From Eubacterium sp. (lineage in GTDB: Bacteria > Bacillota > Clostridia > Lachnospirales > Lachnospiraceae): a DNA stretch of 64,000 nt. The position numbers and the translations under genes are program-made. Of the stretch, positions 1 through 64,000 are shown in pieces (the stretch's first letter is position 1; every line of letters begins with the position of its first letter). The notes below the pieces were generated by a model. That model was not told the origin of the DNA. It worked only from the letters and a program-made list of their open reading frames with translations, and ran no database searches. The stretch covers positions 1-64,000 of the forward strand of contig JAEFAB010000074.1 of the NCBI GenBank assembly GCA_016292095.1. The letters run 5' to 3'.

Positions 1-47
1 ACAGAACGACAACTAAAATGCAAGTACTTTTTGCAAACAAGTTCAGC

Positions 48-110
48 CATTTCCATAAAAGAAGACAAATCCCCTGTTCGCAAGGGGATTTGTCTTCTTT
101 TATGGAAATG
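48..110. repeat. Long perfect inverted repeat (28-bp arms, 7-nt loop), followed by further small palindromes (140-156, 183-194)
   Basis: CATTTCCATAAAAGAAGACAAATCCCCT at 48-75 is the exact reverse complement of 83-110; CATTTGC-aca-GCAAATG at 140-156; CGAAAATTTTCG at 183-194. Confidence 0.85.
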
Positions 111-237
111 AGCGGAGCGTCAATACATGAACAAAAAATCATTTGCACAGCAAATGTAACAACGAAGTTCCTTAAGGTATGCCGAAAATTTTCGTCCAGG
201 CGAATTTTACCATAAGAATTGATTTTTGAACGATATC

Positions 238-594
238 AGGGTACACTTAGGTCACTTTAGCAAGTTAAAGTGTACCCTGCGTTCATATTTTTCTTAATTA
301 TAAAGGTACACTTTCCTCGCTTTAATGCCTTAAAGTGTACCTTTCCTTTTAGTTTTTATTTCACCTCAAGGTACACCAGCTATTTTTTGTTCTCTGAAAG
401 TGTACCTTAACATTTCAACTTTCTCACATCTTATGGTACGATCAGGGAAATCGCCTTCCAGAAGTGTACCTTAACGCTACTCCTTTTCCAAACCATAAGG
501 TACACCGACAAATTTTGTCATTAAAAAGTGTACCTTAACATTTCAATTTTCTCACATCTTATGGTATTTCCATAAAATCCACTTCAAAAAAGTC
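238..594. repeat. Tandem array, ~64-65 bp period, of hairpin units AGGGTACAC...GTGTACCCT / AAGGTACAC...GTGTACCTT, ending at the metH stop codon
   Basis: Left arms at about 238, 303, 368, ~432 (degenerate), 497, ~561 (degenerate); 302-314 AAAGGTACACTTT and 332-344 AAAGTGTACCTTT form a perfect 13-bp stem. Confidence 0.85.
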
Positions 595-2994
595 CTATCC
601 CAGCACTTCCTTTGCAATATCCGCACTCATCTTTGCATCTTTTGCATAGTAGTCTGCCCCAATCTTTATCGCATAGTCCGGAGTCAATACCGCGCCTCCT
701 ACCATAACCTTACAGTCTACGTTATGCTGTCTGAGCAATTGAATTGTTTCTTCCATAGATCCCAAAGTCGTAGTCATCAGTGCTGACAATCCAACCAAAT
801 GAACGTCCTGTTCAATGGCAGTGTTTACAACCAGCATCGGATCTACGTCACGTCCCAGGTCAATTACATCATAGCCGTAGTTTTCCAAAATAACTTTCAC
901 AATATTCTTTCCGATATCATGGATATCGCCCTTAACCGTTGCTACGATGATTTTCCCTTTCAATTCTGAAGCCGCACCATTTTCGGCCAGATAGCCCTTA
1001 ATGGCTTCAAAACACTCTTTTGCCACATCCGCTGCAAGAATTAACTGCGGAAGGAAAATCTTTCCTTTTTCGAACTTATCTCCTACCACATCCAATGCCG
1101 GAATCAGAATTCCATTGATAATTTCCATGGCATCCTGCTCCTGCAATAATTCCTCAGTGAGTTTCTTTCCATCTGTTTTCATACCGGTTTCCATTGCTCT
1201 TAAGATAGCATCTGCCTTAGGACTTCCCAAAGAAACCTTGCCTTCCGGAGTCGCTTTCACTTCCACCGGTTTTCCAACAGCAACTTCAATCGGATTGTTA
1301 TTACAATAATCAATGAAATCCATAGAGTTTTCATCATAGGCTGCAAGAACTTTATACGACTTTAATGCCCAAACCATTGCCGGAACATTCGGATTCATAA
1401 TCGGAAGATCCAGTCCCTGGTCAAGAGCCATTGTAAGGAATGTCTTATTGATCATTTCTCTGTTTGGCAGGCCAAAAGAAATATTGGACACTCCAAGAAC
1501 TGTTCTTAAGCCCAGTTCCGTTTTTACTGTATGCAATGCTTTCAATGTTTCCTGGGCAGCTTTTTGTTCTGCAGAAACTGTCAGCACTAAACAGTCAATA
1601 ATAATATTTTCTTTCTTCACACCATATTCCATGGCGCGATTCATAATTTTCTTTGCAATTTCCACACGGCCTTCCGCTGTTGGTGGAATTCCGTTTTCAT
1701 CTAAGGTCAATCCGATTACAGCCGCACCGTATTTGGCTACTACCGGCAAAATCTTATCAAGGACTGCATCTTCTCCGTTAACGGAGTTGACAATCGGCTT
1801 TCCGTTATAAACACGCAACGCTGCTTCAATAACTTCCGGCTTTGTGGAGTCAATCTGCAACGGCACATCCACGATAGACTGCAAAGCCTTTACCGTGCGA
1901 ATCATCATTTCCTTTTCATCAATTTCCGGATGTCCTACATTAACATCCAAAATATCCGCTCCACCGTCAATCTGTTCAATTGCCTGTGAAAGGATATAAT
2001 CCATATCATTTTCTACTAACGCCTGTTTAAAACGCTTCTTTCCCGTAGGATTGATTCGTTCTCCGATAATTCTCGGTTCATCCACTACAACGGTTTTCAG
2101 TGGAGAGCAAACAGACAACACTTTTTCTGTCCGGACCTGAACGCGCTTTCGCACCTCCAGTCTTTCTTTAACTGCACGAATGTAATCCGGTGTCGTTCCA
2201 CAACAACCACCCAGAACACAAGCGCCCATCTCAACCATCTTCATACAGTCATCTGCAAAGTCTTCCGGCTCCACGTCATACAAATTGGTAACCGGATCAG
2301 GCAATCCCGCATTCGGTTTTACAACAATTGGGATTTCTGTCCACTTTGCGATTTCTTTTACAATCGGAATCAATTCATTCGGTCCCAAAGAACAGTTTAC
2401 ACCCACTGCATCAATCCCCATCCCTTCCAGGGTAAGGCACATTGCCGCCACGGAACAACCGGTAAAGGTTCTTCTGTTTTCCTCAAAGGTCATGGTACAA
2501 ATTACCGGCAAATCTGTGTTTTCCTTCGCCGCCAAAACAGCAGCCTTGGTTTCCATCAAGTCAGTCATTGTTTCCACAACAATTAAGTCTGCCCCTTCTG
2601 CCGCTTTGATTTCCTCCAAAAAGATATCATAGGCTTCTTCAAACGTCAGACTTCCCGTCGGTTCCAAAAGCTGTCCGATGGGTCCCAAATCCAATGCCAC
2701 ACGACATTCTGTCCCTTCTGCCGCTTTCTTGGCATTGGCAATAGCAGCTCCAATCAATTCCTGAACGGAATAACCGGACTTTTCCATTTTATAGCGGTTC
2801 GCACCAAAGGTATTTGCATATACCACCTGAGCACCGGCTTCAATATAACTGCGGTGAATATCCACAATCCAATCCGGCTTTTCAATATTCAATGTTTCCG
2901 GAATGGTTCCGAGTTCCATTCCTTTCTTCTGGAGCATTGTTCCCATTGCTCCGTCTAAAATCAAAAAATCACCTTTAAATAATTTATTCTCCAC
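595..2994 (-). CDS. metH: Cobalamin-dependent methionine synthase core (homocysteine-binding, pterin-binding and B12-binding domains), no reactivation domain
   Basis: LDGAMGTMLQ start, VLGGCCGTTPDYI, pterin-binding domain, and B12 motif DIHDIGKNIV; 799 aa. Confidence 0.93.
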   Translation of the reverse strand: MENKLFKGDFLILDGAMGTMLQKKGMELGTIPETLNIEKPDWIVDIHRSYIEAGAQVVYANTFGANRYKMEKSGYSVQELIGAAIANAKKAAEGTECRVALDLGPIGQLLEPTGSLTFEEAYDIFLEEIKAAEGADLIVVETMTDLMETKAAVLAAKENTDLPVICTMTFEENRRTFTGCSVAAMCLTLEGMGIDAVGVNCSLGPNELIPIVKEIAKWTEIPIVVKPNAGLPDPVTNLYDVEPEDFADDCMKMVEMGACVLGGCCGTTPDYIRAVKERLEVRKRVQVRTEKVLSVCSPLKTVVVDEPRIIGERINPTGKKRFKQALVENDMDYILSQAIEQIDGGADILDVNVGHPEIDEKEMMIRTVKALQSIVDVPLQIDSTKPEVIEAALRVYNGKPIVNSVNGEDAVLDKILPVVAKYGAAVIGLTLDENGIPPTAEGRVEIAKKIMNRAMEYGVKKENIIIDCLVLTVSAEQKAAQETLKALHTVKTELGLRTVLGVSNISFGLPNREMINKTFLTMALDQGLDLPIMNPNVPAMVWALKSYKVLAAYDENSMDFIDYCNNNPIEVAVGKPVEVKATPEGKVSLGSPKADAILRAMETGMKTDGKKLTEELLQEQDAMEIINGILIPALDVVGDKFEKGKIFLPQLILAADVAKECFEAIKGYLAENGAASELKGKIIVATVKGDIHDIGKNIVKVILENYGYDVIDLGRDVDPMLVVNTAIEQDVHLVGLSALMTTTLGSMEETIQLLRQHNVDCKVMVGGAVLTPDYAIKIGADYYAKDAKMSADIAKEVLG

Positions 2995-3661
2995 AGTTCT
3001 TTCCTTCCTTTCGAAACTGACATTGTTCTCTCATATTGCAAAAGTCGCAACTTTTCACATTTTCTCTTTTCAACTGATGCCCCAGTCCAAAAACACAGGT
3101 TACGGATTTTACCGGTGTCAGCATCGAGGCATTGTTGACACAGACGCCAATTCGTTTTGGTGCATCCAGCAATTCCAGAAATTCCTTTTGGGCCGCTAGA
3201 GGGAAATCTCCGTATCCCAGCCCAAACCTCCAGGTATGTTCATATCCCGGAAATGCTTCCATAATTCTTTTTTCGGCCTCTTCACAAACCTGTTCCACTG
3301 CCACAGAAGCAAGACTGTCAATCATCATAGCTTCCGCCATTCCTAAAATCTGCTTCTTGCGGATCAAGGTATCCACTCCGGCCGAAATCGTGGCACACAT
3401 AAAGACAACTTTCTCGCAGCCGTCCAAATGTTTTGCAATAGACTCCCCTTTAAGTTCAAAGGAACAGTTTGGAACCTGTCCCCCTTCCAAATCAAAAACC
3501 TTATACAGGAATTTTCCGTCCAGAACCTGACGTAATTCCTTTTCGCATGACAAAAGAAGCTCCATTGTAGTATCATCCGGTTCCTTTCCCCGAAATCCCA
3601 AATACCTTAGAGCCTCCTGAAAATTAATCTGTTCAATTGTAACACTTTGAACACTTTCCAT
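2984..3661 (-). CDS. Stand-alone MetH activation-domain-like protein
   Basis: Overlaps the metH start; sequence resembles the vitamin B12-dependent methionine synthase activation domain (RFGLGYGDFPLAAQKEFL). Confidence 0.75.
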   Translation of the reverse strand: MESVQSVTIEQINFQEALRYLGFRGKEPDDTTMELLLSCEKELRQVLDGKFLYKVFDLEGGQVPNCSFELKGESIAKHLDGCEKVVFMCATISAGVDTLIRKKQILGMAEAMMIDSLASVAVEQVCEEAEKRIMEAFPGYEHTWRFGLGYGDFPLAAQKEFLELLDAPKRIGVCVNNASMLTPVKSVTCVFGLGHQLKRENVKSCDFCNMREQCQFRKEGKNCGE

Positions 3662-3670
3662 TTCTATCCA

Positions 3671-4543
3671 TTAAGCATTTACAATGCTCTTTACACCTTC
3701 TGTAATTTTTCTTGCCACATATGGGTCGTTCATTGTATAAATATGTACTCCTTCAATGCCGTTGGAAACCAATTCAATAATCTGATTGATTGCATAGGAA
3801 ATTCCTGCATCTCTCATTGCTTCCGGATTATCTCCAAAACGCTGAAGAACCTTCGACAATTTTGCCGGGATGCTGGCACCGCACATAGACACCATACGTT
3901 CAATCTGCTTTTTATTTGTTACCGGCATAATTCCTGCTTCAATAGGAACGTCAATTCCGGCAATTCGTACTTTTTCAATAAAATCATAATATGCATTGTT
4001 GTCGAAAAACAACTGGGAAATCAAATGATCTGCTCCGGCATCAATTTTCTTCTTTAAATTCATGATGTCCGTACGCATACTGTCTGCTTCCTGATGCACT
4101 TCCGGATAACACGCACCGGAAACGTGAAATCCCATGTTCTTTGACAAAATGTATTCTGTCAATTCTGAGGCATAATGAAAATCATCTTTAATAGCAAAAT
4201 CAGGATTGGCATCGCCTCTTAATGCCAGAATATTTTCCACGCCCTGAGACTTTAACTGTTCCAGAATTTCATCGACACTTTCCCTGGTATTGTATAGGCA
4301 AGTCAAGTGTGCAATGGTTTCAACACCTAACCGGTTCTTAATGTGAGAGCATAAATCTGTCGTAGAAGCATTTGCCACTCCGCTTCCTCCTGCTCCGTAA
4401 GTAACACTGATGAAGTCCGGCTTTAAATCCGTAAGTTGTCCCAATGTTTCATAAACGGTTTCAATACCGCTTTCCTTCTTTGGCGGAAACACCTCAAAAG
4501 AAAATACTGTTTTATCCTGTTTGAATAATTCTGCTATGTTCAT
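3671..4543 (-). CDS. metF: Methylenetetrahydrofolate reductase
   Basis: FSFEVFPPKKESG, SVTYGAGGSG, LALRGD, ISQLFFDN motifs. Confidence 0.93.
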   Translation of the reverse strand: MNIAELFKQDKTVFSFEVFPPKKESGIETVYETLGQLTDLKPDFISVTYGAGGSGVANASTTDLCSHIKNRLGVETIAHLTCLYNTRESVDEILEQLKSQGVENILALRGDANPDFAIKDDFHYASELTEYILSKNMGFHVSGACYPEVHQEADSMRTDIMNLKKKIDAGADHLISQLFFDNNAYYDFIEKVRIAGIDVPIEAGIMPVTNKKQIERMVSMCGASIPAKLSKVLQRFGDNPEAMRDAGISYAINQIIELVSNGIEGVHIYTMNDPYVARKITEGVKSIVNA

Positions 4544-4544
4544 G

Positions 4545-4697
4545 CTATCTTCCTATCTTTCCGCAGCAAAACAAGTTGAATCCGAGAATCATGCACATAA
4601 TAATGAGACAGACCGAAACGAAACTGCTCTCCATAAACAAAGAAACAATCATTCCTACTGCCATCCAGAAAAGTGCAAAGCCTATGATTTTCCGCAT
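4545..4697 (-). CDS. Small hydrophobic protein (50 aa) directly upstream of metF; below the ORF-track length cut-off
   Basis: Manual translation MRKIIGFALFWMAVGMIVSLFMESSFVSVCLIIMCMILGFNLFCCGKIGR*; RBS AGAGGAAAATGA before ATG; stop 1 nt before the metF ATG. Confidence 0.6.
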   Translation of the reverse strand: MRKIIGFALFWMAVGMIVSLFMESSFVSVCLIIMCMILGFNLFCCGKIGR

Positions 4698-4748
4698 TCA
4701 TTTTCCTCTTTTTATTTTAGTATATGCTGCACATTTATCTTTTTAGTC

Positions 4749-5102
4749 TTATTCCTCCGGTTCTCCGGAAAAATCATCATCATTTTTGCTGGTGAACTTG
4801 TCTACCACATCCGGAACCAGATCCATAATCTTAGAAAATCCATCCTGTTCCTTAATGCTGATAATCTTTGAAGTACCGTTTTTCATAACCAATACTGCTG
4901 TCGGTGTAATTTTTCCACCAACACCACCGGTACCGTTATCTCCTTTGGAAAAAGTTCCAATTCCCATTCCAAAAGAAACGTCTGCCATTGGAAGAAGAAT
5001 GGTATCATCAACTTTAATCGGTTCCCCTACAACGGATTTTGTTGTCAGGAACTTTTCCATTGCTCTCATTAATTCTTCTGTGGTCTTGTTGTTTTCTGCC
5101 AT
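4749..5102 (-). CDS. GerW/YtfJ family sporulation protein
   Basis: GEPIKVDDTILLPMADVSFGMGIG...GGVGGKITPTAVLVMKNG is characteristic of the family. Confidence 0.88.
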   Translation of the reverse strand: MAENNKTTEELMRAMEKFLTTKSVVGEPIKVDDTILLPMADVSFGMGIGTFSKGDNGTGGVGGKITPTAVLVMKNGTSKIISIKEQDGFSKIMDLVPDVVDKFTSKNDDDFSGEPEE

Positions 5103-5130
5103 ATTATTGCCTCCTATCTATCAATCTTCT

Positions 5131-6015
5131 CTATTTTCCCAATTTTTTCATTACTAATTTCACATCTCTATTAAAATATACTTTTAACAGATATACAAGT
5201 ACTATTCCTAAAAGAAATCGTCCTTTTATGTTCAGATACCCTTCCAGAACTTTCTTTTCGAAGTCCGGATGGATGTTCATTCGATTCAACGGAATCCGAA
5301 ACATTGCTGCTGCCATAGACACATAGCCCAGAATCTGTCCGGTCTGATCCGGCTGTTCCATTCCAAAATCCAATTCTCCTTCAACTTTTTTCGGACGAAT
5401 ATGCTTCAACAGTTTAATTACCATTTCCTTGACGTACAGGTAGGCACGCTTGGTTGTTTTTGCTTTCAGCACCCGTTTCGTATGGTCAAACTTTTTCTTC
5501 GCTGCCACGGCCTTTTCTTTGGAGCTGCTATACATATCCTTTACCGTTTGAATGAATTCTTTTATTTTTGCAATGATTTGTTTTACTTTTTCCGTAAACG
5601 GAATTTTTTCCGGTTCGTCCTTCTCTTCTGCTGTTTCTGTCTGCTGTGGTTTCGGTGCACCTTCCGAAATGCCGGTGTTTTGTGTTATATCGGAGGTCGC
5701 AGGTCGTTCCACTGCTGCGGTTGTTTCCTGCACCGCTTCCTCTGCCTCTTCCTCTTCCCGGAAGTTCTTTCGGTATACCGGAATTCCGAATACTCTTACA
5801 ACGGCCTGGCCATCAGCATTTTCGCCTTCCACGGAAATATGGATAATATGTAGTAACCACCAGAACTTGCAATGATAAGTAACCTGCTTGTCCCGGATAT
5901 CACTTTTTCCTATATACTTTATAGGAAAAAATAACAAAAGTAAAGCAAGACATAAAACAACCAATAATATTATTCCGATTATTTTTAGAAGTAACAGTAA
6001 TATCTGTAATATCAT
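5131..6015 (-). CDS. DUF2953-like membrane-anchored protein (YtfI-like), adjacent to gerW
   Basis: N-terminal TM helix, charged linker, conserved C-terminal region (YVSMAAAMFRIPLNRMNIHPDFEKKVLEGYLNIKGRF); gene neighbourhood. Confidence 0.65.
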   Translation of the reverse strand: MILQILLLLLKIIGIILLVVLCLALLLLFFPIKYIGKSDIRDKQVTYHCKFWWLLHIIHISVEGENADGQAVVRVFGIPVYRKNFREEEEAEEAVQETTAAVERPATSDITQNTGISEGAPKPQQTETAEEKDEPEKIPFTEKVKQIIAKIKEFIQTVKDMYSSSKEKAVAAKKKFDHTKRVLKAKTTKRAYLYVKEMVIKLLKHIRPKKVEGELDFGMEQPDQTGQILGYVSMAAAMFRIPLNRMNIHPDFEKKVLEGYLNIKGRFLLGIVLVYLLKVYFNRDVKLVMKKLGK

Positions 6016-6041
6016 AGGCTCTTTTTTCCTTGCTTTCTTTT

Positions 6042-6359
6042 TTATTGCATATTATTTCTAATATAAGATTTCACATCTAAATCACCGGTTGCCTCCATAC
6101 AATCCTGAAGGACCAGCTGCATCATATCCATTGCTTCTTCTTTTCCGTAGGCAATGCCCACAACCACCAAATCCGATTTTCGATAATGCTTTTGTGTCAA
6201 CACATTAGATGGATATATTTCCAACAAATCATGTTCATTCGGGGACAGTGTAATTGCAAAAATATTAAACTGCTGCTTTCCCCATTTCATTTTACGCATT
6301 ACTTCCCGTTTCCGTTCAAGAAGATTATATCCAACGTATAAATCTTTATACCAAATCAT
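6042..6359 (-). CDS. Conserved hypothetical protein
   Basis: Start moved to ATG with RBS GGAG; next to 6374-7759. Confidence 0.6.
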   Translation of the reverse strand: MIWYKDLYVGYNLLERKREVMRKMKWGKQQFNIFAITLSPNEHDLLEIYPSNVLTQKHYRKSDLVVVGIAYGKEEAMDMMQLVLQDCMEATGDLDVKSYIRNNMQ

Positions 6360-6373
6360 AAACAAACTCCGTT

Positions 6374-7759
6374 TTAAGCTTCCATGATTCCGTTTAATAT
6401 CTCAATACACGCAAGTTTTTCTGCTTTATCCGTACAAATAGACAAGTTGTTATAAATGTAATCCTGCAATTCGCTGATATTATTAAAGAACACCGGAAGT
6501 TCCGATAATGCCATGGACATTACCGCTCTGTTAATCATCTTTTCATTGTCTTTGAACAATGCACTATAAGCTGCAATCAATGCTTCCTGCTGCTGTACCA
6601 CATAAGCCTCATCAACAGTTTCCGTTTCATCCACTTCCTCTAAGTCAATAAACATACTGTCGGAATTCAGTTTTGGAAGTTGGAAAACTGTAGCGTACTC
6701 ATTCTCAAGTCCCAGATTTCCAATCTGTTCCATATAGCTTTCTTTAATCTGATCTGTCACATCAAAAGAAGTCAGTTTCGGATACAATTCCTCCTGACAT
6801 CCTTCCAGTGCCACAAACATATCCATGATTTCATCTTCATTCTTCTCTGCAAACTTCTTTAAGAATAACAGATTGGTATTTTTGATGATATCCTCACAGA
6901 CAGCGATGGTATCATTTTCTGCCGAAGCATCTTTTGTATATAAAATCAACAACAGGTCATTAATTATTTCCTGTAACATCAAATATCCGTTCATAGTATC
7001 TTCAATATACTCTGAAGATTTATCTATATTATAACGCATATCGTCGTATTGTTCACTAGAAATTGACTTGAATTCGATTTTTTTGAATTCATCAAAAATT
7101 TCTTCCAGATGCGGATAGTTTTCCTGCATGGATTCGGTTCTTTCAAGCATGCTGGTGGTCTTAATCATGTATAAGAAGTCATCCAGGCTTTTCTTTGTTC
7201 CCTCTTTATAGATGGAAATCCCCTGTGTCAACATTTCAAAGAATTTGTTCTTTGTCAGACGCAGTGGCAACTGACCGATAACCTGACTAATCTTCTGATT
7301 GATTGCCATACGGTCTTCATCTTCCAGAATGAACTGCATCAGTTTTCTGGTCAAATCTTCGTCACTGTAGCCTTCCGGAATATCTTCATCTTTAAACCGG
7401 TACTCCACTCTGTTGAGAGCATGCTCATAAATGTTGAACATATCCACATAGCAGGTCAAATCCTGTACATTGTCAATCACGTCTTTTCGGATTGCCTCAA
7501 CCTGTGTGATGTCGGCCTCAGATACCGCTTCATTTTTATAAAATGTATTTTCAATAATCTGATGGAGGGTGGAAAGTTCCTTGTGGTAATCAATCACAAG
7601 TCCATTATCCTCTTCCACCATCGTATAGTATGTATAGTAGTTCATTGCCATACGAATCAATGCATATTCATAGTTCAGTTCCTTGAACTGCTTTGGATAT
7701 GCCTTCAGGCTTTCTTCTACATTTCTGTTCTTTAATAAATCTCCTACGATTTTTTTCAT
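6374..7759 (-). CDS. Hypothetical protein, acidic, mostly helical
   Basis: ~460-aa ORF with RBS GGAGAG; no recognised motif. Confidence 0.7.
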   Translation of the reverse strand: MKKIVGDLLKNRNVEESLKAYPKQFKELNYEYALIRMAMNYYTYYTMVEEDNGLVIDYHKELSTLHQIIENTFYKNEAVSEADITQVEAIRKDVIDNVQDLTCYVDMFNIYEHALNRVEYRFKDEDIPEGYSDEDLTRKLMQFILEDEDRMAINQKISQVIGQLPLRLTKNKFFEMLTQGISIYKEGTKKSLDDFLYMIKTTSMLERTESMQENYPHLEEIFDEFKKIEFKSISSEQYDDMRYNIDKSSEYIEDTMNGYLMLQEIINDLLLILYTKDASAENDTIAVCEDIIKNTNLLFLKKFAEKNEDEIMDMFVALEGCQEELYPKLTSFDVTDQIKESYMEQIGNLGLENEYATVFQLPKLNSDSMFIDLEEVDETETVDEAYVVQQQEALIAAYSALFKDNEKMINRAVMSMALSELPVFFNNISELQDYIYNNLSICTDKAEKLACIEILNGIMEA

Positions 7760-7785
7760 CTTACTCTCCATCAACTGTTTTCTGT

Positions 7786-9042
7786 TTATTTCATAATGTC
7801 GCAGAAATCGAAGGTTGCAAAATAATCCTTTGGTGTTTCCGCACGACGAATCAGTTCTACACTGCCGTCTTCCTTCAACAATAATTCTGCAGATTTCAAA
7901 CGTCCGTTATAGTTATAACCCATAGCATAACCGTGTGCACCGGTATCATGGATTACAAGGAAGTCTCCCAAATCAATCTTTGGAAGTTTTCTGTCTACCG
8001 CAAACTTATCATTGTTTTCGCAAAGAGAACCAACCACATCATAAGTATGGTCGCATGGTTCGTTTTCTTTTCCCATGACGGTAATATGATGATAAGAACC
8101 GTACATTGCAGGACGCATCAGATTTACTGCACAAGCATCTACACCGATATACTCTTTGTAAATATGCTTTTCGTGAACAGCCTTTGTTACCAATGCTCCA
8201 TAAGGTCCCATCATAAAGCGTCCCATTTCCGTATAGATTGCCACATCATCCATTCCTTCCGGAACTAAGATTTCATCATATACTTTATGAACGCCTTCAC
8301 CGATTGCGAAAATATCATTTGGTTCCTGATCCGGTGTATAAGGAATTCCAACACCACCGGAAAGGTTCACAAACGCAATATGAACATCCAATTCTTTCTT
8401 CAAAGAAACCGCCAATTCAAAAATATCCTTGGCAAGCATTGGATAGTATTCGTTTGTTACGGTATTGCTGGCAAGGAATGCATGAATTCCAAAATGCTTT
8501 ACGCCTTTGCCTTTCAAAATACGGAACGCTTCACGAATCTGTTCCGGTGTCATACCATACTTGGCATCTCCCGGATTGTCCATAATTCCGTTACATACTT
8601 CATAAATCCCACCCGGATTGTATCTGCAGGATACGGTTTCCGGAATACCGCATTCAGCTTCCATAAAATCAATCATTGTAATATCATCCAAATTGATAAT
8701 TCCACCTAAAGAATTACAGTATTTGAATTCTCCTTCCGGTGTTTCATTGGATGAAAACATAATTTCATTGTTTCTAAATCCAAGCTTTTCAGCAATCATT
8801 AATTCTGTATAAGAAGAACAGTCTACGCCGATTCCCTCTTCCTTTAAACGCTTGATGATGAATGGATTTGGAGTCGCTTTTACAGCAAAGTATTCACGGA
8901 ATCCCTTATTCCATGAAAATGCCTTATTGACATTTCTTGCGTTTTCTACAAATCCTTTCTCGTCATAAATATGAAAAGGGGTTGGGTATGTCTTTTCAAT
9001 CTCCTTTAACTGCTCTAATGTTACAAATGGTTTCTTTTCCAT
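7786..9042 (-). CDS. lysA: PLP-dependent diaminopimelate decarboxylase-like protein
   Basis: TPFHIYDEKGF, YFAVKATPNP, GVDCSSYTEL, CENNDKFAVDRKLPKIDLGDFLVIHDTGAHGYAMGYNYNG. Confidence 0.85.
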   Translation of the reverse strand: MEKKPFVTLEQLKEIEKTYPTPFHIYDEKGFVENARNVNKAFSWNKGFREYFAVKATPNPFIIKRLKEEGIGVDCSSYTELMIAEKLGFRNNEIMFSSNETPEGEFKYCNSLGGIINLDDITMIDFMEAECGIPETVSCRYNPGGIYEVCNGIMDNPGDAKYGMTPEQIREAFRILKGKGVKHFGIHAFLASNTVTNEYYPMLAKDIFELAVSLKKELDVHIAFVNLSGGVGIPYTPDQEPNDIFAIGEGVHKVYDEILVPEGMDDVAIYTEMGRFMMGPYGALVTKAVHEKHIYKEYIGVDACAVNLMRPAMYGSYHHITVMGKENEPCDHTYDVVGSLCENNDKFAVDRKLPKIDLGDFLVIHDTGAHGYAMGYNYNGRLKSAELLLKEDGSVELIRRAETPKDYFATFDFCDIMK

Positions 9043-9084
9043 TTTTCAGTCCTCCTTTGTTTTTTGTGTAGTACCTTTTTCAAT

Positions 9085-10581
9085 CTATCTGCCATAGATA
9101 TCGCACAAATATCTTAAGCGTTCTATATCCTTTGCGTCAACCTGATTTTTTAACATTCTCCAACGCCAGTTTGTTCCCATGGAAGACGGAATGTTCATTC
9201 GTCCCAGACTTCCCACTTTCAAAACATCCTGCATTTGGAAAATAACAATGTTAGCAACACTGGCATATGCTTCACGGAACAGATGGTCCACCAGTTCCTC
9301 AATGGAAGCATGCTTATTTCCCATGTATTCACGGATATATCCCAATTCCCACCATTGCAATCCGGTAAAGTAGCCCACCAGGGTATCGTTATCGTGGGTT
9401 CCGCCGTATGCAACAATGTTCGCATCCCAGTTGTATGGTAAATGCTCATTTTTGCGGTTTCCGTCAAAAGCAAATTCCAGAACTTTCATTCCCGGATAAC
9501 CGCTTTCCTTAAGCACTTCTTCCACTTCCGGAATTTTCACTCCTAAATCTTCGGCAATGATTCGCTTTTCTCCAACGGATTCATTGATGGCACGAATCAG
9601 TTTCATTCCCGGTCCGTCCTTCCACTTTCCGCCGGTTGCATCTTCATCTTCTGCCGGAATGGAATAATACTTTGTCATTCCGATAAAGTGATCGATTCGA
9701 ATGACGTCATAGAGGTTCGCAGAATGTTTCATGCGCTTTCTCCACCATCCGAAATCTTCTTTCTCTAAACGGGTCCAATCATACAATGGATTTCCCCAGC
9801 GCTGTCCTGTTTCAGAAAATGCATCCGGTGGCACGCCCGCCACTTTCTTTGGATTTAAATCTTTATCCAATTGGAAAATCTGTGGATTTTGCCAAACATC
9901 AGCAGAATCCATTGCCATATAAATTGGTATGTCCCCAATAATTTCAATCTTGTTTTCATTGGCATATTCTTTCAGTTTATTCCACTGCCGGTAGAACTTG
10001 AACTGCACAAACATATGAAATGCAATTTCATCCTTCAATAATAAACTGTAATGCTCAACTGCACTCTCTTTTCGGAATTTGATATCATCTTCCCATTCCT
10101 GCCAGGTAATATCCTCAAAATGTTTTTTACAGGCAGTATACAGGCAGTAATCCTTCAACCAGAATTCCTGTTCTTTTACAAATTCCTGATATTCTTCCGT
10201 TTCCTGATGCTTGCTGTTTTCAAAGGCTTTCTGCAACACCTTGCTTCTGGATTCATGAAGCAACCCGTAATCCACATAACCTTCTTCCATGTTCCAACGG
10301 AAGCTTTCCACGTATTCCTTTGTTAACAAGCCTTCTTCAATCAGCATATCCAAATCCACAAAATAAGGATTGCCTGCGAAGGCTGAAAACGAAGCATATG
10401 GGCTGTCCCCAAAACCTGTTGGTCCCAAAGGAAGCACCTGCCAATACTTCTGGCGTGCCTCAACCAACCGGTCCACAAAATCATAAGCATCCTTTCCAAA
10501 AGTTCCTATTCCATACGGAGATGGCAAACTGCTAATGGGCATTAATATCCCGGCACTTCTGTCAAACTCTTTTTGTTTCAT
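9085..10581 (-). CDS. malQ: 4-alpha-glucanotransferase
   Basis: RSAGILMPISSLPSPYGIGTFG, DSPYASFSAFAGNPYFVDL, IRIDHFIG, IAEDLG, GTHDNDT. Confidence 0.95.
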   Translation of the reverse strand: MKQKEFDRSAGILMPISSLPSPYGIGTFGKDAYDFVDRLVEARQKYWQVLPLGPTGFGDSPYASFSAFAGNPYFVDLDMLIEEGLLTKEYVESFRWNMEEGYVDYGLLHESRSKVLQKAFENSKHQETEEYQEFVKEQEFWLKDYCLYTACKKHFEDITWQEWEDDIKFRKESAVEHYSLLLKDEIAFHMFVQFKFYRQWNKLKEYANENKIEIIGDIPIYMAMDSADVWQNPQIFQLDKDLNPKKVAGVPPDAFSETGQRWGNPLYDWTRLEKEDFGWWRKRMKHSANLYDVIRIDHFIGMTKYYSIPAEDEDATGGKWKDGPGMKLIRAINESVGEKRIIAEDLGVKIPEVEEVLKESGYPGMKVLEFAFDGNRKNEHLPYNWDANIVAYGGTHDNDTLVGYFTGLQWWELGYIREYMGNKHASIEELVDHLFREAYASVANIVIFQMQDVLKVGSLGRMNIPSSMGTNWRWRMLKNQVDAKDIERLRYLCDIYGR

Positions 10582-10601
10582 CTGCGTTCTCCCATCTTTT
10601 T

Positions 10602-11510
10602 TTACTTGTGTACATGTGTGAACAAATGATCCTGACAGTATTCCTTACCGCCGGAGCACTTGGAACAGTAACGGAACGTCAACTCCGGATGATCCAAATC
10701 TGTTCTTCCACAAACGACACATTTATGTTTTACACCGTTTTTATAAACACGCTGTTTATTTCCTTCATGTACGGATTTCTGGTATGCATAATTTCGTTTC
10801 ACATGACTGGCAGTATTTTTCCCGTAACCGAACAGCCAGTAAATCAGGAAGTTCAGCAAGGACATAAATACTATAACCGTGTGGATAATGGCAATGGATA
10901 CCAGATCCTTCCAGTCTCTAAAGGTTGAGAAAATATCATAGGCAATAAATGCCCCGTAAAGATATGCAAACCACTTGATTCTTACCGGAATGACAAAATA
11001 GAGTAACAATTGCATATCCGGATAAGTAACTGCAAAGGCAAGAAAAATCGACATATTGATGTAGAAAGTGCTTACCATAATAGACACATAAGCTCCGAAG
11101 AATGCTGCGGTATTGTCTACATAGAGAACACCCATTTCCGTTTCGGAATAATAAACTACCATGATGATATAAATCACTATGGCACCAATAATCGTAAATA
11201 AAAATCCTGAAATCAGGAAAACGTTATAGCGAAAAGTTCCCCAAGTACGTTCCAAAGCTGTTCCCAAGGAGTAATATAAAAACAACATCACCACAGTAAA
11301 AATTCCCAAGTCCTGTGGTGCTGTAAATAACCAGGTGATAATACGCCAAACCTGTCCGTGAAGAATCTTGTAAGGATCAAACAAAAGCATTTCATACAAT
11401 TCAGTATTTGCCAGACTGATTACATATCCTACAATATACCCGATAATCAGGTATAAAGTCAGGTTTGGAATAGCATATTTTCCATATTTTCGTTCCAATT
11501 TTGATGGCAT
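10602..11510 (-). CDS. Rhomboid-like polytopic membrane protein with C-terminal zinc-ribbon-like tail
   Basis: Multiple hydrophobic segments, WRIITWLFTA, tail CVVCGRTDLDHPELTFRYCSKCSGGKEYCQDHLFTHVH. Confidence 0.65.
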   Translation of the reverse strand: MPSKLERKYGKYAIPNLTLYLIIGYIVGYVISLANTELYEMLLFDPYKILHGQVWRIITWLFTAPQDLGIFTVVMLFLYYSLGTALERTWGTFRYNVFLISGFLFTIIGAIVIYIIMVVYYSETEMGVLYVDNTAAFFGAYVSIMVSTFYINMSIFLAFAVTYPDMQLLLYFVIPVRIKWFAYLYGAFIAYDIFSTFRDWKDLVSIAIIHTVIVFMSLLNFLIYWLFGYGKNTASHVKRNYAYQKSVHEGNKQRVYKNGVKHKCVVCGRTDLDHPELTFRYCSKCSGGKEYCQDHLFTHVHK

Positions 11511-11589
11511 ATTTTCCCCTCCGTTTTTTCGTAAAATAAACCTCTATACAGTATAATTTCTGCCCCTGTTTTTGTCAAACCGCTTTCCA

Positions 11590-11618
11590 TTGCAATTTTC
11601 GACAAATTGTACTATAAT
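11590..11618 (+). promoter_or_regulatory. SigA-type promoter for the 11690 CDS
   Basis: TTGCAA (11590-11595), 17-bp spacer, TATAAT (11613-11618). Confidence 0.6.
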
Positions 11619-11689
11619 ATCATAGTTTTAGACTTGAAAATTATACTTTAATATAAATAAGAAGAGAGAACACTCTCCAGGAGGATGAA

Positions 11690-14600
11690 ATGAACACATC
11701 AAATACAAATTATCGGTTGGGTATTGATATCGGTTCGACCACTGTCAAGATTGCGATTATTGACAGCGAAAACAAAATTCTTTTTTCTGATTACGAACGT
11801 CATTACGCAAACATTCAGGAAACGCTTGCACTTCTTTTGAAGAAGGCAATGGGAGAATTAGGGGATGTAACCTTATCTCCAATGATTACCGGTTCCGGTG
11901 GTCTTGCTTTGGCAAATCATTTAGAAGTTCCGTTCGTACAGGAAGTTGTAGCTGTATCAACTGCTTTGGAAGATTTTGCTCCACAAACTGATGTTGCAAT
12001 TGAGTTGGGTGGTGAAGATGCGAAAATCATTTACTTCTCTAACGGAATCGAACAGCGAATGAATGGTATCTGTGCCGGTGGTACAGGTTCTTTTATTGAC
12101 CAGATGGCATCTCTGTTACAGACCGATGCGTCCGGATTAAATGAATACGCCAAAAGTTATCAGGCAATTTATCCGATTGCTGCCCGTTGTGGTGTATTTG
12201 CGAAAACTGATATTCAGCCACTGATTAACGAAGGAGCAACCAAAGAAGATTTGGCAGCTTCTATTTTCCAGGCGGTTGTTAATCAGACAATTTCAGGACT
12301 TGCCTGCGGAAAACCAATTCGTGGTACCGTTGCATTTTTAGGTGGTCCTCTTCACTTCTTACCGGAATTGAAGAACGCTTTCATCCGTACTTTGAAACTG
12401 GATGATGAGCATATTGTTGCACCGGAGCATTCTCATCTGTTTGCTGCCAGTGGTGCTGCTATGAATTCCGATGAAAAAGTTCAGATTAATATCAATAAAT
12501 TATATACACAGTTGTCCGAGGGAATTCAGATGTCTATGGAAATCAAGCGTCTGGATCCATTGTTCGAAAATGAACAGGAATATGCCGCTTTTATGAAACG
12601 TCATTCTAAAAACTGCGTGAAGAAAGGGGAATTATCTGATTACCACGGAAAGTGCTTCCTTGGTATTGACTCCGGTTCTACTACTACAAAGGCTGCTGTC
12701 GTTGCTGAAGACGGAACATTGCTTTATTCCTTCTACAGCGGAAACAACGGAAACCCTCTTCAAACAATTATTGATGCGATTAAAGATATTTACAAACAAT
12801 TGCCGGCGGATGCACAGATTGTCCGCTCCTGCTCAACCGGATACGGTGAAGCACTCATTAAAGCTGCTCTTCTCTTAGACGAAGGGGAAGTTGAAACCGT
12901 AGCCCACTACTATGCTGCCGCATTCTTTGAGCCGGAAGTTGATTGTATTTTAGATATCGGCGGTCAGGATATGAAATGTATCAAGATTAAAAACGACACC
13001 GTCGACAGTGTACAGTTAAACGAAGCTTGTTCTTCCGGATGTGGTTCCTTTATCGAAACATTTGCCAAGTCTTTGGACTACACGGTTCAGGATTTTGCAA
13101 AGGAAGCTTTATTTGCACAGAACCCTACAGATTTGGGAACAAGATGTACTGTATTTATGAATTCCAACGTTAAGCAGGCACAGAAAGAAGGCGCTACCGT
13201 CGCTGATATTTCTTCCGGTCTCGCTTACTCGGTTATTAAGAACGCATTGTACAAGGTTATTAAGATTACAGATGCATCTGACCTTGGAAAGAAAATTGTT
13301 GTTCAGGGTGGAACCTTCTACAACAATGCGGTTCTTCGAAGTTTTGAAAAGATTGCAGGAACAGAAGCAATCCGTCCGGACATTGCCGGTATCATGGGTG
13401 CTTTCGGTGCTGCGTTGATTGCAAGAGAACGTTATCACGGGGAAGAAACTACAATGCTTTCCATTGATGACATTAACAAATTTACATACACCACAAACAT
13501 GACTCGTTGTAAGGGTTGTACCAATGCTTGTATGTTAACAATTAATATGTTCTCTGATGGTCGTCGCTTTATCAGCGGTAACCGTTGCGAAAAAGGAATT
13601 GGCGGAGTGAAAAATCAGGAAAACCTGCCAAACCTTTACGAATACAAATACAACAGAATTTTCGGATACGAACCTTTGGCTCCGGAAGATGCTCCGCGTG
13701 GCGTGGTTGGTATTCCTCGTGTTCTGAATATGTACGAAAACTTCCCTCTTTGGGCAACATTCTTCAAAGAATTAGGATTCAGCGTTATGCTTTCTCCGAA
13801 ATCTTCTCACAAGATTTACGAATTGGGTATTGAATCCATTCCGAGTGAATCCGAATGTTATCCGGCGAAGTTATCCCATGGACATATTACCTGGCTCTTA
13901 AGAGAAGGTGCCAAGTTCATCTGGTATCCATGTATTCCTTACGAACGTGATGAAACTCCGGATGCCAACAACCATTACAACTGTCCAATGGTTACTTCTT
14001 ATGCGGAAAACATCAAGAACAATGTAGAGGAATTGGAAGATGAATCCATTAAGTTTTTAAATCCGTTCCTTGCGTTAACTTCTGAAGAAATCTTCACAAA
14101 ACGTATGGTGGAAATTTTCGGTAAAGTCTTTGGCATTTCCGTTACTGAAGTTACAAATGCTGCACAAAAGGCCTGGGCTGAATTATTGCAGTCTCGTGAA
14201 GACATTAAAATGAAGGGCGAAGAAACCTTAAAATATTTGGAAGAAACCGGTAAGCGTGGTATTGTCCTTGCCGGACGTCCATACCATATTGATCCGGAAA
14301 TCAACCATGGTATCCCTGAAATGATTAACTCCTACGGTTTGGCTGTTTTGACGGAAGATTCCATTTCCCATTTGGGAAATATTGAACGTCCGTTGATTGT
14401 TTCCGACCAGTGGATGTATCACTCCAGACTGTACAAAGCTGCAGAATATGTAAAGCACAGAGATGATTTGGATTTAATCCAGCTCTTCTCCTTCGGTTGT
14501 GGTTTGGATGCGGTTACAACAGATGCGGTCAGCGATATCCTTACTTCTTCCGGAAAAATTTACACTGTTTTAAAGATTGACGAAGTAAACAATTTAGGTG

Positions 14601-15928
14601 CTGCAAGAATTCGAGTTCGTTCTCTTCTTGCTGCCATCCGTGTTCGTGCAGAAAGAGAATTCCATCGTGACATTCAGTCTGCCGTATATCACAAAAAAGA
14701 ATTTACAAAGGAAATGCGCGACGAGCGTTACACGATTTTAACTCCACAGATGAGTCCAATTCATTTCACAATGCTTCAGCATGCTATGAACTCCTGTGGT
14801 TACAACTTCCAACTTATGGAAAGTGACAAGTCCTGCATTGACTATGGTTTGAAATACGTAAACAATGATGCCTGCTACCCTTCTTTAATTGTTGTAGGGC
14901 AGATGATGGAAACATTGTTATCCGGTAAATATGACTTAGACAAAACGGCTGTTATTATTTCCCAGACCGGTGGTGGTTGTCGTGCCACAAACTATATCGG
15001 TTTCATGAGACGTGCTTTAGAGAAAGCCGGAATGGAACATATTCCTGTTCTTTCCTTAAGTCTCCACGGTTTGGAACAACACAGTGGATTTAAGATTACA
15101 CCAAAACTTTTAACAAAGATGATTCAGTCCGTCTTATACGGAGATTTGTTTATGCGTGTCGTTTACCGCACACGTCCATATGAATTGAATCCTGGTGAAA
15201 CAGACCGTCTCCATAAACAATGGGAAGAAAAGCTTTGTAAAGAACTGTCTGATAAGAAGTTTGGCTTTAAGCGTTTCAAGAAAAACCTTGTTCAGATTGT
15301 TAAAGACTTTGATGCGATTCCTAGAAAAGATATTAAAAAACCTCGTGTTGGTATCGTTGGCGAAATTCTTGTAAAGTTCTCTCCTACTGCCAACAACGAT
15401 CTTGTAAACCTTTTGGAAGCGGAAGGCGCCGAAGCTGTCATGCCGGACTTAATCGACTTTTTCCTTTACGGTTTCAGAAATGCTTCTTTCAAATATGAGA
15501 AGCTTGGTTTCAGTAAGAAAGATGCTATCATTAACAACCTTGCTATCAAGATGGTAGAATGGTTTAGAAAGCCGGCGAAAAAAGCACTTATAAAGAGCAA
15601 GTACTTCTCCCCAACTTCTGATATTTGGGAAATGAGTAAAATGGCTGAAAATATTGTTTCTGTCGGAAACCAGACCGGTGAAGGCTGGTTCTTAACCGGA
15701 GAAATGCTTCACTTAATTCATGACGATGTACCAAACATCGTTTGTACCCAGCCATTCGCCTGCCTACCAAACCACGTTGTAGGTAAAGGTGTTATCAAGA
15801 AAATCCGTAACATGCATCCGGAAGCAAACATTGTTGCCGTAGACTACGATCCGGGCGCCAGCGAAGTTAACCAGCTGAACCGAATCAAACTGATGCTTGC
15901 TACAGCCAATAAACGATTGAAGAAATAA
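11690..15928 (+). CDS. Acyl-CoA dehydratase activase-like giant protein (two BadF/HgdC ATPase domains plus DUF2229 and dehydratase-subunit-like region)
   Basis: [14 protein letters not shown] and [15 protein letters not shown] duplicated ATPase starts; [16 protein letters not shown] and [14 protein letters not shown] cluster-binding motifs; 1412 aa. Confidence 0.9.
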
Positions 15929-15934
15929 GAAATT

Positions 15935-16000
15935 AAAGACACCCAATTGGGATATGTGACCTCTTTACTGAGCACATATTTACGAACTGGGTGTCTTTTT
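15935..16000 (+). terminator. Rho-independent terminator
   Basis: AAAGACACCCA...TGGGTGTCTTTTT directly after the stop codon. Confidence 0.75.
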
Positions 16001-16037
16001 GGGTTTGTACCTTGGTTTTGGTTTTTTCTTCATTTCT

Positions 16038-16462
16038 AGGATACACTTTTCTTTCTCGTTTTCTGACGGTGTACCCTGGTTTTTAGTTTTTCTTCATTTC
16101 CAGGGTACACTTTTCTTTCTCGTTTTCTGACGGTGTACCTTGGTTTTTAGTTTTTCTTCATTTCCAGGGTACACTTTTCTTTCTCGTTTTCTGGTGGTGT
16201 ACCCTGGTTTTTGGTTTTTCTTCATTTCCAGGGTACACTTTTCTTTTTTGTTTTCTGGTGGTGTACCCTGGTTTTGGGTTTTTCTTCATTTCCAGGGTAC
16301 ATCCAGCAGTTTTTCTTCACTAAAAGTGTACCCTGATTTTGAAACTTTTCTTGTTTCCAGGGTACACCCAGTTTTTTCCACCACTAAATGTGTACCCTAA
16401 CTTTGCGTTTTTTCCCATTTCCAGGGTACACCCAGTTTTTTCCACCACTAAATGTGTACCCT
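16038..16462. repeat. Tandem array of seven ~64-bp units, each AGGGTACAC...GTGTACCCT, 3' of the sigma-factor gene
   Basis: Units start at 16038, 16102, 16166, 16230, 16294, 16359, 16423 (spacings 64,64,64,64,65,64); a partial right arm lies near 16005. Confidence 0.92.
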
Positions 16463-16495
16463 GCAAAAGATTATTTTACATTTCTTAATGCAACT

Positions 16496-18103
16496 CTACT
16501 TCAAAATCAAAATTTCCGAAACGCTTCTTCTTTGCTCTTCCGAAACATCTTTCAATCTTCCACTTTTCACTAATGCATCCTTAATGTACCTCATAAACAT
16601 TCCTTCGGCGCCAAACAACTGCTGTGATGTAAAGTCCCGCTGAATTTTCGTATTTTTTGGAAGATAAGCGCTCCCTAACACTTCGCGACGGTATTCATCA
16701 ATCGCTTCCTGATATTCCTCCAATACAGAATTCTTGATTTGTTTTGCCAAAGACAGTAGCTTCTTCTTCGTCTCGCCGTCTCTCAGTCCAACGATTGCCA
16801 GTTTAAAAGTGTCACCATTCTTTCGAATATATCCCTTTTCCAACATCAATACATACTCATCAACACTCAACTCTTCTCCCTGGGTAAATCGCTTCAAGAG
16901 CCTTAATTCCGGTTCAATATTAGCACCGCCATAATGTTCATTCACCCGCTTTTCTGTCCACTCCCCGTCAATCAACCATAGGATGACATTCTCATTTTCG
17001 TTCCAACACGGTCCGCAAAAGTATTCATTCCAAAGCGCAGGTTTTTCTATTATTTCATTTTCTACTGAAGCAACAATAATATTTTCACCGCCATCGGCAC
17101 GAATGGTTGCAGCTTCCTGAAATGAAATCTTCTTTTGAAATCCATTCTCTGATGTCGCCAGCAGATAGAACATCAGCGACCACATTCTAAAATTCTCATC
17201 CTTGGGGCCAACGATATCATCACTATGTAAGTACCCACCTTGGACAATTTCATCAAATAACCGATTGGCAATTTTTCCTGTGATTGTTTCATACAATTTT
17301 TCTGTTGCGTGAATGTTTTCTTCTGTTTCTTCGTCAATCAGAATATTGCAGAGATAGTTATTTTTCTTTCTTAAGACCAGCTGATATTCTTCCAGATATT
17401 CTAATTCGCTTTCCACATAAACCGGAGAAACCCCAAGCAGATCTGCGATTTGTTCCACTGTCAATTCTTCTTTCTGAATGCTATAAAGTATATTTTGTGA
17501 CAGAGCACTTCGTACAAAATTTATCGGATACCCCACGGTTCCAAGTCCCCCACTCATCCCAACATTGCTAAAGTTTATCGGATTAAATTTCAATTCATTT
17601 CTGTTTCTCATCTTTTCCATTCCTTTCTTCATTTCCGCCTTGGCAACATTTAAATGCCATTTCACCGTGCCCAGTGGAACATCCAATATTTTTGCAATTT
17701 CTGTTTGCTTCTTTTCTTCGTAATAATATAGAATCAATACTTTCCGTTGAATTTTAGATAGATAGGCAATTTCCTGCTGAATCCGTTCACAATTTTCCCG
17801 GTGAATCAAATTATTCAGAGCACTTTCTTTCTCGTCTGCAAAATCCATCGTTCCCTCATCAATTGAGAGATTGTATTTTGTTTTTGCATTTCCTCGATAG
17901 AAATTAGTCAGCGTATTTTTTGCCACTACCCACACAAATCCTTCCACATTTTCAACGTCTTTGACGCATAATGAACGGTAAAGATTCAAAGCAATTTCCT
18001 GAGTAATATCTTCTACATCTGCTTCATTTGCCACTCTCTTTTTTACATATGCATAAATTCTGTCAATGTATTGTTCTACAGTTTCGTTTGCTTTATTTTT
18101 CAT
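16496..18103 (-). CDS. ECF-like sigma-70 family factor with ~350-aa C-terminal extension containing a second HTH
   Basis: Region 2: DVEDITQEIALNLYRSL; region 4: LSKIQRKVLILYYYEEKKQTEIAKILDVPLGTVKWHLNVAK; extra HTH: TVEQIADLLGVSPVYVESELEYLEEYQLV. Start set at ATG with RBS GAGGTGG. Confidence 0.85.
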   Translation of the reverse strand: MKNKANETVEQYIDRIYAYVKKRVANEADVEDITQEIALNLYRSLCVKDVENVEGFVWVVAKNTLTNFYRGNAKTKYNLSIDEGTMDFADEKESALNNLIHRENCERIQQEIAYLSKIQRKVLILYYYEEKKQTEIAKILDVPLGTVKWHLNVAKAEMKKGMEKMRNRNELKFNPINFSNVGMSGGLGTVGYPINFVRSALSQNILYSIQKEELTVEQIADLLGVSPVYVESELEYLEEYQLVLRKKNNYLCNILIDEETEENIHATEKLYETITGKIANRLFDEIVQGGYLHSDDIVGPKDENFRMWSLMFYLLATSENGFQKKISFQEAATIRADGGENIIVASVENEIIEKPALWNEYFCGPCWNENENVILWLIDGEWTEKRVNEHYGGANIEPELRLLKRFTQGEELSVDEYVLMLEKGYIRKNGDTFKLAIVGLRDGETKKKLLSLAKQIKNSVLEEYQEAIDEYRREVLGSAYLPKNTKIQRDFTSQQLFGAEGMFMRYIKDALVKSGRLKDVSEEQRRSVSEILILK

Positions 18104-18227
18104 TGAATTCCACCTCGTTTTCTGAACATGTTCACATATTAAGACGAGCAACTTTTAAAAAGGTTGGAAAAAATTCCATTTATTTAATAATATCTGAAAA
18201 ATCTAAAAAAAGACAATCGAACGCTCC

Positions 18228-18410
18228 TGAATGTAAACATTCGTCGTGTTATTGCAACATTCTTTCCCCTCACTTCCTTGAGACGATTCTAGCTCGCGAA
18301 CCTTCGGTTCTCTCGCTAGTTGGCTTTCGCCAACTAAAAAGAATGTTGCAACATCCCTCTTGAATGCAAGCATTCATCGTGTTATTGCAACATTCTTTTT
18401 AATCGTCTCA
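18228..18410. repeat. Composite palindromic element with two direct copies and one inverted copy of TTGCAACATTCTTT
   Basis: TTGCAACATTCTTT at 18252-18265 and 18385-18398; inverted AAAGAATGTTGCAA at 18338-18351; TGAGACGATT 18279-18288 versus AATCGTCTCA 18401-18410. Confidence 0.85.
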
Positions 18411-18413
18411 ATG

Positions 18414-19091
18414 CTATTCTATGTTTTCGATTTGCCAGTCAATAGGTTCGATGCCGTTGGCTTTGAGGAATTCATTACATTTGCTGAAATGTTTGCAGCC
18501 GAAGAATCCACGGTATGCAGACAATGGACTCGGATGCGGTGCTTCCAGCACCAGATGCTTGGGATTGGTCAGCATTGCTTTTTTCTTTCTGGCAGGGCTT
18601 CCCCAAAGGAAGATTACCAGAGGGCGGTCTTCTGCATTGACTGCTTGAATGACTGCGTCGGTAAACTGTTCCCAGCCTTTTCCCTGATGGGAGTTTGCCT
18701 GATGGGCACGGACGGTTAAAACGGTGTTTAATAACAACACGCCCTGGTCTGCCCACTTTTTCAGATAACCATTGTTGGGAATATAGCAACCCATATCATC
18801 TGCCAATTCTTTATAGATGTTCTGCAGTGATGGTGGAATATCATTACCCGGTAAAACGGAGAACGAAAGTCCATGAGCCTGATTCACATTGTGATATGGA
18901 TCCTGGCCAAGAAGTAATACCTTCACATCTTTTAGTGGTGTGAAGTGAAAGGCATTAAATATATCTTCGGCCGGTGGATATACCACGGTCTTGGAATATT
19001 CATCTTTCACAAAAGTGTACAAATCCTTATAATACGGTTTCGCAAATTCTTCTTTTAAAGGTTCCAACCAATCGTTTTCAATCATTCCCAT
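18414..19091 (-). CDS. ung: Uracil-DNA glycosylase
   Basis: VLLLGQDPYHNVNQAHGLSFSV, GVLLLNTVLTVRAHQANSHQGKGWE, HPSPLSAYRGFFGCKHFSKCN. Confidence 0.96.
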   Translation of the reverse strand: MGMIENDWLEPLKEEFAKPYYKDLYTFVKDEYSKTVVYPPAEDIFNAFHFTPLKDVKVLLLGQDPYHNVNQAHGLSFSVLPGNDIPPSLQNIYKELADDMGCYIPNNGYLKKWADQGVLLLNTVLTVRAHQANSHQGKGWEQFTDAVIQAVNAEDRPLVIFLWGSPARKKKAMLTNPKHLVLEAPHPSPLSAYRGFFGCKHFSKCNEFLKANGIEPIDWQIENIE

Positions 19092-19104
19092 AATCTGTTC
19101 CTCA

Positions 19105-19986
19105 TTAGTTTTCTTCTATGATTTCATTAATAAATGTTCTGTCGTTAAATACTTTTACGGCATTTTTCCTGATACTGATTTCAAAGTGTTTTCCGGGAAG
19201 CATTTCTCCGTCCACATTGAACACACAAGTTTCATCACTATCTATAATAATATGCTCATTGCGGTATTTCTTAACTTTTGGTGACGTTTCATGGGTTCCC
19301 CGGATTAACTTTGTCAGCACCCCGAGAATTCTCGGTTTTGCCATTTTTTCCACAATATAAATGTCAAAAGCCCCATCATCTACCAATGCCTGCGGTGCAA
19401 TACGGTATCCGCCACCGTAATACTGGCCGTTGCCGATTGCAACAATGGTAATGTCTGTTTCTGTCTGAAACTCTCCCAGCTGCAACTTCAGTTTCTTTGG
19501 TTTAAACTTCGTAAAGGTGTAGACCAAACTGGCATTGTACCGTTGGCTTACCGGAATCCATTTCTTATTCTTCGTTTTTTCCAAATTGTTTGCCACGTCC
19601 GCATCCAGTCCTAGGCAGGCCACATTAATAAAATAGCGACCGTTAATCACACCCACATCGGACAAGACAAACTGTTCCTCGTAGTTTCTAAGCGTCCTGT
19701 CATAGTCATTGCCACTTCCATAGGGAATATTCCCCAGAATTTTGTTTTCCGAGCCAATAACACCATTTAACACGTCATTGAGATTTCCATCTCCGCCCAC
19801 GGAAAAAACAACGCATTCTTCTGCATCATTGATGCTTTTTGCAATGCGCCGTCCATCTCCCGGAGCTTTTGTATACAACACTTCATAAGGCACTTTCCGT
19901 TTCAGACACGCCTGATGTATTTTATTTTCCAGATCACCCAATTGGCGTTTCCCACTATTGGGGTTAATAATAAAATAATATTTCAT
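19105..19986 (-). CDS. Diacylglycerol kinase/YegS-like lipid kinase
   Basis: IINPNSGKR, VFSVGGDGNLNDVLNG, IPYGSGNDYDRTL. Confidence 0.88.
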   Translation of the reverse strand: MKYYFIINPNSGKRQLGDLENKIHQACLKRKVPYEVLYTKAPGDGRRIAKSINDAEECVVFSVGGDGNLNDVLNGVIGSENKILGNIPYGSGNDYDRTLRNYEEQFVLSDVGVINGRYFINVACLGLDADVANNLEKTKNKKWIPVSQRYNASLVYTFTKFKPKKLKLQLGEFQTETDITIVAIGNGQYYGGGYRIAPQALVDDGAFDIYIVEKMAKPRILGVLTKLIRGTHETSPKVKKYRNEHIIIDSDETCVFNVDGEMLPGKHFEISIRKNAVKVFNDRTFINEIIEEN

Positions 19987-19992
19987 TCTTTT

Positions 19993-20754
19993 CTACAGAC
20001 GTACTGATACGCCCTTCTCATTCAAATACTTCTTTAATTCACTGATTTCCAATTCTTTGTAGTGGAACAAAGATGCCGCTAATGCTGCATCTGCTTTTCC
20101 TGCTGTCAATGCATCATAAAAGTGTTCACAGTTTCCTGCTCCACCGGATGCAATAACCGGAATCGATACATTCTCTGCAATGACTTTCGTTAGTTCAATA
20201 TCGTATCCCTGTTTTACACCATCACAATCCATACTGGTAAGAAGAATTTCTCCTGCTCCCAGTTTATCAGCTTTCATTGCCCATTCTACAGCGTCAATTC
20301 CCATGTCGATACGACCACCGTTTTTATAAATAGTCCAACCGGAACCATCTGCACGTCTCTTGGCATCAATGGCAACAACAACGCACTGGCTACCGAATTT
20401 ATCTGCAGCATCACTAATGAGCTGTGGGTTCATAATTGCCGCAGAGTTAATGGAAATCTTGTCGGCTCCTTCTCGCAAAATTGCACGGAAGTCATCCACA
20501 GTACGAATTCCACCACCTACGGTAAACGGAATGAAAACCTGTTCCGCTACACGACGTACCAAATCTGCCACAGTTTCTCTGTGATCTGACGAAGCTGTGA
20601 TATCCAAAAATACCAGTTCATCCGCACCGGCTTCATTGTATGCTTTTGCAACTTCTACCGGATCTCCGGCATCACGAAGATTCACAAAATTGGTTCCTTT
20701 TACTACTCGATTATTATTGATATCCAAACATGGAATGATTCTTTTTGTAAACAT
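19993..20754 (-). CDS. hisF: Imidazole glycerol phosphate synthase cyclase subunit
   Basis: [54 protein letters not shown]. Confidence 0.96.
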
Positions 20755-20775
20755 ATTTAAACTCCTACTTCAATC

Positions 20776-21384
20776 CTATTTTAATTTTGCAAAATTCTTT
20801 AATATTTCAAGGCCAACGTCACCGCTCTTTTCCGGATGGAACTGACATGCAAACACATTGTCCTTTTCCACGGAAGCATGAATATGGGTTCCATATTCGG
20901 TAGAAGCTTTCACGATTTCCTCTTCCTTTGCTTTTAAATAATAGGAATGTACAAAATAAACATAGGCATCATTGTGAATTCCTTCAAATAATCGGCCATT
21001 GTTTGTAAGTTCCAGAGAATTCCATCCAATGTGCGGGATTTTTAATCCATCCGCATCCGGAATTCTCAAAATTTTCCCCGGAAGGATTCCCAATCCGGAA
21101 ACTCCCGGTGTTTCATCACTGCTTTCAAACAACAGCTGTAATCCCAAACAGATTCCCATAAACGGAATCTTTTTATCGACAATATCATAAATGGTATTTT
21201 CCAAATGATAATCTTTGATTTTCTGCATTGCATCACCAAAGGCTCCAACCCCCGGTAATACGACATGGTCTGCATTCAGCAATACATCGGTATCTCTTGT
21301 CAGAATAGTTTCCTCTCCAATGTACTGAAATGCTTTCTCTACACTTTTGATATTTCCTGCATCATAATCAATTATTGCTATCAT
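20776..21384 (-). CDS. hisH: Imidazole glycerol phosphate synthase amidotransferase subunit
   Basis: MIAIIDYDAGNIKSVEKA, LPGVGAFGDAM, GICLGLQLLFESS, FHPEKSG; start reassigned to the internal ATG. Confidence 0.95.
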   Translation of the reverse strand: MIAIIDYDAGNIKSVEKAFQYIGEETILTRDTDVLLNADHVVLPGVGAFGDAMQKIKDYHLENTIYDIVDKKIPFMGICLGLQLLFESSDETPGVSGLGILPGKILRIPDADGLKIPHIGWNSLELTNNGRLFEGIHNDAYVYFVHSYYLKAKEEEIVKASTEYGTHIHASVEKDNVFACQFHPEKSGDVGLEILKNFAKLK

Positions 21385-21403
21385 AATAAATCTCCTGTCC
21401 TTT

Positions 21404-22882
21404 TTATGCCTGTGCATCCAGTTCAAACCAGAATTCTACGCCATCCGGTTTATTTTCCACACCATAGTTCTTTTCGTGACGCTCCATAATGGCTTTTACA
21501 ATGGAAAGTCCAATGCCGTTTCCACCGTAAGCTCTGGTTCTTGCTTTGTCCACTTTATAGAACTTTTCCCAGATATTTTCCAACTCGTCCTGTGGAATAT
21601 TCTCCCCGGAGTTGAAAACAGACACTCTTAATATACCATCTTTTGATAATATTTTCACTTTAATTTTTTTCGTTTTATCTACATGATGTAAGGCATTGCT
21701 CAAGTAATTTGTAATCACCTGTTCAATCTGAAATTCATCTGCCCAGACGTAAACAGGTTTTTCCTCTGAAAACGCAATGGTAACGCCCTGCTCTTCACAC
21801 TTAATTCGCATAGAGTCAATCACACCCCGAATTACCGAAACCACATCAAACCGTTCCATCTGCACTGCATTCTCTCCCTGTTCCAACTGAATCAAATTCA
21901 GAAGCTGTTTCACCATCTTATTCATCTTACCGGCTTCATCGACAATTACATCGCAGTAATACTGCATATCTTCCGGATTCTCCATAACCCCTTCCTGAAG
22001 TCCTTCCGCATAGCCCTGAATCAAAGCAATCGGTGTCTTCAATTCGTGGGATACATTGGAGATGAATTCTTTTCGCATTTCATCCATCTGCTCTTTTTGT
22101 TCAATATCCCGATGGAGTTCCACATTGGCATTTTTCAGATCCGTGATTGTTTCTTCCAGTTTTTCAGAAAGCTCATTCATGCTTTCTCCCAACACCCCGA
22201 TTTCATCCTTACGATTTCCTTCGTACTTTGTATCAAAATCCAGATCTGACATTTTTTTGGAAATCTCAGCCAGCTGTAACACCGGTTTGGTATATCTTCG
22301 GGTAATCAGAATAATGGTTAAAGTTGTTAAAATTAACAACACAATTCCCACTACCAAATAAAATTTATTGCTGATGGAAATACTCTCTTCAAAGTTTTCC
22401 ACCGACATACGAATTAGCACAATTCCTCCACTAGGTAATGTAGCAAACAATTCATAATATTTTCTGGAACTTTCCTCTTCTTCCGTGGACTGAATCTTGT
22501 AATTCTTTCCTTCTTCAATAATTTCCGGTGCTTCTTTCTGCTCCCGGTTATTTCCCAGAATCATATCCTTTCCACGCAAAATCAGCATATTCCCTGAACC
22601 GTATTCGTAAATCGGAGACCAGGAGCTGTCGAAGAGAACCATGGACGCTCCGTATTTTTCACAGACTGCTGTAAGACGAACAATATTCTCGGAAGAAGAA
22701 ATATCCACATCTTTCGAAGATATGGACTTCACTTTCTCATATACCTTCTTGATTGACTTCTGCTTCTTTCCTGCATAATATTTTCCCAAATATACACTGC
22801 CAAAAGCCCCGGCTAGAGCAATAGCCAGGGACATAATAACGATAATAGAAATTGTTAATTTAAAACCAATGGAATGTCTCAT
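21404..22882 (-). CDS. Sensor histidine kinase (HAMP, HisKA, HATPase)
   Basis: FISNVSHELKTPIALIQGYAEGL; YGGNGIGLSIVKAIMERH. Confidence 0.93.
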   Translation of the reverse strand: MRHSIGFKLTISIIVIMSLAIALAGAFGSVYLGKYYAGKKQKSIKKVYEKVKSISSKDVDISSSENIVRLTAVCEKYGASMVLFDSSWSPIYEYGSGNMLILRGKDMILGNNREQKEAPEIIEEGKNYKIQSTEEEESSRKYYELFATLPSGGIVLIRMSVENFEESISISNKFYLVVGIVLLILTTLTIILITRRYTKPVLQLAEISKKMSDLDFDTKYEGNRKDEIGVLGESMNELSEKLEETITDLKNANVELHRDIEQKEQMDEMRKEFISNVSHELKTPIALIQGYAEGLQEGVMENPEDMQYYCDVIVDEAGKMNKMVKQLLNLIQLEQGENAVQMERFDVVSVIRGVIDSMRIKCEEQGVTIAFSEEKPVYVWADEFQIEQVITNYLSNALHHVDKTKKIKVKILSKDGILRVSVFNSGENIPQDELENIWEKFYKVDKARTRAYGGNGIGLSIVKAIMERHEKNYGVENKPDGVEFWFELDAQA

Positions 22883-22897
22883 ATTTTTACCTTCTTA

Positions 22898-23578
22898 TTA
22901 ATCATCCACTTCAAACTTGTAACCCATTCCCCAAATTGTATGGATATAGGTTCCGCAATCTCCAAGTTTGCTGCGAAGTTTCTTCACATGGGTGTCAATT
23001 GTTCTTGCATCGCCAAAATAATCATAATTCCAAACATTGTTGAGAATATTTTCTCTGGACAATGCAATTCCCTTATTCTTCACAAAATAAGCAAGCAGTT
23101 CAAATTCTTTAAAACTCAGTTCAATAGGTTCGCCGTTAGCCTTCACCGTATGGGCAGCTTGATTGATTTCCAGTCTTCCGGCCTGTTCGATTTCATTGCT
23201 TCCCAGATTTCCTGTTCTTCTTAAAATTGCATCTACTCTGGCCACGAGAATACGTGGGCTGAAAGGTTTCGTAATATACTCGTCCACGCCCAGTTCAAAG
23301 CCAAGCAATTCATCACTTTCCTCACCTTTTGCCGTCAACATCATAATAGGCACTTTGGAGTTTTTACGAATTTCTCTGCAAACTTCCCAACCATCCATTT
23401 TCGGCATCATAACATCCAACAAAATCAAATCAATGTCCGGATGTTCCACAAATAAATCAATTGCTTCTTCTCCATCTGCAGCTTCCAACACCTGATAATT
23501 CTTTCTCGTCAGGAAGTCTTTTACCAACTTTCGCATTCTTGCTTCATCATCCACAACCAATATTTTTAATTGTTCCAT
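22898..23578 (-). CDS. OmpR-family response regulator
   Basis: ILVVDDEARMRKL, LILLDVMMPKMDGWEV, winged-helix C-terminus. Confidence 0.95.
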   Translation of the reverse strand: MEQLKILVVDDEARMRKLVKDFLTRKNYQVLEAADGEEAIDLFVEHPDIDLILLDVMMPKMDGWEVCREIRKNSKVPIMMLTAKGEESDELLGFELGVDEYITKPFSPRILVARVDAILRRTGNLGSNEIEQAGRLEINQAAHTVKANGEPIELSFKEFELLAYFVKNKGIALSRENILNNVWNYDYFGDARTIDTHVKKLRSKLGDCGTYIHTIWGMGYKFEVDD

Positions 23579-23700
23579 AAAACACCTCCTGAAATTCTAC
23601 TTTCTTCCATTAAACACCGAAACTGTGTTAATTTTATGAACTAAACTGTTTTTTTCATATAATACAAGCCCTGCTTTTGTCAGTACTCGTTCCAAGTTTT

Positions 23701-24198
23701 TCACAGCATTCCCTTGAGCTTATCATATATTTCTTTTGCCACTGCAAGCTTGTACATCAGTCGGCTTTCCTGTGGTTCTATTTCCACAAAAAATCCATCA
23801 ACCTGTCCCTGATAATCAATGGCAAAATAAACCTGTCCCGGAACAGATGCCTCCGCATTTTCCGGATCCACATTTCCCATAGTTCCGGTCACACCAATTC
23901 CAATGTCTGCCCGGTAGGCTTTGGCACAGGCCTGCGCCATTTCCTTTGCCGTTTCCACGGAGTAAACAGAATACTTTTCGAGCACCTCCGCCGAAACGCC
24001 CTGCATGATTTTTGCCTCATTACAGTACGTGACAAAAGCACCTTTGAATACTGCCGAAGAACCTTCTGTGTCAGTAATTAAAGATGCAAGTTGTCCTGCC
24101 GTAGCACTTTCCATAGTTGTAATTGTCAGTTTCTTTTCAATAATATCTTTGGTCAGATTTTCATAGTCTTTCCGAATCTCTTGTTCACAATAATTCAT
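23701..24198 (-). CDS. CinA C-terminal family protein (nicotinamide-nucleotide amidase-like)
   Basis: LTITTMESATAGQLASLITDTEGSSAVFKGAFVTYCNEAK; GIGVTGTMG. Confidence 0.85.
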   Translation of the reverse strand: MNYCEQEIRKDYENLTKDIIEKKLTITTMESATAGQLASLITDTEGSSAVFKGAFVTYCNEAKIMQGVSAEVLEKYSVYSVETAKEMAQACAKAYRADIGIGVTGTMGNVDPENAEASVPGQVYFAIDYQGQVDGFFVEIEPQESRLMYKLAVAKEIYDKLKGML

Positions 24199-24210
24199 AC
24201 TTCATTTCCT

Positions 24211-24606
24211 TTACAGCAGGCTTGTTCCTTCGCCCATTACAACGATTTCCACTGCAGTAGCATTCTCCAAATGAAATGTCATCATTTTATTTCCAGTCTG
24301 TTCGTTATAAATATCTCTCAGATTTGGACTTGCATCCAACATTGCTTCAGCATATTTTCCATCCGTTTCAAACACTGCTTCTCCGGTGTAACGCATCCAA
24401 TGTCCGTCCTGCTTGCAGGCAACAATCTCGGTTTTCGGGTTGTTCTGTAACTGACGGTAAACATTCTTGAAATCACCTACTCCGAAAATAACCTTTCCAT
24501 CCATTTCCAAATGTGCTCCCAACGGACGCAACTTTGGCTGGTCTCCATCTACGGTTGCAAGAAAAAATACTCCTGCCTCTGTTAAAAAATCATTTACTTT
24601 ACTCAT
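24211..24606 (-). CDS. Pyridoxamine 5'-phosphate oxidase-like protein
   Basis: FFLATVDGDQPKLRPLGAHLEMDGKVIFGVGDFKNVYRQLQNNPKTEI; start moved to ATG with RBS GGAGG. Confidence 0.8.
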   Translation of the reverse strand: MSKVNDFLTEAGVFFLATVDGDQPKLRPLGAHLEMDGKVIFGVGDFKNVYRQLQNNPKTEIVACKQDGHWMRYTGEAVFETDGKYAEAMLDASPNLRDIYNEQTGNKMMTFHLENATAVEIVVMGEGTSLL

Positions 24607-24647
24607 AATATGCCTCCTATTCTCCATAATACGTACATTATATCAAA

Positions 24648-24675
24648 AAAAGGATGGTTAAAAAACCATCCTTCC
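24648..24675 (-). terminator. Rho-independent terminator
   Basis: AAGGATGGTT-aaaa-AACCATCCTT, U-tract on the minus strand. Confidence 0.75.
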
Positions 24676-24679
24676 TATT

Positions 24680-24991
24680 TTACAAAAACTTTACTGCAGT
24701 TCCGTAGGCAATAACCTCAGCTGCTCCCTGCATAATTCCGGAAGTTGTAAATCTTACGTTTACAACCGCATCTGCTCCCATCTGCTGTGCTTCCTCAACC
24801 ATACGGTTTGTTGCAAGAGTTCTTGCTTCATTCATCATTTCGGTATAGCCTTTAATTTCTCCACCAACGATTGTTTTTAATCCTGCCATAAAATCTTTTC
24901 CGACATGTTTAGAATGTACAGTACTTCCTTTTACAATCCCTAATGTTTCCAGTTCTTTTCCTCCAATGTAGTCTGTGTTAACAATAATCAT
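24680..24991 (-). CDS. YbjQ family (heavy-metal-binding domain) protein
   Basis: GIVKGSTVHSKHVGKDFMAGLKTIVGGEIKGYTEMMNEAR, MGADAVVNVRF. Confidence 0.9.
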   Translation of the reverse strand: MIIVNTDYIGGKELETLGIVKGSTVHSKHVGKDFMAGLKTIVGGEIKGYTEMMNEARTLATNRMVEEAQQMGADAVVNVRFTTSGIMQGAAEVIAYGTAVKFL

Positions 24992-25082
24992 TTTCTGCCT
25001 CCTTTTTTATAAATGATTTTCTATATCTATCATACTATATTTCTTAGTTGTTGCAAGAAATTCATTGATATCTCAGAAATAT

Positions 25083-25120
25083 AAAAAGACCGCATCCTCA
25101 ATCGAGATGCAGTCTTTTTA
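25083..25120 (-). terminator. Terminator of ssrA
   Basis: AAAAAGACYGCATC...GATGCRGTCTTTTT hairpin immediately after the tmRNA 3' end. Confidence 0.8.
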
Positions 25121-25121
25121 G

Positions 25122-25461
25122 TGGACCAGATGGGAGTTGAACCCATGTCCAAAAGTCCTTCCACCGTTCTTCTACTATCATAGTTCGTTATTTAACATTC
25201 CCTCGGGGTAACGGAAACGAACATCCTTTACCCTTTGGTAGCTTCATAAATCTCCTGACTGCGCAAAGCTTTGCAACCAGGGTGCCCTACAAAAAGTCGA
25301 TGCCAAATTTCAGGGTGTAGGAGTCCTAAAACTGACAGCTGCCATAATTAGGCAGCGTATGCTAATTTATTATCAGCGTTTAATTTAATTGTGTGAGTTA
25401 ACGCATCACCTGCGGATAGCTTCACCAGCTTCCAAACCCCTGTCGAAACCAGTACTGGCCC
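25122..25461 (-). ncRNA. ssrA: tmRNA; inferred tag ADNKLAYAA (25348-25377)
   Basis: Minus strand: GGGCCAG...TGGTTTCGACAGGGG 5' end, tag ORF GCT GAT AAT AAA TTA GCA TAC GCT GCC TAA, 3' tRNA-like GGGTTCAACTCCCATCTGGTCCA; acceptor GGGCCAG/CTGGTCC pairs. Confidence 0.93.
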
Positions 25462-25488
25462 TTACTGGATATTTAAATCTGTTTCAAG

Positions 25489-25517
25489 ATTATCGCACAC
25501 TTTTTATAAAAAATCAA
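25489..25517 (-). promoter_or_regulatory. Putative ssrA promoter
   Basis: Minus strand TTGATT, 17-bp spacer, GATAAT upstream of the tmRNA 5' end. Confidence 0.5.
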
Positions 25518-25601
25518 CTATCAATCCATGGAAAAAGTGCATTGTCGCCAAAATCACGACAATGCACCTATACTTCTCCCTATAATCCAATTGAATGGCA
25601 T

Positions 25602-26516
25602 TTAATTCTCATTTTCTTCTATATACTTGCTTGCCGCCAATGCTGCCACTGCACCATCTGCCGCAGCGGTAGTTAACTGTCTAACCGCTTTAGTTCGACA
25701 ATCTCCTGCCGTAAACAAGCCATCCTGAGATGTAGTACACGCTTCCGTAGCCACCACATAACCGTAATTATCCAGTTCCACTTCTTCCTTGAAATTCTCG
25801 TTTTCCGGAATCTGTCCAACTGCCACAAATATTCCTGATACTTCCAAAACCCGCTCTTCGCTAGTTTTCACATTTTTTACTTTCAAACCGGTTACCATTG
25901 GTTCCCCTTGGATTTCTACGGGAACACTGTCAAGCACCAGTTCTACATTTTCCTTCTCCTGCAAAATCGAAGACAGCTTCTGTTCGCCTCTAAAGGAATC
26001 CCTACGATGCACCAGATAGACCTTTGCACAATAGTTGGACAAGAAAATCGCATCCTCCAACGCTGTATTTCCACCACCAACGACAACAACATTTCTATTT
26101 CTGAAAAACATTCCATCGCAAGTAGCACAATAGGATACGCCTGCACCAATCATTGCTTCTTCCCTTTCCAAGCCCAAAGTTCTGCGCTTCAGACCTGTAG
26201 CAAGAATTACAGTCTTCCCTTCATATTCACCTTTTCCCGTGTGGATTTTCCAAACACCATTTTCCTTTTCAATTTTTTCGGCTTTCTCATAAACTATTTC
26301 AGCACCCAAATCTTTTGCCTGATTAAAAAGATTTGTTGCAAATTCAAATCCTGATACTTTTGCAATTCCCGGATAGTTTTCAATTTCCGGTGTATTCACA
26401 ATCTGTCCACCGTAAGCTTTTTCTTCGAATAAAACCACGCTTCTTCCTGCACGCAATCCATAAATTGCCGCAGACATTCCTGCCGGTCCGGCCCCTATAA
26501 TCATAATATCGTACAT
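25602..26516 (-). CDS. trxB: Thioredoxin-disulfide reductase
   Basis: IIGAGPAGMSAAIYGLRAG, CATCDGMFFRNRNVVVVGGGNTALEDA, FTAGDCRTKAVRQLTTAAADGA. Confidence 0.95.
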   Translation of the reverse strand: MYDIMIIGAGPAGMSAAIYGLRAGRSVVLFEEKAYGGQIVNTPEIENYPGIAKVSGFEFATNLFNQAKDLGAEIVYEKAEKIEKENGVWKIHTGKGEYEGKTVILATGLKRRTLGLEREEAMIGAGVSYCATCDGMFFRNRNVVVVGGGNTALEDAIFLSNYCAKVYLVHRRDSFRGEQKLSSILQEKENVELVLDSVPVEIQGEPMVTGLKVKNVKTSEERVLEVSGIFVAVGQIPENENFKEEVELDNYGYVVATEACTTSQDGLFTAGDCRTKAVRQLTTAAADGAVAALAASKYIEENEN

Positions 26517-26540
26517 AGCATTTCCTCCTCTAGCACAAAA

Positions 26541-26577
26541 GGGAAAGCCCTTTTTACCAGACTTTCCCTTTCTCCCT
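26541..26577 (-). terminator. Terminator downstream of trxA
   Basis: AAAGGGAAAG...CTTTCCCTTT hairpin. Confidence 0.65.
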
Positions 26578-26582
26578 ATCTA

Positions 26583-26894
26583 CTATTTATTAATGAACTG
26601 CACTAATTCTTCTTTTGAAACCAGTCCTATATTTCTTGCTTCTTCTGCACCATTTTTATATAAAATCATTGTAGGGATAGACATAATCTGGTATTGCATT
26701 GCTGTCACAGGATTTTCATCAACATCCATTTTACAAATTTTGATATTTTCTGTTTCTCCTGCCACTTCTTCAACAATTGGTCCAAGCATCTGACATGGTC
26801 CACACCAGGTTGCCCAGAAATCTACCAATACCGGCTTATCTGATTTTAATACCTCTTCTTCAAATGTTGCATCTGTTACATGTGTTAATGCCAT
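26583..26894 (-). CDS. trxA: Thioredoxin
   Basis: VLVDFWATWCGPCQMLGPIVEEVA. Confidence 0.96.
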   Translation of the reverse strand: MALTHVTDATFEEEVLKSDKPVLVDFWATWCGPCQMLGPIVEEVAGETENIKICKMDVDENPVTAMQYQIMSIPTMILYKNGAEEARNIGLVSKEELVQFINK

Positions 26895-27031
26895 AATACA
26901 TTCCTCCTCTACAAAATAGTATTTTTATTTTTTTGCAAATAATACATTAGCTGTATTCCTTTGCTTGAAGAAATTATAACACAGCCAAAATTAAATTGCA
27001 AGCAATTTAATTTTATGCATTTTATTTTTTT

Positions 27032-27505
27032 CATATATTTCGTATTTTCTTGTTCTATACGGTATCATTTTCTTATAATCGCGGCATGGCGAGCCGTATA
27101 TTTCGTGTTTTCCCATTCTATACGGCACACATCCTTATGATTCGTCAAGAATTGAACCACATATTTCGTGTTTTCTCATTCTATACGGCACGCATCCTCA
27201 TGACTCGTCAAAAATCGAACCACATATTTCGTGTTTTCTCATTCTATACGGCACGCATCCTCATGACTCGTCAAAAATCGAACCACATATTTCACATTTT
27301 CTCATTCTATACGGCACGCATCCTCATGACTCGTCAAGAATTGAACCACATATTTCGCGTTTTCTCATTCTATACAGCACGCATCCTTATGACTCGTCAA
27401 GAATTGAACCACATATTTCGCGTTTTCCCATTCTATACGGCACACATCCTTATGACTCGTCAAGAATCGAACCACATATTTCACATTTTCTCTTCCTATA
27501 CTGTT
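27032..27505. repeat. Tandem array of eight 63-bp units (constant period) abutting the stop codon of the M18 aminopeptidase gene
   Basis: The (CA)TATTTCR anchor recurs with TTT starting at 27038, 27101, 27164, 27227, 27290, 27353, 27416, 27479: exactly 63 bp each time. Confidence 0.95.
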
Positions 27506-28894
27506 TTATGCGTCCTTCAGGAAAGCTTTGTAGCACTTGTATGTTTCGTACACATCTGCTTTGCTGGTGATTTCCCACGGAGCATGCATATTGAGAACTG
27601 CTACACCACAGTCAATGACTTCCATGCCGTACAGAGAAAGAATATATGCGATGGTTCCGCCGCCGCCTTTATCTACCTTTCCTAATTCGGCAAGCTGAAA
27701 CTGAACATTATTTTCGTCCATGATTTTACGAAGTGCTGCAAGATATTCCGCATTGGCGTCGTTAGAGCCGGACTTTCCTCTGGCACCTGTAAACTTGTTG
27801 AAGACCACACCTCTGCCCAAGAATGAGGCACTTCTCTTTTCAAAAGCATCTGCAAACAATGGGTCGAATCCTGCATTTACATCAGAAGAAAGCATTCTGC
27901 TGTTCTTTAAGCAACGACGCAATATAAGATCGTTGTATTCGCCCTGTAAGTTCAACAATTCTGCTACGACATTTTCAAAGAAATGAGACTGCATTCCGGT
28001 AGCACCTACGCTTCCGATTTCTTCTTTATCTACTAAGAGACAGCAAGCACTCTTTTCTAACTCCGTTGCTTCCAACATAGCAATCAGGGATGTATAAGAA
28101 CAAACTCTATCGTCCTGACCGTAGGACATTACCATACTCTTATCAAAGCCTAATTCCCTGGCACGTCCTGCAGGAACCACTTCCAATTCTGCGGAAAGGA
28201 AATCTTCCTCTTCAATATCATAATTCTTTTTCAGAATATCCAAGACACCTAATTTCACGGCATCCTTTTCTTCTGTATCCAACGGCATATTTCCTACCAA
28301 TACATCCAGGTTTTCCCCTTCAATGACCTTTGCGGCTTTCTTATCCATCTGGTCTGCTGCAAGGTGAATTAATAAATCCGATACACAGAATACAGGATCT
28401 TCCGGTTTTTCACCAATAGCGATTTCCACAACCGTTCCGTCCTTCTTTGCAACCACACCGTGGATTGCCAATGGAATTGTTACCCACTGATATTTCTTGA
28501 TTCCACCATAATAATGGGTATCTAAATACGCCATATCTTCATTTTCATAAAGAGGGTTCTGTTTCACATCCATTCGTGGTGAATCAATGTGTGCCCCTAA
28601 AATATTCATTCCTTCACTTAAGGATTTTTTTCCAATCTGGAATAATGCAACCGCTTTATTCATATTAACGGCATAAACCTTGTCTCCGGTCTTTAATGCG
28701 ACACCTTTTTCCAATGCTTCTTCCAGAGAAATGTATCCGGCTTCCTTTGCCTGCTTCACAATTTCCTTAACACATTCTCTTTCTGTCTTGCATTCTGACA
28801 AAAAGTCAATATAATTCGCATTCAGCTGATTCAGTTCTGCCTTTGCTTTTTCATCATATGTGGTCCAAACACTCTTTCTTTCCACTTTCGTCAC
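27506..28894 (-). CDS. M18 family aminopeptidase
   Basis: GAHIDSPRMDVKQNPLYE, LLVDKEEIGSVGATGMQSHFFE, DVNAGFDPLF. Confidence 0.92.
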   Translation of the reverse strand: MTKVERKSVWTTYDEKAKAELNQLNANYIDFLSECKTERECVKEIVKQAKEAGYISLEEALEKGVALKTGDKVYAVNMNKAVALFQIGKKSLSEGMNILGAHIDSPRMDVKQNPLYENEDMAYLDTHYYGGIKKYQWVTIPLAIHGVVAKKDGTVVEIAIGEKPEDPVFCVSDLLIHLAADQMDKKAAKVIEGENLDVLVGNMPLDTEEKDAVKLGVLDILKKNYDIEEEDFLSAELEVVPAGRARELGFDKSMVMSYGQDDRVCSYTSLIAMLEATELEKSACCLLVDKEEIGSVGATGMQSHFFENVVAELLNLQGEYNDLILRRCLKNSRMLSSDVNAGFDPLFADAFEKRSASFLGRGVVFNKFTGARGKSGSNDANAEYLAALRKIMDENNVQFQLAELGKVDKGGGGTIAYILSLYGMEVIDCGVAVLNMHAPWEITSKADVYETYKCYKAFLKDA

Positions 28895-28957
28895 CTTCCT
28901 CTCTATCTGTGTCTTTATTATTTCAAATCACACAGCTAATATTCATTATACTAAAAA

Positions 28958-28997
28958 CGCAGGCATTTTCAACGTTTCTCCCTTGAAAACCCTGCGT
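28958..28997 (-). terminator. Terminator of the Nudix gene
   Basis: Minus strand ACGCAGGGTTTTCAA...TTGAAAATGCCTGCGTTTTT. Confidence 0.8.
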
Positions 28998-29002
28998 AAT
29001 TC

Positions 29003-29467
29003 TTAATATTCCTTTAACACACTTTCTACCAGATTTTCTCCTTCATATCGAACCTTTAACGTGAAGAACCGGTCATCTTTCAACAGCTTGCGCAAAAAAA
29101 TTTTATCCCCTTCCCAAAGGTTCAGGTTCAAAAGTTCTTCCTGAGGAATCCACTGCAAATCACCTTCATCACATTCCTGAAGTTCACCTTGAAATCCGGA
29201 TGCATCAAAAAGATACATATATTCTGTAATCCATTCATTGGAAATAAAAGTAATGACACCTCGGAGCCGATATTCGGTCAACGTCAATCCTGTTTCTTCC
29301 TGGACTTCTCGAAGCATACATTCTTCCGGAGTTTCATTTTCTTCAAACTTGCCGCCCACACCAATCCATTTTCCTTCATTGATGTCATTCTCTTTCTTGG
29401 TACGGTGAAGCATTAAATATTGATTATCTTTTTTGATATAGCAAAGTGTCGTATTAATATGATTCAT
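29003..29467 (-). CDS. Nudix hydrolase (MutT-like)
   Basis: Nudix box GGKFEENETPEECMLREVQEETGL. Confidence 0.9.
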   Translation of the reverse strand: MNHINTTLCYIKKDNQYLMLHRTKKENDINEGKWIGVGGKFEENETPEECMLREVQEETGLTLTEYRLRGVITFISNEWITEYMYLFDASGFQGELQECDEGDLQWIPQEELLNLNLWEGDKIFLRKLLKDDRFFTLKVRYEGENLVESVLKEY

Positions 29468-29519
29468 TGGTCTCTCTTCCTTTTTTCATAATGATAGCAT
29501 CTGATGATTATTTGTCAAC

Positions 29520-31202
29520 CTATAGACTATTCCTCAAACAGAGTGCACCCCAACCTGCCTGAGGACTTGGTACCATAAGAGTTGCCGGGAGCTGCCTTGC
29601 TCCCCGAATCAGGTACGCCTTCAACCTTTCTCCATACATAAACGGGTCGTTTCCCCGAACAATCCCCCACTCCATCAATAAAGCTGCGCTCCCCGTAACA
29701 AAAGGAGTTGCCATAGAAGTTCCAGTCATCCTCATCAATCCGCCTCCGATTGCTGCTGAAACAATCTCTACTCCCGGTGCTACCAGGTCCGGCTTCACTA
29801 GATTAGTCTCCCTTAAAAAGCCTCTCCCGGAAAACGTTGCCACCGTATCCGTTCTGCTATCATAGGCACCAACAGAGATTGCTTTTAATGAAGTAGATGG
29901 CACCGTCAATGAAGTGAAAGGCTCCGGCATCAAAAAGCCGGTATTTTCATTGACCACTCTTGTTCCGGGAAGCCATAAATCGTAATTACCTACCCGTATT
30001 CTTTCGGGGAAAATCTGAATTGTCCAAATGCCCGGTGTCACATACATTCCCTCCGGGATAAATTCCATATAGATTTCCTGATATTTGCTATAAGGCACCG
30101 GCATCCCGTACAAAACCGCAACATTAGTTTGATCAATTTGAAATTTCCGAACCCGTTCCCCCTCCTGAAGAAAATCCGTCCGTTCCCCCGATGGTGCAAT
30201 TACTTGAACCACGAACACATCACTAAAATCTTTCCACAACTGAATATTGAATCCCCTTTGAAAACCTGATACTTGGAATTCCACTGCCGTTGGGATTCCT
30301 TCCTCCACTACACCACCGGCATGCCCTGTGCCATCTCCTTCATTCCCTGCACCAATTTGCACGGAAATCCTATTGTCATTGATAATCGAATCCAGGTAAG
30401 TATCCAACAAGGAATTTCCATCGTGAGAACCATAAGAATTTCCAAAGCTGATATTCAAAGCAAGTGGCATCTGCATCCTTCGTGCCTCCTGAACAACAAA
30501 ATCTATTCCTTCCATTAGCCTGCTGGTTCTGGGAAACGAATTATCAGAAGCTGTAGCCATCTTCACAATTAGCAAGGAACTCCTTGTGGCAATTCCCAGA
30601 TGCTCTTCCGGATTCTCCGCAAAATTTCCAGCTACAATTCCAGCCACGTGCGTTCCATGCCCAGTCACATCCCTGCTTGGAACAATTTGAAAAGGCTCTG
30701 AACTTTTCAGAGCCTTGTTAATTTCTTCCCTATCGTATATTCTATCCGTCACCTGATCCCAGAGTTTTACAATTCGTGTCGTTCCATCCGGATTGCGAAA
30801 TGCCGGATGAGTGTAATCGATTCCGCTGTCAATCACTCCAACCAGAACACCTTCTCCAGTCAGCCCCAAAGTTCCTTCTACCTGTACTTCATCAATACAA
30901 GATGCCCGTTTTCCTGTAACAATCGAAAACTCCAATGACTTTGGTTTTTCGATGTATATAATTCCCGGAAGACTTGCCAGCGTTTCAATCCATTCTTCCG
31001 CAACTCGAATAATGGCATATCCGTTTTGCAATTCCTTAATTTGAATTCCCGGAATCTCTCTTGCTTCATCGAGACTTTCAAAGCGGATAATCAATTCCCA
31101 TTGTGTTCCATTGATTCCTTCCATTAAACTTTCCGATTTTTCCCGTTCTGGTCCCGATAATTCCAGTGCAAGATTTAATTGATTATCAATTTTTTGGTTC
31201 AT
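29520..31202 (-). CDS. S8 family subtilisin-like peptidase (Csp-like)
   Basis: Catalytic triad contexts VGVIDSGIDYTHPAF, GHGTHVAGIVAG, GTSMATPFVTGSAALL. Confidence 0.93.
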   Translation of the reverse strand: MNQKIDNQLNLALELSGPEREKSESLMEGINGTQWELIIRFESLDEAREIPGIQIKELQNGYAIIRVAEEWIETLASLPGIIYIEKPKSLEFSIVTGKRASCIDEVQVEGTLGLTGEGVLVGVIDSGIDYTHPAFRNPDGTTRIVKLWDQVTDRIYDREEINKALKSSEPFQIVPSRDVTGHGTHVAGIVAGNFAENPEEHLGIATRSSLLIVKMATASDNSFPRTSRLMEGIDFVVQEARRMQMPLALNISFGNSYGSHDGNSLLDTYLDSIINDNRISVQIGAGNEGDGTGHAGGVVEEGIPTAVEFQVSGFQRGFNIQLWKDFSDVFVVQVIAPSGERTDFLQEGERVRKFQIDQTNVAVLYGMPVPYSKYQEIYMEFIPEGMYVTPGIWTIQIFPERIRVGNYDLWLPGTRVVNENTGFLMPEPFTSLTVPSTSLKAISVGAYDSRTDTVATFSGRGFLRETNLVKPDLVAPGVEIVSAAIGGGLMRMTGTSMATPFVTGSAALLMEWGIVRGNDPFMYGERLKAYLIRGARQLPATLMVPSPQAGWGALCLRNSL

Positions 31203-31268
31203 AGATATTTTCGTTTTTTCTCAGTATATGCACTCGTTAAATAAAATATCCACATACAGAAATCCCGC

Positions 31269-32186
31269 CTATTTCCTTTTCACTTTAACCCCTTTCTTAA
31301 GCCCCTTTACTTTCAGCGACTTATCACAAACAAGCTTTTCTAAATAATTCTGTCCTGTTAAGTCGATGGAAGTCAATTTGTTATTCTGACAATATAATTC
31401 TGAAAATTCCTCACTAGGACTTTCAACGGTTAAACTGCTCAATTCGTTATGATCGCATCGCAGAATCCAAATAAAATCCGAGCAAACTCTCAATGTCTTA
31501 ATCTTATTAAAGGAACAGTCCAAAATTTTTTCAACACACTCCGCATCCTTTGGTAATTGTTTCAGTTGATTATGGTCGCACCACAAATAAGCAAGACAAA
31601 CATTTTCAAAATCCAGACTTTTCAACTTGTTATGACTACAATCAACTCGAATATATCCAAGATTTTTTAATTCTAGTGTTTTCATTCCATTGTTATTGCA
31701 GGAGAAAAATTCCAACATCTCTACTCCTTCAATATGCAATGCAGAAATTTTGTTATAAGAACAATCAAGCTCCGACAGGTTTTTTAATTTGTTCACTGAA
31801 ATTTTTGTAATTTTGTTATAAGAACAATCAAACTCCGACAGGTTTTTTAATTTGTTCACTGAAATTTTTGTAATTTTGTTATCACAAACATTAATTGCTT
31901 CCAATCCTGATAATGAATTGAAACTAATCTTTCCTTTCAGTTTCTTCTTTTTCCAGGTTATTCTCTCCAATCTTCCGGTTTTCTTATTCCATCCGTACTG
32001 TTTTTTATTATTTATATCACTACTGATTTTTGCACCTCGTTTTTTCTGCACCGATATAATTTTCTGCAGATTCCGTATATCCTTTGAATTTTTTGTTTTC
32101 GCTGACACTCCCTGTGTTGCCACCAAGATGGAACACGCAATGACCATTGAAACAACAAGTCTCTTTAAAATTTTCTTACATCTCAT
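31269..32186 (-). CDS. Secreted leucine-rich-repeat protein
   Basis: Signal peptide; repeated LSELDCSYNKITKISVNKLKN / LKSLDFENVCLAYLWCDHNQLKQL units; start set at ATG with RBS GGAGG. Confidence 0.82.
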   Translation of the reverse strand: MRCKKILKRLVVSMVIACSILVATQGVSAKTKNSKDIRNLQKIISVQKKRGAKISSDINNKKQYGWNKKTGRLERITWKKKKLKGKISFNSLSGLEAINVCDNKITKISVNKLKNLSEFDCSYNKITKISVNKLKNLSELDCSYNKISALHIEGVEMLEFFSCNNNGMKTLELKNLGYIRVDCSHNKLKSLDFENVCLAYLWCDHNQLKQLPKDAECVEKILDCSFNKIKTLRVCSDFIWILRCDHNELSSLTVESPSEEFSELYCQNNKLTSIDLTGQNYLEKLVCDKSLKVKGLKKGVKVKRK

Positions 32187-32250
32187 CCCCAAATCCTCCT
32201 TTTTGTCATTGATATACTATTTAAACGTCAATTTTCTCAACTTTCTTTCA

Positions 32251-32290
32251 AAAAAACAGAGGTTTCAAAACATTCTTTAAAACCTCTGTA
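32251..32290 (-). terminator. Terminator of the sufC/sufB-like operon
   Basis: ACAGAGGTTT...AAACCTCTGT with U-tract on the minus strand. Confidence 0.8.
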
Positions 32291-32297
32291 TTAATTC

Positions 32298-33215
32298 TTA
32301 TCTTAAAAATCCATTTACAATCTGTTCTTCTGCTTCTTCTTCAGTCAATCCCAAAGTTTGTAACTTGATGAGCTGTTCCCCTGCAATTTTTCCAATCGCA
32401 GCTTCGTGAATTAAGGAAGCCTCCAAATCATTGGCTGTAATTTCCGGAATGGCACTGATTTTTGCATTGTCCATAATAATGGCATCGCATTCTGAGTGAC
32501 CGTTGCATTTTGCATTTCCATTAATCACAGAATAGAATGTCTGCTTTGAATTATCTTTTGCAACGGAACGGGAAATGACATTGGCACTGGAGCCGTCTCC
32601 ATCCATATCTACATCAAAACGGGTAGTTGCCACCTGATTTCCATGAGTCATTAAACGCTCTGTAATCACAATCTTTGCATCCTTTGCCAGTTTTCCTGTT
32701 GTTACACGGTCTGTGGAATCAATTCCTTTAATCTGAACTGTTTCCATTTCCATATAGCCGCCTTCTTCAATGTTCACCACAGTAGTCGGGTTCATGACAT
32801 TTTCGCCGGTTCCTTCCCCTTTTCCGTAATGCTTTTCCACATATTTTACGCGAGCATTTTTGCCGATATAGAAGGTGTGAATTCCGTCATGTCTGGAACG
32901 TTTGTCCCCACCGTTGTGAATACCGCAACCGGCTACAATCAGTACGTCTGCACCTTCTCCAACATGGAAGTCATTGTAGACGCATTCTTCCAGCCCGGTC
33001 TTACTGATAACAACCGGAATATGAACACTTTCATTCTTTGTTCCCGGCTTGATATAAATGTCAATGCCGTCTTTATCGTCCTTTGTTACAATATCTATAT
33101 TTTCTGTCGTATTACGACTATCTTTCTGACTGTTTGCTCGAATGTTATAAGCTCCTGCCGGAATTTCATGAAGTCCCGTCAACTGCTCAAACAAATCCAT
33201 TTGTATCTGATCCAT
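32298..33215 (-). CDS. Short SufB/SufD-like Fe-S scaffold protein
   Basis: HVPVVISKTGLEECVYNDFHVGEGADVLIVAGCGIHN; ISAIPEITANDLEASLIHEAAIGKIAGEQL. Confidence 0.85.
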   Translation of the reverse strand: MDQIQMDLFEQLTGLHEIPAGAYNIRANSQKDSRNTTENIDIVTKDDKDGIDIYIKPGTKNESVHIPVVISKTGLEECVYNDFHVGEGADVLIVAGCGIHNGGDKRSRHDGIHTFYIGKNARVKYVEKHYGKGEGTGENVMNPTTVVNIEEGGYMEMETVQIKGIDSTDRVTTGKLAKDAKIVITERLMTHGNQVATTRFDVDMDGDGSSANVISRSVAKDNSKQTFYSVINGNAKCNGHSECDAIIMDNAKISAIPEITANDLEASLIHEAAIGKIAGEQLIKLQTLGLTEEEAEEQIVNGFLR

Positions 33216-33239
33216 CGATTTCCTCCTAGCTCAACCTTC

Positions 33240-33968
33240 CTACGACTGCAGTCTGTCGCAAACGCCGTTTTTACCCGGTCCTAAAACCATTGGCATGATT
33301 TTTTCCTTGGTTCCTTTGGCTTTCACCAATCCGTCGGATAACAGAATAATTTCGTCTGCAATATCCAAAATTCTTTCCTGATGAGAAATAATCAGAATGG
33401 AATTTTTGTTGTTTTTCTGCATTCTTTCAAATACTTTAATGAGACTGTTAAAACTCCAAAGATCAATTCCTGCTTCCGGTTCATCAAATACGGAAAGTTC
33501 TGTTCCTCTGGCAATGATAGTTGCGATTTCGATACGCTTTAATTCACCACCGGATAAACTTCCGTCTACCTCACGGTTGATATAATCCTTAGCACATAAA
33601 CCAACCGCAGATAAATATTCACAGGCTTCCGTAATGGTCAACTGTTTTCCCGCTGCCATACGAAGAAGATCCAATACTTTGATTCCTTTAAATCGAACCG
33701 GCTGCTGGAAAGCAAAACTGATTCCCAATTTTGCACGATCGGAAATCGACATATGAGTGATGTCTGTTCCGTTAAATAAAATCTGACCTTCTGTCGGTTC
33801 AAAAATACCAACGATTAATTTCGCTAATGTGGATTTTCCGGAACCGTTTGGTCCGGTAATTGCTACGAATTTATTCACATCCAGCTTTAAGTTTACGCCG
33901 TTAATAATATGTTTTTCCTGTCCGTTTTCATCACGAACACTGAATTTCACGTTTTTTAATTCAAGCAT
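33240..33968 (-). CDS. SufC-like ATPase
   Basis: ITGPNGSGKSTLAKLI, LSGGELKRIEIA, SVFDEPEAGIDLWSF. Confidence 0.9.
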   Translation of the reverse strand: MLELKNVKFSVRDENGQEKHIINGVNLKLDVNKFVAITGPNGSGKSTLAKLIVGIFEPTEGQILFNGTDITHMSISDRAKLGISFAFQQPVRFKGIKVLDLLRMAAGKQLTITEACEYLSAVGLCAKDYINREVDGSLSGGELKRIEIATIIARGTELSVFDEPEAGIDLWSFNSLIKVFERMQKNNKNSILIISHQERILDIADEIILLSDGLVKAKGTKEKIMPMVLGPGKNGVCDRLQS

Positions 33969-34971
33969 ACTTTACTGCTCCCTTTCCATCTTTACTGGTA
34001 ATCGTTGCCTTGGATCCCATAACCATTGGGAACTGTGGGCCTTTATGTCCCACATCCGCATCGAAGATTACCGGCACGTCAAGATCACCTAAAATCGACA
34101 TAATTGCAGTCTGATAATCCTGCTCTATCCAGCTATTATACATCAAAGGTCGTCCAAAAACAAATCCCTTCACGTTTTTAAAGTATCCCTGCTCTTTCAT
34201 CTGCCACAGGTGTGTAATGAGTACCACGTCTTCCATATTGAAGCTTTCCAGCACCCAGATGATTCCATCCTCTGCGTACTTTTCCACAAACTGTTTTCCA
34301 CCGTCATACTTTGTTCCGAGTAAAAAGACAATGACATCAAAACATCCGCCAATGAGTCGTCCGGATATTTCAATTATCTCTTCTCCTCTTCCATTCTTCC
34401 AGCAAACTGCTTCATCCTGATAGTATCCCTCTAAACCGGTTTCATATTCATGACGCTCCGCTTCAAAGTAGTCATAGGACTGCAGTTCTTTTTGTGTTCC
34501 TTCCAGCACCCCCAGATTATCCTTCACGGACTGTCCCCAGGTTTCCATTCCGAAATCGCTGAAGTTACTTCCGTAAATAGCAGCCACATCGCAAGTGGTA
34601 ACAATCGGATAAACCAGACCGGTGTTATCGGAATACCCCTGGAACCATTTTGGATTTTTCTTTATCGCTTCAAAATCCACATTAGAAAGCATTTCCATCA
34701 GATAGTCTCCCCCTGCAGGAGAAAAGATTGCTTTCACCTGTGGGTCTTTTACCAAATCATTAAATACCTCTGCCCTTTCTTTTCCGGAGCCGCAGCATCC
34801 GCGCCAATCGGCAGTAAAGACATTATCGCTAACTTGCACCTGATAGCCTTTTTTCTGAAGATTTTTCACTCCATTCTCAACTCTTACTTTTTTTAATTCA
34901 TCTGTAATTCCGCCGGATGTTCCGGTTACGCCCAAAACATCTCCCGGCTTAATTTTTTCCGGAATAATCAT
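33961..34971 (-). CDS. S66 family peptidase (LD-carboxypeptidase-like)
   Basis: IKPGDVLGVTGTSGG, AIFSPAGGDYLMEML, FQGYSDNTGL, FDADVGHKGPQFPMVMGSKA. Confidence 0.9.
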   Translation of the reverse strand: MIIPEKIKPGDVLGVTGTSGGITDELKKVRVENGVKNLQKKGYQVQVSDNVFTADWRGCCGSGKERAEVFNDLVKDPQVKAIFSPAGGDYLMEMLSNVDFEAIKKNPKWFQGYSDNTGLVYPIVTTCDVAAIYGSNFSDFGMETWGQSVKDNLGVLEGTQKELQSYDYFEAERHEYETGLEGYYQDEAVCWKNGRGEEIIEISGRLIGGCFDVIVFLLGTKYDGGKQFVEKYAEDGIIWVLESFNMEDVVLITHLWQMKEQGYFKNVKGFVFGRPLMYNSWIEQDYQTAIMSILGDLDVPVIFDADVGHKGPQFPMVMGSKATITSKDGKGAVKYA

Positions 34972-37900
34972 TTGATACCTCTTCTATCTTTATTTCATCG
35001 CCCAGTGTCACAGAATAAATAATCATTTCCGACACTTCAATTCCTGCAATCTGTTCCAACGCTTTCTGATAACTTTCCAGTTGTACGTGATACTTATCCA
35101 CCAATTGCTGCAAAGTTTTCACCTTGTCTGTTTTGTAGTCTGCCAAAACAAACTTTCCGTTTTCCAGAAAACAAACATCAATAATTCCCTGAATGACAAC
35201 CATGTCTTCTGTGGGAGCAAGATGCTCTTTTCCGGCCAACGATGCTGCCGGAACGCCCATCAGGAATTTTCTTTCCCGATATAATTCTCCTCGTTGCGCC
35301 GCCTGCTTCATTCGTCGGAACAACTCTGTATCTGTAAACTTTACAATATCTGCACAATTAATGCAATCTGCTTCTTCTTTACTAAGCAAACCTTTTTCCA
35401 CATATTCCTCAATGAACTGTTCAACCATTTCCGAAGTATATTCTTCCACGGACATATCCAACAATTCAAAGACACGGTGATATGCCGTACCTCTCTTTGC
35501 ACCGGTAAGTCCTGTTTCAGCATCTTGTTGCTTTTCAAAATCAGGAATTATTTCTTCCAATTCCGGCTCCGGCTTTTCTCCAAACAACGCCGTTCCATCC
35601 TGCATTTCTTCATAAGCCATACTTTGCTTTTTAATTTCCGAAACGCTTGCCTTGGAGTACATGGAAATGTAGTCTTTGTACGGATATTCAAATTCCAACA
35701 TTTCTTTCAGTTTCTGTGGGTCTGCTTGGGAAGCAGCGTCCTTCAACAACAGCCGGAACTCTTCCTTTTCCATCTGGTCTTTGACTTGGTCCTCAAATAA
35801 ATGGCGGAAAATATCTTCTTCCTCCACAACAGAAAGGGAATAACAACTGTCTTTCTCGTAATCCTCGTTCTCTTTTCTCAGTTCCATCTCTTCTTCCTGA
35901 AGAATTTCCATCTCCGGTCGCACATCCTCAAAGGCTTTGTTTTTCCCCAAGGTATTCCCCATCCAGTCAAAAAAGCTGTTCTTCAACAAAACATCTGTGT
36001 AAGGCATCACCGAATTGCGGTAATAACGCAGACCTGCGTAATCGCCTATGGTTTTACTCGCATTTGCACATCTTCCGGTAATAAACAATTTCTCCTGGGC
36101 TCTGGTCATGGCTACGTAAAGAATTCGCATCTTTTCAGCCACATCTTCTTCTTTTTGTCGTTCCTTAATCCATCGTTTATAGAAAGTTTCTTCTTTTGTT
36201 CTCAGGACAGGATCAATACAGTCCACGCCGATATTGCCATCGTCATCCACTAAGATCTTATCCCGATCCTTTCCGGAACCGGCGGAAGTTTCACAGAGAA
36301 ATACCACCGGAAACTGCAAACCTTTACTTTTATGAATGGTCATAATTCTTACAAGATTGTCCTGCTCCCCTACGGTAGACATTTCTCCTTCGTCACCGGA
36401 CACTTTCTTAATCCGTTCAATATAACGGGTAAAGTTGAACAGTCCTTTATAACTGGTCGCATCATAATTGACTGCTTTTTCCTTTAATGCCTCTAAATTC
36501 ATTTGACGGCGACGTCCGTTTGGCATTGCCTGAATATATAAGTCATATCCGGTTACTCTTAGGATTTCCTGTATCAGTTCATAGACCGTCGTATACGGAA
36601 CCATATCCCGGAACCTCTTTAACGTAGTAAGGAACTGTTCCACTTTTGCCTTCAGTTTTTCGTCGGTTCCATCTAAAAAATAATATTCCACAGATTCGTA
36701 GAAATTCTTTCGATGCGACTCCATTTTAATTTTGGCAAGTTCTTCTTCCGAAAAGCCGAACATCGGACTGCACAGCGTTCCAACCAACGGAATATCCTGA
36801 TATGGATTATTAATGACTGTCAGGAAATCGATCATTGCCCTCACTTCAATAGTATCGTAGAACCCTGTCTTTTTTTCTGCGTAAGAAGGGATACCTAACG
36901 CCTCCAACTGTTCCTGATAACTTTCGCTCACATTTTTAACCGTGCGAAGTAAGATTGCAATATCCCGATATTCCACCGGACGCATTTCCCCTTTTTTCTT
37001 CGTAATCTTCCTCCCACTTTTTGGGTTGGTGATTTCACGAATCTTCTGTGCTACAAAGGCCGGTTCATTTTCCGCTTCTTTGGTTTCCAAAATGATAAAT
37101 TCCGTATTCTGATTTTGTCCTTCCGGTACTTCATCATAGTCCACAGATCCTAAAGTCAGACGATTTTCATTTTTATAGTCAATTCCTCCCAGTTCCTTAT
37201 GCATCAGATAATCAAACAGATAATTAACACTGTCAATTATCTCCCGTCTGCTTCGGAAGTTTTTATCCAGAATAATTCTGCAACTATCCTGGGTACAATC
37301 CTCTGAATAAGTATCGAATTTACTCAAAAACAGTTTCGGTTCCGCCTGACGGAATTTGTAAATACTCTGCTTCACATCTCCCACCATAAACATATTGTTC
37401 ACACCACGTCCATTTGCAACTGCAGACAGGATTGCCTCCTGAATGTAGTTACTGTCCTGATATTCATCAATCATGATTTCGTAAAACTGCTTTGCCATAT
37501 TCTTTGCCACTTCTGATGGATGGAGATTTCCTTCCTCGTCTCTGTCATTTAAAATACGAAGAGCCAAATGTGCCTGATCCGTAAAGTCAATAATCCCCTT
37601 TTCCAGTTTCTTTTCGCGAAACCGTATCATAAAATCTTCTGTAAGATTTTGAATCATCTTCACGGAACCGGAACTCATTTTAATCTCTTCAACAATTTCT
37701 TTAATATTTTGTTTAAAGGCCTTATCCAACAATTCGAACTTGCAATATTTCACAATCATAGTCTTTAATCCGCCAATCTGCGTTTTTAAATCCGGATTAA
37801 AGTCCGCCGGAAATTTCACTGTGACGGATTTTCTGATATCTTCCAATGCCTTTCTGATGTCCATATAGTGCTCTTTGGATGCAGCAAGTCCGACAACATC

Positions 37901-38656
37901 AGCAACCTTTTCCAATGCTTCCGCAGTAGACGATGCATTGCACTGATACATTCTGCTTGCCGCTTCCTCCAATCTGCTTTTAAACTCTGCAAGAATCTTT
38001 CGGTAATGAGCGATAAAGTCTTTATATAACTGTGTTTCTTCCAACTCTTCCACGGATTGGATTTCGTAAATCTTACTGCAGTTTTGAAGCCACTCTTCCG
38101 GATTATACTGCCCAATGGCAGAATAATACAATTCCTTAATCAGGCCCCCGATTTCATCCTTCATTTTGGATGTAGTGTACTGCTGAGCCAAATTCATAAA
38201 TTCCGGTTCGGCTTCTTCATACCGCTCTTCCAGAAGTTCCTGAATGATATCAGACTGCATCATTTCCAATTCCACTTCATCTCCGATGCGATAGTTCGGA
38301 TCCATATCGATTTGTTCAAAATGTTCCTTCACAACTCTGGTACAGAAACTGTCGATGGTCGTAATCTGAGCACTGTGAATTAAAGACAGCTGTTTCCTGA
38401 TATTGTCATTTTCCGGAAATTGCTCTGCCAGTTCATCCAAACGTTCCCGAACACGTTCCTTCATTTCCGAGGCAGCCGCACGGGTAAATGTCACTACCAG
38501 CAATTCGTCAATATCTACCGGATTTTCCGAATCTGTTATCATCTGAATAATTCGTTCCACCAACACGGCAGTCTTTCCGGAGCCTGCCGCAGCAGCAACC
38601 AGTATATTTCTTCCTCTTGTATCAATTACTTTTTTCTGTTTCTCAGTCCAATTCAT
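34949..38656 (-). CDS. addA: ATP-dependent helicase/nuclease subunit A
   Basis: NWTEKQKKVIDTRGRNILVAAAAGSGKTAVLVERI; VDELL VVTFTRAAASEMKERVR; LADYKTDKV nuclease motif. Confidence 0.95.
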   Translation of the reverse strand: MNWTEKQKKVIDTRGRNILVAAAAGSGKTAVLVERIIQMITDSENPVDIDELLVVTFTRAAASEMKERVRERLDELAEQFPENDNIRKQLSLIHSAQITTIDSFCTRVVKEHFEQIDMDPNYRIGDEVELEMMQSDIIQELLEERYEEAEPEFMNLAQQYTTSKMKDEIGGLIKELYYSAIGQYNPEEWLQNCSKIYEIQSVEELEETQLYKDFIAHYRKILAEFKSRLEEAASRMYQCNASSTAEALEKVADVVGLAASKEHYMDIRKALEDIRKSVTVKFPADFNPDLKTQIGGLKTMIVKYCKFELLDKAFKQNIKEIVEEIKMSSGSVKMIQNLTEDFMIRFREKKLEKGIIDFTDQAHLALRILNDRDEEGNLHPSEVAKNMAKQFYEIMIDEYQDSNYIQEAILSAVANGRGVNNMFMVGDVKQSIYKFRQAEPKLFLSKFDTYSEDCTQDSCRIILDKNFRSRREIIDSVNYLFDYLMHKELGGIDYKNENRLTLGSVDYDEVPEGQNQNTEFIILETKEAENEPAFVAQKIREITNPKSGRKITKKKGEMRPVEYRDIAILLRTVKNVSESYQEQLEALGIPSYAEKKTGFYDTIEVRAMIDFLTVINNPYQDIPLVGTLCSPMFGFSEEELAKIKMESHRKNFYESVEYYFLDGTDEKLKAKVEQFLTTLKRFRDMVPYTTVYELIQEILRVTGYDLYIQAMPNGRRRQMNLEALKEKAVNYDATSYKGLFNFTRYIERIKKVSGDEGEMSTVGEQDNLVRIMTIHKSKGLQFPVVFLCETSAGSGKDRDKILVDDDGNIGVDCIDPVLRTKEETFYKRWIKERQKEEDVAEKMRILYVAMTRAQEKLFITGRCANASKTIGDYAGLRYYRNSVMPYTDVLLKNSFFDWMGNTLGKNKAFEDVRPEMEILQEEEMELRKENEDYEKDSCYSLSVVEEEDIFRHLFEDQVKDQMEKEEFRLLLKDAASQADPQKLKEMLEFEYPYKDYISMYSKASVSEIKKQSMAYEEMQDGTALFGEKPEPELEEIIPDFEKQQDAETGLTGAKRGTAYHRVFELLDMSVEEYTSEMVEQFIEEYVEKGLLSKEEADCINCADIVKFTDTELFRRMKQAAQRGELYRERKFLMGVPAASLAGKEHLAPTEDMVVIQGIIDVCFLENGKFVLADYKTDKVKTLQQLVDKYHVQLESYQKALEQIAGIEVSEMIIYSVTLGDEIKIEEVSNDYSGKN

Positions 38657-38669
38657 CTGAATTCTCCTA

Positions 38670-41600
38670 CTATTCTTTCGCCGAGTCCTCCTCGCCGGCA
38701 TTCTTCCTATCCAACATATCCTTTACCTGTTGCAAATCCCAGGAATCCGGTTCCCGGAAATGCCCACCTAATTTTCTGTCAAATCCGCAGATTGCTCCGA
38801 AACTACAATATTCACAGGCTTCCTTCATTGGATTCACTGCAATCTTTCCCTGAAAGATCTGCTCCTGCAGGTGGTCCGCCACATCGGAAACATAATCAAT
38901 TAATTGTTCAAAATGCTTTGTATCCAAGATGCCTTTTTCCTCCGGCGTGCCATCACGTTTTGCAGAAACCGGCAATACTTTTGATTTTCCTTTTTTACTC
39001 AAGGCATTTTCATCCATTGCTTCAATGATTTCCGGATTGTCATTCACCAAACCGGTCATTCGATATTTTTCGTACTTACTTTCATTGATTGCATTCTGCA
39101 TTTCTTCCGGCGATACATCTGAGGAAGGCTTTTTCACATAAGGATTATCAATATGGAAATACAATCCTCCTGCCGGCAATACTTTTTTGTCCGGATACTT
39201 TTTCTGTTCATAGGCAATTGCATCTTTCAGGTAAATCATCAGCTGTAACTGCAATCCCATAACCGTATTCTGAATGCTAAAAGTCGTATTTCCCGATTTA
39301 TAGTCAATGACTTTAACATACACTTCATTTTCCTGTTCCAATACATCGACACGGTCAATTCGTCCATGTTCCACTCGTAATTCATATTCCGCCGGTTTAA
39401 ACTTTCCTGCACGAATATGCTTGATCAAAGTATCCACCGTACATTCCGCAGTTTCCTTTACCTGCTGTTTGATAAATGCACTTCTGGCAGAACTGTCCAA
39501 CATATCATTCTCATAGGCATTCACAACTCTCTCCACACTGGAATCCACCAATTCTTTTCCCTGATCCCAATCCATGGTTTTCCAATCCAGATTTTGTCTC
39601 TGAACTTCATTGAAGAAATCATCAATAGTCCCGTGGTATAAGTTTCCAATATCGAAAGCCGCCAACTGAAAGACATCCCGTTCTCTCAGTTTCAATCCGT
39701 CGTTTAAGAAGAAACGATACGCACAACCTGCGAAACGCTCAATCTGTGTAATTCCAATATTGCTTTTATTTTCGTACATCTTCTTCGCCAGCTCCGGTGT
39801 CAGTACCGGTTGTTTCATCTTGTAAAAAGCTCCCTGTTCCACTTTGTCCATCAGTGCACCGGTATCTTCTTCCTGTTTCATGTAAGAGGACAATTCTAAA
39901 AATTTCTGCGGGTTTTCCAGACTGTCAAAATCCCGTATCCGCTCTGCCACATAAGACATGGCAATTCGCTTGTTGGAAATACTATCATAAGAAACATGAT
40001 TCTTTTCATTTCCGTACCGCCTTATATTTTTAAACAATCTTCCCACTTCGGAAATCAAATAGGATGCTCTCGCCGTTGTCCCATCAAAAGCTGTTTGGTG
40101 GTAGCACAAATAAAGCTGTTCTGTCGGCTTTGCAAACAGAGAATACAAATACAGTCTCTGTTGGAACAACCCTTCTTTTGCCGTCGGTGCCAGAACGTAA
40201 CTCTTTTCTTCCAGCAGTTCACGGTCTCTGTCCGTAATAACACTGCCACTCGGCGCCTGTTTTGGAATAATGCCATCATTTACTCCAAGAATAAACAGCA
40301 CCTTTTTCGTATCCTTTAATCGGGAGCGTTCAATATCTCCCACCATTACCGTATCCATCCCCGGTGGAATAATTCCCACCTTAATGGTTTCAAAGCCGGT
40401 TTCCAGAATTTTACGATATTCCGTCAGGGTCACTTTTGCGTCCCCCAGCAACCCGGTCAGCTGATTAAAAAGCCCAATAATCGCTTCGTAGGTCTGCTGA
40501 TATTCCTTTTCCTTGCTCAGTTCTCCATTCTTATGGAATACAGCCGTGTATTCCGCCAATTTTCGTTGTATTTCAAGAGAAACAGTAAAATGGTAGACTG
40601 CCTTTGTTAATGTCAAAATCGTGGCATTTTTTTGTTTTAATTCCTTTCGGAAAGGTTCAATCAGTTCCCTTAGTGATTCTCTTGCTCCATTGACCCGTTC
40701 CAGGTGATCCTCATCCATATTTTTATATATTTTTCCCCATTTTCTGGCATAACTGTTGTAACCACGTTTTCCGGAACGTAAGACGTAATTTTCCAGTAAA
40801 TCAATATCTTCCCGTTCAATATCCGTAATGCCCAAACGCAGGAATCGAAATACAGAATCAAAAGAGAAATCCTGTTCAATCATGCCAATGGCTGCAATCA
40901 TTCCGTCTACAAACGGATTGTTTGCAATACTACGCTTATGGTCAATAAACACCGGGATTTCATACTGTTCAAAAATCTCGTCCACAAAACGATAATACGT
41001 TTCCATATCTCCGGTAATTATGGCAAAATCATTATATCGGTATCCCTTTTTGGAAACCAATTCAGATATTTTTGAAGCCACAAAAACAACTTCTCCGTAA
41101 GGGTCTTTCATTTCACCAATGGAAATCCCCTCATTTCTGATTTCCAACGGTTCCACTCCGGTATTTTGGAACAGATTATTCTCCGCAAAACAAAGTGGTT
41201 CATTTTCTCTAATACGATAAGGTGGTTCGTCTTTTCCAACAACGATCATAGGTTTCACATTGACCCCGTTTTGCTCTGCCAAAACAGATAAGTGCTTTAA
41301 CGTTTCCTTGCTCAACGCAAACAAATCCATTTTGGAATAATTGGAAAAACTCTTTTCTCTTTCCGGCAGTGTCACGGCAACCACCACTTCTTTGGCATAT
41401 TTCAGCAACAACTCCAACACCTGATACTGCACCGGTGTAAAACCGGTAAATCCGTCAAAGTACAAAGACGAATTTTTGATTAGTTCGGAGCTTGCAATAT
41501 ATTTACAGAAAATTTTCAATACATCTTCTGTCGTAATCATTTTCTCCTGAATATATTTTTCAAAGGCCTCATAGATTTTTTGAATATCTTTTAACTTATG

Positions 41601-42056
41601 AACCAGGGACAGACTCTCCACTTCTCCCATCATCTGTTCCACATTCTCAACAGATATTCCGTATTGTTTCAATTCCGACAATACACTTTTCATTTTCTCG
41701 GCAAATCCCGGATTATCCGCCTTCTTCTTGTAAATAACCAGTTCTTCTCTGCACTGCAACAGAACTTTTCGCATCACAAGTGTTTTTCCCAGGTCGTCCA
41801 TAACCTGAAATCCGGTATAACCCTGTTCTTCAAAAACCGCATAGGCCAATCTGTAAAAGCTGGTCACTTCAATATTAAAGCTTCCGTGCTTCTCCTGCTG
41901 TTCCAATATTTCTTTCTGGGTTTCCAGAGAATACTGCTCCGGAACAACAGCAATGAAATTCTCATTTTCTTTTTGGCCAGCCGCCTCAATCATCATCTGA
42001 TGCATCCGATATGACTTTCCGGCTCCTGCCTTTCCGATAATAAATTGTAATGCCAT
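38670..42056 (-). CDS. addB: ATP-dependent helicase/nuclease subunit B
   Basis: ALQFIIGKAGAGKSYRM; C-terminal nuclease VIDYKSGNTTF and Fe-S CEYCSFGAICGFD. Confidence 0.94.
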   Translation of the reverse strand: MALQFIIGKAGAGKSYRMHQMMIEAAGQKENENFIAVVPEQYSLETQKEILEQQEKHGSFNIEVTSFYRLAYAVFEEQGYTGFQVMDDLGKTLVMRKVLLQCREELVIYKKKADNPGFAEKMKSVLSELKQYGISVENVEQMMGEVESLSLVHKLKDIQKIYEAFEKYIQEKMITTEDVLKIFCKYIASSELIKNSSLYFDGFTGFTPVQYQVLELLLKYAKEVVVAVTLPEREKSFSNYSKMDLFALSKETLKHLSVLAEQNGVNVKPMIVVGKDEPPYRIRENEPLCFAENNLFQNTGVEPLEIRNEGISIGEMKDPYGEVVFVASKISELVSKKGYRYNDFAIITGDMETYYRFVDEIFEQYEIPVFIDHKRSIANNPFVDGMIAAIGMIEQDFSFDSVFRFLRLGITDIEREDIDLLENYVLRSGKRGYNSYARKWGKIYKNMDEDHLERVNGARESLRELIEPFRKELKQKNATILTLTKAVYHFTVSLEIQRKLAEYTAVFHKNGELSKEKEYQQTYEAIIGLFNQLTGLLGDAKVTLTEYRKILETGFETIKVGIIPPGMDTVMVGDIERSRLKDTKKVLFILGVNDGIIPKQAPSGSVITDRDRELLEEKSYVLAPTAKEGLFQQRLYLYSLFAKPTEQLYLCYHQTAFDGTTARASYLISEVGRLFKNIRRYGNEKNHVSYDSISNKRIAMSYVAERIRDFDSLENPQKFLELSSYMKQEEDTGALMDKVEQGAFYKMKQPVLTPELAKKMYENKSNIGITQIERFAGCAYRFFLNDGLKLRERDVFQLAAFDIGNLYHGTIDDFFNEVQRQNLDWKTMDWDQGKELVDSSVERVVNAYENDMLDSSARSAFIKQQVKETAECTVDTLIKHIRAGKFKPAEYELRVEHGRIDRVDVLEQENEVYVKVIDYKSGNTTFSIQNTVMGLQLQLMIYLKDAIAYEQKKYPDKKVLPAGGLYFHIDNPYVKKPSSDVSPEEMQNAINESKYEKYRMTGLVNDNPEIIEAMDENALSKKGKSKVLPVSAKRDGTPEEKGILDTKHFEQLIDYVSDVADHLQEQIFQGKIAVNPMKEACEYCSFGAICGFDRKLGGHFREPDSWDLQQVKDMLDRKNAGEEDSAKE

Positions 42057-42290
42057 GGATGTTTACCTCGCTTCATCTTTTCACGAACATTTTCTCATTT
42101 TTGATGTCCCAAAAATGACACTCATATGTAGTAGTATAAACCTAAAAATGCATTTTTAACAGCTAGTTTTTGAGATAATACACTAACCAGATCATAACTC
42201 ATCCTTTCTATGCACAAAGTTTTTTATGCATACTTTCCGGGAAGCAATAATAGATTAGACTATAACATTAATTCGTTTGAAGGAGTGCTT

Positions 42291-42737
42291 ATGTCAGGTA
42301 ATCCGAAATTTGTGGTTTTTCATTTAAAAGAACTTATATATACAGTGGTTTTTGTACTGTTGGGGATTGTTTTTTTGATTTCACTAATCCTGATGTTCAG
42401 TCAAAAAGGCGGGCAAAAAAAAGAGGAGCAAACTACCGACAACATATATAATGCCGGTGTCTACACCTCTTCTATTACGCTTAACGGAAATCCAATGGAT
42501 ATTACCGTTACTTTAGATTCCAATCATATTAATTCCATTAAAATGGAGAATGTCAGCGATGCCATTGCTACAATGTATCCGTTGGTTCAGCCTTCTTTTG
42601 AAGATATTGCCAATCAGATTGTTACAACCCAATCGCTAGATAACATCCGGTTTTCGGAAGATTATCATTACACTTATACCTTGCATTATGATGAGATTTG
42701 CCATCTCATCGATTCCGCAAAAGTATCCGCGGATTAG
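42291..42737 (+). CDS. Single-TM hypothetical protein with FMN-binding-domain-like extracellular region
   Basis: ATG at 42291 with RBS GGAGTG; TM VVFVLLGIVFLISLILMF; then YNAGVYTSSITLNGNPMDITVTLDSNHINSIKMEN. Confidence 0.6.
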   Translation: MSGNPKFVVFHLKELIYTVVFVLLGIVFLISLILMFSQKGGQKKEEQTTDNIYNAGVYTSSITLNGNPMDITVTLDSNHINSIKMENVSDAIATMYPLVQPSFEDIANQIVTTQSLDNIRFSEDYHYTYTLHYDEICHLIDSAKVSAD

Positions 42738-44656
42738 TATAATTCTTCCAGCCATTCTTTGACGCAGGCATCACTTGGCATACGCAGGTCGCCTCGCGGA
42801 GAAACTGCAACAGAACCAACTTTTGGTCCGTCCGGAAGGCAGCTTCGCTTAAACTGCTGGGAGAAGAATCTTCTGTAAAATGTCTGAAGCCATTTCAGAA
42901 TGGTTTCATCGTCATATTTTCCCTGGAATGCTTTCTTTGCCAGGAATAATACCTTTTTGGGTGCATAGCCGAAACGAAGTACATAATAAAGGAAAAAGTC
43001 ATGCAATTCGTATGGTCCTACCAGATCTTCTGTTTTCTGGGATATCACACCATCCTTTGGCGGCAATAATTCCGGACTTACCGGTGTGTCTAAAACGTCC
43101 AACAAAATCTTTGTCAACTGTTCATCTTCACAGGTATCCGCATAGTAACGAACCAAATGTCTTACCAGTGTTTTAGGCACGCCGCTGTTTACGCCATACA
43201 TTGACATGTGATCGCCGTTGTAGGTTGCCCAACCCAGAGCGAGTTCCGACAAATCGCCGGTTCCAATAACCATTCCGTTAAATTCATTTGCCAAGTCCAT
43301 TAAGAGATAAGTTCTCTGTCTTGCCTGTGCATTTTCATAAGTCACATCCTTGTTTTCCATATCGTGACCAATCTGATTTAAATGAAGGGTTGTAGCTTCG
43401 GAAATATTGATTTCCTTGAATTCACATCCCAAAATGTCGATTAAGGTTACCGCATTGGTGTAAGTACGGTCTGTTGTTCCGTATCCCGGCATAGTTACTG
43501 CAAGGATTCCTTTACGGGAAAGCCCCAACATATCAAATGCACGAACTGTTACCAACAATGCCAGTGTAGAATCCAACCCACCGGATATGCCTACAACAGC
43601 ACACTTACAGTTGGTATGCTCTAAACGCTTCTTCAATCCCATCGATTGAATATTTAATATTTCTTCACAGCGTTTGTTTCGCTCTGCTTCGTTGGATGGT
43701 ACGAAAGGTGCCGGATCCACAAAACGATTCACATCACTGTCCACAAGTTCCATGGAAATATATTCTTCTGTGTACTCTTCTTCCACATCGATTTCAAAGG
43801 TATTCATCCTTCTTCTTTCCGCAACCAAACGGTCCAAATCAATATCAGCAATAACGGTTTCATTTTTGAAACGCTGAGATTCTGCCAGAATATTGCCATT
43901 TTCTGCAATCAGATTATGTCCGGCAAAAACAAGGTCTGTAGAAGACTCGCCCTCACCGGCGTCAGCATAAATGTATGCTGAAACAGTTCTTGCGGACTGA
44001 CCGGATACTAACGTTCTTCGATAACTGTCTTTTCCGGTCAGTTCATCGCTGGCTGAAAGGTTGGCAATGACTGTGGCACCATGAAGAGCATGACTTGTGC
44101 TAGGTGGGTGCGGTACCCACAAATCCTCACAGATTTCCAAAGCAAGTTCCAATCCCGGAATATTTTCAAAAACAAACTTTGTTCTCGGTGAGAAACTGCA
44201 GCAAATTTCATCGCCATCTTCATCTACGCCAACCTGGATTTCTCCATCCACGTCTTTACCGGAAACAAAATGTCTCTGCTCATAGAATTCCGAATAATTT
44301 GGCAAATAGCTCTTTGGAACAACACCACATACTTCGCCGCCATAAAGCACTGCCCCAACATTGTACAATTTATTCTTGTATACCATCGGTAATCCTACCA
44401 CTACGGTTATTTCCATACCCTCGCAGTAATCGGCAATTACCTGTAACTGTGCTTTCGCATTTTCAAGCAATGTAGTCTGCCAAAACAAGTCACTACAGGT
44501 ATATCCGGTAATACATAATTCCGGGAAGACTACAAGCTGAACTTTCTCTTTATATACTTCATCAATTTTCTTACATATTTCACCGGCATTATACCCACAA
44601 TCTCCTACTTTGATTTTCGGTGTCACTGCCGCAACTTTTAAAAATCCGTTTCTCAT
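42734..44656 (-). CDS. nadE: Glutamine-dependent NAD+ synthase
   Basis: N-terminal nitrilase domain (VVFPELCITGYTCSDLF, CEDLWVP) and C-terminal VVGISGGLDSTLALL. Confidence 0.95.
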   Translation of the reverse strand: MRNGFLKVAAVTPKIKVGDCGYNAGEICKKIDEVYKEKVQLVVFPELCITGYTCSDLFWQTTLLENAKAQLQVIADYCEGMEITVVVGLPMVYKNKLYNVGAVLYGGEVCGVVPKSYLPNYSEFYEQRHFVSGKDVDGEIQVGVDEDGDEICCSFSPRTKFVFENIPGLELALEICEDLWVPHPPSTSHALHGATVIANLSASDELTGKDSYRRTLVSGQSARTVSAYIYADAGEGESSTDLVFAGHNLIAENGNILAESQRFKNETVIADIDLDRLVAERRRMNTFEIDVEEEYTEEYISMELVDSDVNRFVDPAPFVPSNEAERNKRCEEILNIQSMGLKKRLEHTNCKCAVVGISGGLDSTLALLVTVRAFDMLGLSRKGILAVTMPGYGTTDRTYTNAVTLIDILGCEFKEINISEATTLHLNQIGHDMENKDVTYENAQARQRTYLLMDLANEFNGMVIGTGDLSELALGWATYNGDHMSMYGVNSGVPKTLVRHLVRYYADTCEDEQLTKILLDVLDTPVSPELLPPKDGVISQKTEDLVGPYELHDFFLYYVLRFGYAPKKVLFLAKKAFQGKYDDETILKWLQTFYRRFFSQQFKRSCLPDGPKVGSVAVSPRGDLRMPSDACVKEWLEELY

Positions 44657-44731
44657 ATCTTTGATCTTCAGTCCTTTCCTAAACTTTTTTCATTATAACA
44701 TTCCAAAATTGAAATCTCAAATAGTTCTCAA

Positions 44732-45499
44732 TCAGGAGACAATAAAAGTATTGTAGCCCATCATTCTTAACTGTTGTTCTAATCCGATTGCATCGTCCAA
44801 ATTTGCAAATTCCCCAATACGCACTTTAAACAATCCGTTATCAAAAATAAGGTTTGCCTGAAAGCCCTGATTTCTCAATTCATAAACAAGATTGACTGCA
44901 AGGTTCCGGTTTCGGAATGCTCCCACCTGTACGCTGTAATTCATTCCACCGTTTCCGTAAATCCCCTGACTTCCCAGTGTATCAATAATTCCGTCGGCAA
45001 TAGCCTCACCAATCCGATCAATATTTTCATCAAACAGAAGATTGTCACTGTCCGAATTCAAGAATCCAACTTCCACCAAAACAGCAGGCATTTTCGTCCG
45101 ACGCAGCACCACCAGATTTGGTCGTTCCACTACCCCCAGATTTCTAAATCCCAGTGCCTCCAGATTTGCATTGATATTCCTTGCCAACTGTCCTTTCAAT
45201 CCGCTGTCATTGTAAACCAGCGTCTGAACTCCATCATAACTGTTTGCTGAAGGCGAGGAGTTTCTGTGAATTGATACAAACAGATTTGCTCCTGCTTCAT
45301 TTCCTTTAGTCGCCTTTTCAAACGGCGTGTCATAGACATCTGTTGTCCTTGTGTAGTCTACGGAAAAACCTGCATTTTTCAGATATCCTCCCACTCGCAT
45401 TGCCAAAGCCAGCGTGTCGTCCTTTTCCTGTCGTCCGTTGTATACAGCTCCCGGATCACTGCCTCCGTGACCGGCGTCTATCATGATTTTATATGCCAT
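44732..45499 (-). CDS. N-acetylmuramoyl-L-alanine amidase with C-terminal SPOR-like domain
   Basis: IMIDAGHGGSDPGAVYNGRQEKD, FVSIHRNSS, AVLVEVGFLNS; NYSVQVGAFRNRNLAVNL. Confidence 0.93.
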   Translation of the reverse strand: MAYKIMIDAGHGGSDPGAVYNGRQEKDDTLALAMRVGGYLKNAGFSVDYTRTTDVYDTPFEKATKGNEAGANLFVSIHRNSSPSANSYDGVQTLVYNDSGLKGQLARNINANLEALGFRNLGVVERPNLVVLRRTKMPAVLVEVGFLNSDSDNLLFDENIDRIGEAIADGIIDTLGSQGIYGNGGMNYSVQVGAFRNRNLAVNLVYELRNQGFQANLIFDNGLFKVRIGEFANLDDAIGLEQQLRMMGYNTFIVS

Positions 45500-45554
45500 G
45501 CTTTTTTCCTATCTTTTTGTTCACATTATTATATGCCCCAAACCGGAAAAATTT

Positions 45555-45604
45555 CCATAAAAATACCCCCAAAATGTTTCAACATTTCAGGGGTTCTTCA
45601 TGTA
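45555..45604 (-). terminator. Terminator of the lipoprotein gene
   Basis: AACCCCTGAAATGTTGAAACATTTTGGGGGTATTTTT on the minus strand. Confidence 0.65.
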
Positions 45605-45606
45605 GA

Positions 45607-45894
45607 CTAGTCTTCCAAATCGGATTCAATTTCATCCACTTTTGTTTCGGCATCATCTACAATATCGCCGACAACACCGTCGTCTTTATGATCCTTTTTT
45701 CTTTCTTTTTCGGTTACCTCTTCTGTCGTCACTTCATCAATTACCGTTTCATCTTCCAGTCGTTCTTCTTCCGTTGTTACTTTTTCCGTTGAAACGGTAT
45801 CTTCATCTGCATTGTCCTTCATTCCGCAGGCAACCAGACCAACAGATGCTGCAACCAACATCATAACCATTACAAAATTTTTCATTGCTTTCAT
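45607..45894 (-). CDS. Small acidic putative lipoprotein
   Basis: Lipobox VGLVACG; Asp/Glu-rich mature region. Confidence 0.65.
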   Translation of the reverse strand: MKAMKNFVMVMMLVAASVGLVACGMKDNADEDTVSTEKVTTEEERLEDETVIDEVTTEEVTEKERKKDHKDDGVVGDIVDDAETKVDEIESDLED

Positions 45895-45960
45895 ATAATC
45901 TTCCTCCAATTTTTCTTGGTTCGATTATAGTTTGCGCAATTTCAATTTTTTTATTCAAAT

Positions 45961-46716
45961 TTAACCAATCACATCAGACATATTGTAAAGTCCGGCACCT
46001 TTTCCAGCCAGGTATTTTGCAGCGTCGATGGAACCTTTTGCAAATACCGCTTTGGAGTATGCACGGTGTTTGATTTCAATTACTTCATCAGTTCCTGCAT
46101 AGATTACATCATGGTCACCAACAATAGTTCCGCCGCGAACTGCTGAAATACCGATTTCTTTCTGTTTTCTTTTTTCGCGAACAGTACTTCTGTCGTATGT
46201 ATAATCATATTCATTGTTCAGCACCTGATTAATGCAGTCAGCCAATGCCAACGCTGTTCCGCTTGGTGCATCCAATTTCTGATTGTGATGTTTTTCAACA
46301 ATTTCAATGTCAAAGCCTCTGTTTGCCAATACTTCCGTTGCCATCTGCAACAGTTTCATTAATGTGTTGATTCCAAGAGACATATTTGCTGATTTTAATA
46401 CAGCTACTTTTTTGCTTGCTGCATTGACTTTTTCAAGCTGTTCCGCAGACAGCCCTGTAGTACAAAGCACTACAGGTGTCTGTGTATCCACAGCGTAATC
46501 TAACAAATCATCTACTGCAGATGCGGTAGAGAAATCAATAATTGCATCTGCTTTCACGTCACATTCTTTCACGTTGGAAAATACCGGATAGTTATTTGGT
46601 ACTTCTGTATAAGCATCCACACCGGCAACAATCTGAATGTCCGGATCGTTTTCAATCAGGTCTGTAATAACTCTACCCATTTTGCCATTACAGCCATGCA
46701 TAATTACATTTATCAT
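45961..46716 (-). CDS. dapB: 4-hydroxy-tetrahydrodipicolinate reductase
   Basis: VIMHGCNGKMGRVI, EIVEKHHNQKLDAPSGTAL. Confidence 0.95.
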   Translation of the reverse strand: MINVIMHGCNGKMGRVITDLIENDPDIQIVAGVDAYTEVPNNYPVFSNVKECDVKADAIIDFSTASAVDDLLDYAVDTQTPVVLCTTGLSAEQLEKVNAASKKVAVLKSANMSLGINTLMKLLQMATEVLANRGFDIEIVEKHHNQKLDAPSGTALALADCINQVLNNEYDYTYDRSTVREKRKQKEIGISAVRGGTIVGDHDVIYAGTDEVIEIKHRAYSKAVFAKGSIDAAKYLAGKGAGLYNMSDVIG

Positions 46717-46741
46717 ATGAACCTCCGTCCTCTCTTTTGCA

Positions 46742-47626
46742 TTATAAAATTCCGTAATCTTTCATTGCTTTTTCAAGTCTTACTTTTCCTGCATCTGTCA
46801 TTTCAGTCAATGGTGCACGAACGATTCCTGCTTCATAACCTAACATGTTCATGGCAGCCTTTACAGGAATTGGATTTACTTCGCAGAATAATGCGCCACA
46901 TAAATCAATGGCATCTAACTGTAATTTCAATGCTGTTTCCACATCACCTGCAAGGTAAGATGCAACCATATCATGAACCTGCTTTGGCGCTACGTTAGAC
47001 CATACAGAGATTACACCTTTTCCGCCTAAGGAAAGCAATGGAACAACCTGATCATCATTTCCTGAATAAATATCAAGGCATCCGTCTGCCAATGCAGCAA
47101 GTTTTGCCACCTGGCTAATATTTCCTGATGCTTCCTTAATTGCAACAACGTTTTCAACACCCTTTGCAATACGAACTGCTGTTTCCGGTAAGATGTTTGT
47201 ACCTGTTCTGGATGGAACATTGTACATAATAATTGGAATATTTACAGCATCTGAAATTGCTTTGTAGTATTCAAAAAGTCCGTCCTGAGTAGCCTTGTTG
47301 TAATATGGTGTAACACAAAGGAGTCCGTCTGCTCCCATTTCTTCCGCTTTCTTTGAAAGGTTTACAGCTTCTCTTGTGCAGTTTGAACCTGTACCTGCAA
47401 TTACAGGAACTCTTCCTGCAACTTTATCGATACAATACTTGATTGTATCAAGGTGTTCCTGATCACTCATTGTTGAAGCTTCACCTGTTGTTCCACATAC
47501 GATAATGGAATCTGTTCCTGCGGCAATCTGGTCTTCGATAATCTTTCCAAATGCCTCATAATTAATACTTTCATCCTCATTGAATGGTGTAATAATTGCT
47601 ACACCTGCGCCTGTAAAAATAGACAT
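46742..47626 (-). CDS. dapA: 4-hydroxy-tetrahydrodipicolinate synthase
   Basis: GAGVAIITPFNEDESINYEAF, VCGTTGEASTMSDQEH, MYNVPSRTGTNI, AIKEASGNIS. Confidence 0.96.
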   Translation of the reverse strand: MSIFTGAGVAIITPFNEDESINYEAFGKIIEDQIAAGTDSIIVCGTTGEASTMSDQEHLDTIKYCIDKVAGRVPVIAGTGSNCTREAVNLSKKAEEMGADGLLCVTPYYNKATQDGLFEYYKAISDAVNIPIIMYNVPSRTGTNILPETAVRIAKGVENVVAIKEASGNISQVAKLAALADGCLDIYSGNDDQVVPLLSLGGKGVISVWSNVAPKQVHDMVASYLAGDVETALKLQLDAIDLCGALFCEVNPIPVKAAMNMLGYEAGIVRAPLTEMTDAGKVRLEKAMKDYGIL

Positions 47627-47692
47627 GTTTCATTCCTCCTAAATAATATGTATTTCATTAAACTTTAGTATTCTACTTTTATGCATTATAAA

Positions 47693-47715
47693 AGGGAGCT
47701 TATGCAAAGCTCCCT
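47693..47715 (-). terminator. Riboswitch expression-platform terminator
   Basis: AGGGAGCTT-n5-AAGCTCCCT followed by TTTTAT on the minus strand. Confidence 0.85.
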
Positions 47716-47729
47716 ACAAGTCTCACTGC

Positions 47730-47900
47730 TTATAAGTAGCTCTCCATCTTTCGATGACAGTCACATAGCTGTTAACTATATGCCCAGGAAAAATATTCCG
47801 CAACATTTAACCTTCGGCGCCACATCCTTTCTGAAATGTTCTTCTGCCTGCGGGGCATCCCATTTCTTACTCTTAAGTAGCGCGACCTCTACTATCGTTT
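47730..47900 (-). promoter_or_regulatory. Lysine riboswitch (L box) upstream of dapA-dapB
   Basis: Minus strand GATAGTAGAGGTCGCGCTACTTAAGAGTA...AGAAAGGATGTGGCGCCGAAGG...CCTGGGCATATAGTTAACAGCTATGTGACTGTCATCGAAAGATGGAGAGCTACTT matches the conserved L-box core. Confidence 0.92.
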
Positions 47901-47910
47901 AACTCTTTCT

Positions 47911-47939
47911 ATCATAACATTGTAAAAATTGTCTGTCAA
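47911..47939 (-). promoter_or_regulatory. SigA-type promoter of the lysine riboswitch/dapAB transcript
   Basis: TTGACA, 17-bp spacer, TATGAT on the minus strand. Confidence 0.8.
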
Positions 47940-47981
47940 CACTTACTATAGTCTATTCCGACTTTTTCGAATTGACACCGT

Positions 47982-49232
47982 TTATTCCACAACCACATCT
48001 TCTTTCGGGTTATCCTTCGGAGTACTGTATTTCTTTTTGCCGTATCCCTTTGGCATTCCGATTTTCATATACAATTTACCCAATCCGGTAATATCTCCTG
48101 TATAATGATTAAACATTGCCGAAGCTCCGTTTCTGCGGTCAGTTGTCTGGAATGAGAACCAGGCATAACGCTCTACATAATCTCTCTCATCCAGTTTTTC
48201 GATTACCTTCTTCATATAATGGCGTACAACTTTTCTGGCCCTTGCGTCCACGCTTGGCACCCCACTAATGGCAAACTCAGTTACCCAGATTGGCTTATGA
48301 TACATTTCATATGCTTCATCCACCAATTTAATAAAGGCATCAACACCATCATCATCATACCAGTTCCAGTAATGATGAAGTGGAATAAAATCAAATTCCC
48401 AGCCTCTCTGATCCACTTTTTTCATAAACGGCTGGAACCAATCCTTGGACCAGGATGGCAACAATGCTGTGGCAGGCGCCCCTACCAAAACATTTCCTTT
48501 ATTCGCGAATACAGTTTCTAATCCACCCATAACTTCATCTACAGTCAGATTTGCCTGTTCCGCCAAATCCGGTTCGTTGTAACACAACATGTAAGTGAAA
48601 TCATACGCATTGAACAACTGCATATTACGTTCATCTGAGGAACCAATACTCCAAAGCATCGGAACATATTCCAAATCCTGGAATGAAGTGTATTTGAACG
48701 GATACATCGCCCAGTTATAATACCAGGAAACTCCCCAGTCTACTGCATCCAGATTCATCGCCATATCTTTGTTGGTACAAAATCCTTTTTTGTTTACAAA
48801 GAATGTATTGATATCAGAATTCAGAACCGACCCATTCTCCATATCTGCTTCAACATATACCGTATGCTTTGTAACCTTTGTATCGTAATAAGTACAGGTG
48901 GTAGTTTCCCCATCAGTTGTTTCAATCAACTGATCATCCACATAGACTTTATATCCGGAAACCTTCCCCAAACTTTCTGCGCTGTTCCATGTGATTTTCA
49001 TGGTTCCGGCAGCCTTTAACGAACCTGCAGCGGGAGAAACCACTGCGGTATTCTCCCACTGCTCCTTGTTCGCTTTAATATCTTTTTTTTCTTCTTTTAC
49101 CGCATTTTCCTTGCTCTGTTTTGCGGTATTTTCTGTTTTGCTTTTATTGTCATATTTTGCGAAGCAAACACCGCCTGCGATGGCTGCACAACATACGACT
49201 AATGCTAGGATTATTACTGATTTTTTTCTCAT
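47982..49232 (-). CDS. Membrane-anchored PF11790/GH128-like glycoside hydrolase
   Basis: N-terminal TM; SWYYNWAM, MLCYNEPDL and KPIWVTEFAIS candidate catalytic motifs. Confidence 0.75.
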   Translation of the reverse strand: MRKKSVIILALVVCCAAIAGGVCFAKYDNKSKTENTAKQSKENAVKEEKKDIKANKEQWENTAVVSPAAGSLKAAGTMKITWNSAESLGKVSGYKVYVDDQLIETTDGETTTCTYYDTKVTKHTVYVEADMENGSVLNSDINTFFVNKKGFCTNKDMAMNLDAVDWGVSWYYNWAMYPFKYTSFQDLEYVPMLWSIGSSDERNMQLFNAYDFTYMLCYNEPDLAEQANLTVDEVMGGLETVFANKGNVLVGAPATALLPSWSKDWFQPFMKKVDQRGWEFDFIPLHHYWNWYDDDGVDAFIKLVDEAYEMYHKPIWVTEFAISGVPSVDARARKVVRHYMKKVIEKLDERDYVERYAWFSFQTTDRRNGASAMFNHYTGDITGLGKLYMKIGMPKGYGKKKYSTPKDNPKEDVVVE

Positions 49233-49233
49233 T

Positions 49234-50766
49234 TTACTTCGTTTTTACTTTAACCGGTGTAATCTTACTCCAGCCATAGTATACCTTTTTACCAAGAATC
49301 ATTTTATATGCTCTTACCCTAACATAATATTTAATCTTTTTCAATTTCTTTTTCTTGATTTGTTTCTTCTGTTTCTTTGTGAAAGTAACTTTAATTTTTG
49401 AAGAAATCTTTGATACGGCTTTTGTCTTGGCACCTTTCATTTTCTTATTGGTTCCATACTGAACTTCGTATCCGGAGGCTCTCTTCACTTCCTTGATGGA
49501 ATAGGTAAATGCTTTCTTCTTTCCACCTACATCAAAGAGATTTGTCTGGATTGCTGCAGCGCATCCGGCAACAGAAGTGTTTACTGATGTCGAAGAATTT
49601 ACGCCATAGGTTTTTGCCTTATATCCTGCAGGGTTACCAATCTGAGCATACATCTTTCCGATGTTTGTAAGCACACCCGTATCGTAATCATACAATGCAG
49701 ATGATGAAGCATCAGAACCATAAAGATTTGGAACAAACCAAGCATATCGTTCTACATAACTTCTTTCATTTAATCCCTTACAAATTGTTTTCAGGAATTC
49801 TTCAGCCTTAGCTCTTTCTTTCTGATTTGCATCACCCTTTAACCACAACGCAAACTCAGTAATCCAAATAGGCTTCTTATATTTGTCATAAGTTTCATCA
49901 ATCATTAACAAAAATTCTTTGGATGTTTTGCTACTGTAGTTTTCATAATACTTATGAACAGAAATGAATGTTGTATTAGCTTTATCATTTACAGATAAAC
50001 CATTCCAGTATTCACTCCACCACTTTGATTCTACGAGCGGGCTTGCCGTAGAAATTGCAGGAGAACCTAATTTAAGGTTTCCTTTATTTGGTACAAAGTA
50101 GTTTTTCCATCTGGATGCAGCAATACTTGCACGAATATTTGATTCCCACTGTAAATCCGGTTCATTAAATCCTAATAAATACTTATAACCTGCTTCTTTA
50201 ATTCTTGTGAAAGTTTCTGTCTTCAAACCACCTTCACCGTAAATCATTGGAACAAATTCCAAATCATAGAATTTTGTGTTCTTTTCCTTCATATCTTTAA
50301 AAGAACTTGTACCCCAGTCGTAGTACCAGCCTAAATTCAGGTCAGCCGGATCAACAGCATTTCCCATGTCCTTGTTGTTTACACCAAGACCTTTCTTTGT
50401 AACATAGAATGTTCTTGTATTTGTTTTTACTGTAGTACCGTCTTTCAGTTTTGCCTCAATATAAGCAGTGTGTTTACTAACAGATGTAGTATACATTTCA
50501 GCAGACATCACTTCTGCTGTAGTTGGGTTTAATGTACTCAGTTTTTTTCCATCCACATAAACAACATAAGATGCTACATCATCCAGGTTATTATTCCATT
50601 TAACATCAATATAACCTGCACCAACTAACTTTCCTTCTTCCGGAGCAACAATTGCTGTTTTACTCCATTCATCACTCGTTTCAGCAGAAACTGCTTTTGA
50701 TTCTGTAAGTGTAATTCCGCTTACAAACATTGCAGCCACCAATAACATAGAAATAATTTTTTTCAT
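49234..50766 (-). CDS. Secreted PF11790/GH128-like glycoside hydrolase with lysine-rich Fn3-like C-terminus
   Basis: Signal peptide; LGWYYDWGT, LLGFNEPDLQW, KPIWITEFALW; basic Fn3-like tail. Confidence 0.78.
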   Translation of the reverse strand: MKKIISMLLVAAMFVSGITLTESKAVSAETSDEWSKTAIVAPEEGKLVGAGYIDVKWNNNLDDVASYVVYVDGKKLSTLNPTTAEVMSAEMYTTSVSKHTAYIEAKLKDGTTVKTNTRTFYVTKKGLGVNNKDMGNAVDPADLNLGWYYDWGTSSFKDMKEKNTKFYDLEFVPMIYGEGGLKTETFTRIKEAGYKYLLGFNEPDLQWESNIRASIAASRWKNYFVPNKGNLKLGSPAISTASPLVESKWWSEYWNGLSVNDKANTTFISVHKYYENYSSKTSKEFLLMIDETYDKYKKPIWITEFALWLKGDANQKERAKAEEFLKTICKGLNERSYVERYAWFVPNLYGSDASSSALYDYDTGVLTNIGKMYAQIGNPAGYKAKTYGVNSSTSVNTSVAGCAAAIQTNLFDVGGKKKAFTYSIKEVKRASGYEVQYGTNKKMKGAKTKAVSKISSKIKVTFTKKQKKQIKKKKLKKIKYYVRVRAYKMILGKKVYYGWSKITPVKVKTK

Positions 50767-50884
50767 TTTATTTCCTCCATCATACTTTGTTTTTTGAATC
50801 TTTCCTTATAATACAAAAGGGCAGAATGAATTATATGCACCCATATAACCCTTTCCACCCTTTCAACTGTTTAAAAGATTATGA

Positions 50885-52249
50885 TTATCTTACAACTGCG
50901 GTTTTCTTCTTTGACCATTTTCCATATACTTTATTTCCAAGAGAGTCTAAATTGTATCCTCTAACCTGGATATAAACAAATGAACCTGATTTTAACTTCT
51001 TAATTGTTAAAGATGTCTTTTTAGTTTTCTTTGATTTAGCACCCTTCATGTTGGATTTCTTAGAATACTTGTATTCGTATCCAACAGCATTTTTAGCCGC
51101 ACCTTTTAATACAACTTTAACTTTCTTCTTAGATGGGCTCTTTGCACTCTTAATCTTTGGAGCAGCTGGTTTCTTAGTCTTTACATAATGAGCCTTTAAA
51201 GTAATATCCTTTGTTACGCCCTTTGTAAAGTCATACTTAGCACCACCTAATGTATAGTAATCAATTGTATAGTTCTTCTTTCCAAGCTTCATTGATGTAG
51301 AAGATGAAATGGAAGCTCTAGCACCTTTGTTTACATAAGTAGCATAAGTCTTTCCGTTTCCTGTGAAAGAAACCTTGTACTGATGTCCAGCGATTACCTT
51401 TAAGTTAGAGATATCGACCTGACCCTTCATACCGATTTCATCCGGATATGAATTTAAGTATGCACCTAATGTGAACATAATTCCCATAGATGTTCCACCA
51501 TAAGTCTTAGGAATAGTTACTTTACATGTAATGTTCTGTCCTTCTGCCTTTGTAGAATCTAAAATTAAAGAACCATCTAATTCAGCACCTGAGATGCTGT
51601 CAAATTCAACTTTTGGTTCACCCTTTGAAACAGGATCATAAGCCTTAAAGAATGCATGTTTCTGAGAAACTGTTTCTTTCATAGGCTGGCTACTTCCATC
51701 CAAAATCGGATTTCCATCATCATCCTTCAATTCTTTTGTTGTTGATAATGTACTCTTAATATTGAATGAAATTGTATAACTACGTCCTTTTTCTACCGGA
51801 ATACCTTTTAATTCAAAATGTAAACCGTATGGGTTATCACCTACAAGTTTTCCTTTATCATTGTACTGTCCATCCCATCCACTGTTCTTTACATAAAATG
51901 AAACAGCATCTGCTACATTCGGATTAGAAACAAAATATCCTTCTGTATAACTCTTGTAGCTATCTGCCTCTTCCAAACCTGCTTTATATTCCGCATCAGT
52001 AATTCTTCCTGCTGCATAGTCAGCTTCTACCTGTTTGATTTTTTTCTGGATTTCTTCCTCTAATGCAATCGCCCATTCTGTTTTCTGACCGTTGACTACA
52101 TCACAAACAGAAAAACTTGACCACTTTCCTGATGTAGCTACATTTGCACCATTTGCAGCATGAGCAGCTGAAACAATGCTGGCAGAACCAATCACCATAG
52201 ACATTGCTAATGTAACTGCAGTGATTTTTTTCATTAAAATCTTTCTCAC
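50885..52249 (-). CDS. Secreted CBM-like beta-sandwich protein with InlB-like repeat and lysine-rich Fn3-like tail
   Basis: Signal peptide; GRSYTISFNIKST; KVSFTGNGKTYATYVNKGA...TLKAHYV; tail KSAKSPSKKKVKVVLKGA...VYIQVRGYN. Confidence 0.6.
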   Translation of the reverse strand: MRKILMKKITAVTLAMSMVIGSASIVSAAHAANGANVATSGKWSSFSVCDVVNGQKTEWAIALEEEIQKKIKQVEADYAAGRITDAEYKAGLEEADSYKSYTEGYFVSNPNVADAVSFYVKNSGWDGQYNDKGKLVGDNPYGLHFELKGIPVEKGRSYTISFNIKSTLSTTKELKDDDGNPILDGSSQPMKETVSQKHAFFKAYDPVSKGEPKVEFDSISGAELDGSLILDSTKAEGQNITCKVTIPKTYGGTSMGIMFTLGAYLNSYPDEIGMKGQVDISNLKVIAGHQYKVSFTGNGKTYATYVNKGARASISSSTSMKLGKKNYTIDYYTLGGAKYDFTKGVTKDITLKAHYVKTKKPAAPKIKSAKSPSKKKVKVVLKGAAKNAVGYEYKYSKKSNMKGAKSKKTKKTSLTIKKLKSGSFVYIQVRGYNLDSLGNKVYGKWSKKKTAVVR

Positions 52250-52285
52250 TTTTAATTCCTCCTCTTATTTCACTCGTAAATAGTA

Positions 52286-52307
52286 GCCCAATGCTTCTGC
52301 ATTGGGC
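52286..52307. other. Intercistronic hairpin between two secreted-protein genes
   Basis: GCCCAATGC-ttct-GCATTGGGC, perfect 9-bp stem with no U-tract. Confidence 0.75.
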
Positions 52308-52337
52308 ACTACTTAAATTTCTTTTTTCAAAGAACAA

Positions 52338-53504
52338 TTATTTTTTAATTTTAACCTTAACTGTCTTGCTGAATTTTCCAGCTTTGTAACCATTTGCTGC
52401 TAATGCGCGAACTTTAACTTTGTAAGTTTTGCCCTTCTTGAATGTTCCTTTAGCAACAAGTTTCTTTGCTCCTACCTTAGAAGTATATTTCTTCGTTCCA
52501 ATCTTAATCTGATACTTCTTAGCTCCTGTAACTTTCTTCCAAGATACTGTGATTTTACCTTTCTTGTTGTTCTTAGCTTTAACCTTAGTAACCTGTGCGA
52601 ATACTTTTGCAACAGCCTTCTTTGTTGTCTTTTCAACAGGCTTCTTTGTTGTTGCAGGTGCTGCTGTAGAATCATCTTCCCACTTTGTAGGAACTTCAAC
52701 ATATTCAGGATTTAATCCTAAGTCTGTAACTGTGAAATCACTTACATATACATGACCATGCCATCCATTTTCAACAGCTGTCACAATGTCTGAAATATCA
52801 TTTCCTCCCTGATCCTGCTGTGCATCAAATGCTCCAAGCATAACTGTAGTTTTGAACGAATCTAAACCAACCCAGTTTGTGAAAGTATAAGTAAAGGTCT
52901 TTGAAGTTGTTCCAAGTGCAACAACCTGCTTGTTTCCAGATATAACATCACCTTCATATGGTGCGATATCAACCTCTGAACCATCATCTCCTTTAATCTT
53001 TCCACCAACTGCAAAATATGCATACTTCTTTTCATCTGCTGATGCAGTGAATTCTACTTTATAATTATGTCCTGGAATAGCAGGAACATCAACGAATGCC
53101 TGAATAGACCATGGGTTAATTCTATATGGACTAAAATCCCACATAGCATCCCAACCAGTATTAGCAATATTAATATCAAATCCTTTTGAGGCCTGTGTGG
53201 CTGACTGTGTCTGTCCTACAGATGGATTATTGGCAGCACCTTCCGCACCGTTTCCTCTTAACCAACCTGAGATGGTTTCATTTGTTCCGTTCATTACTAC
53301 TGAATCAATGTAACCTTCGTTTCCGGCCTGAGAAGGTACATACTGTCCACCCTGTGAGAAGGACCAATTTGAATATGTAACCTCAACTGGCTCCGGAGTA
53401 TCTCCAGCATTTACATTTTTTGCTGTGTTTACTCCTACTGCTAATGTTGCAACTAACGCTAGGGATAAAGTCCCTACCATAACTTTGTCGAAAATTTTTC
53501 TCAT
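52338..53504 (-). CDS. Secreted CBM-like protein with lysine-rich Fn3-like tail
   Basis: Signal peptide; WSFSQGGQY...GHNYKVEFTASADEKKYAYFAVGG (CBM4/9-like pattern); tail KNNKKGKITVSWKKVTGAKKYQIKIG. Confidence 0.6.
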   Translation of the reverse strand: MRKIFDKVMVGTLSLALVATLAVGVNTAKNVNAGDTPEPVEVTYSNWSFSQGGQYVPSQAGNEGYIDSVVMNGTNETISGWLRGNGAEGAANNPSVGQTQSATQASKGFDINIANTGWDAMWDFSPYRINPWSIQAFVDVPAIPGHNYKVEFTASADEKKYAYFAVGGKIKGDDGSEVDIAPYEGDVISGNKQVVALGTTSKTFTYTFTNWVGLDSFKTTVMLGAFDAQQDQGGNDISDIVTAVENGWHGHVYVSDFTVTDLGLNPEYVEVPTKWEDDSTAAPATTKKPVEKTTKKAVAKVFAQVTKVKAKNNKKGKITVSWKKVTGAKKYQIKIGTKKYTSKVGAKKLVAKGTFKKGKTYKVKVRALAANGYKAGKFSKTVKVKIKK

Positions 53505-53517
53505 TTTCACTCCTCCT

Positions 53518-53529
53518 TAAAAACGTTTT
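53518..53529. promoter_or_regulatory. LacI-family-type operator-like palindrome
   Basis: AAAACGTTTT just upstream of the 53504 start; a second site GAAACGTTTT at 53721-53730. Confidence 0.4.
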
Positions 53530-53803
53530 GAAAACTCTTATTTTCAGTTAGACATATTTTATCATAATATTTTTTTAAATACAATCTCAAAATAGAAGGT
53601 TTTCACAAATAAAACTCTTTTTATCCTTAAATACCGTCATTTTTAACATAAACATTCCTTGATACCTCAAAAATGTATTATTAAAAATGCATAATTTCCC
53701 ATCGTTTAACCGCTATTTTTGAAACGTTTTAATCATATTTTTGTTTTTTGCCAACTTTTATCTCCACTATTATATTAAAAATTTCAAATACACTTGGCTG
53801 TTT

Positions 53804-55615
53804 TTATTTTTTTGCCTTGGCTGTTTTTATATTTGACCAAGAGCCTTTTCCCGCAGAATTAATTGCGCGTACTCTAAAATAATACTTCTTTTTCGCTGTA
53901 AGCTTTGAAATTTTAAGCGTTACTGCGCTGCAGATTTTCTTTTTTAATTTTTTTGTAAACTTCTTATCTAACGCATACTGAATTTCATACTTCTTTGCCC
54001 CACTTGCTTTTCCCCAAGTAAGCTGAACTGCTCTTTTCTTCAAACTCTTTGCCTTTTTCAATTTTACAGTTCCTGGCTTACTTACTTTTGAAATTGGTTT
54101 TTTCGTACTCTTTTCAGTCGTATTATCAACTTTCTTTGTTACTGTCGGTGCTACGGTAGTACTTTCCGCTACAGTTGTAACAGGTACCGTGGTATTTTCC
54201 GGCAGTGTTCTTTCTTCTCCAGTAAAAACAAACATCTTCTCATCCGGAATTGTTGTCGCATTATAGCCTTCAGGATTTCCAATGGTTGAGTACAATCTAC
54301 CTAGTTCAGTGTATAATCCCGATTCAAATTCAAACATAGAAGTCGCTCCGGAACCATTATATGAATCAATGTCATTTGTACTGTCAATATTGTACGAGAA
54401 CCAGCAATAACGTTCTACAAAAGGATAAGCATCAAGTGCCTCTACAATTCCGTTTACATAGTTTGCCATTTCTTGTCTTCTTTGTGGAATTTCATAACTA
54501 TAGTCTCTCGAGGTATTTTTGGTTCCAAATACTGAAATTTCTGTCACCCAAATCGGCAAATGATAACTGTTCCACAACGTTTCTACCGCACCTTTCAGTC
54601 CTTCCAGATCAATTCGATCCTGGTAGAAATGAAGAACAACAGCATCCACATCATTAAATGCATTTTCGTCATTTAGTACTCCGTTTACACGGATGTGTGT
54701 GCTCTGCGCGAATTCATTGTCGTCAAATCTTCTGAATTCTACCCATTGTTCAGGGTTTTTAGGGCTCTTACAAATATCTTCTCCATACATAAACTGTGCT
54801 AACCATCCAGAATTTCCTCCCGGTGCTGCTGGAGCAGGAGCAACTTTTCTCATATTCAACGGTGCAATATACTGATTCCATACACCGATTGCATCATAAA
54901 AGAACATATTTGCCTGTCCCGGAATATCCGGTTCATTAAATCCCAAGATATAATTTGATTTTGTAGATAAATTTTGAATATCCTCAATATCATTTTTGTG
55001 TTCTTTGTTATTTGGTTCATCTCCCAATCTGTTTCCCCACATCATAGGAATATGAGCAACATCCTTATCTACATCATTATCGAACGCCTTTGTTCCCCAG
55101 TTATAATACCAGGAACAATTCAAGTCCTTTAAAGCAATTTTATCTGTCATATCATCTCCGAGAGCTAATCCCTTCTTCGATACATAGAATGTTCTTGTAT
55201 CGGATACAACTTCACTGCCTTCTTTTTCAGCCTTTACTGTCAATTCATGTTTGCTGACTGTAGTTGTGTACACTTCAGTCTTTCCTGTATCTTCTGATGT
55301 AAAATGCTTGATTACGGAACTGTCTGTTTTTTCTTCCCCGATATCAGTACGAACAATATCGTCTCCGTTCCAGTACATTGGTTTTCCATCTAAATAAACC
55401 GTGTAAGTATAGCCTTCCATGGAATTGTCAAATTCCACATCAATATACCCGGCACCGATTAACGAACCTTCACCGGGAGTAATCACTGCATTTTGCTTCC
55501 ATTCTTCCACTGTTGTTGCAGCATCAACAGGGCTGGTGTAATTGATTCCGCTCGCTGCTACAACCAGGGCTAACGATACAGAAACAACCTTTTTCAATAC
55601 TTTCTTCATATTCAT
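53804..55615 (-). CDS. Secreted PF11790/GH128-like glycoside hydrolase with lysine-rich Fn3-like C-terminus
   Basis: Signal peptide; CSWYYNWGT, ILGFNEPDIPG, LPIWVTEISVFG; tail KRAVQLTWGKASGAKKYEIQYALD...YYFRVRAINSAGKGSWSN. Confidence 0.78.
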   Translation of the reverse strand: MNMKKVLKKVVSVSLALVVAASGINYTSPVDAATTVEEWKQNAVITPGEGSLIGAGYIDVEFDNSMEGYTYTVYLDGKPMYWNGDDIVRTDIGEEKTDSSVIKHFTSEDTGKTEVYTTTVSKHELTVKAEKEGSEVVSDTRTFYVSKKGLALGDDMTDKIALKDLNCSWYYNWGTKAFDNDVDKDVAHIPMMWGNRLGDEPNNKEHKNDIEDIQNLSTKSNYILGFNEPDIPGQANMFFYDAIGVWNQYIAPLNMRKVAPAPAAPGGNSGWLAQFMYGEDICKSPKNPEQWVEFRRFDDNEFAQSTHIRVNGVLNDENAFNDVDAVVLHFYQDRIDLEGLKGAVETLWNSYHLPIWVTEISVFGTKNTSRDYSYEIPQRRQEMANYVNGIVEALDAYPFVERYCWFSYNIDSTNDIDSYNGSGATSMFEFESGLYTELGRLYSTIGNPEGYNATTIPDEKMFVFTGEERTLPENTTVPVTTVAESTTVAPTVTKKVDNTTEKSTKKPISKVSKPGTVKLKKAKSLKKRAVQLTWGKASGAKKYEIQYALDKKFTKKLKKKICSAVTLKISKLTAKKKYYFRVRAINSAGKGSWSNIKTAKAKK

Positions 55616-55690
55616 TCTTCTCCTTCTTTTTTTGCTCCATAATTCTTTTCTAAAGCAACCCATAGTCTCGGGTAAATTTTATCACAAAAA

Positions 55691-55738
55691 AAACACCCCC
55701 ACAATACAAACGAAATTCGTATGAGGTGTGTTTTTTTT
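55691..55738 (-). terminator. Terminator of the ssb gene
   Basis: ACACC...ATAC...GTAT...GGTGT hairpin flanked by A/T runs. Confidence 0.65.
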
Positions 55739-55752
55739 ATAGGTGTCATTTT

Positions 55753-56382
55753 TTATTCTTCAAGATATTCTAACTTGCTAACTGACACCTCGTAGGCTGT
55801 ATGCTTCTCTGTTTCTTCTTCATTAATACGCTTAACATATTCTCTGCTTTGGACTCTTCCCCAAATCTGTATATGTCCCCCAACTTCAAAAGATGAAGCA
55901 TATCTTGCGTTTCTGCCCCAGGCAATACACGGAATGTAATCCGACTTTCCGTATGGTCGATTGACTGCAACCAGCAAATCTGCAATTTCTCTTCCCAACG
56001 GTGTTTTTCTGTAAATCGGTTCCTTACAAATATAACCGTCTAAAAAGATCTGATTGGTCTTTCCACTTTCAAACTCTTCGTCAACCTCTTCCCATTCTCT
56101 TACAAAAATAGATAAAATCAACTTGTTCTTTGTGCCTTCATGACGATTATACGACCGGAACTGACCGGATACTTCTACCTGTCTTCCTATGTAGTCTTCT
56201 GTTACATCCACCAGACGTTCGGAAACCAACAGTGGAATCACGTCTGTTAAATCACTGAGACGGTCCACGGAAATGTCTACCATATAGAAGCCTTCTCCAA
56301 ACACGTCGTGACTGTATCTGAATTCCGATACAATCTCTCCTATCATACTTACTCGGTTGTTTTCAATCACTTTGTCAATCAT
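55753..56382 (-). CDS. Single-stranded DNA-binding protein-like (two OB-like segments)
   Basis: GREIADLLVAVNRPYGKSDYIPCIAWGRNARYASSFEVGGHIQIWGRVQSREY. Confidence 0.8.
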   Translation of the reverse strand: MIDKVIENNRVSMIGEIVSEFRYSHDVFGEGFYMVDISVDRLSDLTDVIPLLVSERLVDVTEDYIGRQVEVSGQFRSYNRHEGTKNKLILSIFVREWEEVDEEFESGKTNQIFLDGYICKEPIYRKTPLGREIADLLVAVNRPYGKSDYIPCIAWGRNARYASSFEVGGHIQIWGRVQSREYVKRINEEETEKHTAYEVSVSKLEYLEE

Positions 56383-56525
56383 TGTATTTCCCCCTTTTCC
56401 ATATTGTGGTTTATTATTTTTTTATCATTATTATTATATTCACTTTTCTATCAAATATGTAAAAAACTCTTCGCCTTTTTTCGACCCCATTTCGACCTTC
56501 GCCCCTCTCGGTAAACGCAAAAAAT

Positions 56526-56550
56526 CCCCCACATACTTCTATGTGGGGGA
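56526..56550 (-). terminator. Terminator of the 56573 gene
   Basis: ATCCCCCACATA-gaag-TATGTGGGGGATTTTTT on the minus strand. Confidence 0.85.
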
Positions 56551-56572
56551 TAATAAATTCATATGTAGTGAA

Positions 56573-57457
56573 TTATTTCACTTTAACTTTCTTAGCCTTG
56601 CTCCAAGGTCCGAAGAATTTCTTTCCTTTAGCATAAGCTCTAACTCTTACACTTACTTTCTTTCCGCTCTTGAATTTCTTGTTCTTTAAAGTAACAGATG
56701 GCTTTGTCTTATATACTTTCTTAGAACCAATCTTGAACTGGTATCCAGCTACTGACTTCTTGATACCTGTAGCAGATTTCTTAACTTTAACCTTTACAGT
56801 ATTCTTCTTAGGTGATTTTGCACTTGAAATCTTAGTCTGTGGAATAATGCTGAAGTTTGTGATAGAGATATCTGTCATTGCATCTGGATCACCGTCTGCA
56901 TCGTTTGGAAGTTCATTTTCAGCTGCTGCCTTTATATCTTTCTTAAAGATAGCGTATCTGATTTCAGCATCTTCATCAACACCTGTACGATCACCAAATT
57001 CTCCACCTAAACCAAAGTATACAGTTTTTGCATCAACTTTAGCTTTGAATGTTCTGCTAACTTTCTTTCCTTTAGAACCAGCCGGAATCTTTACCCAAGT
57101 TGCATATGAAATCACTTCGTCTGTAGCGATTTTTACATAGATGTACTTATTTACATTTGATGACTTTGCAGTAAAGTTAATTGTGTATGTTTCACCTTTT
57201 TTAATATTAACAAGCTTAGTATCTTCTGTAAGGAATACCTGTGCTCCCCAGATACCGCCGTATCCAACTTTTTCAAGTTTTGCTGTGAATCCTGCAAATG
57301 TGTTTGCATTTTCCAGTGTTCCTGACGCACCTTCATTCCATCCCTGATCAGCTCCATAATAATTCTGCCATGCTTCTGCTAAACATGTTGTGCTAACAGC
57401 GAACACTAAACCAAGTGAAAGTGCTGCAGCAGTGATTTTCTTTGCAAATTTTCTCAT
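56573..57457 (-). CDS. Secreted CBM-like protein with lysine-rich Fn3-like tail
   Basis: Start reassigned to ATG with RBS GGAGGAG; signal peptide MRKFAKKITAAALSLGLVFAVSTTCLA; KKGETYTINFTAKSSNVNKYIYVKIA; basic tail. Confidence 0.62.
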   Translation of the reverse strand: MRKFAKKITAAALSLGLVFAVSTTCLAEAWQNYYGADQGWNEGASGTLENANTFAGFTAKLEKVGYGGIWGAQVFLTEDTKLVNIKKGETYTINFTAKSSNVNKYIYVKIATDEVISYATWVKIPAGSKGKKVSRTFKAKVDAKTVYFGLGGEFGDRTGVDEDAEIRYAIFKKDIKAAAENELPNDADGDPDAMTDISITNFSIIPQTKISSAKSPKKNTVKVKVKKSATGIKKSVAGYQFKIGSKKVYKTKPSVTLKNKKFKSGKKVSVRVRAYAKGKKFFGPWSKAKKVKVK

Positions 57458-57492
57458 CTTTGCTCTCCTCCTTAAAATTAACAAAATAATAT

Positions 57493-57514
57493 GCGAAAAT
57501 CGAAACGTTTTCGC
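57493..57514. promoter_or_regulatory. Operator-like inverted repeat upstream of the 56573 gene
   Basis: GCGAAAATCGAAACGTTTTCGC with GCGAAAA/TTTTCGC arms and AAACGTTT core. Confidence 0.4.
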
Positions 57515-57802
57515 TTTTTTGAGATTTGATTTTCTCAACGTCAAACCCTTTGTTGATATTCTATAACAAATTGAACAGTTTCTGCAACACATTTTTTCAT
57601 TTTTTTGAAATAAATATATTTTTATTGCACAAAAACCCTATAAATACACCTCTTTTTTTGACAGATGTTACAACACTTTTCTGACCTCCGGTGGGAAACC
57701 CTCATCATTTTTCACAGTTTCTTCATCTTTCCTTCTTTTAACGGGACTTCTCGGAGCATTTTTAAGATGGACCTTCTCAAACCTTTCCTACAAAGAAAAA
57801 AA

Positions 57803-57834
57803 GACTTTGGGAAAATCCCAAAGTCTTTAGTAAG
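57803..57834 (-). terminator. Terminator of efp
   Basis: AAAGACTTTGGG-attt-CCCAAAGTCTTTTTTT on the minus strand. Confidence 0.85.
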
Positions 57835-57842
57835 CTGTAATC

Positions 57843-58403
57843 TTATCCTACTCTCTTAGAGTATTCACCTGTACGTGTATCAATTACAATTGTTTCTCCC
57901 TGTTCTACGAACAATGGAACGTAAACTGTAGCTCCTGTTTCAACGATTGCCGGCTTTGTAGCATTTGTAGCTGTGTTACCCCTGAATCCAGGTTCTGTTT
58001 CTGTAATTACTAATTCTACAGTAATTGGTGGTTCAATTGCAAAGATGTCTCCGTTGCATGAGCAAATCTTTACTTCTTCATTTTCCTTAACAAACTTCAG
58101 AGAATCACCTACGTTATCTTTGCTGATAGCGATCTGATCATATGTTTCGCCATCCATGAAGTAATATAAATCTCCGTCATTATATAAGTACTGCATATTC
58201 TTTCTGTCGATATGAGCATTTTCAAATTTTTCTGTTGGTCTGAATGATGTTTCAACCACACCACCGTTTTTGATGTCTTTTAATTTTGTTCTAACGAACG
58301 CTGCGCCTTTTCCTGGTTTTACATGCTGGAATTCAACAATCTGAAAAATCTTTCCATCATATTCAATCGTAATACCATTTTTAAAATCGCCTGCTGTTAC
58401 CAT
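57843..58403 (-). CDS. efp: Elongation factor P
   Basis: [37 protein letters not shown]. Confidence 0.96.
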
Positions 58404-58514
58404 AATTTTTCCTCCTAATGTTCATACGTATAAACGCACATTTGATACAATTATAATTTATTTGCCCCTATAATTCAAGTACTCTTTACAAAAAACAGTT
58501 TTCCTTCTATATTC

Positions 58515-59804
58515 TTATTCCAACACGCCCCGTTCTTTCAGTGCCTTGAGAATTTCGTTACAAACTTGCACTCTGTCATTACAATCAACCGACACCTGTA
58601 AATCCGTTACCGATACATAACGCGGTTCTCTTTTACTCATCAACTCTTTGATAAATTCCACATTCATATTATTCTTTAAAATCGGACGACTGGTATCATC
58701 TTTTACTCGTTCATAGATTGTTTCCGGTGTTGCTTTCAATAAGACGATTTCTCCGGTCTGTTTCAGAATTTCAACATTTTCATCCCTTAACACAGCACCA
58801 CCGCCACAGGAAATAATCTGTCCTTCCTTTTTCGAAATCGTACGTAATGCTTCGGTTTCAATGTCCCGAAAGCCCTGCTCACCCTTTTGCTCAAAGATTT
58901 CATTGATGGACATTCCCTGGGTTTTCACAATATATTGGTCCACATCAATTTCTTCCAATCCTGTAATCATAGACAACGCCCGGGACACTGTTGTTTTCCC
59001 GGTTCCCATAAATCCAATCAAACTGATATTACCCCGCAGTTTACAACCGCGATTGATTTGAAGCAGATTTCGTACAGTTTCCACAGAAGCCTGTCCCGGT
59101 GCTGATGCATCGACACCGGCTGCAAAAGTTATTACCGATCCGGTCTGTTTTGTACAGACTCTGGTAACTGTTCCCAGTTCGGACATAGACATGGTAATCA
59201 ATGGTTTTGTCAGTTGTTCATTAGCCTTCTGTGATGCACTCATCAATTTTTCCACGTCATATTTGTTTTTCGGCATTACCGCCAATTTACAAAGGTCGGC
59301 ACCGGTTTCTTCTATCTGTTTCAAAATCGAAATCATTTTACTTTCATCCGGTGTGCTGAAGAAATGATGATTGGAGCCAATAACTTTTACCGGATATTGG
59401 TGCAATTCTTCAATCAAAGAAGCTGCTCCTTCTACCCGACACGCTTCTACATCAATGAACTCCACATGATATTCTTCGCTGATGGAAGCCACATTCAGAC
59501 ATACCTTTTTGTAAATTTCATCTGACACTTCCCATTCTCCACCTTCCGCCTTTGTACGAATGGTGTAAATAATCGGAAGATCTTTCAGCGTATCACTAAT
59601 CCCTTTCAGACACTGACGATTCACTTCCAAATCGGTAACGGCATCCTTCAGGTAATCTGCTCTCCATTCAACCAAATCAGGCTTTTTTTCTTTTACCAGC
59701 GCTGCCTGATGGGCAATTTCTTCCGGTGTCGTTCCTATAATCGGAACACATATTTTTGTTTCCTCTGTATTCAGTTCTATATGTGCTGTTTTTAATGTTT
59801 TCAT
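58515..59804 (-). CDS. Fused type I 3-dehydroquinate dehydratase - shikimate kinase
   Basis: N-terminus AroD-like (PDLVEWRADYL, YTIRTKAEGGEW, ASAPGQASV); C-terminus AroK-like (ISLIGFMGTGKTTVSRAL, EIDVDQYI, ISCGGGAVL, RPIL). Confidence 0.92.
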   Translation of the reverse strand: MKTLKTAHIELNTEETKICVPIIGTTPEEIAHQAALVKEKKPDLVEWRADYLKDAVTDLEVNRQCLKGISDTLKDLPIIYTIRTKAEGGEWEVSDEIYKKVCLNVASISEEYHVEFIDVEACRVEGAASLIEELHQYPVKVIGSNHHFFSTPDESKMISILKQIEETGADLCKLAVMPKNKYDVEKLMSASQKANEQLTKPLITMSMSELGTVTRVCTKQTGSVITFAAGVDASAPGQASVETVRNLLQINRGCKLRGNISLIGFMGTGKTTVSRALSMITGLEEIDVDQYIVKTQGMSINEIFEQKGEQGFRDIETEALRTISKKEGQIISCGGGAVLRDENVEILKQTGEIVLLKATPETIYERVKDDTSRPILKNNMNVEFIKELMSKREPRYVSVTDLQVSVDCNDRVQVCNEILKALKERGVLE

Positions 59805-59896
59805 AATTTCCACTTTCTTTTTAATTTTGTTTACTTTTTAACTATTTAAAATTATACTTATATGAGAAAAAAAATCAACAAAGAAGAGGTAGCAAT

Positions 59897-60772
59897 ATGG
59901 GATGTATCAATAACATTACAGGAACAACAAAACTCACAGGGCTTCTCGGCAGTCCTGTTGCTCACAGTAAATCCCCACTGATGCATAACGAGTCCTTTCG
60001 ACTTTTGGATTTAGATTATGTTTATCTGTGTTTTGACGTTCCGGAAGACAACTTGGAAGTAGCCTATGAAGGATTAAAGAAATTGAACGTTGCAGGTTTT
60101 AACTGCACAATGCCTGATAAAACAAGAATGAGTCAGCTGGTGGATGAATTGTCTCCTGCGGCTTCATTGATCGGTGCAGTAAACACTGTTGTAAACAATA
60201 ACGGTATTTTTGTCGGACACAATACCGACGGCATTGGATATATCAGTTCCCTGAAGGAAAAGGGTCATTCCATTATCGACCGAAAGATGACTTTACTGGG
60301 AGCCGGCGGTGCTGCATCTTCCATTATGGTTCAGGCGGCCCTGGACGGTGCCAGAGAAATCGACGTCTTCAGTATCAAAGACCGATTTTGGGAAAAGGCA
60401 GAAAAGATGATTGACGGAATCAATGCAAAAACGAATTGTAAGGTCAATCTGATTGAAATGAATTCCGATGAACGGTTGGGTGCTTCGATTGCCGAAAGCG
60501 ATATTCTTTGTAACGCCACCACCGTTGGAATGGCACCGAAAGTAGACGGTTGCCTGATTAAAGATTCGTCAATGTTACGGGAAGGATTAATTGTTTCCGA
60601 CATCATCTATAATCCGTTGGAAACTAAGCTGTACAAGATGGCTCAGGAAGCCGGCTGTTCCGTATTCAACGGTCTCTATATGCTTTTATACCAAGGGGCC
60701 GAAGCATTCAAATTATGGACCGGACAGGAAATGCCGGTGGAAACCATTAAACAGAAATATTTTGACAACTAA
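59897..60772 (+). CDS. aroE: Shikimate dehydrogenase
   Basis: LLGSPVAHSKSPLMHNESF, GFNCTMPDKTRM, VNTVVNNNGIFVGHNTDGIGY, LLGAGGAASSI. Confidence 0.95.
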   Translation: MGCINNITGTTKLTGLLGSPVAHSKSPLMHNESFRLLDLDYVYLCFDVPEDNLEVAYEGLKKLNVAGFNCTMPDKTRMSQLVDELSPAASLIGAVNTVVNNNGIFVGHNTDGIGYISSLKEKGHSIIDRKMTLLGAGGAASSIMVQAALDGAREIDVFSIKDRFWEKAEKMIDGINAKTNCKVNLIEMNSDERLGASIAESDILCNATTVGMAPKVDGCLIKDSSMLREGLIVSDIIYNPLETKLYKMAQEAGCSVFNGLYMLLYQGAEAFKLWTGQEMPVETIKQKYFDN

Positions 60773-60775
60773 AAA

Positions 60776-60806
60776 AATTGCCCGGTAACTGTACCGGGCA
60801 ATTTCT
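60776..60806. terminator. Bidirectional terminator between convergent aroE and the YqeG-like gene
   Basis: AAAATTGCCCGGTA-actg-TACCGGGCAATTTC. Confidence 0.8.
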
Positions 60807-61311
60807 ATTTTGTCTTCATCAATCGCTTTCTCCATCTCCATAAAACAAATTTTTCCGGAATTCGTTTTAGGACAATCTGGATTTCTTCTTTTTTATCTAT
60901 TTGCTTTACCATAATGGTCTGCATTCCACAGCGGTTAGCTCCCCAGATATCCGTAAAAATCTGGTCTCCCAAAAACAAGGTTGTTTCCCGCGTGGTTCCC
61001 ATCAATTCCATCGCCTTTTCATAATTCTTTGTGGATGGCTTATGGGCATTGAAAATATATTTTGACTCTACTGCATATGCAAAGGGTTCCACTCTGGCTT
61101 CTTTGTTATTTGAAATCAGGCAGGTGTCAATTCCCTTTTCGTGCAACTCCCTAAAATAAGAAACAATTTCAGGGGTGGCAGGTGCTCCGTGGGGAACCAA
61201 TGTATTATCAATATCCGAGATAATCCCTCTAATTCCCTGTTTATAGTACATATCCCAATCAATATCCCAAACTGAATCCAGATATTCATCAGGAAAAAAT
61301 CTTTCCAGCAT
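60805..61311 (-). CDS. YqeG family HAD phosphatase
   Basis: GIRGIISDIDNTLVPHGAP, CLISNNKEARV, FLGDQIFTDIWGANRCGM. Confidence 0.9.
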   Translation of the reverse strand: MLERFFPDEYLDSVWDIDWDMYYKQGIRGIISDIDNTLVPHGAPATPEIVSYFRELHEKGIDTCLISNNKEARVEPFAYAVESKYIFNAHKPSTKNYEKAMELMGTTRETTLFLGDQIFTDIWGANRCGMQTIMVKQIDKKEEIQIVLKRIPEKFVLWRWRKRLMKTK

Positions 61312-61326
61312 GTTCCTTCTGTCCCC

Positions 61327-61776
61327 TTATTTCAACAATTTCGCCAACTCGTCCATAAACGTATTTACATCCTTGAATTCACGGTATACTGACGCAAAAC
61401 GAACATAAGCTACCTGGTCGAGTGCCTTCAGACGTTCCATGACAAGTTCCCCAATCACTTCACTCTGAATTTCTTTCTGTTCCATATTGAAGATTGCATT
61501 TTCCACCTCTTCTACTGTGGATACAATCTGGTCATAGGAAACCGGTCTTTTATGGCAGGAACGTAAAATTCCAGCCTCGATTTTCCCGCGATCATAAGGT
61601 TCTCGAATATTCCCTTTCTTGATAACAATCAACGGAATACTTTCCACCTTTTCGTAAGTCGTAAATCTTTTTGAGCACTGTTCGCACTGTCTTCTTCTTC
61701 GAATAGCACTATTATCTTCTGCCGGACGCGAGTCAATTACTTTCGTATCATCTGCTCCACAATATGGACATTTCAT
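61327..61776 (-). CDS. nrdR: Transcriptional repressor NrdR
   Basis: MKCPYCGADDTKVIDSRPAEDNSAIRRRRQCEQCSKRFTTYE; start reassigned from the track ORF. Confidence 0.96.
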   Translation of the reverse strand: MKCPYCGADDTKVIDSRPAEDNSAIRRRRQCEQCSKRFTTYEKVESIPLIVIKKGNIREPYDRGKIEAGILRSCHKRPVSYDQIVSTVEEVENAIFNMEQKEIQSEVIGELVMERLKALDQVAYVRFASVYREFKDVNTFMDELAKLLK

Positions 61777-61832
61777 TTGTCTTCCTCCTTTAGGTTCACA
61801 TAAAACGATTATAAAAAAATTTGTCCTATCGG

Positions 61833-62096
61833 TCAAGGTATTTTGACTTTTTGCCGAACCCGGTTTTCCTCCACTTCTACCAGAATTACGTCCGGTCCCA
61901 CCTGGGTAATACAAGATATGGGAATGACATATTCATAATCACTGCAAAAGAATCCAAACCACTTTGAAGGCGCAGTCACAATCAAAGCACGAATGTCCCC
62001 GGAGCACAAATCAAACTCCAAATCTCTTGCGCAGCCCAGCACTTTGCAGGAGCAGGTATTGATAATTTCTTTTCTTTTTAAATCCTGAATTCGCAT
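61833..62096 (-). CDS. YlmC/YmxH family PRC-barrel-like sporulation protein
   Basis: MRIQDLKRKEIINTCSCKVLGCARDLEFDLCSGDIRALIV; downstream of sigG. Confidence 0.85.
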   Translation of the reverse strand: MRIQDLKRKEIINTCSCKVLGCARDLEFDLCSGDIRALIVTAPSKWFGFFCSDYEYVIPISCITQVGPDVILVEVEENRVRQKVKIP

Positions 62097-62127
62097 TTTT
62101 ATTTTATTCTATGCACCACTTCTTCCG

Positions 62128-62904
62128 TTAGCGAATATAATTTTTCATGAGTTTCAAAGCATTCTTTTCCAGGCGACTGACCTGCGCCTGGGAAATCCCG
62201 ATTTCCTCAGCAATCTCCATCTGAGTCTTTCCGTTAAAGAAACGCATATCGATAATCTTTCGTTCCCTACCAGAAAGTTTTCCCAACGCTTCACTTAACA
62301 CAATACTCTCCACCCACTTTTCTTCCTTATTTTTCTTATCACTAATCTGATCCATTACATACAGCGTATCTCCTCCCTGTTCATAAACCGGTTCAAATAA
62401 AGAAACCGGACTTTGAATTGCATCCAGAGCATACGCCACCTCTTCTCTTGCCACGCCGATTTCCTCTGCAATTTCTCCGATTGTCGGCTCCCGGTTTGTG
62501 GTTTTTGCAATGCGTTCCCTGCAGTAAATCGCCTTATAGGCAACATCTTTTACCGAACGACTGACGCGAATCGCTGCGTTATCCCGCAAAAATCTTTTCA
62601 ATTCTCCTGCAATCATCGGTACCGCATAAGTGGAAAACTTGATATTCAGTGTATCATCAAAATTGTCCACCGCTTTAATCAAGCCCACACAACCGATTTG
62701 AAACAAGTCATCCATATTTTCCTTGCTGCCTGAAAACCGTTGTAGGATACTTAGTACCAACCTTAAGTTTCCCTGAATATAACGTTCTCTCGCCTCCATG
62801 TCCCCTTCTTTGATTTTTCTGAATAGTTCTTTTTTCTCTTCTTCTGAAAGTAACGGTAATTTCGAAGTATTCACTCCGCAAATTTCTACTTTATAAAGAG
62901 CCAT
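62128..62904 (-). CDS. sigG: RNA polymerase sporulation sigma factor SigG
   Basis: KVEICGVNTSKLPLLSEEEKKELF, NMDDLFQIGCVGLIKAVDNFD; downstream of sigE. Confidence 0.95.
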   Translation of the reverse strand: MALYKVEICGVNTSKLPLLSEEEKKELFRKIKEGDMEARERYIQGNLRLVLSILQRFSGSKENMDDLFQIGCVGLIKAVDNFDDTLNIKFSTYAVPMIAGELKRFLRDNAAIRVSRSVKDVAYKAIYCRERIAKTTNREPTIGEIAEEIGVAREEVAYALDAIQSPVSLFEPVYEQGGDTLYVMDQISDKKNKEEKWVESIVLSEALGKLSGRERKIIDMRFFNGKTQMEIAEEIGISQAQVSRLEKNALKLMKNYIR

Positions 62905-62953
62905 TTCAAACCTCCCATCAATACTTATTTAGCATTGACAGTTTTTGGGCTCT

Positions 62954-63685
62954 TTATTCATATTTTAAAATTTCCCGTTTTAATCGCTTAATAATTTTCT
63001 TCTCCAATCGGGAAATATAGGACTGGGAAATTCCAAGAATGTCCGCCACCTGCTTTTGTGTTAATTCTTTCCCGTTCTTTTCCTTTAACCCATAACGCAT
63101 TTCCACAATTTCCCTTTCTCTGGCGTTCAGTTTTTCAATTGCCTTGTAAAGCAGTCTCCGCTCAACTTCCGATTCCAGGTCTTTTGAAATCAAATCTTCC
63201 TCTGTTCCCAGAATATCCGATAAAAGCAATTCATTGCCGTCCCAATCCACATTCAGCGGCTCGTCAATGGATACTTCCATTTTAATCTTGCTGTTTTTTC
63301 GCAAATGCATCAGAATTTCATTTTCAATACAACGTGATGCATAGGTTGCCAATTTGATATTTTTGTCCGACTTAAAGGTGTTGATTCCCTTAATCAACCC
63401 GATGGTTCCAATGGATATTAAGTCTTCCACGCCCACACCGGTATTATCAAATTTCTTTGCAATGTACACCACCAGACGCAGATTATGCTCAATCAGCGTA
63501 CTTCGCGCTTCCTTGTTTTGCTCTTCACACAGTTTCCGGATACATTCCGATTCTTCTTCACTTTCCAAAGGTTCCGGCAGCACATCACTGCCTCCTATGT
63601 ATCGTAGTTCGCCTTCTCCGGAAAAAATCCATCCCTTAAAGCTCCGTAAGTGTTCTTTTAATTCTCTTCTTCTCTCTGCTATCAT
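62954..63685 (-). CDS. sigE: RNA polymerase sporulation sigma factor SigE
   Basis: [40 protein letters not shown] with RBS GGGGGAGAG (track start at 63706 is TTG). Confidence 0.94.
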
Positions 63686-63998
63686 TTTTCTCTCCCCCTT
63701 TTTCAAAATATTCCGGATGAATAATCATTTCGTATCCACGATGAAATACGTCTTCTTTCTCGCAAACAGCCACGGGAACATTTTCATATTCCACGTCCGA
63801 CACCATCATGCGTTCCAACCAAAACCCTTTCATTATGCCATGGCTCCGGTCAATGGTATTGTACGGAATATACACAGGCTTCTCCTTTTCCTTGACCTGA
63901 TTGGTTGCCAAAACGCAAACCGGTTTTCCCGTAATGGGCTCCACTAAGCCATTGCCTGTATCACAGAGTCCATAGACTGTTTTCTCCTGTCCTTGCAT
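63636..63998 (-). CDS. spoIIGA: SpoIIGA sigma-E-processing peptidase, C-terminal part (runs off the window)
   Basis: [19 protein letters not shown] catalytic Asp context; adjacent to sigE. Confidence 0.88.
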
Positions 63999-64000
63999 CC

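Follow-up and report, generated by a model that had tools for sequence, protein, structure and literature searches.

Does a block of genes for exported glucanase-like and carbohydrate-binding proteins act on the surface of the bacterium that makes it, or on glucan outside the cell? The question is raised by six genes in a 64,000-nucleotide stretch of DNA from Eubacterium sp. (hereafter the window; contig JAEFAB010000074.1). In a preliminary description, the absence of uptake genes beside them had been taken to suggest that the proteins may act on a surface or extracellular beta-glucan to alter it and not for nutrition.

Layout of the gene block

Six open reading frames are present at 47982-57457, all on the minus strand, where the preliminary description had placed them. 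The N-terminus of each is, judged by eye, a plausible signal or transmembrane segment, which agrees with the claim that all six proteins are exported or anchored. Three are predicted GH128-type enzymes: A (47982..49232, 416 aa) and the exported B (49234..50766, 510 aa) and E (53804..55663, a 619-aa frame whose true start is probably ~15–18 codons downstream of the frame start). The remaining three are predicted exported carbohydrate-binding module (CBM)-like proteins: C, a CBM4-like jelly-roll protein (50885..52249, 454 aa); D, a CBM4/9-like jelly-roll protein (52338..53510, 390 aa); and the CBM4/9-like F (56573..57457), in which 57457 corresponds to an internal MRKFAKK start and the open frame reaches 57592. 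A search with NCBIfam profiles gave nothing useful for the six proteins.

The flanking genes are dapA, dapB, an amidase gene and nadE on one side and efp and aro genes on the other, so that, as observed earlier, the block has neither a transporter nor a sensor gene next to it. A single-stranded DNA-binding protein (SSB) gene of the NCBIfam PRK05813 type (55753-56382) occupies the gap between E and F; it was considered as a member of the system and rejected as a passenger, because several relatives have no SSB gene at that position. Terminator-like sites are more numerous in the region (16 found) than in shuffles of it (6.2 ± 2.8). A strong terminator-like hairpin lies on the minus strand in the F/SSB gap (56524..56551; 12 pairs, TTTTT tail) and another in the D/C gap (52286..52307, minus strand; 9 pairs, weak T tail). 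The start codon of A falls 1 base past the stop codon of B, which suggests that C-B-A form one unit, and the block would comprise three transcription units (F; SSB-E-D; C-B-A).

Three GH128-type enzymes

A profile search places A, B and E far over the PF11790 cut-off of 21 bits (A, 155 bits, E-value 3.2e-45; B, 165 bits, 3.7e-48; E, 126 bits, 2.9e-36), and all three find their closest PDB sequence in AmGH128_I (6uaq; E-value 3.8e-30 for A and 3.8e-23 for B), an endo-beta-1,3-glucanase of GH128 subgroup I. The catalytic domain is alike over its length and both catalytic Glu residues are kept. Unlike AmGH128_I, A, B and E have an Ig-like domain at the N-terminus; B and E also have a basic Fn3-like tail (in E, fn3 E-value 4.3e-8), and E has insertions. 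A has a membrane-anchored or signal N-terminus and is without the basic tail.

The NEPD motif aligns to the acid/base Glu of AmGH128_I, and the Glu of the WITE motif in B aligns to the catalytic nucleophile position, where 6ufl carries Gln and 6uas Ala; the catalytic roles proposed earlier for the NEPD and W(I/V)TE glutamates are thereby borne out by alignment. In CBM6E, a GH128-CBM6 enzyme of Saccharophagus degradans (8j3x) with residues E168, Y247 and E272, Y247 is the nucleophile-activating Tyr (PMC10956234), and the Tyr of the HxY motif in enzymes of the A, B and E types corresponds to it. Across 15 orthologues of E, residues N243-E244-P245-D246, H345, Y347, W372, T374 and E375 are invariant. 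More broadly, NEPD, HxY and W[IVL]TE are intact in all 65 GH128 domains examined from the genus; the NEPD and W[IVL]TE motifs are therefore not chance, and purifying selection for catalysis has likely acted across the GH128 copies. Loss of catalysis in some copies was considered and rejected, as the four odd open reading frames comprise three truncated at locus ends and one that reads PMWITE. By predicted identity, A, B and E are GH128-type endo-beta-1,3-glucanases, with an alpha/beta barrel fold that we infer from the profile and PDB sequence matches. They add new members to an already known family.

Divergent CBM-like proteins and basic tails

C, D and F are supported more weakly, as divergent CBM4/9-like jelly-roll proteins, than A, B and E are as GH128 enzymes. 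Against the curated cut-off of 25.9 bits for PF02018 (CBM_4_9), D scores 16.9 and F 23.1, both below it, and C has no match; as isolated domains D reaches 18.5 bits and F 25.5, again with none for C. The same profile at E ≤ 0.1 is found in 13 of 17 D, 14 of 14 F and 9 of 22 C orthologues, and it reaches 37.2 bits on a D-type domain in a GH16 fusion protein of the same genome (described below). In profile comparisons D matches both C (98.9%) and F (96.2%); the match between C and F is weaker (89.8%) and spans a short segment.

AlphaFold models of C (pLDDT 86.8) and D (pLDDT 90.4) have a jelly-roll beta-sandwich of CBM4 type. In Foldseek searches the top PDB fold for both is 1gui (C, E-value 1.3e-5, TMt 0.50; D, 6.8e-8, TMt 0.67), the CBM4 of Thermotoga maritima that was solved with laminarihexaose (PMC6272582). 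The likeness is one of predicted fold: C and D show 14–17% identity to 1gui and carry extra insertions, and because the TM-scores are modest the match would support the fold, perhaps the ligand class, but not the specificity. Foldseek matches of C outside CBM families were low-scoring and were disregarded, and a PDB sequence search gave nothing real for C or F. Even so qualified, the family-wide scans, the two folds and the fusion domain favor the earlier reading of three CBM-like proteins.

In domain layout, D and F each combine a CBM4/9-like domain with a basic Fn3-like tail, and C has an InlB/Flg_new-like repeat in addition to its CBM4-like domain and basic Fn3-like tail. A search of 294 genomes from the order finds the N-terminal domain of C in the genus alone, and matches of C outside the genus are limited to its Fn3-like and repeat domains. 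The C-terminal domains of B–F have a pI of 10.5–11.1 and 29–34% Lys (for B, 10.5 and 29%). It is plausible that these tails would retain the proteins at the negatively charged Gram-positive wall; a counter-point to this role is that basic C-terminal domains are widespread in the bacterial family, on proteins of varied size and context.

Conservation across the genus

The block is part of the core of the genus. PF11790 matches occur in 22 of 22 sampled congeners, with 1–9 matches each (40 relatives searched), and at E ≤ 1e-10 they occur outside the genus in only three genomes (~1% of the ~290 others among 294 genomes of the order). Loci in 16 relatives keep the order efp-F-(SSB)-E-D-C-(C')-B-(A')-A-dapA-dapB-(amidase)-nadE, with exceptions that are local losses, duplications or contig ends, and two to four GH128 genes are present per locus across the genus. 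The genes at positions A, B and E fall into separate clades when 65 GH128 domains are placed on a tree; a further group, A', includes the intergenic copy absent from the window.

Probable glucan uptake genes and other glucanases in the same genome

A Gram-positive polysaccharide utilization locus brings transporter, regulator and glycosidases together. The window block does not, whereas one run on contig C66 of the same genome does, with ABC transporter components (permease), a secreted GH16, a LacI regulator, GH161, GH94 and GH17. Its 1059-aa protein matches a GH161 phosphorylase (9qqk, E-value 2.6e-241) and its 898-aa GH94 protein scores 1041 bits against the laminaribiose phosphorylase 6ggy. 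Most of the gene order at this locus recurs in the relative G019; the relative G020 retains both phosphorylases, the transporter and the GH16 genes, interrupted by other genes. GH94-type matches were found in 20 of 23 genomes and GH16 in all 23.

The C66 locus resembles the GH94-GH161 tandem loci that, with ABC transporters, have been described as a route for sequential breakdown of beta-1,3-oligoglucans (PMC6484121): it, too, combines GH161 and a GH94 laminaribiose phosphorylase with GH16 and ABC components. One difference is the GH128/CBM block, which lies elsewhere in the genome. The source genome also encodes 9 GH128 and 11 GH16 domains, a 1531-aa GH55-GH128-CBM32 protein (GH55 against 4pew, E-value 1.3e-146) and further GH128 enzymes with F5/8C domains. 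Uptake genes are thus present but unlinked, so the step from missing neighbors to modification of a surface glucan is unsupported. On this gene content, the lack of adjacent transport genes would reflect a dispersed set of loci and not a different function.

A predicted set for attack on external glucan

We are reasonably confident that the block is a genus-core exported set directed at insoluble beta-1,3-glucan outside the cell, with the fungal or yeast wall as the likeliest source. A, which would be membrane-anchored, B and E would make internal cuts in the glucan outside the cell by a retaining two-Glu mechanism, as their conserved residues suggest. The fold and fusion of the CBM4-like modules of C, D and F suggest that they would hold, and perhaps loosen, the glucan. 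This resembles CBM6E in that a GH128 works with a CBM, one shown to loosen a curdlan gel (PMC10956234); the CBM of that enzyme is fused and of family 6, whereas the CBM4-like modules of the present block stand on proteins of their own. The released laminari-oligosaccharides would be imported by the C66 ABC system and passed to GH161 and then to GH94 laminaribiose phosphorylase, yielding glucose-1-phosphate, if the enzymes act as their characterized homologues do (PMC6484121).

The fungal wall as substrate is favored on genome content but not settled. It is favored because the genome encodes GH18 chitinases: one with CBM5/12 adjoins a GH128 gene, and a neighboring pair of GH18 and GH16 proteins both carry CBM56. 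It is not settled because neither CBM56 nor CBM5/12 is matched in several congeners with small genomes, so the substrate common to the genus may be something other than a chitin-containing fungal wall. Those congeners lend weight to the alternative that, by an otherwise equal mechanism, the set acts on a non-fungal beta-1,3-glucan (plant callose, algal laminarin or paramylon, bacterial curdlan) or on mixed-linkage cereal glucan. Beta-1,3 linkages are the target of GH55, GH161 and GH94 laminaribiose phosphorylase, which makes mixed-linkage glucan less likely to be the principal substrate, and the pairing of CBM5/12- and CBM56-bearing chitinases with GH128 and GH16 genes points to fungal walls, so that we regard a non-fungal substrate as possible but doubtful. 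It has a parallel in the mixed-linkage locus of Blautia producta, as GH16, GH94 and CBM4 also serve for laminarin and mixed-linkage glucan (PMC10318527). That organism is likewise a Gram-positive gut bacterium with GH16, several CBM4 modules and a GH94 phosphorylase, but its locus is compact, with the CBM4 modules fused to GH16, and the paper makes no mention of GH128 (PMC10318527). By analogy, a fungal-glucan ecology is plausible for the present organism, since in the guts of fungus-growing termites GH128, GH55 and GH17 are enriched and Clostridiales supply much of the cell-wall-degrading enzyme set (PMC6520439).

A second alternative concerns C, D and F, which might be mainly adhesins fixing the cell to fungal or glucan particles, with the GH128 enzymes as incidental neighbors. 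They are stand-alone, non-catalytic and CBM-like, and carry basic tails. In addition, all three types recur in one 1169-aa protein of the same genome that contains D-type, C-type, GH16 and F-type domains, in that order. Its GH16 motif reads EIDIFQ, with the acid/base Glu replaced by Gln, compared with E-x-D-x-x-E in ~20 other GH16 copies, and the GH16 domain may therefore be a pseudoenzyme. No close orthologue of the fusion was found in the other 22 genomes, where the best matches to its GH16 part have 57–58% identity and shorter frames. The fusion puts the D, C and F module types, as assigned from sequence, on a single glucanase-derived protein, around a probably crippled GH16. Joint action is nevertheless the better account of a gene order fixed across the genus with two to four GH128 genes, and we consider a mainly adhesive role unlikely.

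A counter-point to external attack is that the block has no linkage to transport or regulatory genes and is set among housekeeping genes, a setting that would suit constitutive wall maintenance. That the proteins remodel the bacterium's own or a biofilm beta-glucan, with no nutritional role, would fit these flanks without transporter or sensor, the genus-core synteny, which is like that of a structural function, and the possibly wall-binding tails, but it is very improbable: this genome and relatives have a complete locus predicted to import and phosphorolyze beta-1,3-glucan, many other secreted glucanases and chitinases are encoded, and a search confined to glucan synthases of the cellulose-synthase type found none over cut-off in 23 genomes of the genus. 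Hence the preliminary description stands for the GH128 identity, the glutamate assignment and the CBM-like reading, and is not supported on self-modification: from its gene content, the organism looks like a probable glucan-feeding specialist, not a remodeler of its own surface.

Novelty and implications

The enzymes of the block are of known kinds; the newer part is the arrangement, together with the stand-alone CBM families. We found no description in the open literature of a genus-locked block with stand-alone CBM4-like partners or of the D-C-GH16-F fusion. The complete reading, extended to a previously undescribed genus of glucan-specialist bacteria, is one that we put forward tentatively. 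The gene content points to a whole bacterial genus that would be specialized on beta-1,3-glucan, probably of the fungal wall, with a secreted arsenal that is unusual for its order. The stand-alone CBM partners of GH128 are candidate non-hydrolytic glucan-loosening proteins, of interest both for the fungal ecology of the gut and for the production of glucan oligosaccharides.

Beta-glucan-related genes in the genome

The gene content of positions 1-16000 of contig C66 (L095), from the same genome as the window, is that of an uptake and catabolism locus for beta-1,3-glucan, comprising an ABC transporter, LacI, GH16, GH161, a GH94 laminaribiose phosphorylase and GH17, and its gene order is largely syntenic in G019, a relative. 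C66 also encodes a 1,531-aa GH55-GH128-CBM32x3 fusion (L032:8042-12637), a single polypeptide with two distinct beta-1,3-glucanase folds (GH55 and GH128).

A secreted 1,169-aa protein encoded on contig C72 of this genome (75885-79394; L057:7885-11394) fuses domains resembling those of window proteins D and C, a GH16 domain and an F-type domain. In its GH16, Gln replaces the acid/base Glu (motif EIDIFQ), a change found only here among about 20 GH16 copies examined. Within the window, a PRK05813-type single-stranded DNA-binding protein gene (55753-56382) sits inside the block, flanked by secreted-protein genes E and F.

A C-terminal domain ending in ILKVV(N/D)P-Y-- recurs on GH16, GH18 and GH128 proteins (occurrences at L029, L031, L057:2448-3092 and L101) and also occurs alone, as a 214-aa protein; no Pfam match to it was seen among the scanned proteins bearing it. 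On contig C52 of this genome, adjacent genes encode GH18 and GH16 proteins (L098:1000-5072), and this adjacency, together with the CBM56 and ricin-type lectin tails common to both, suggests a combined chitin and glucan attack on the fungal wall.
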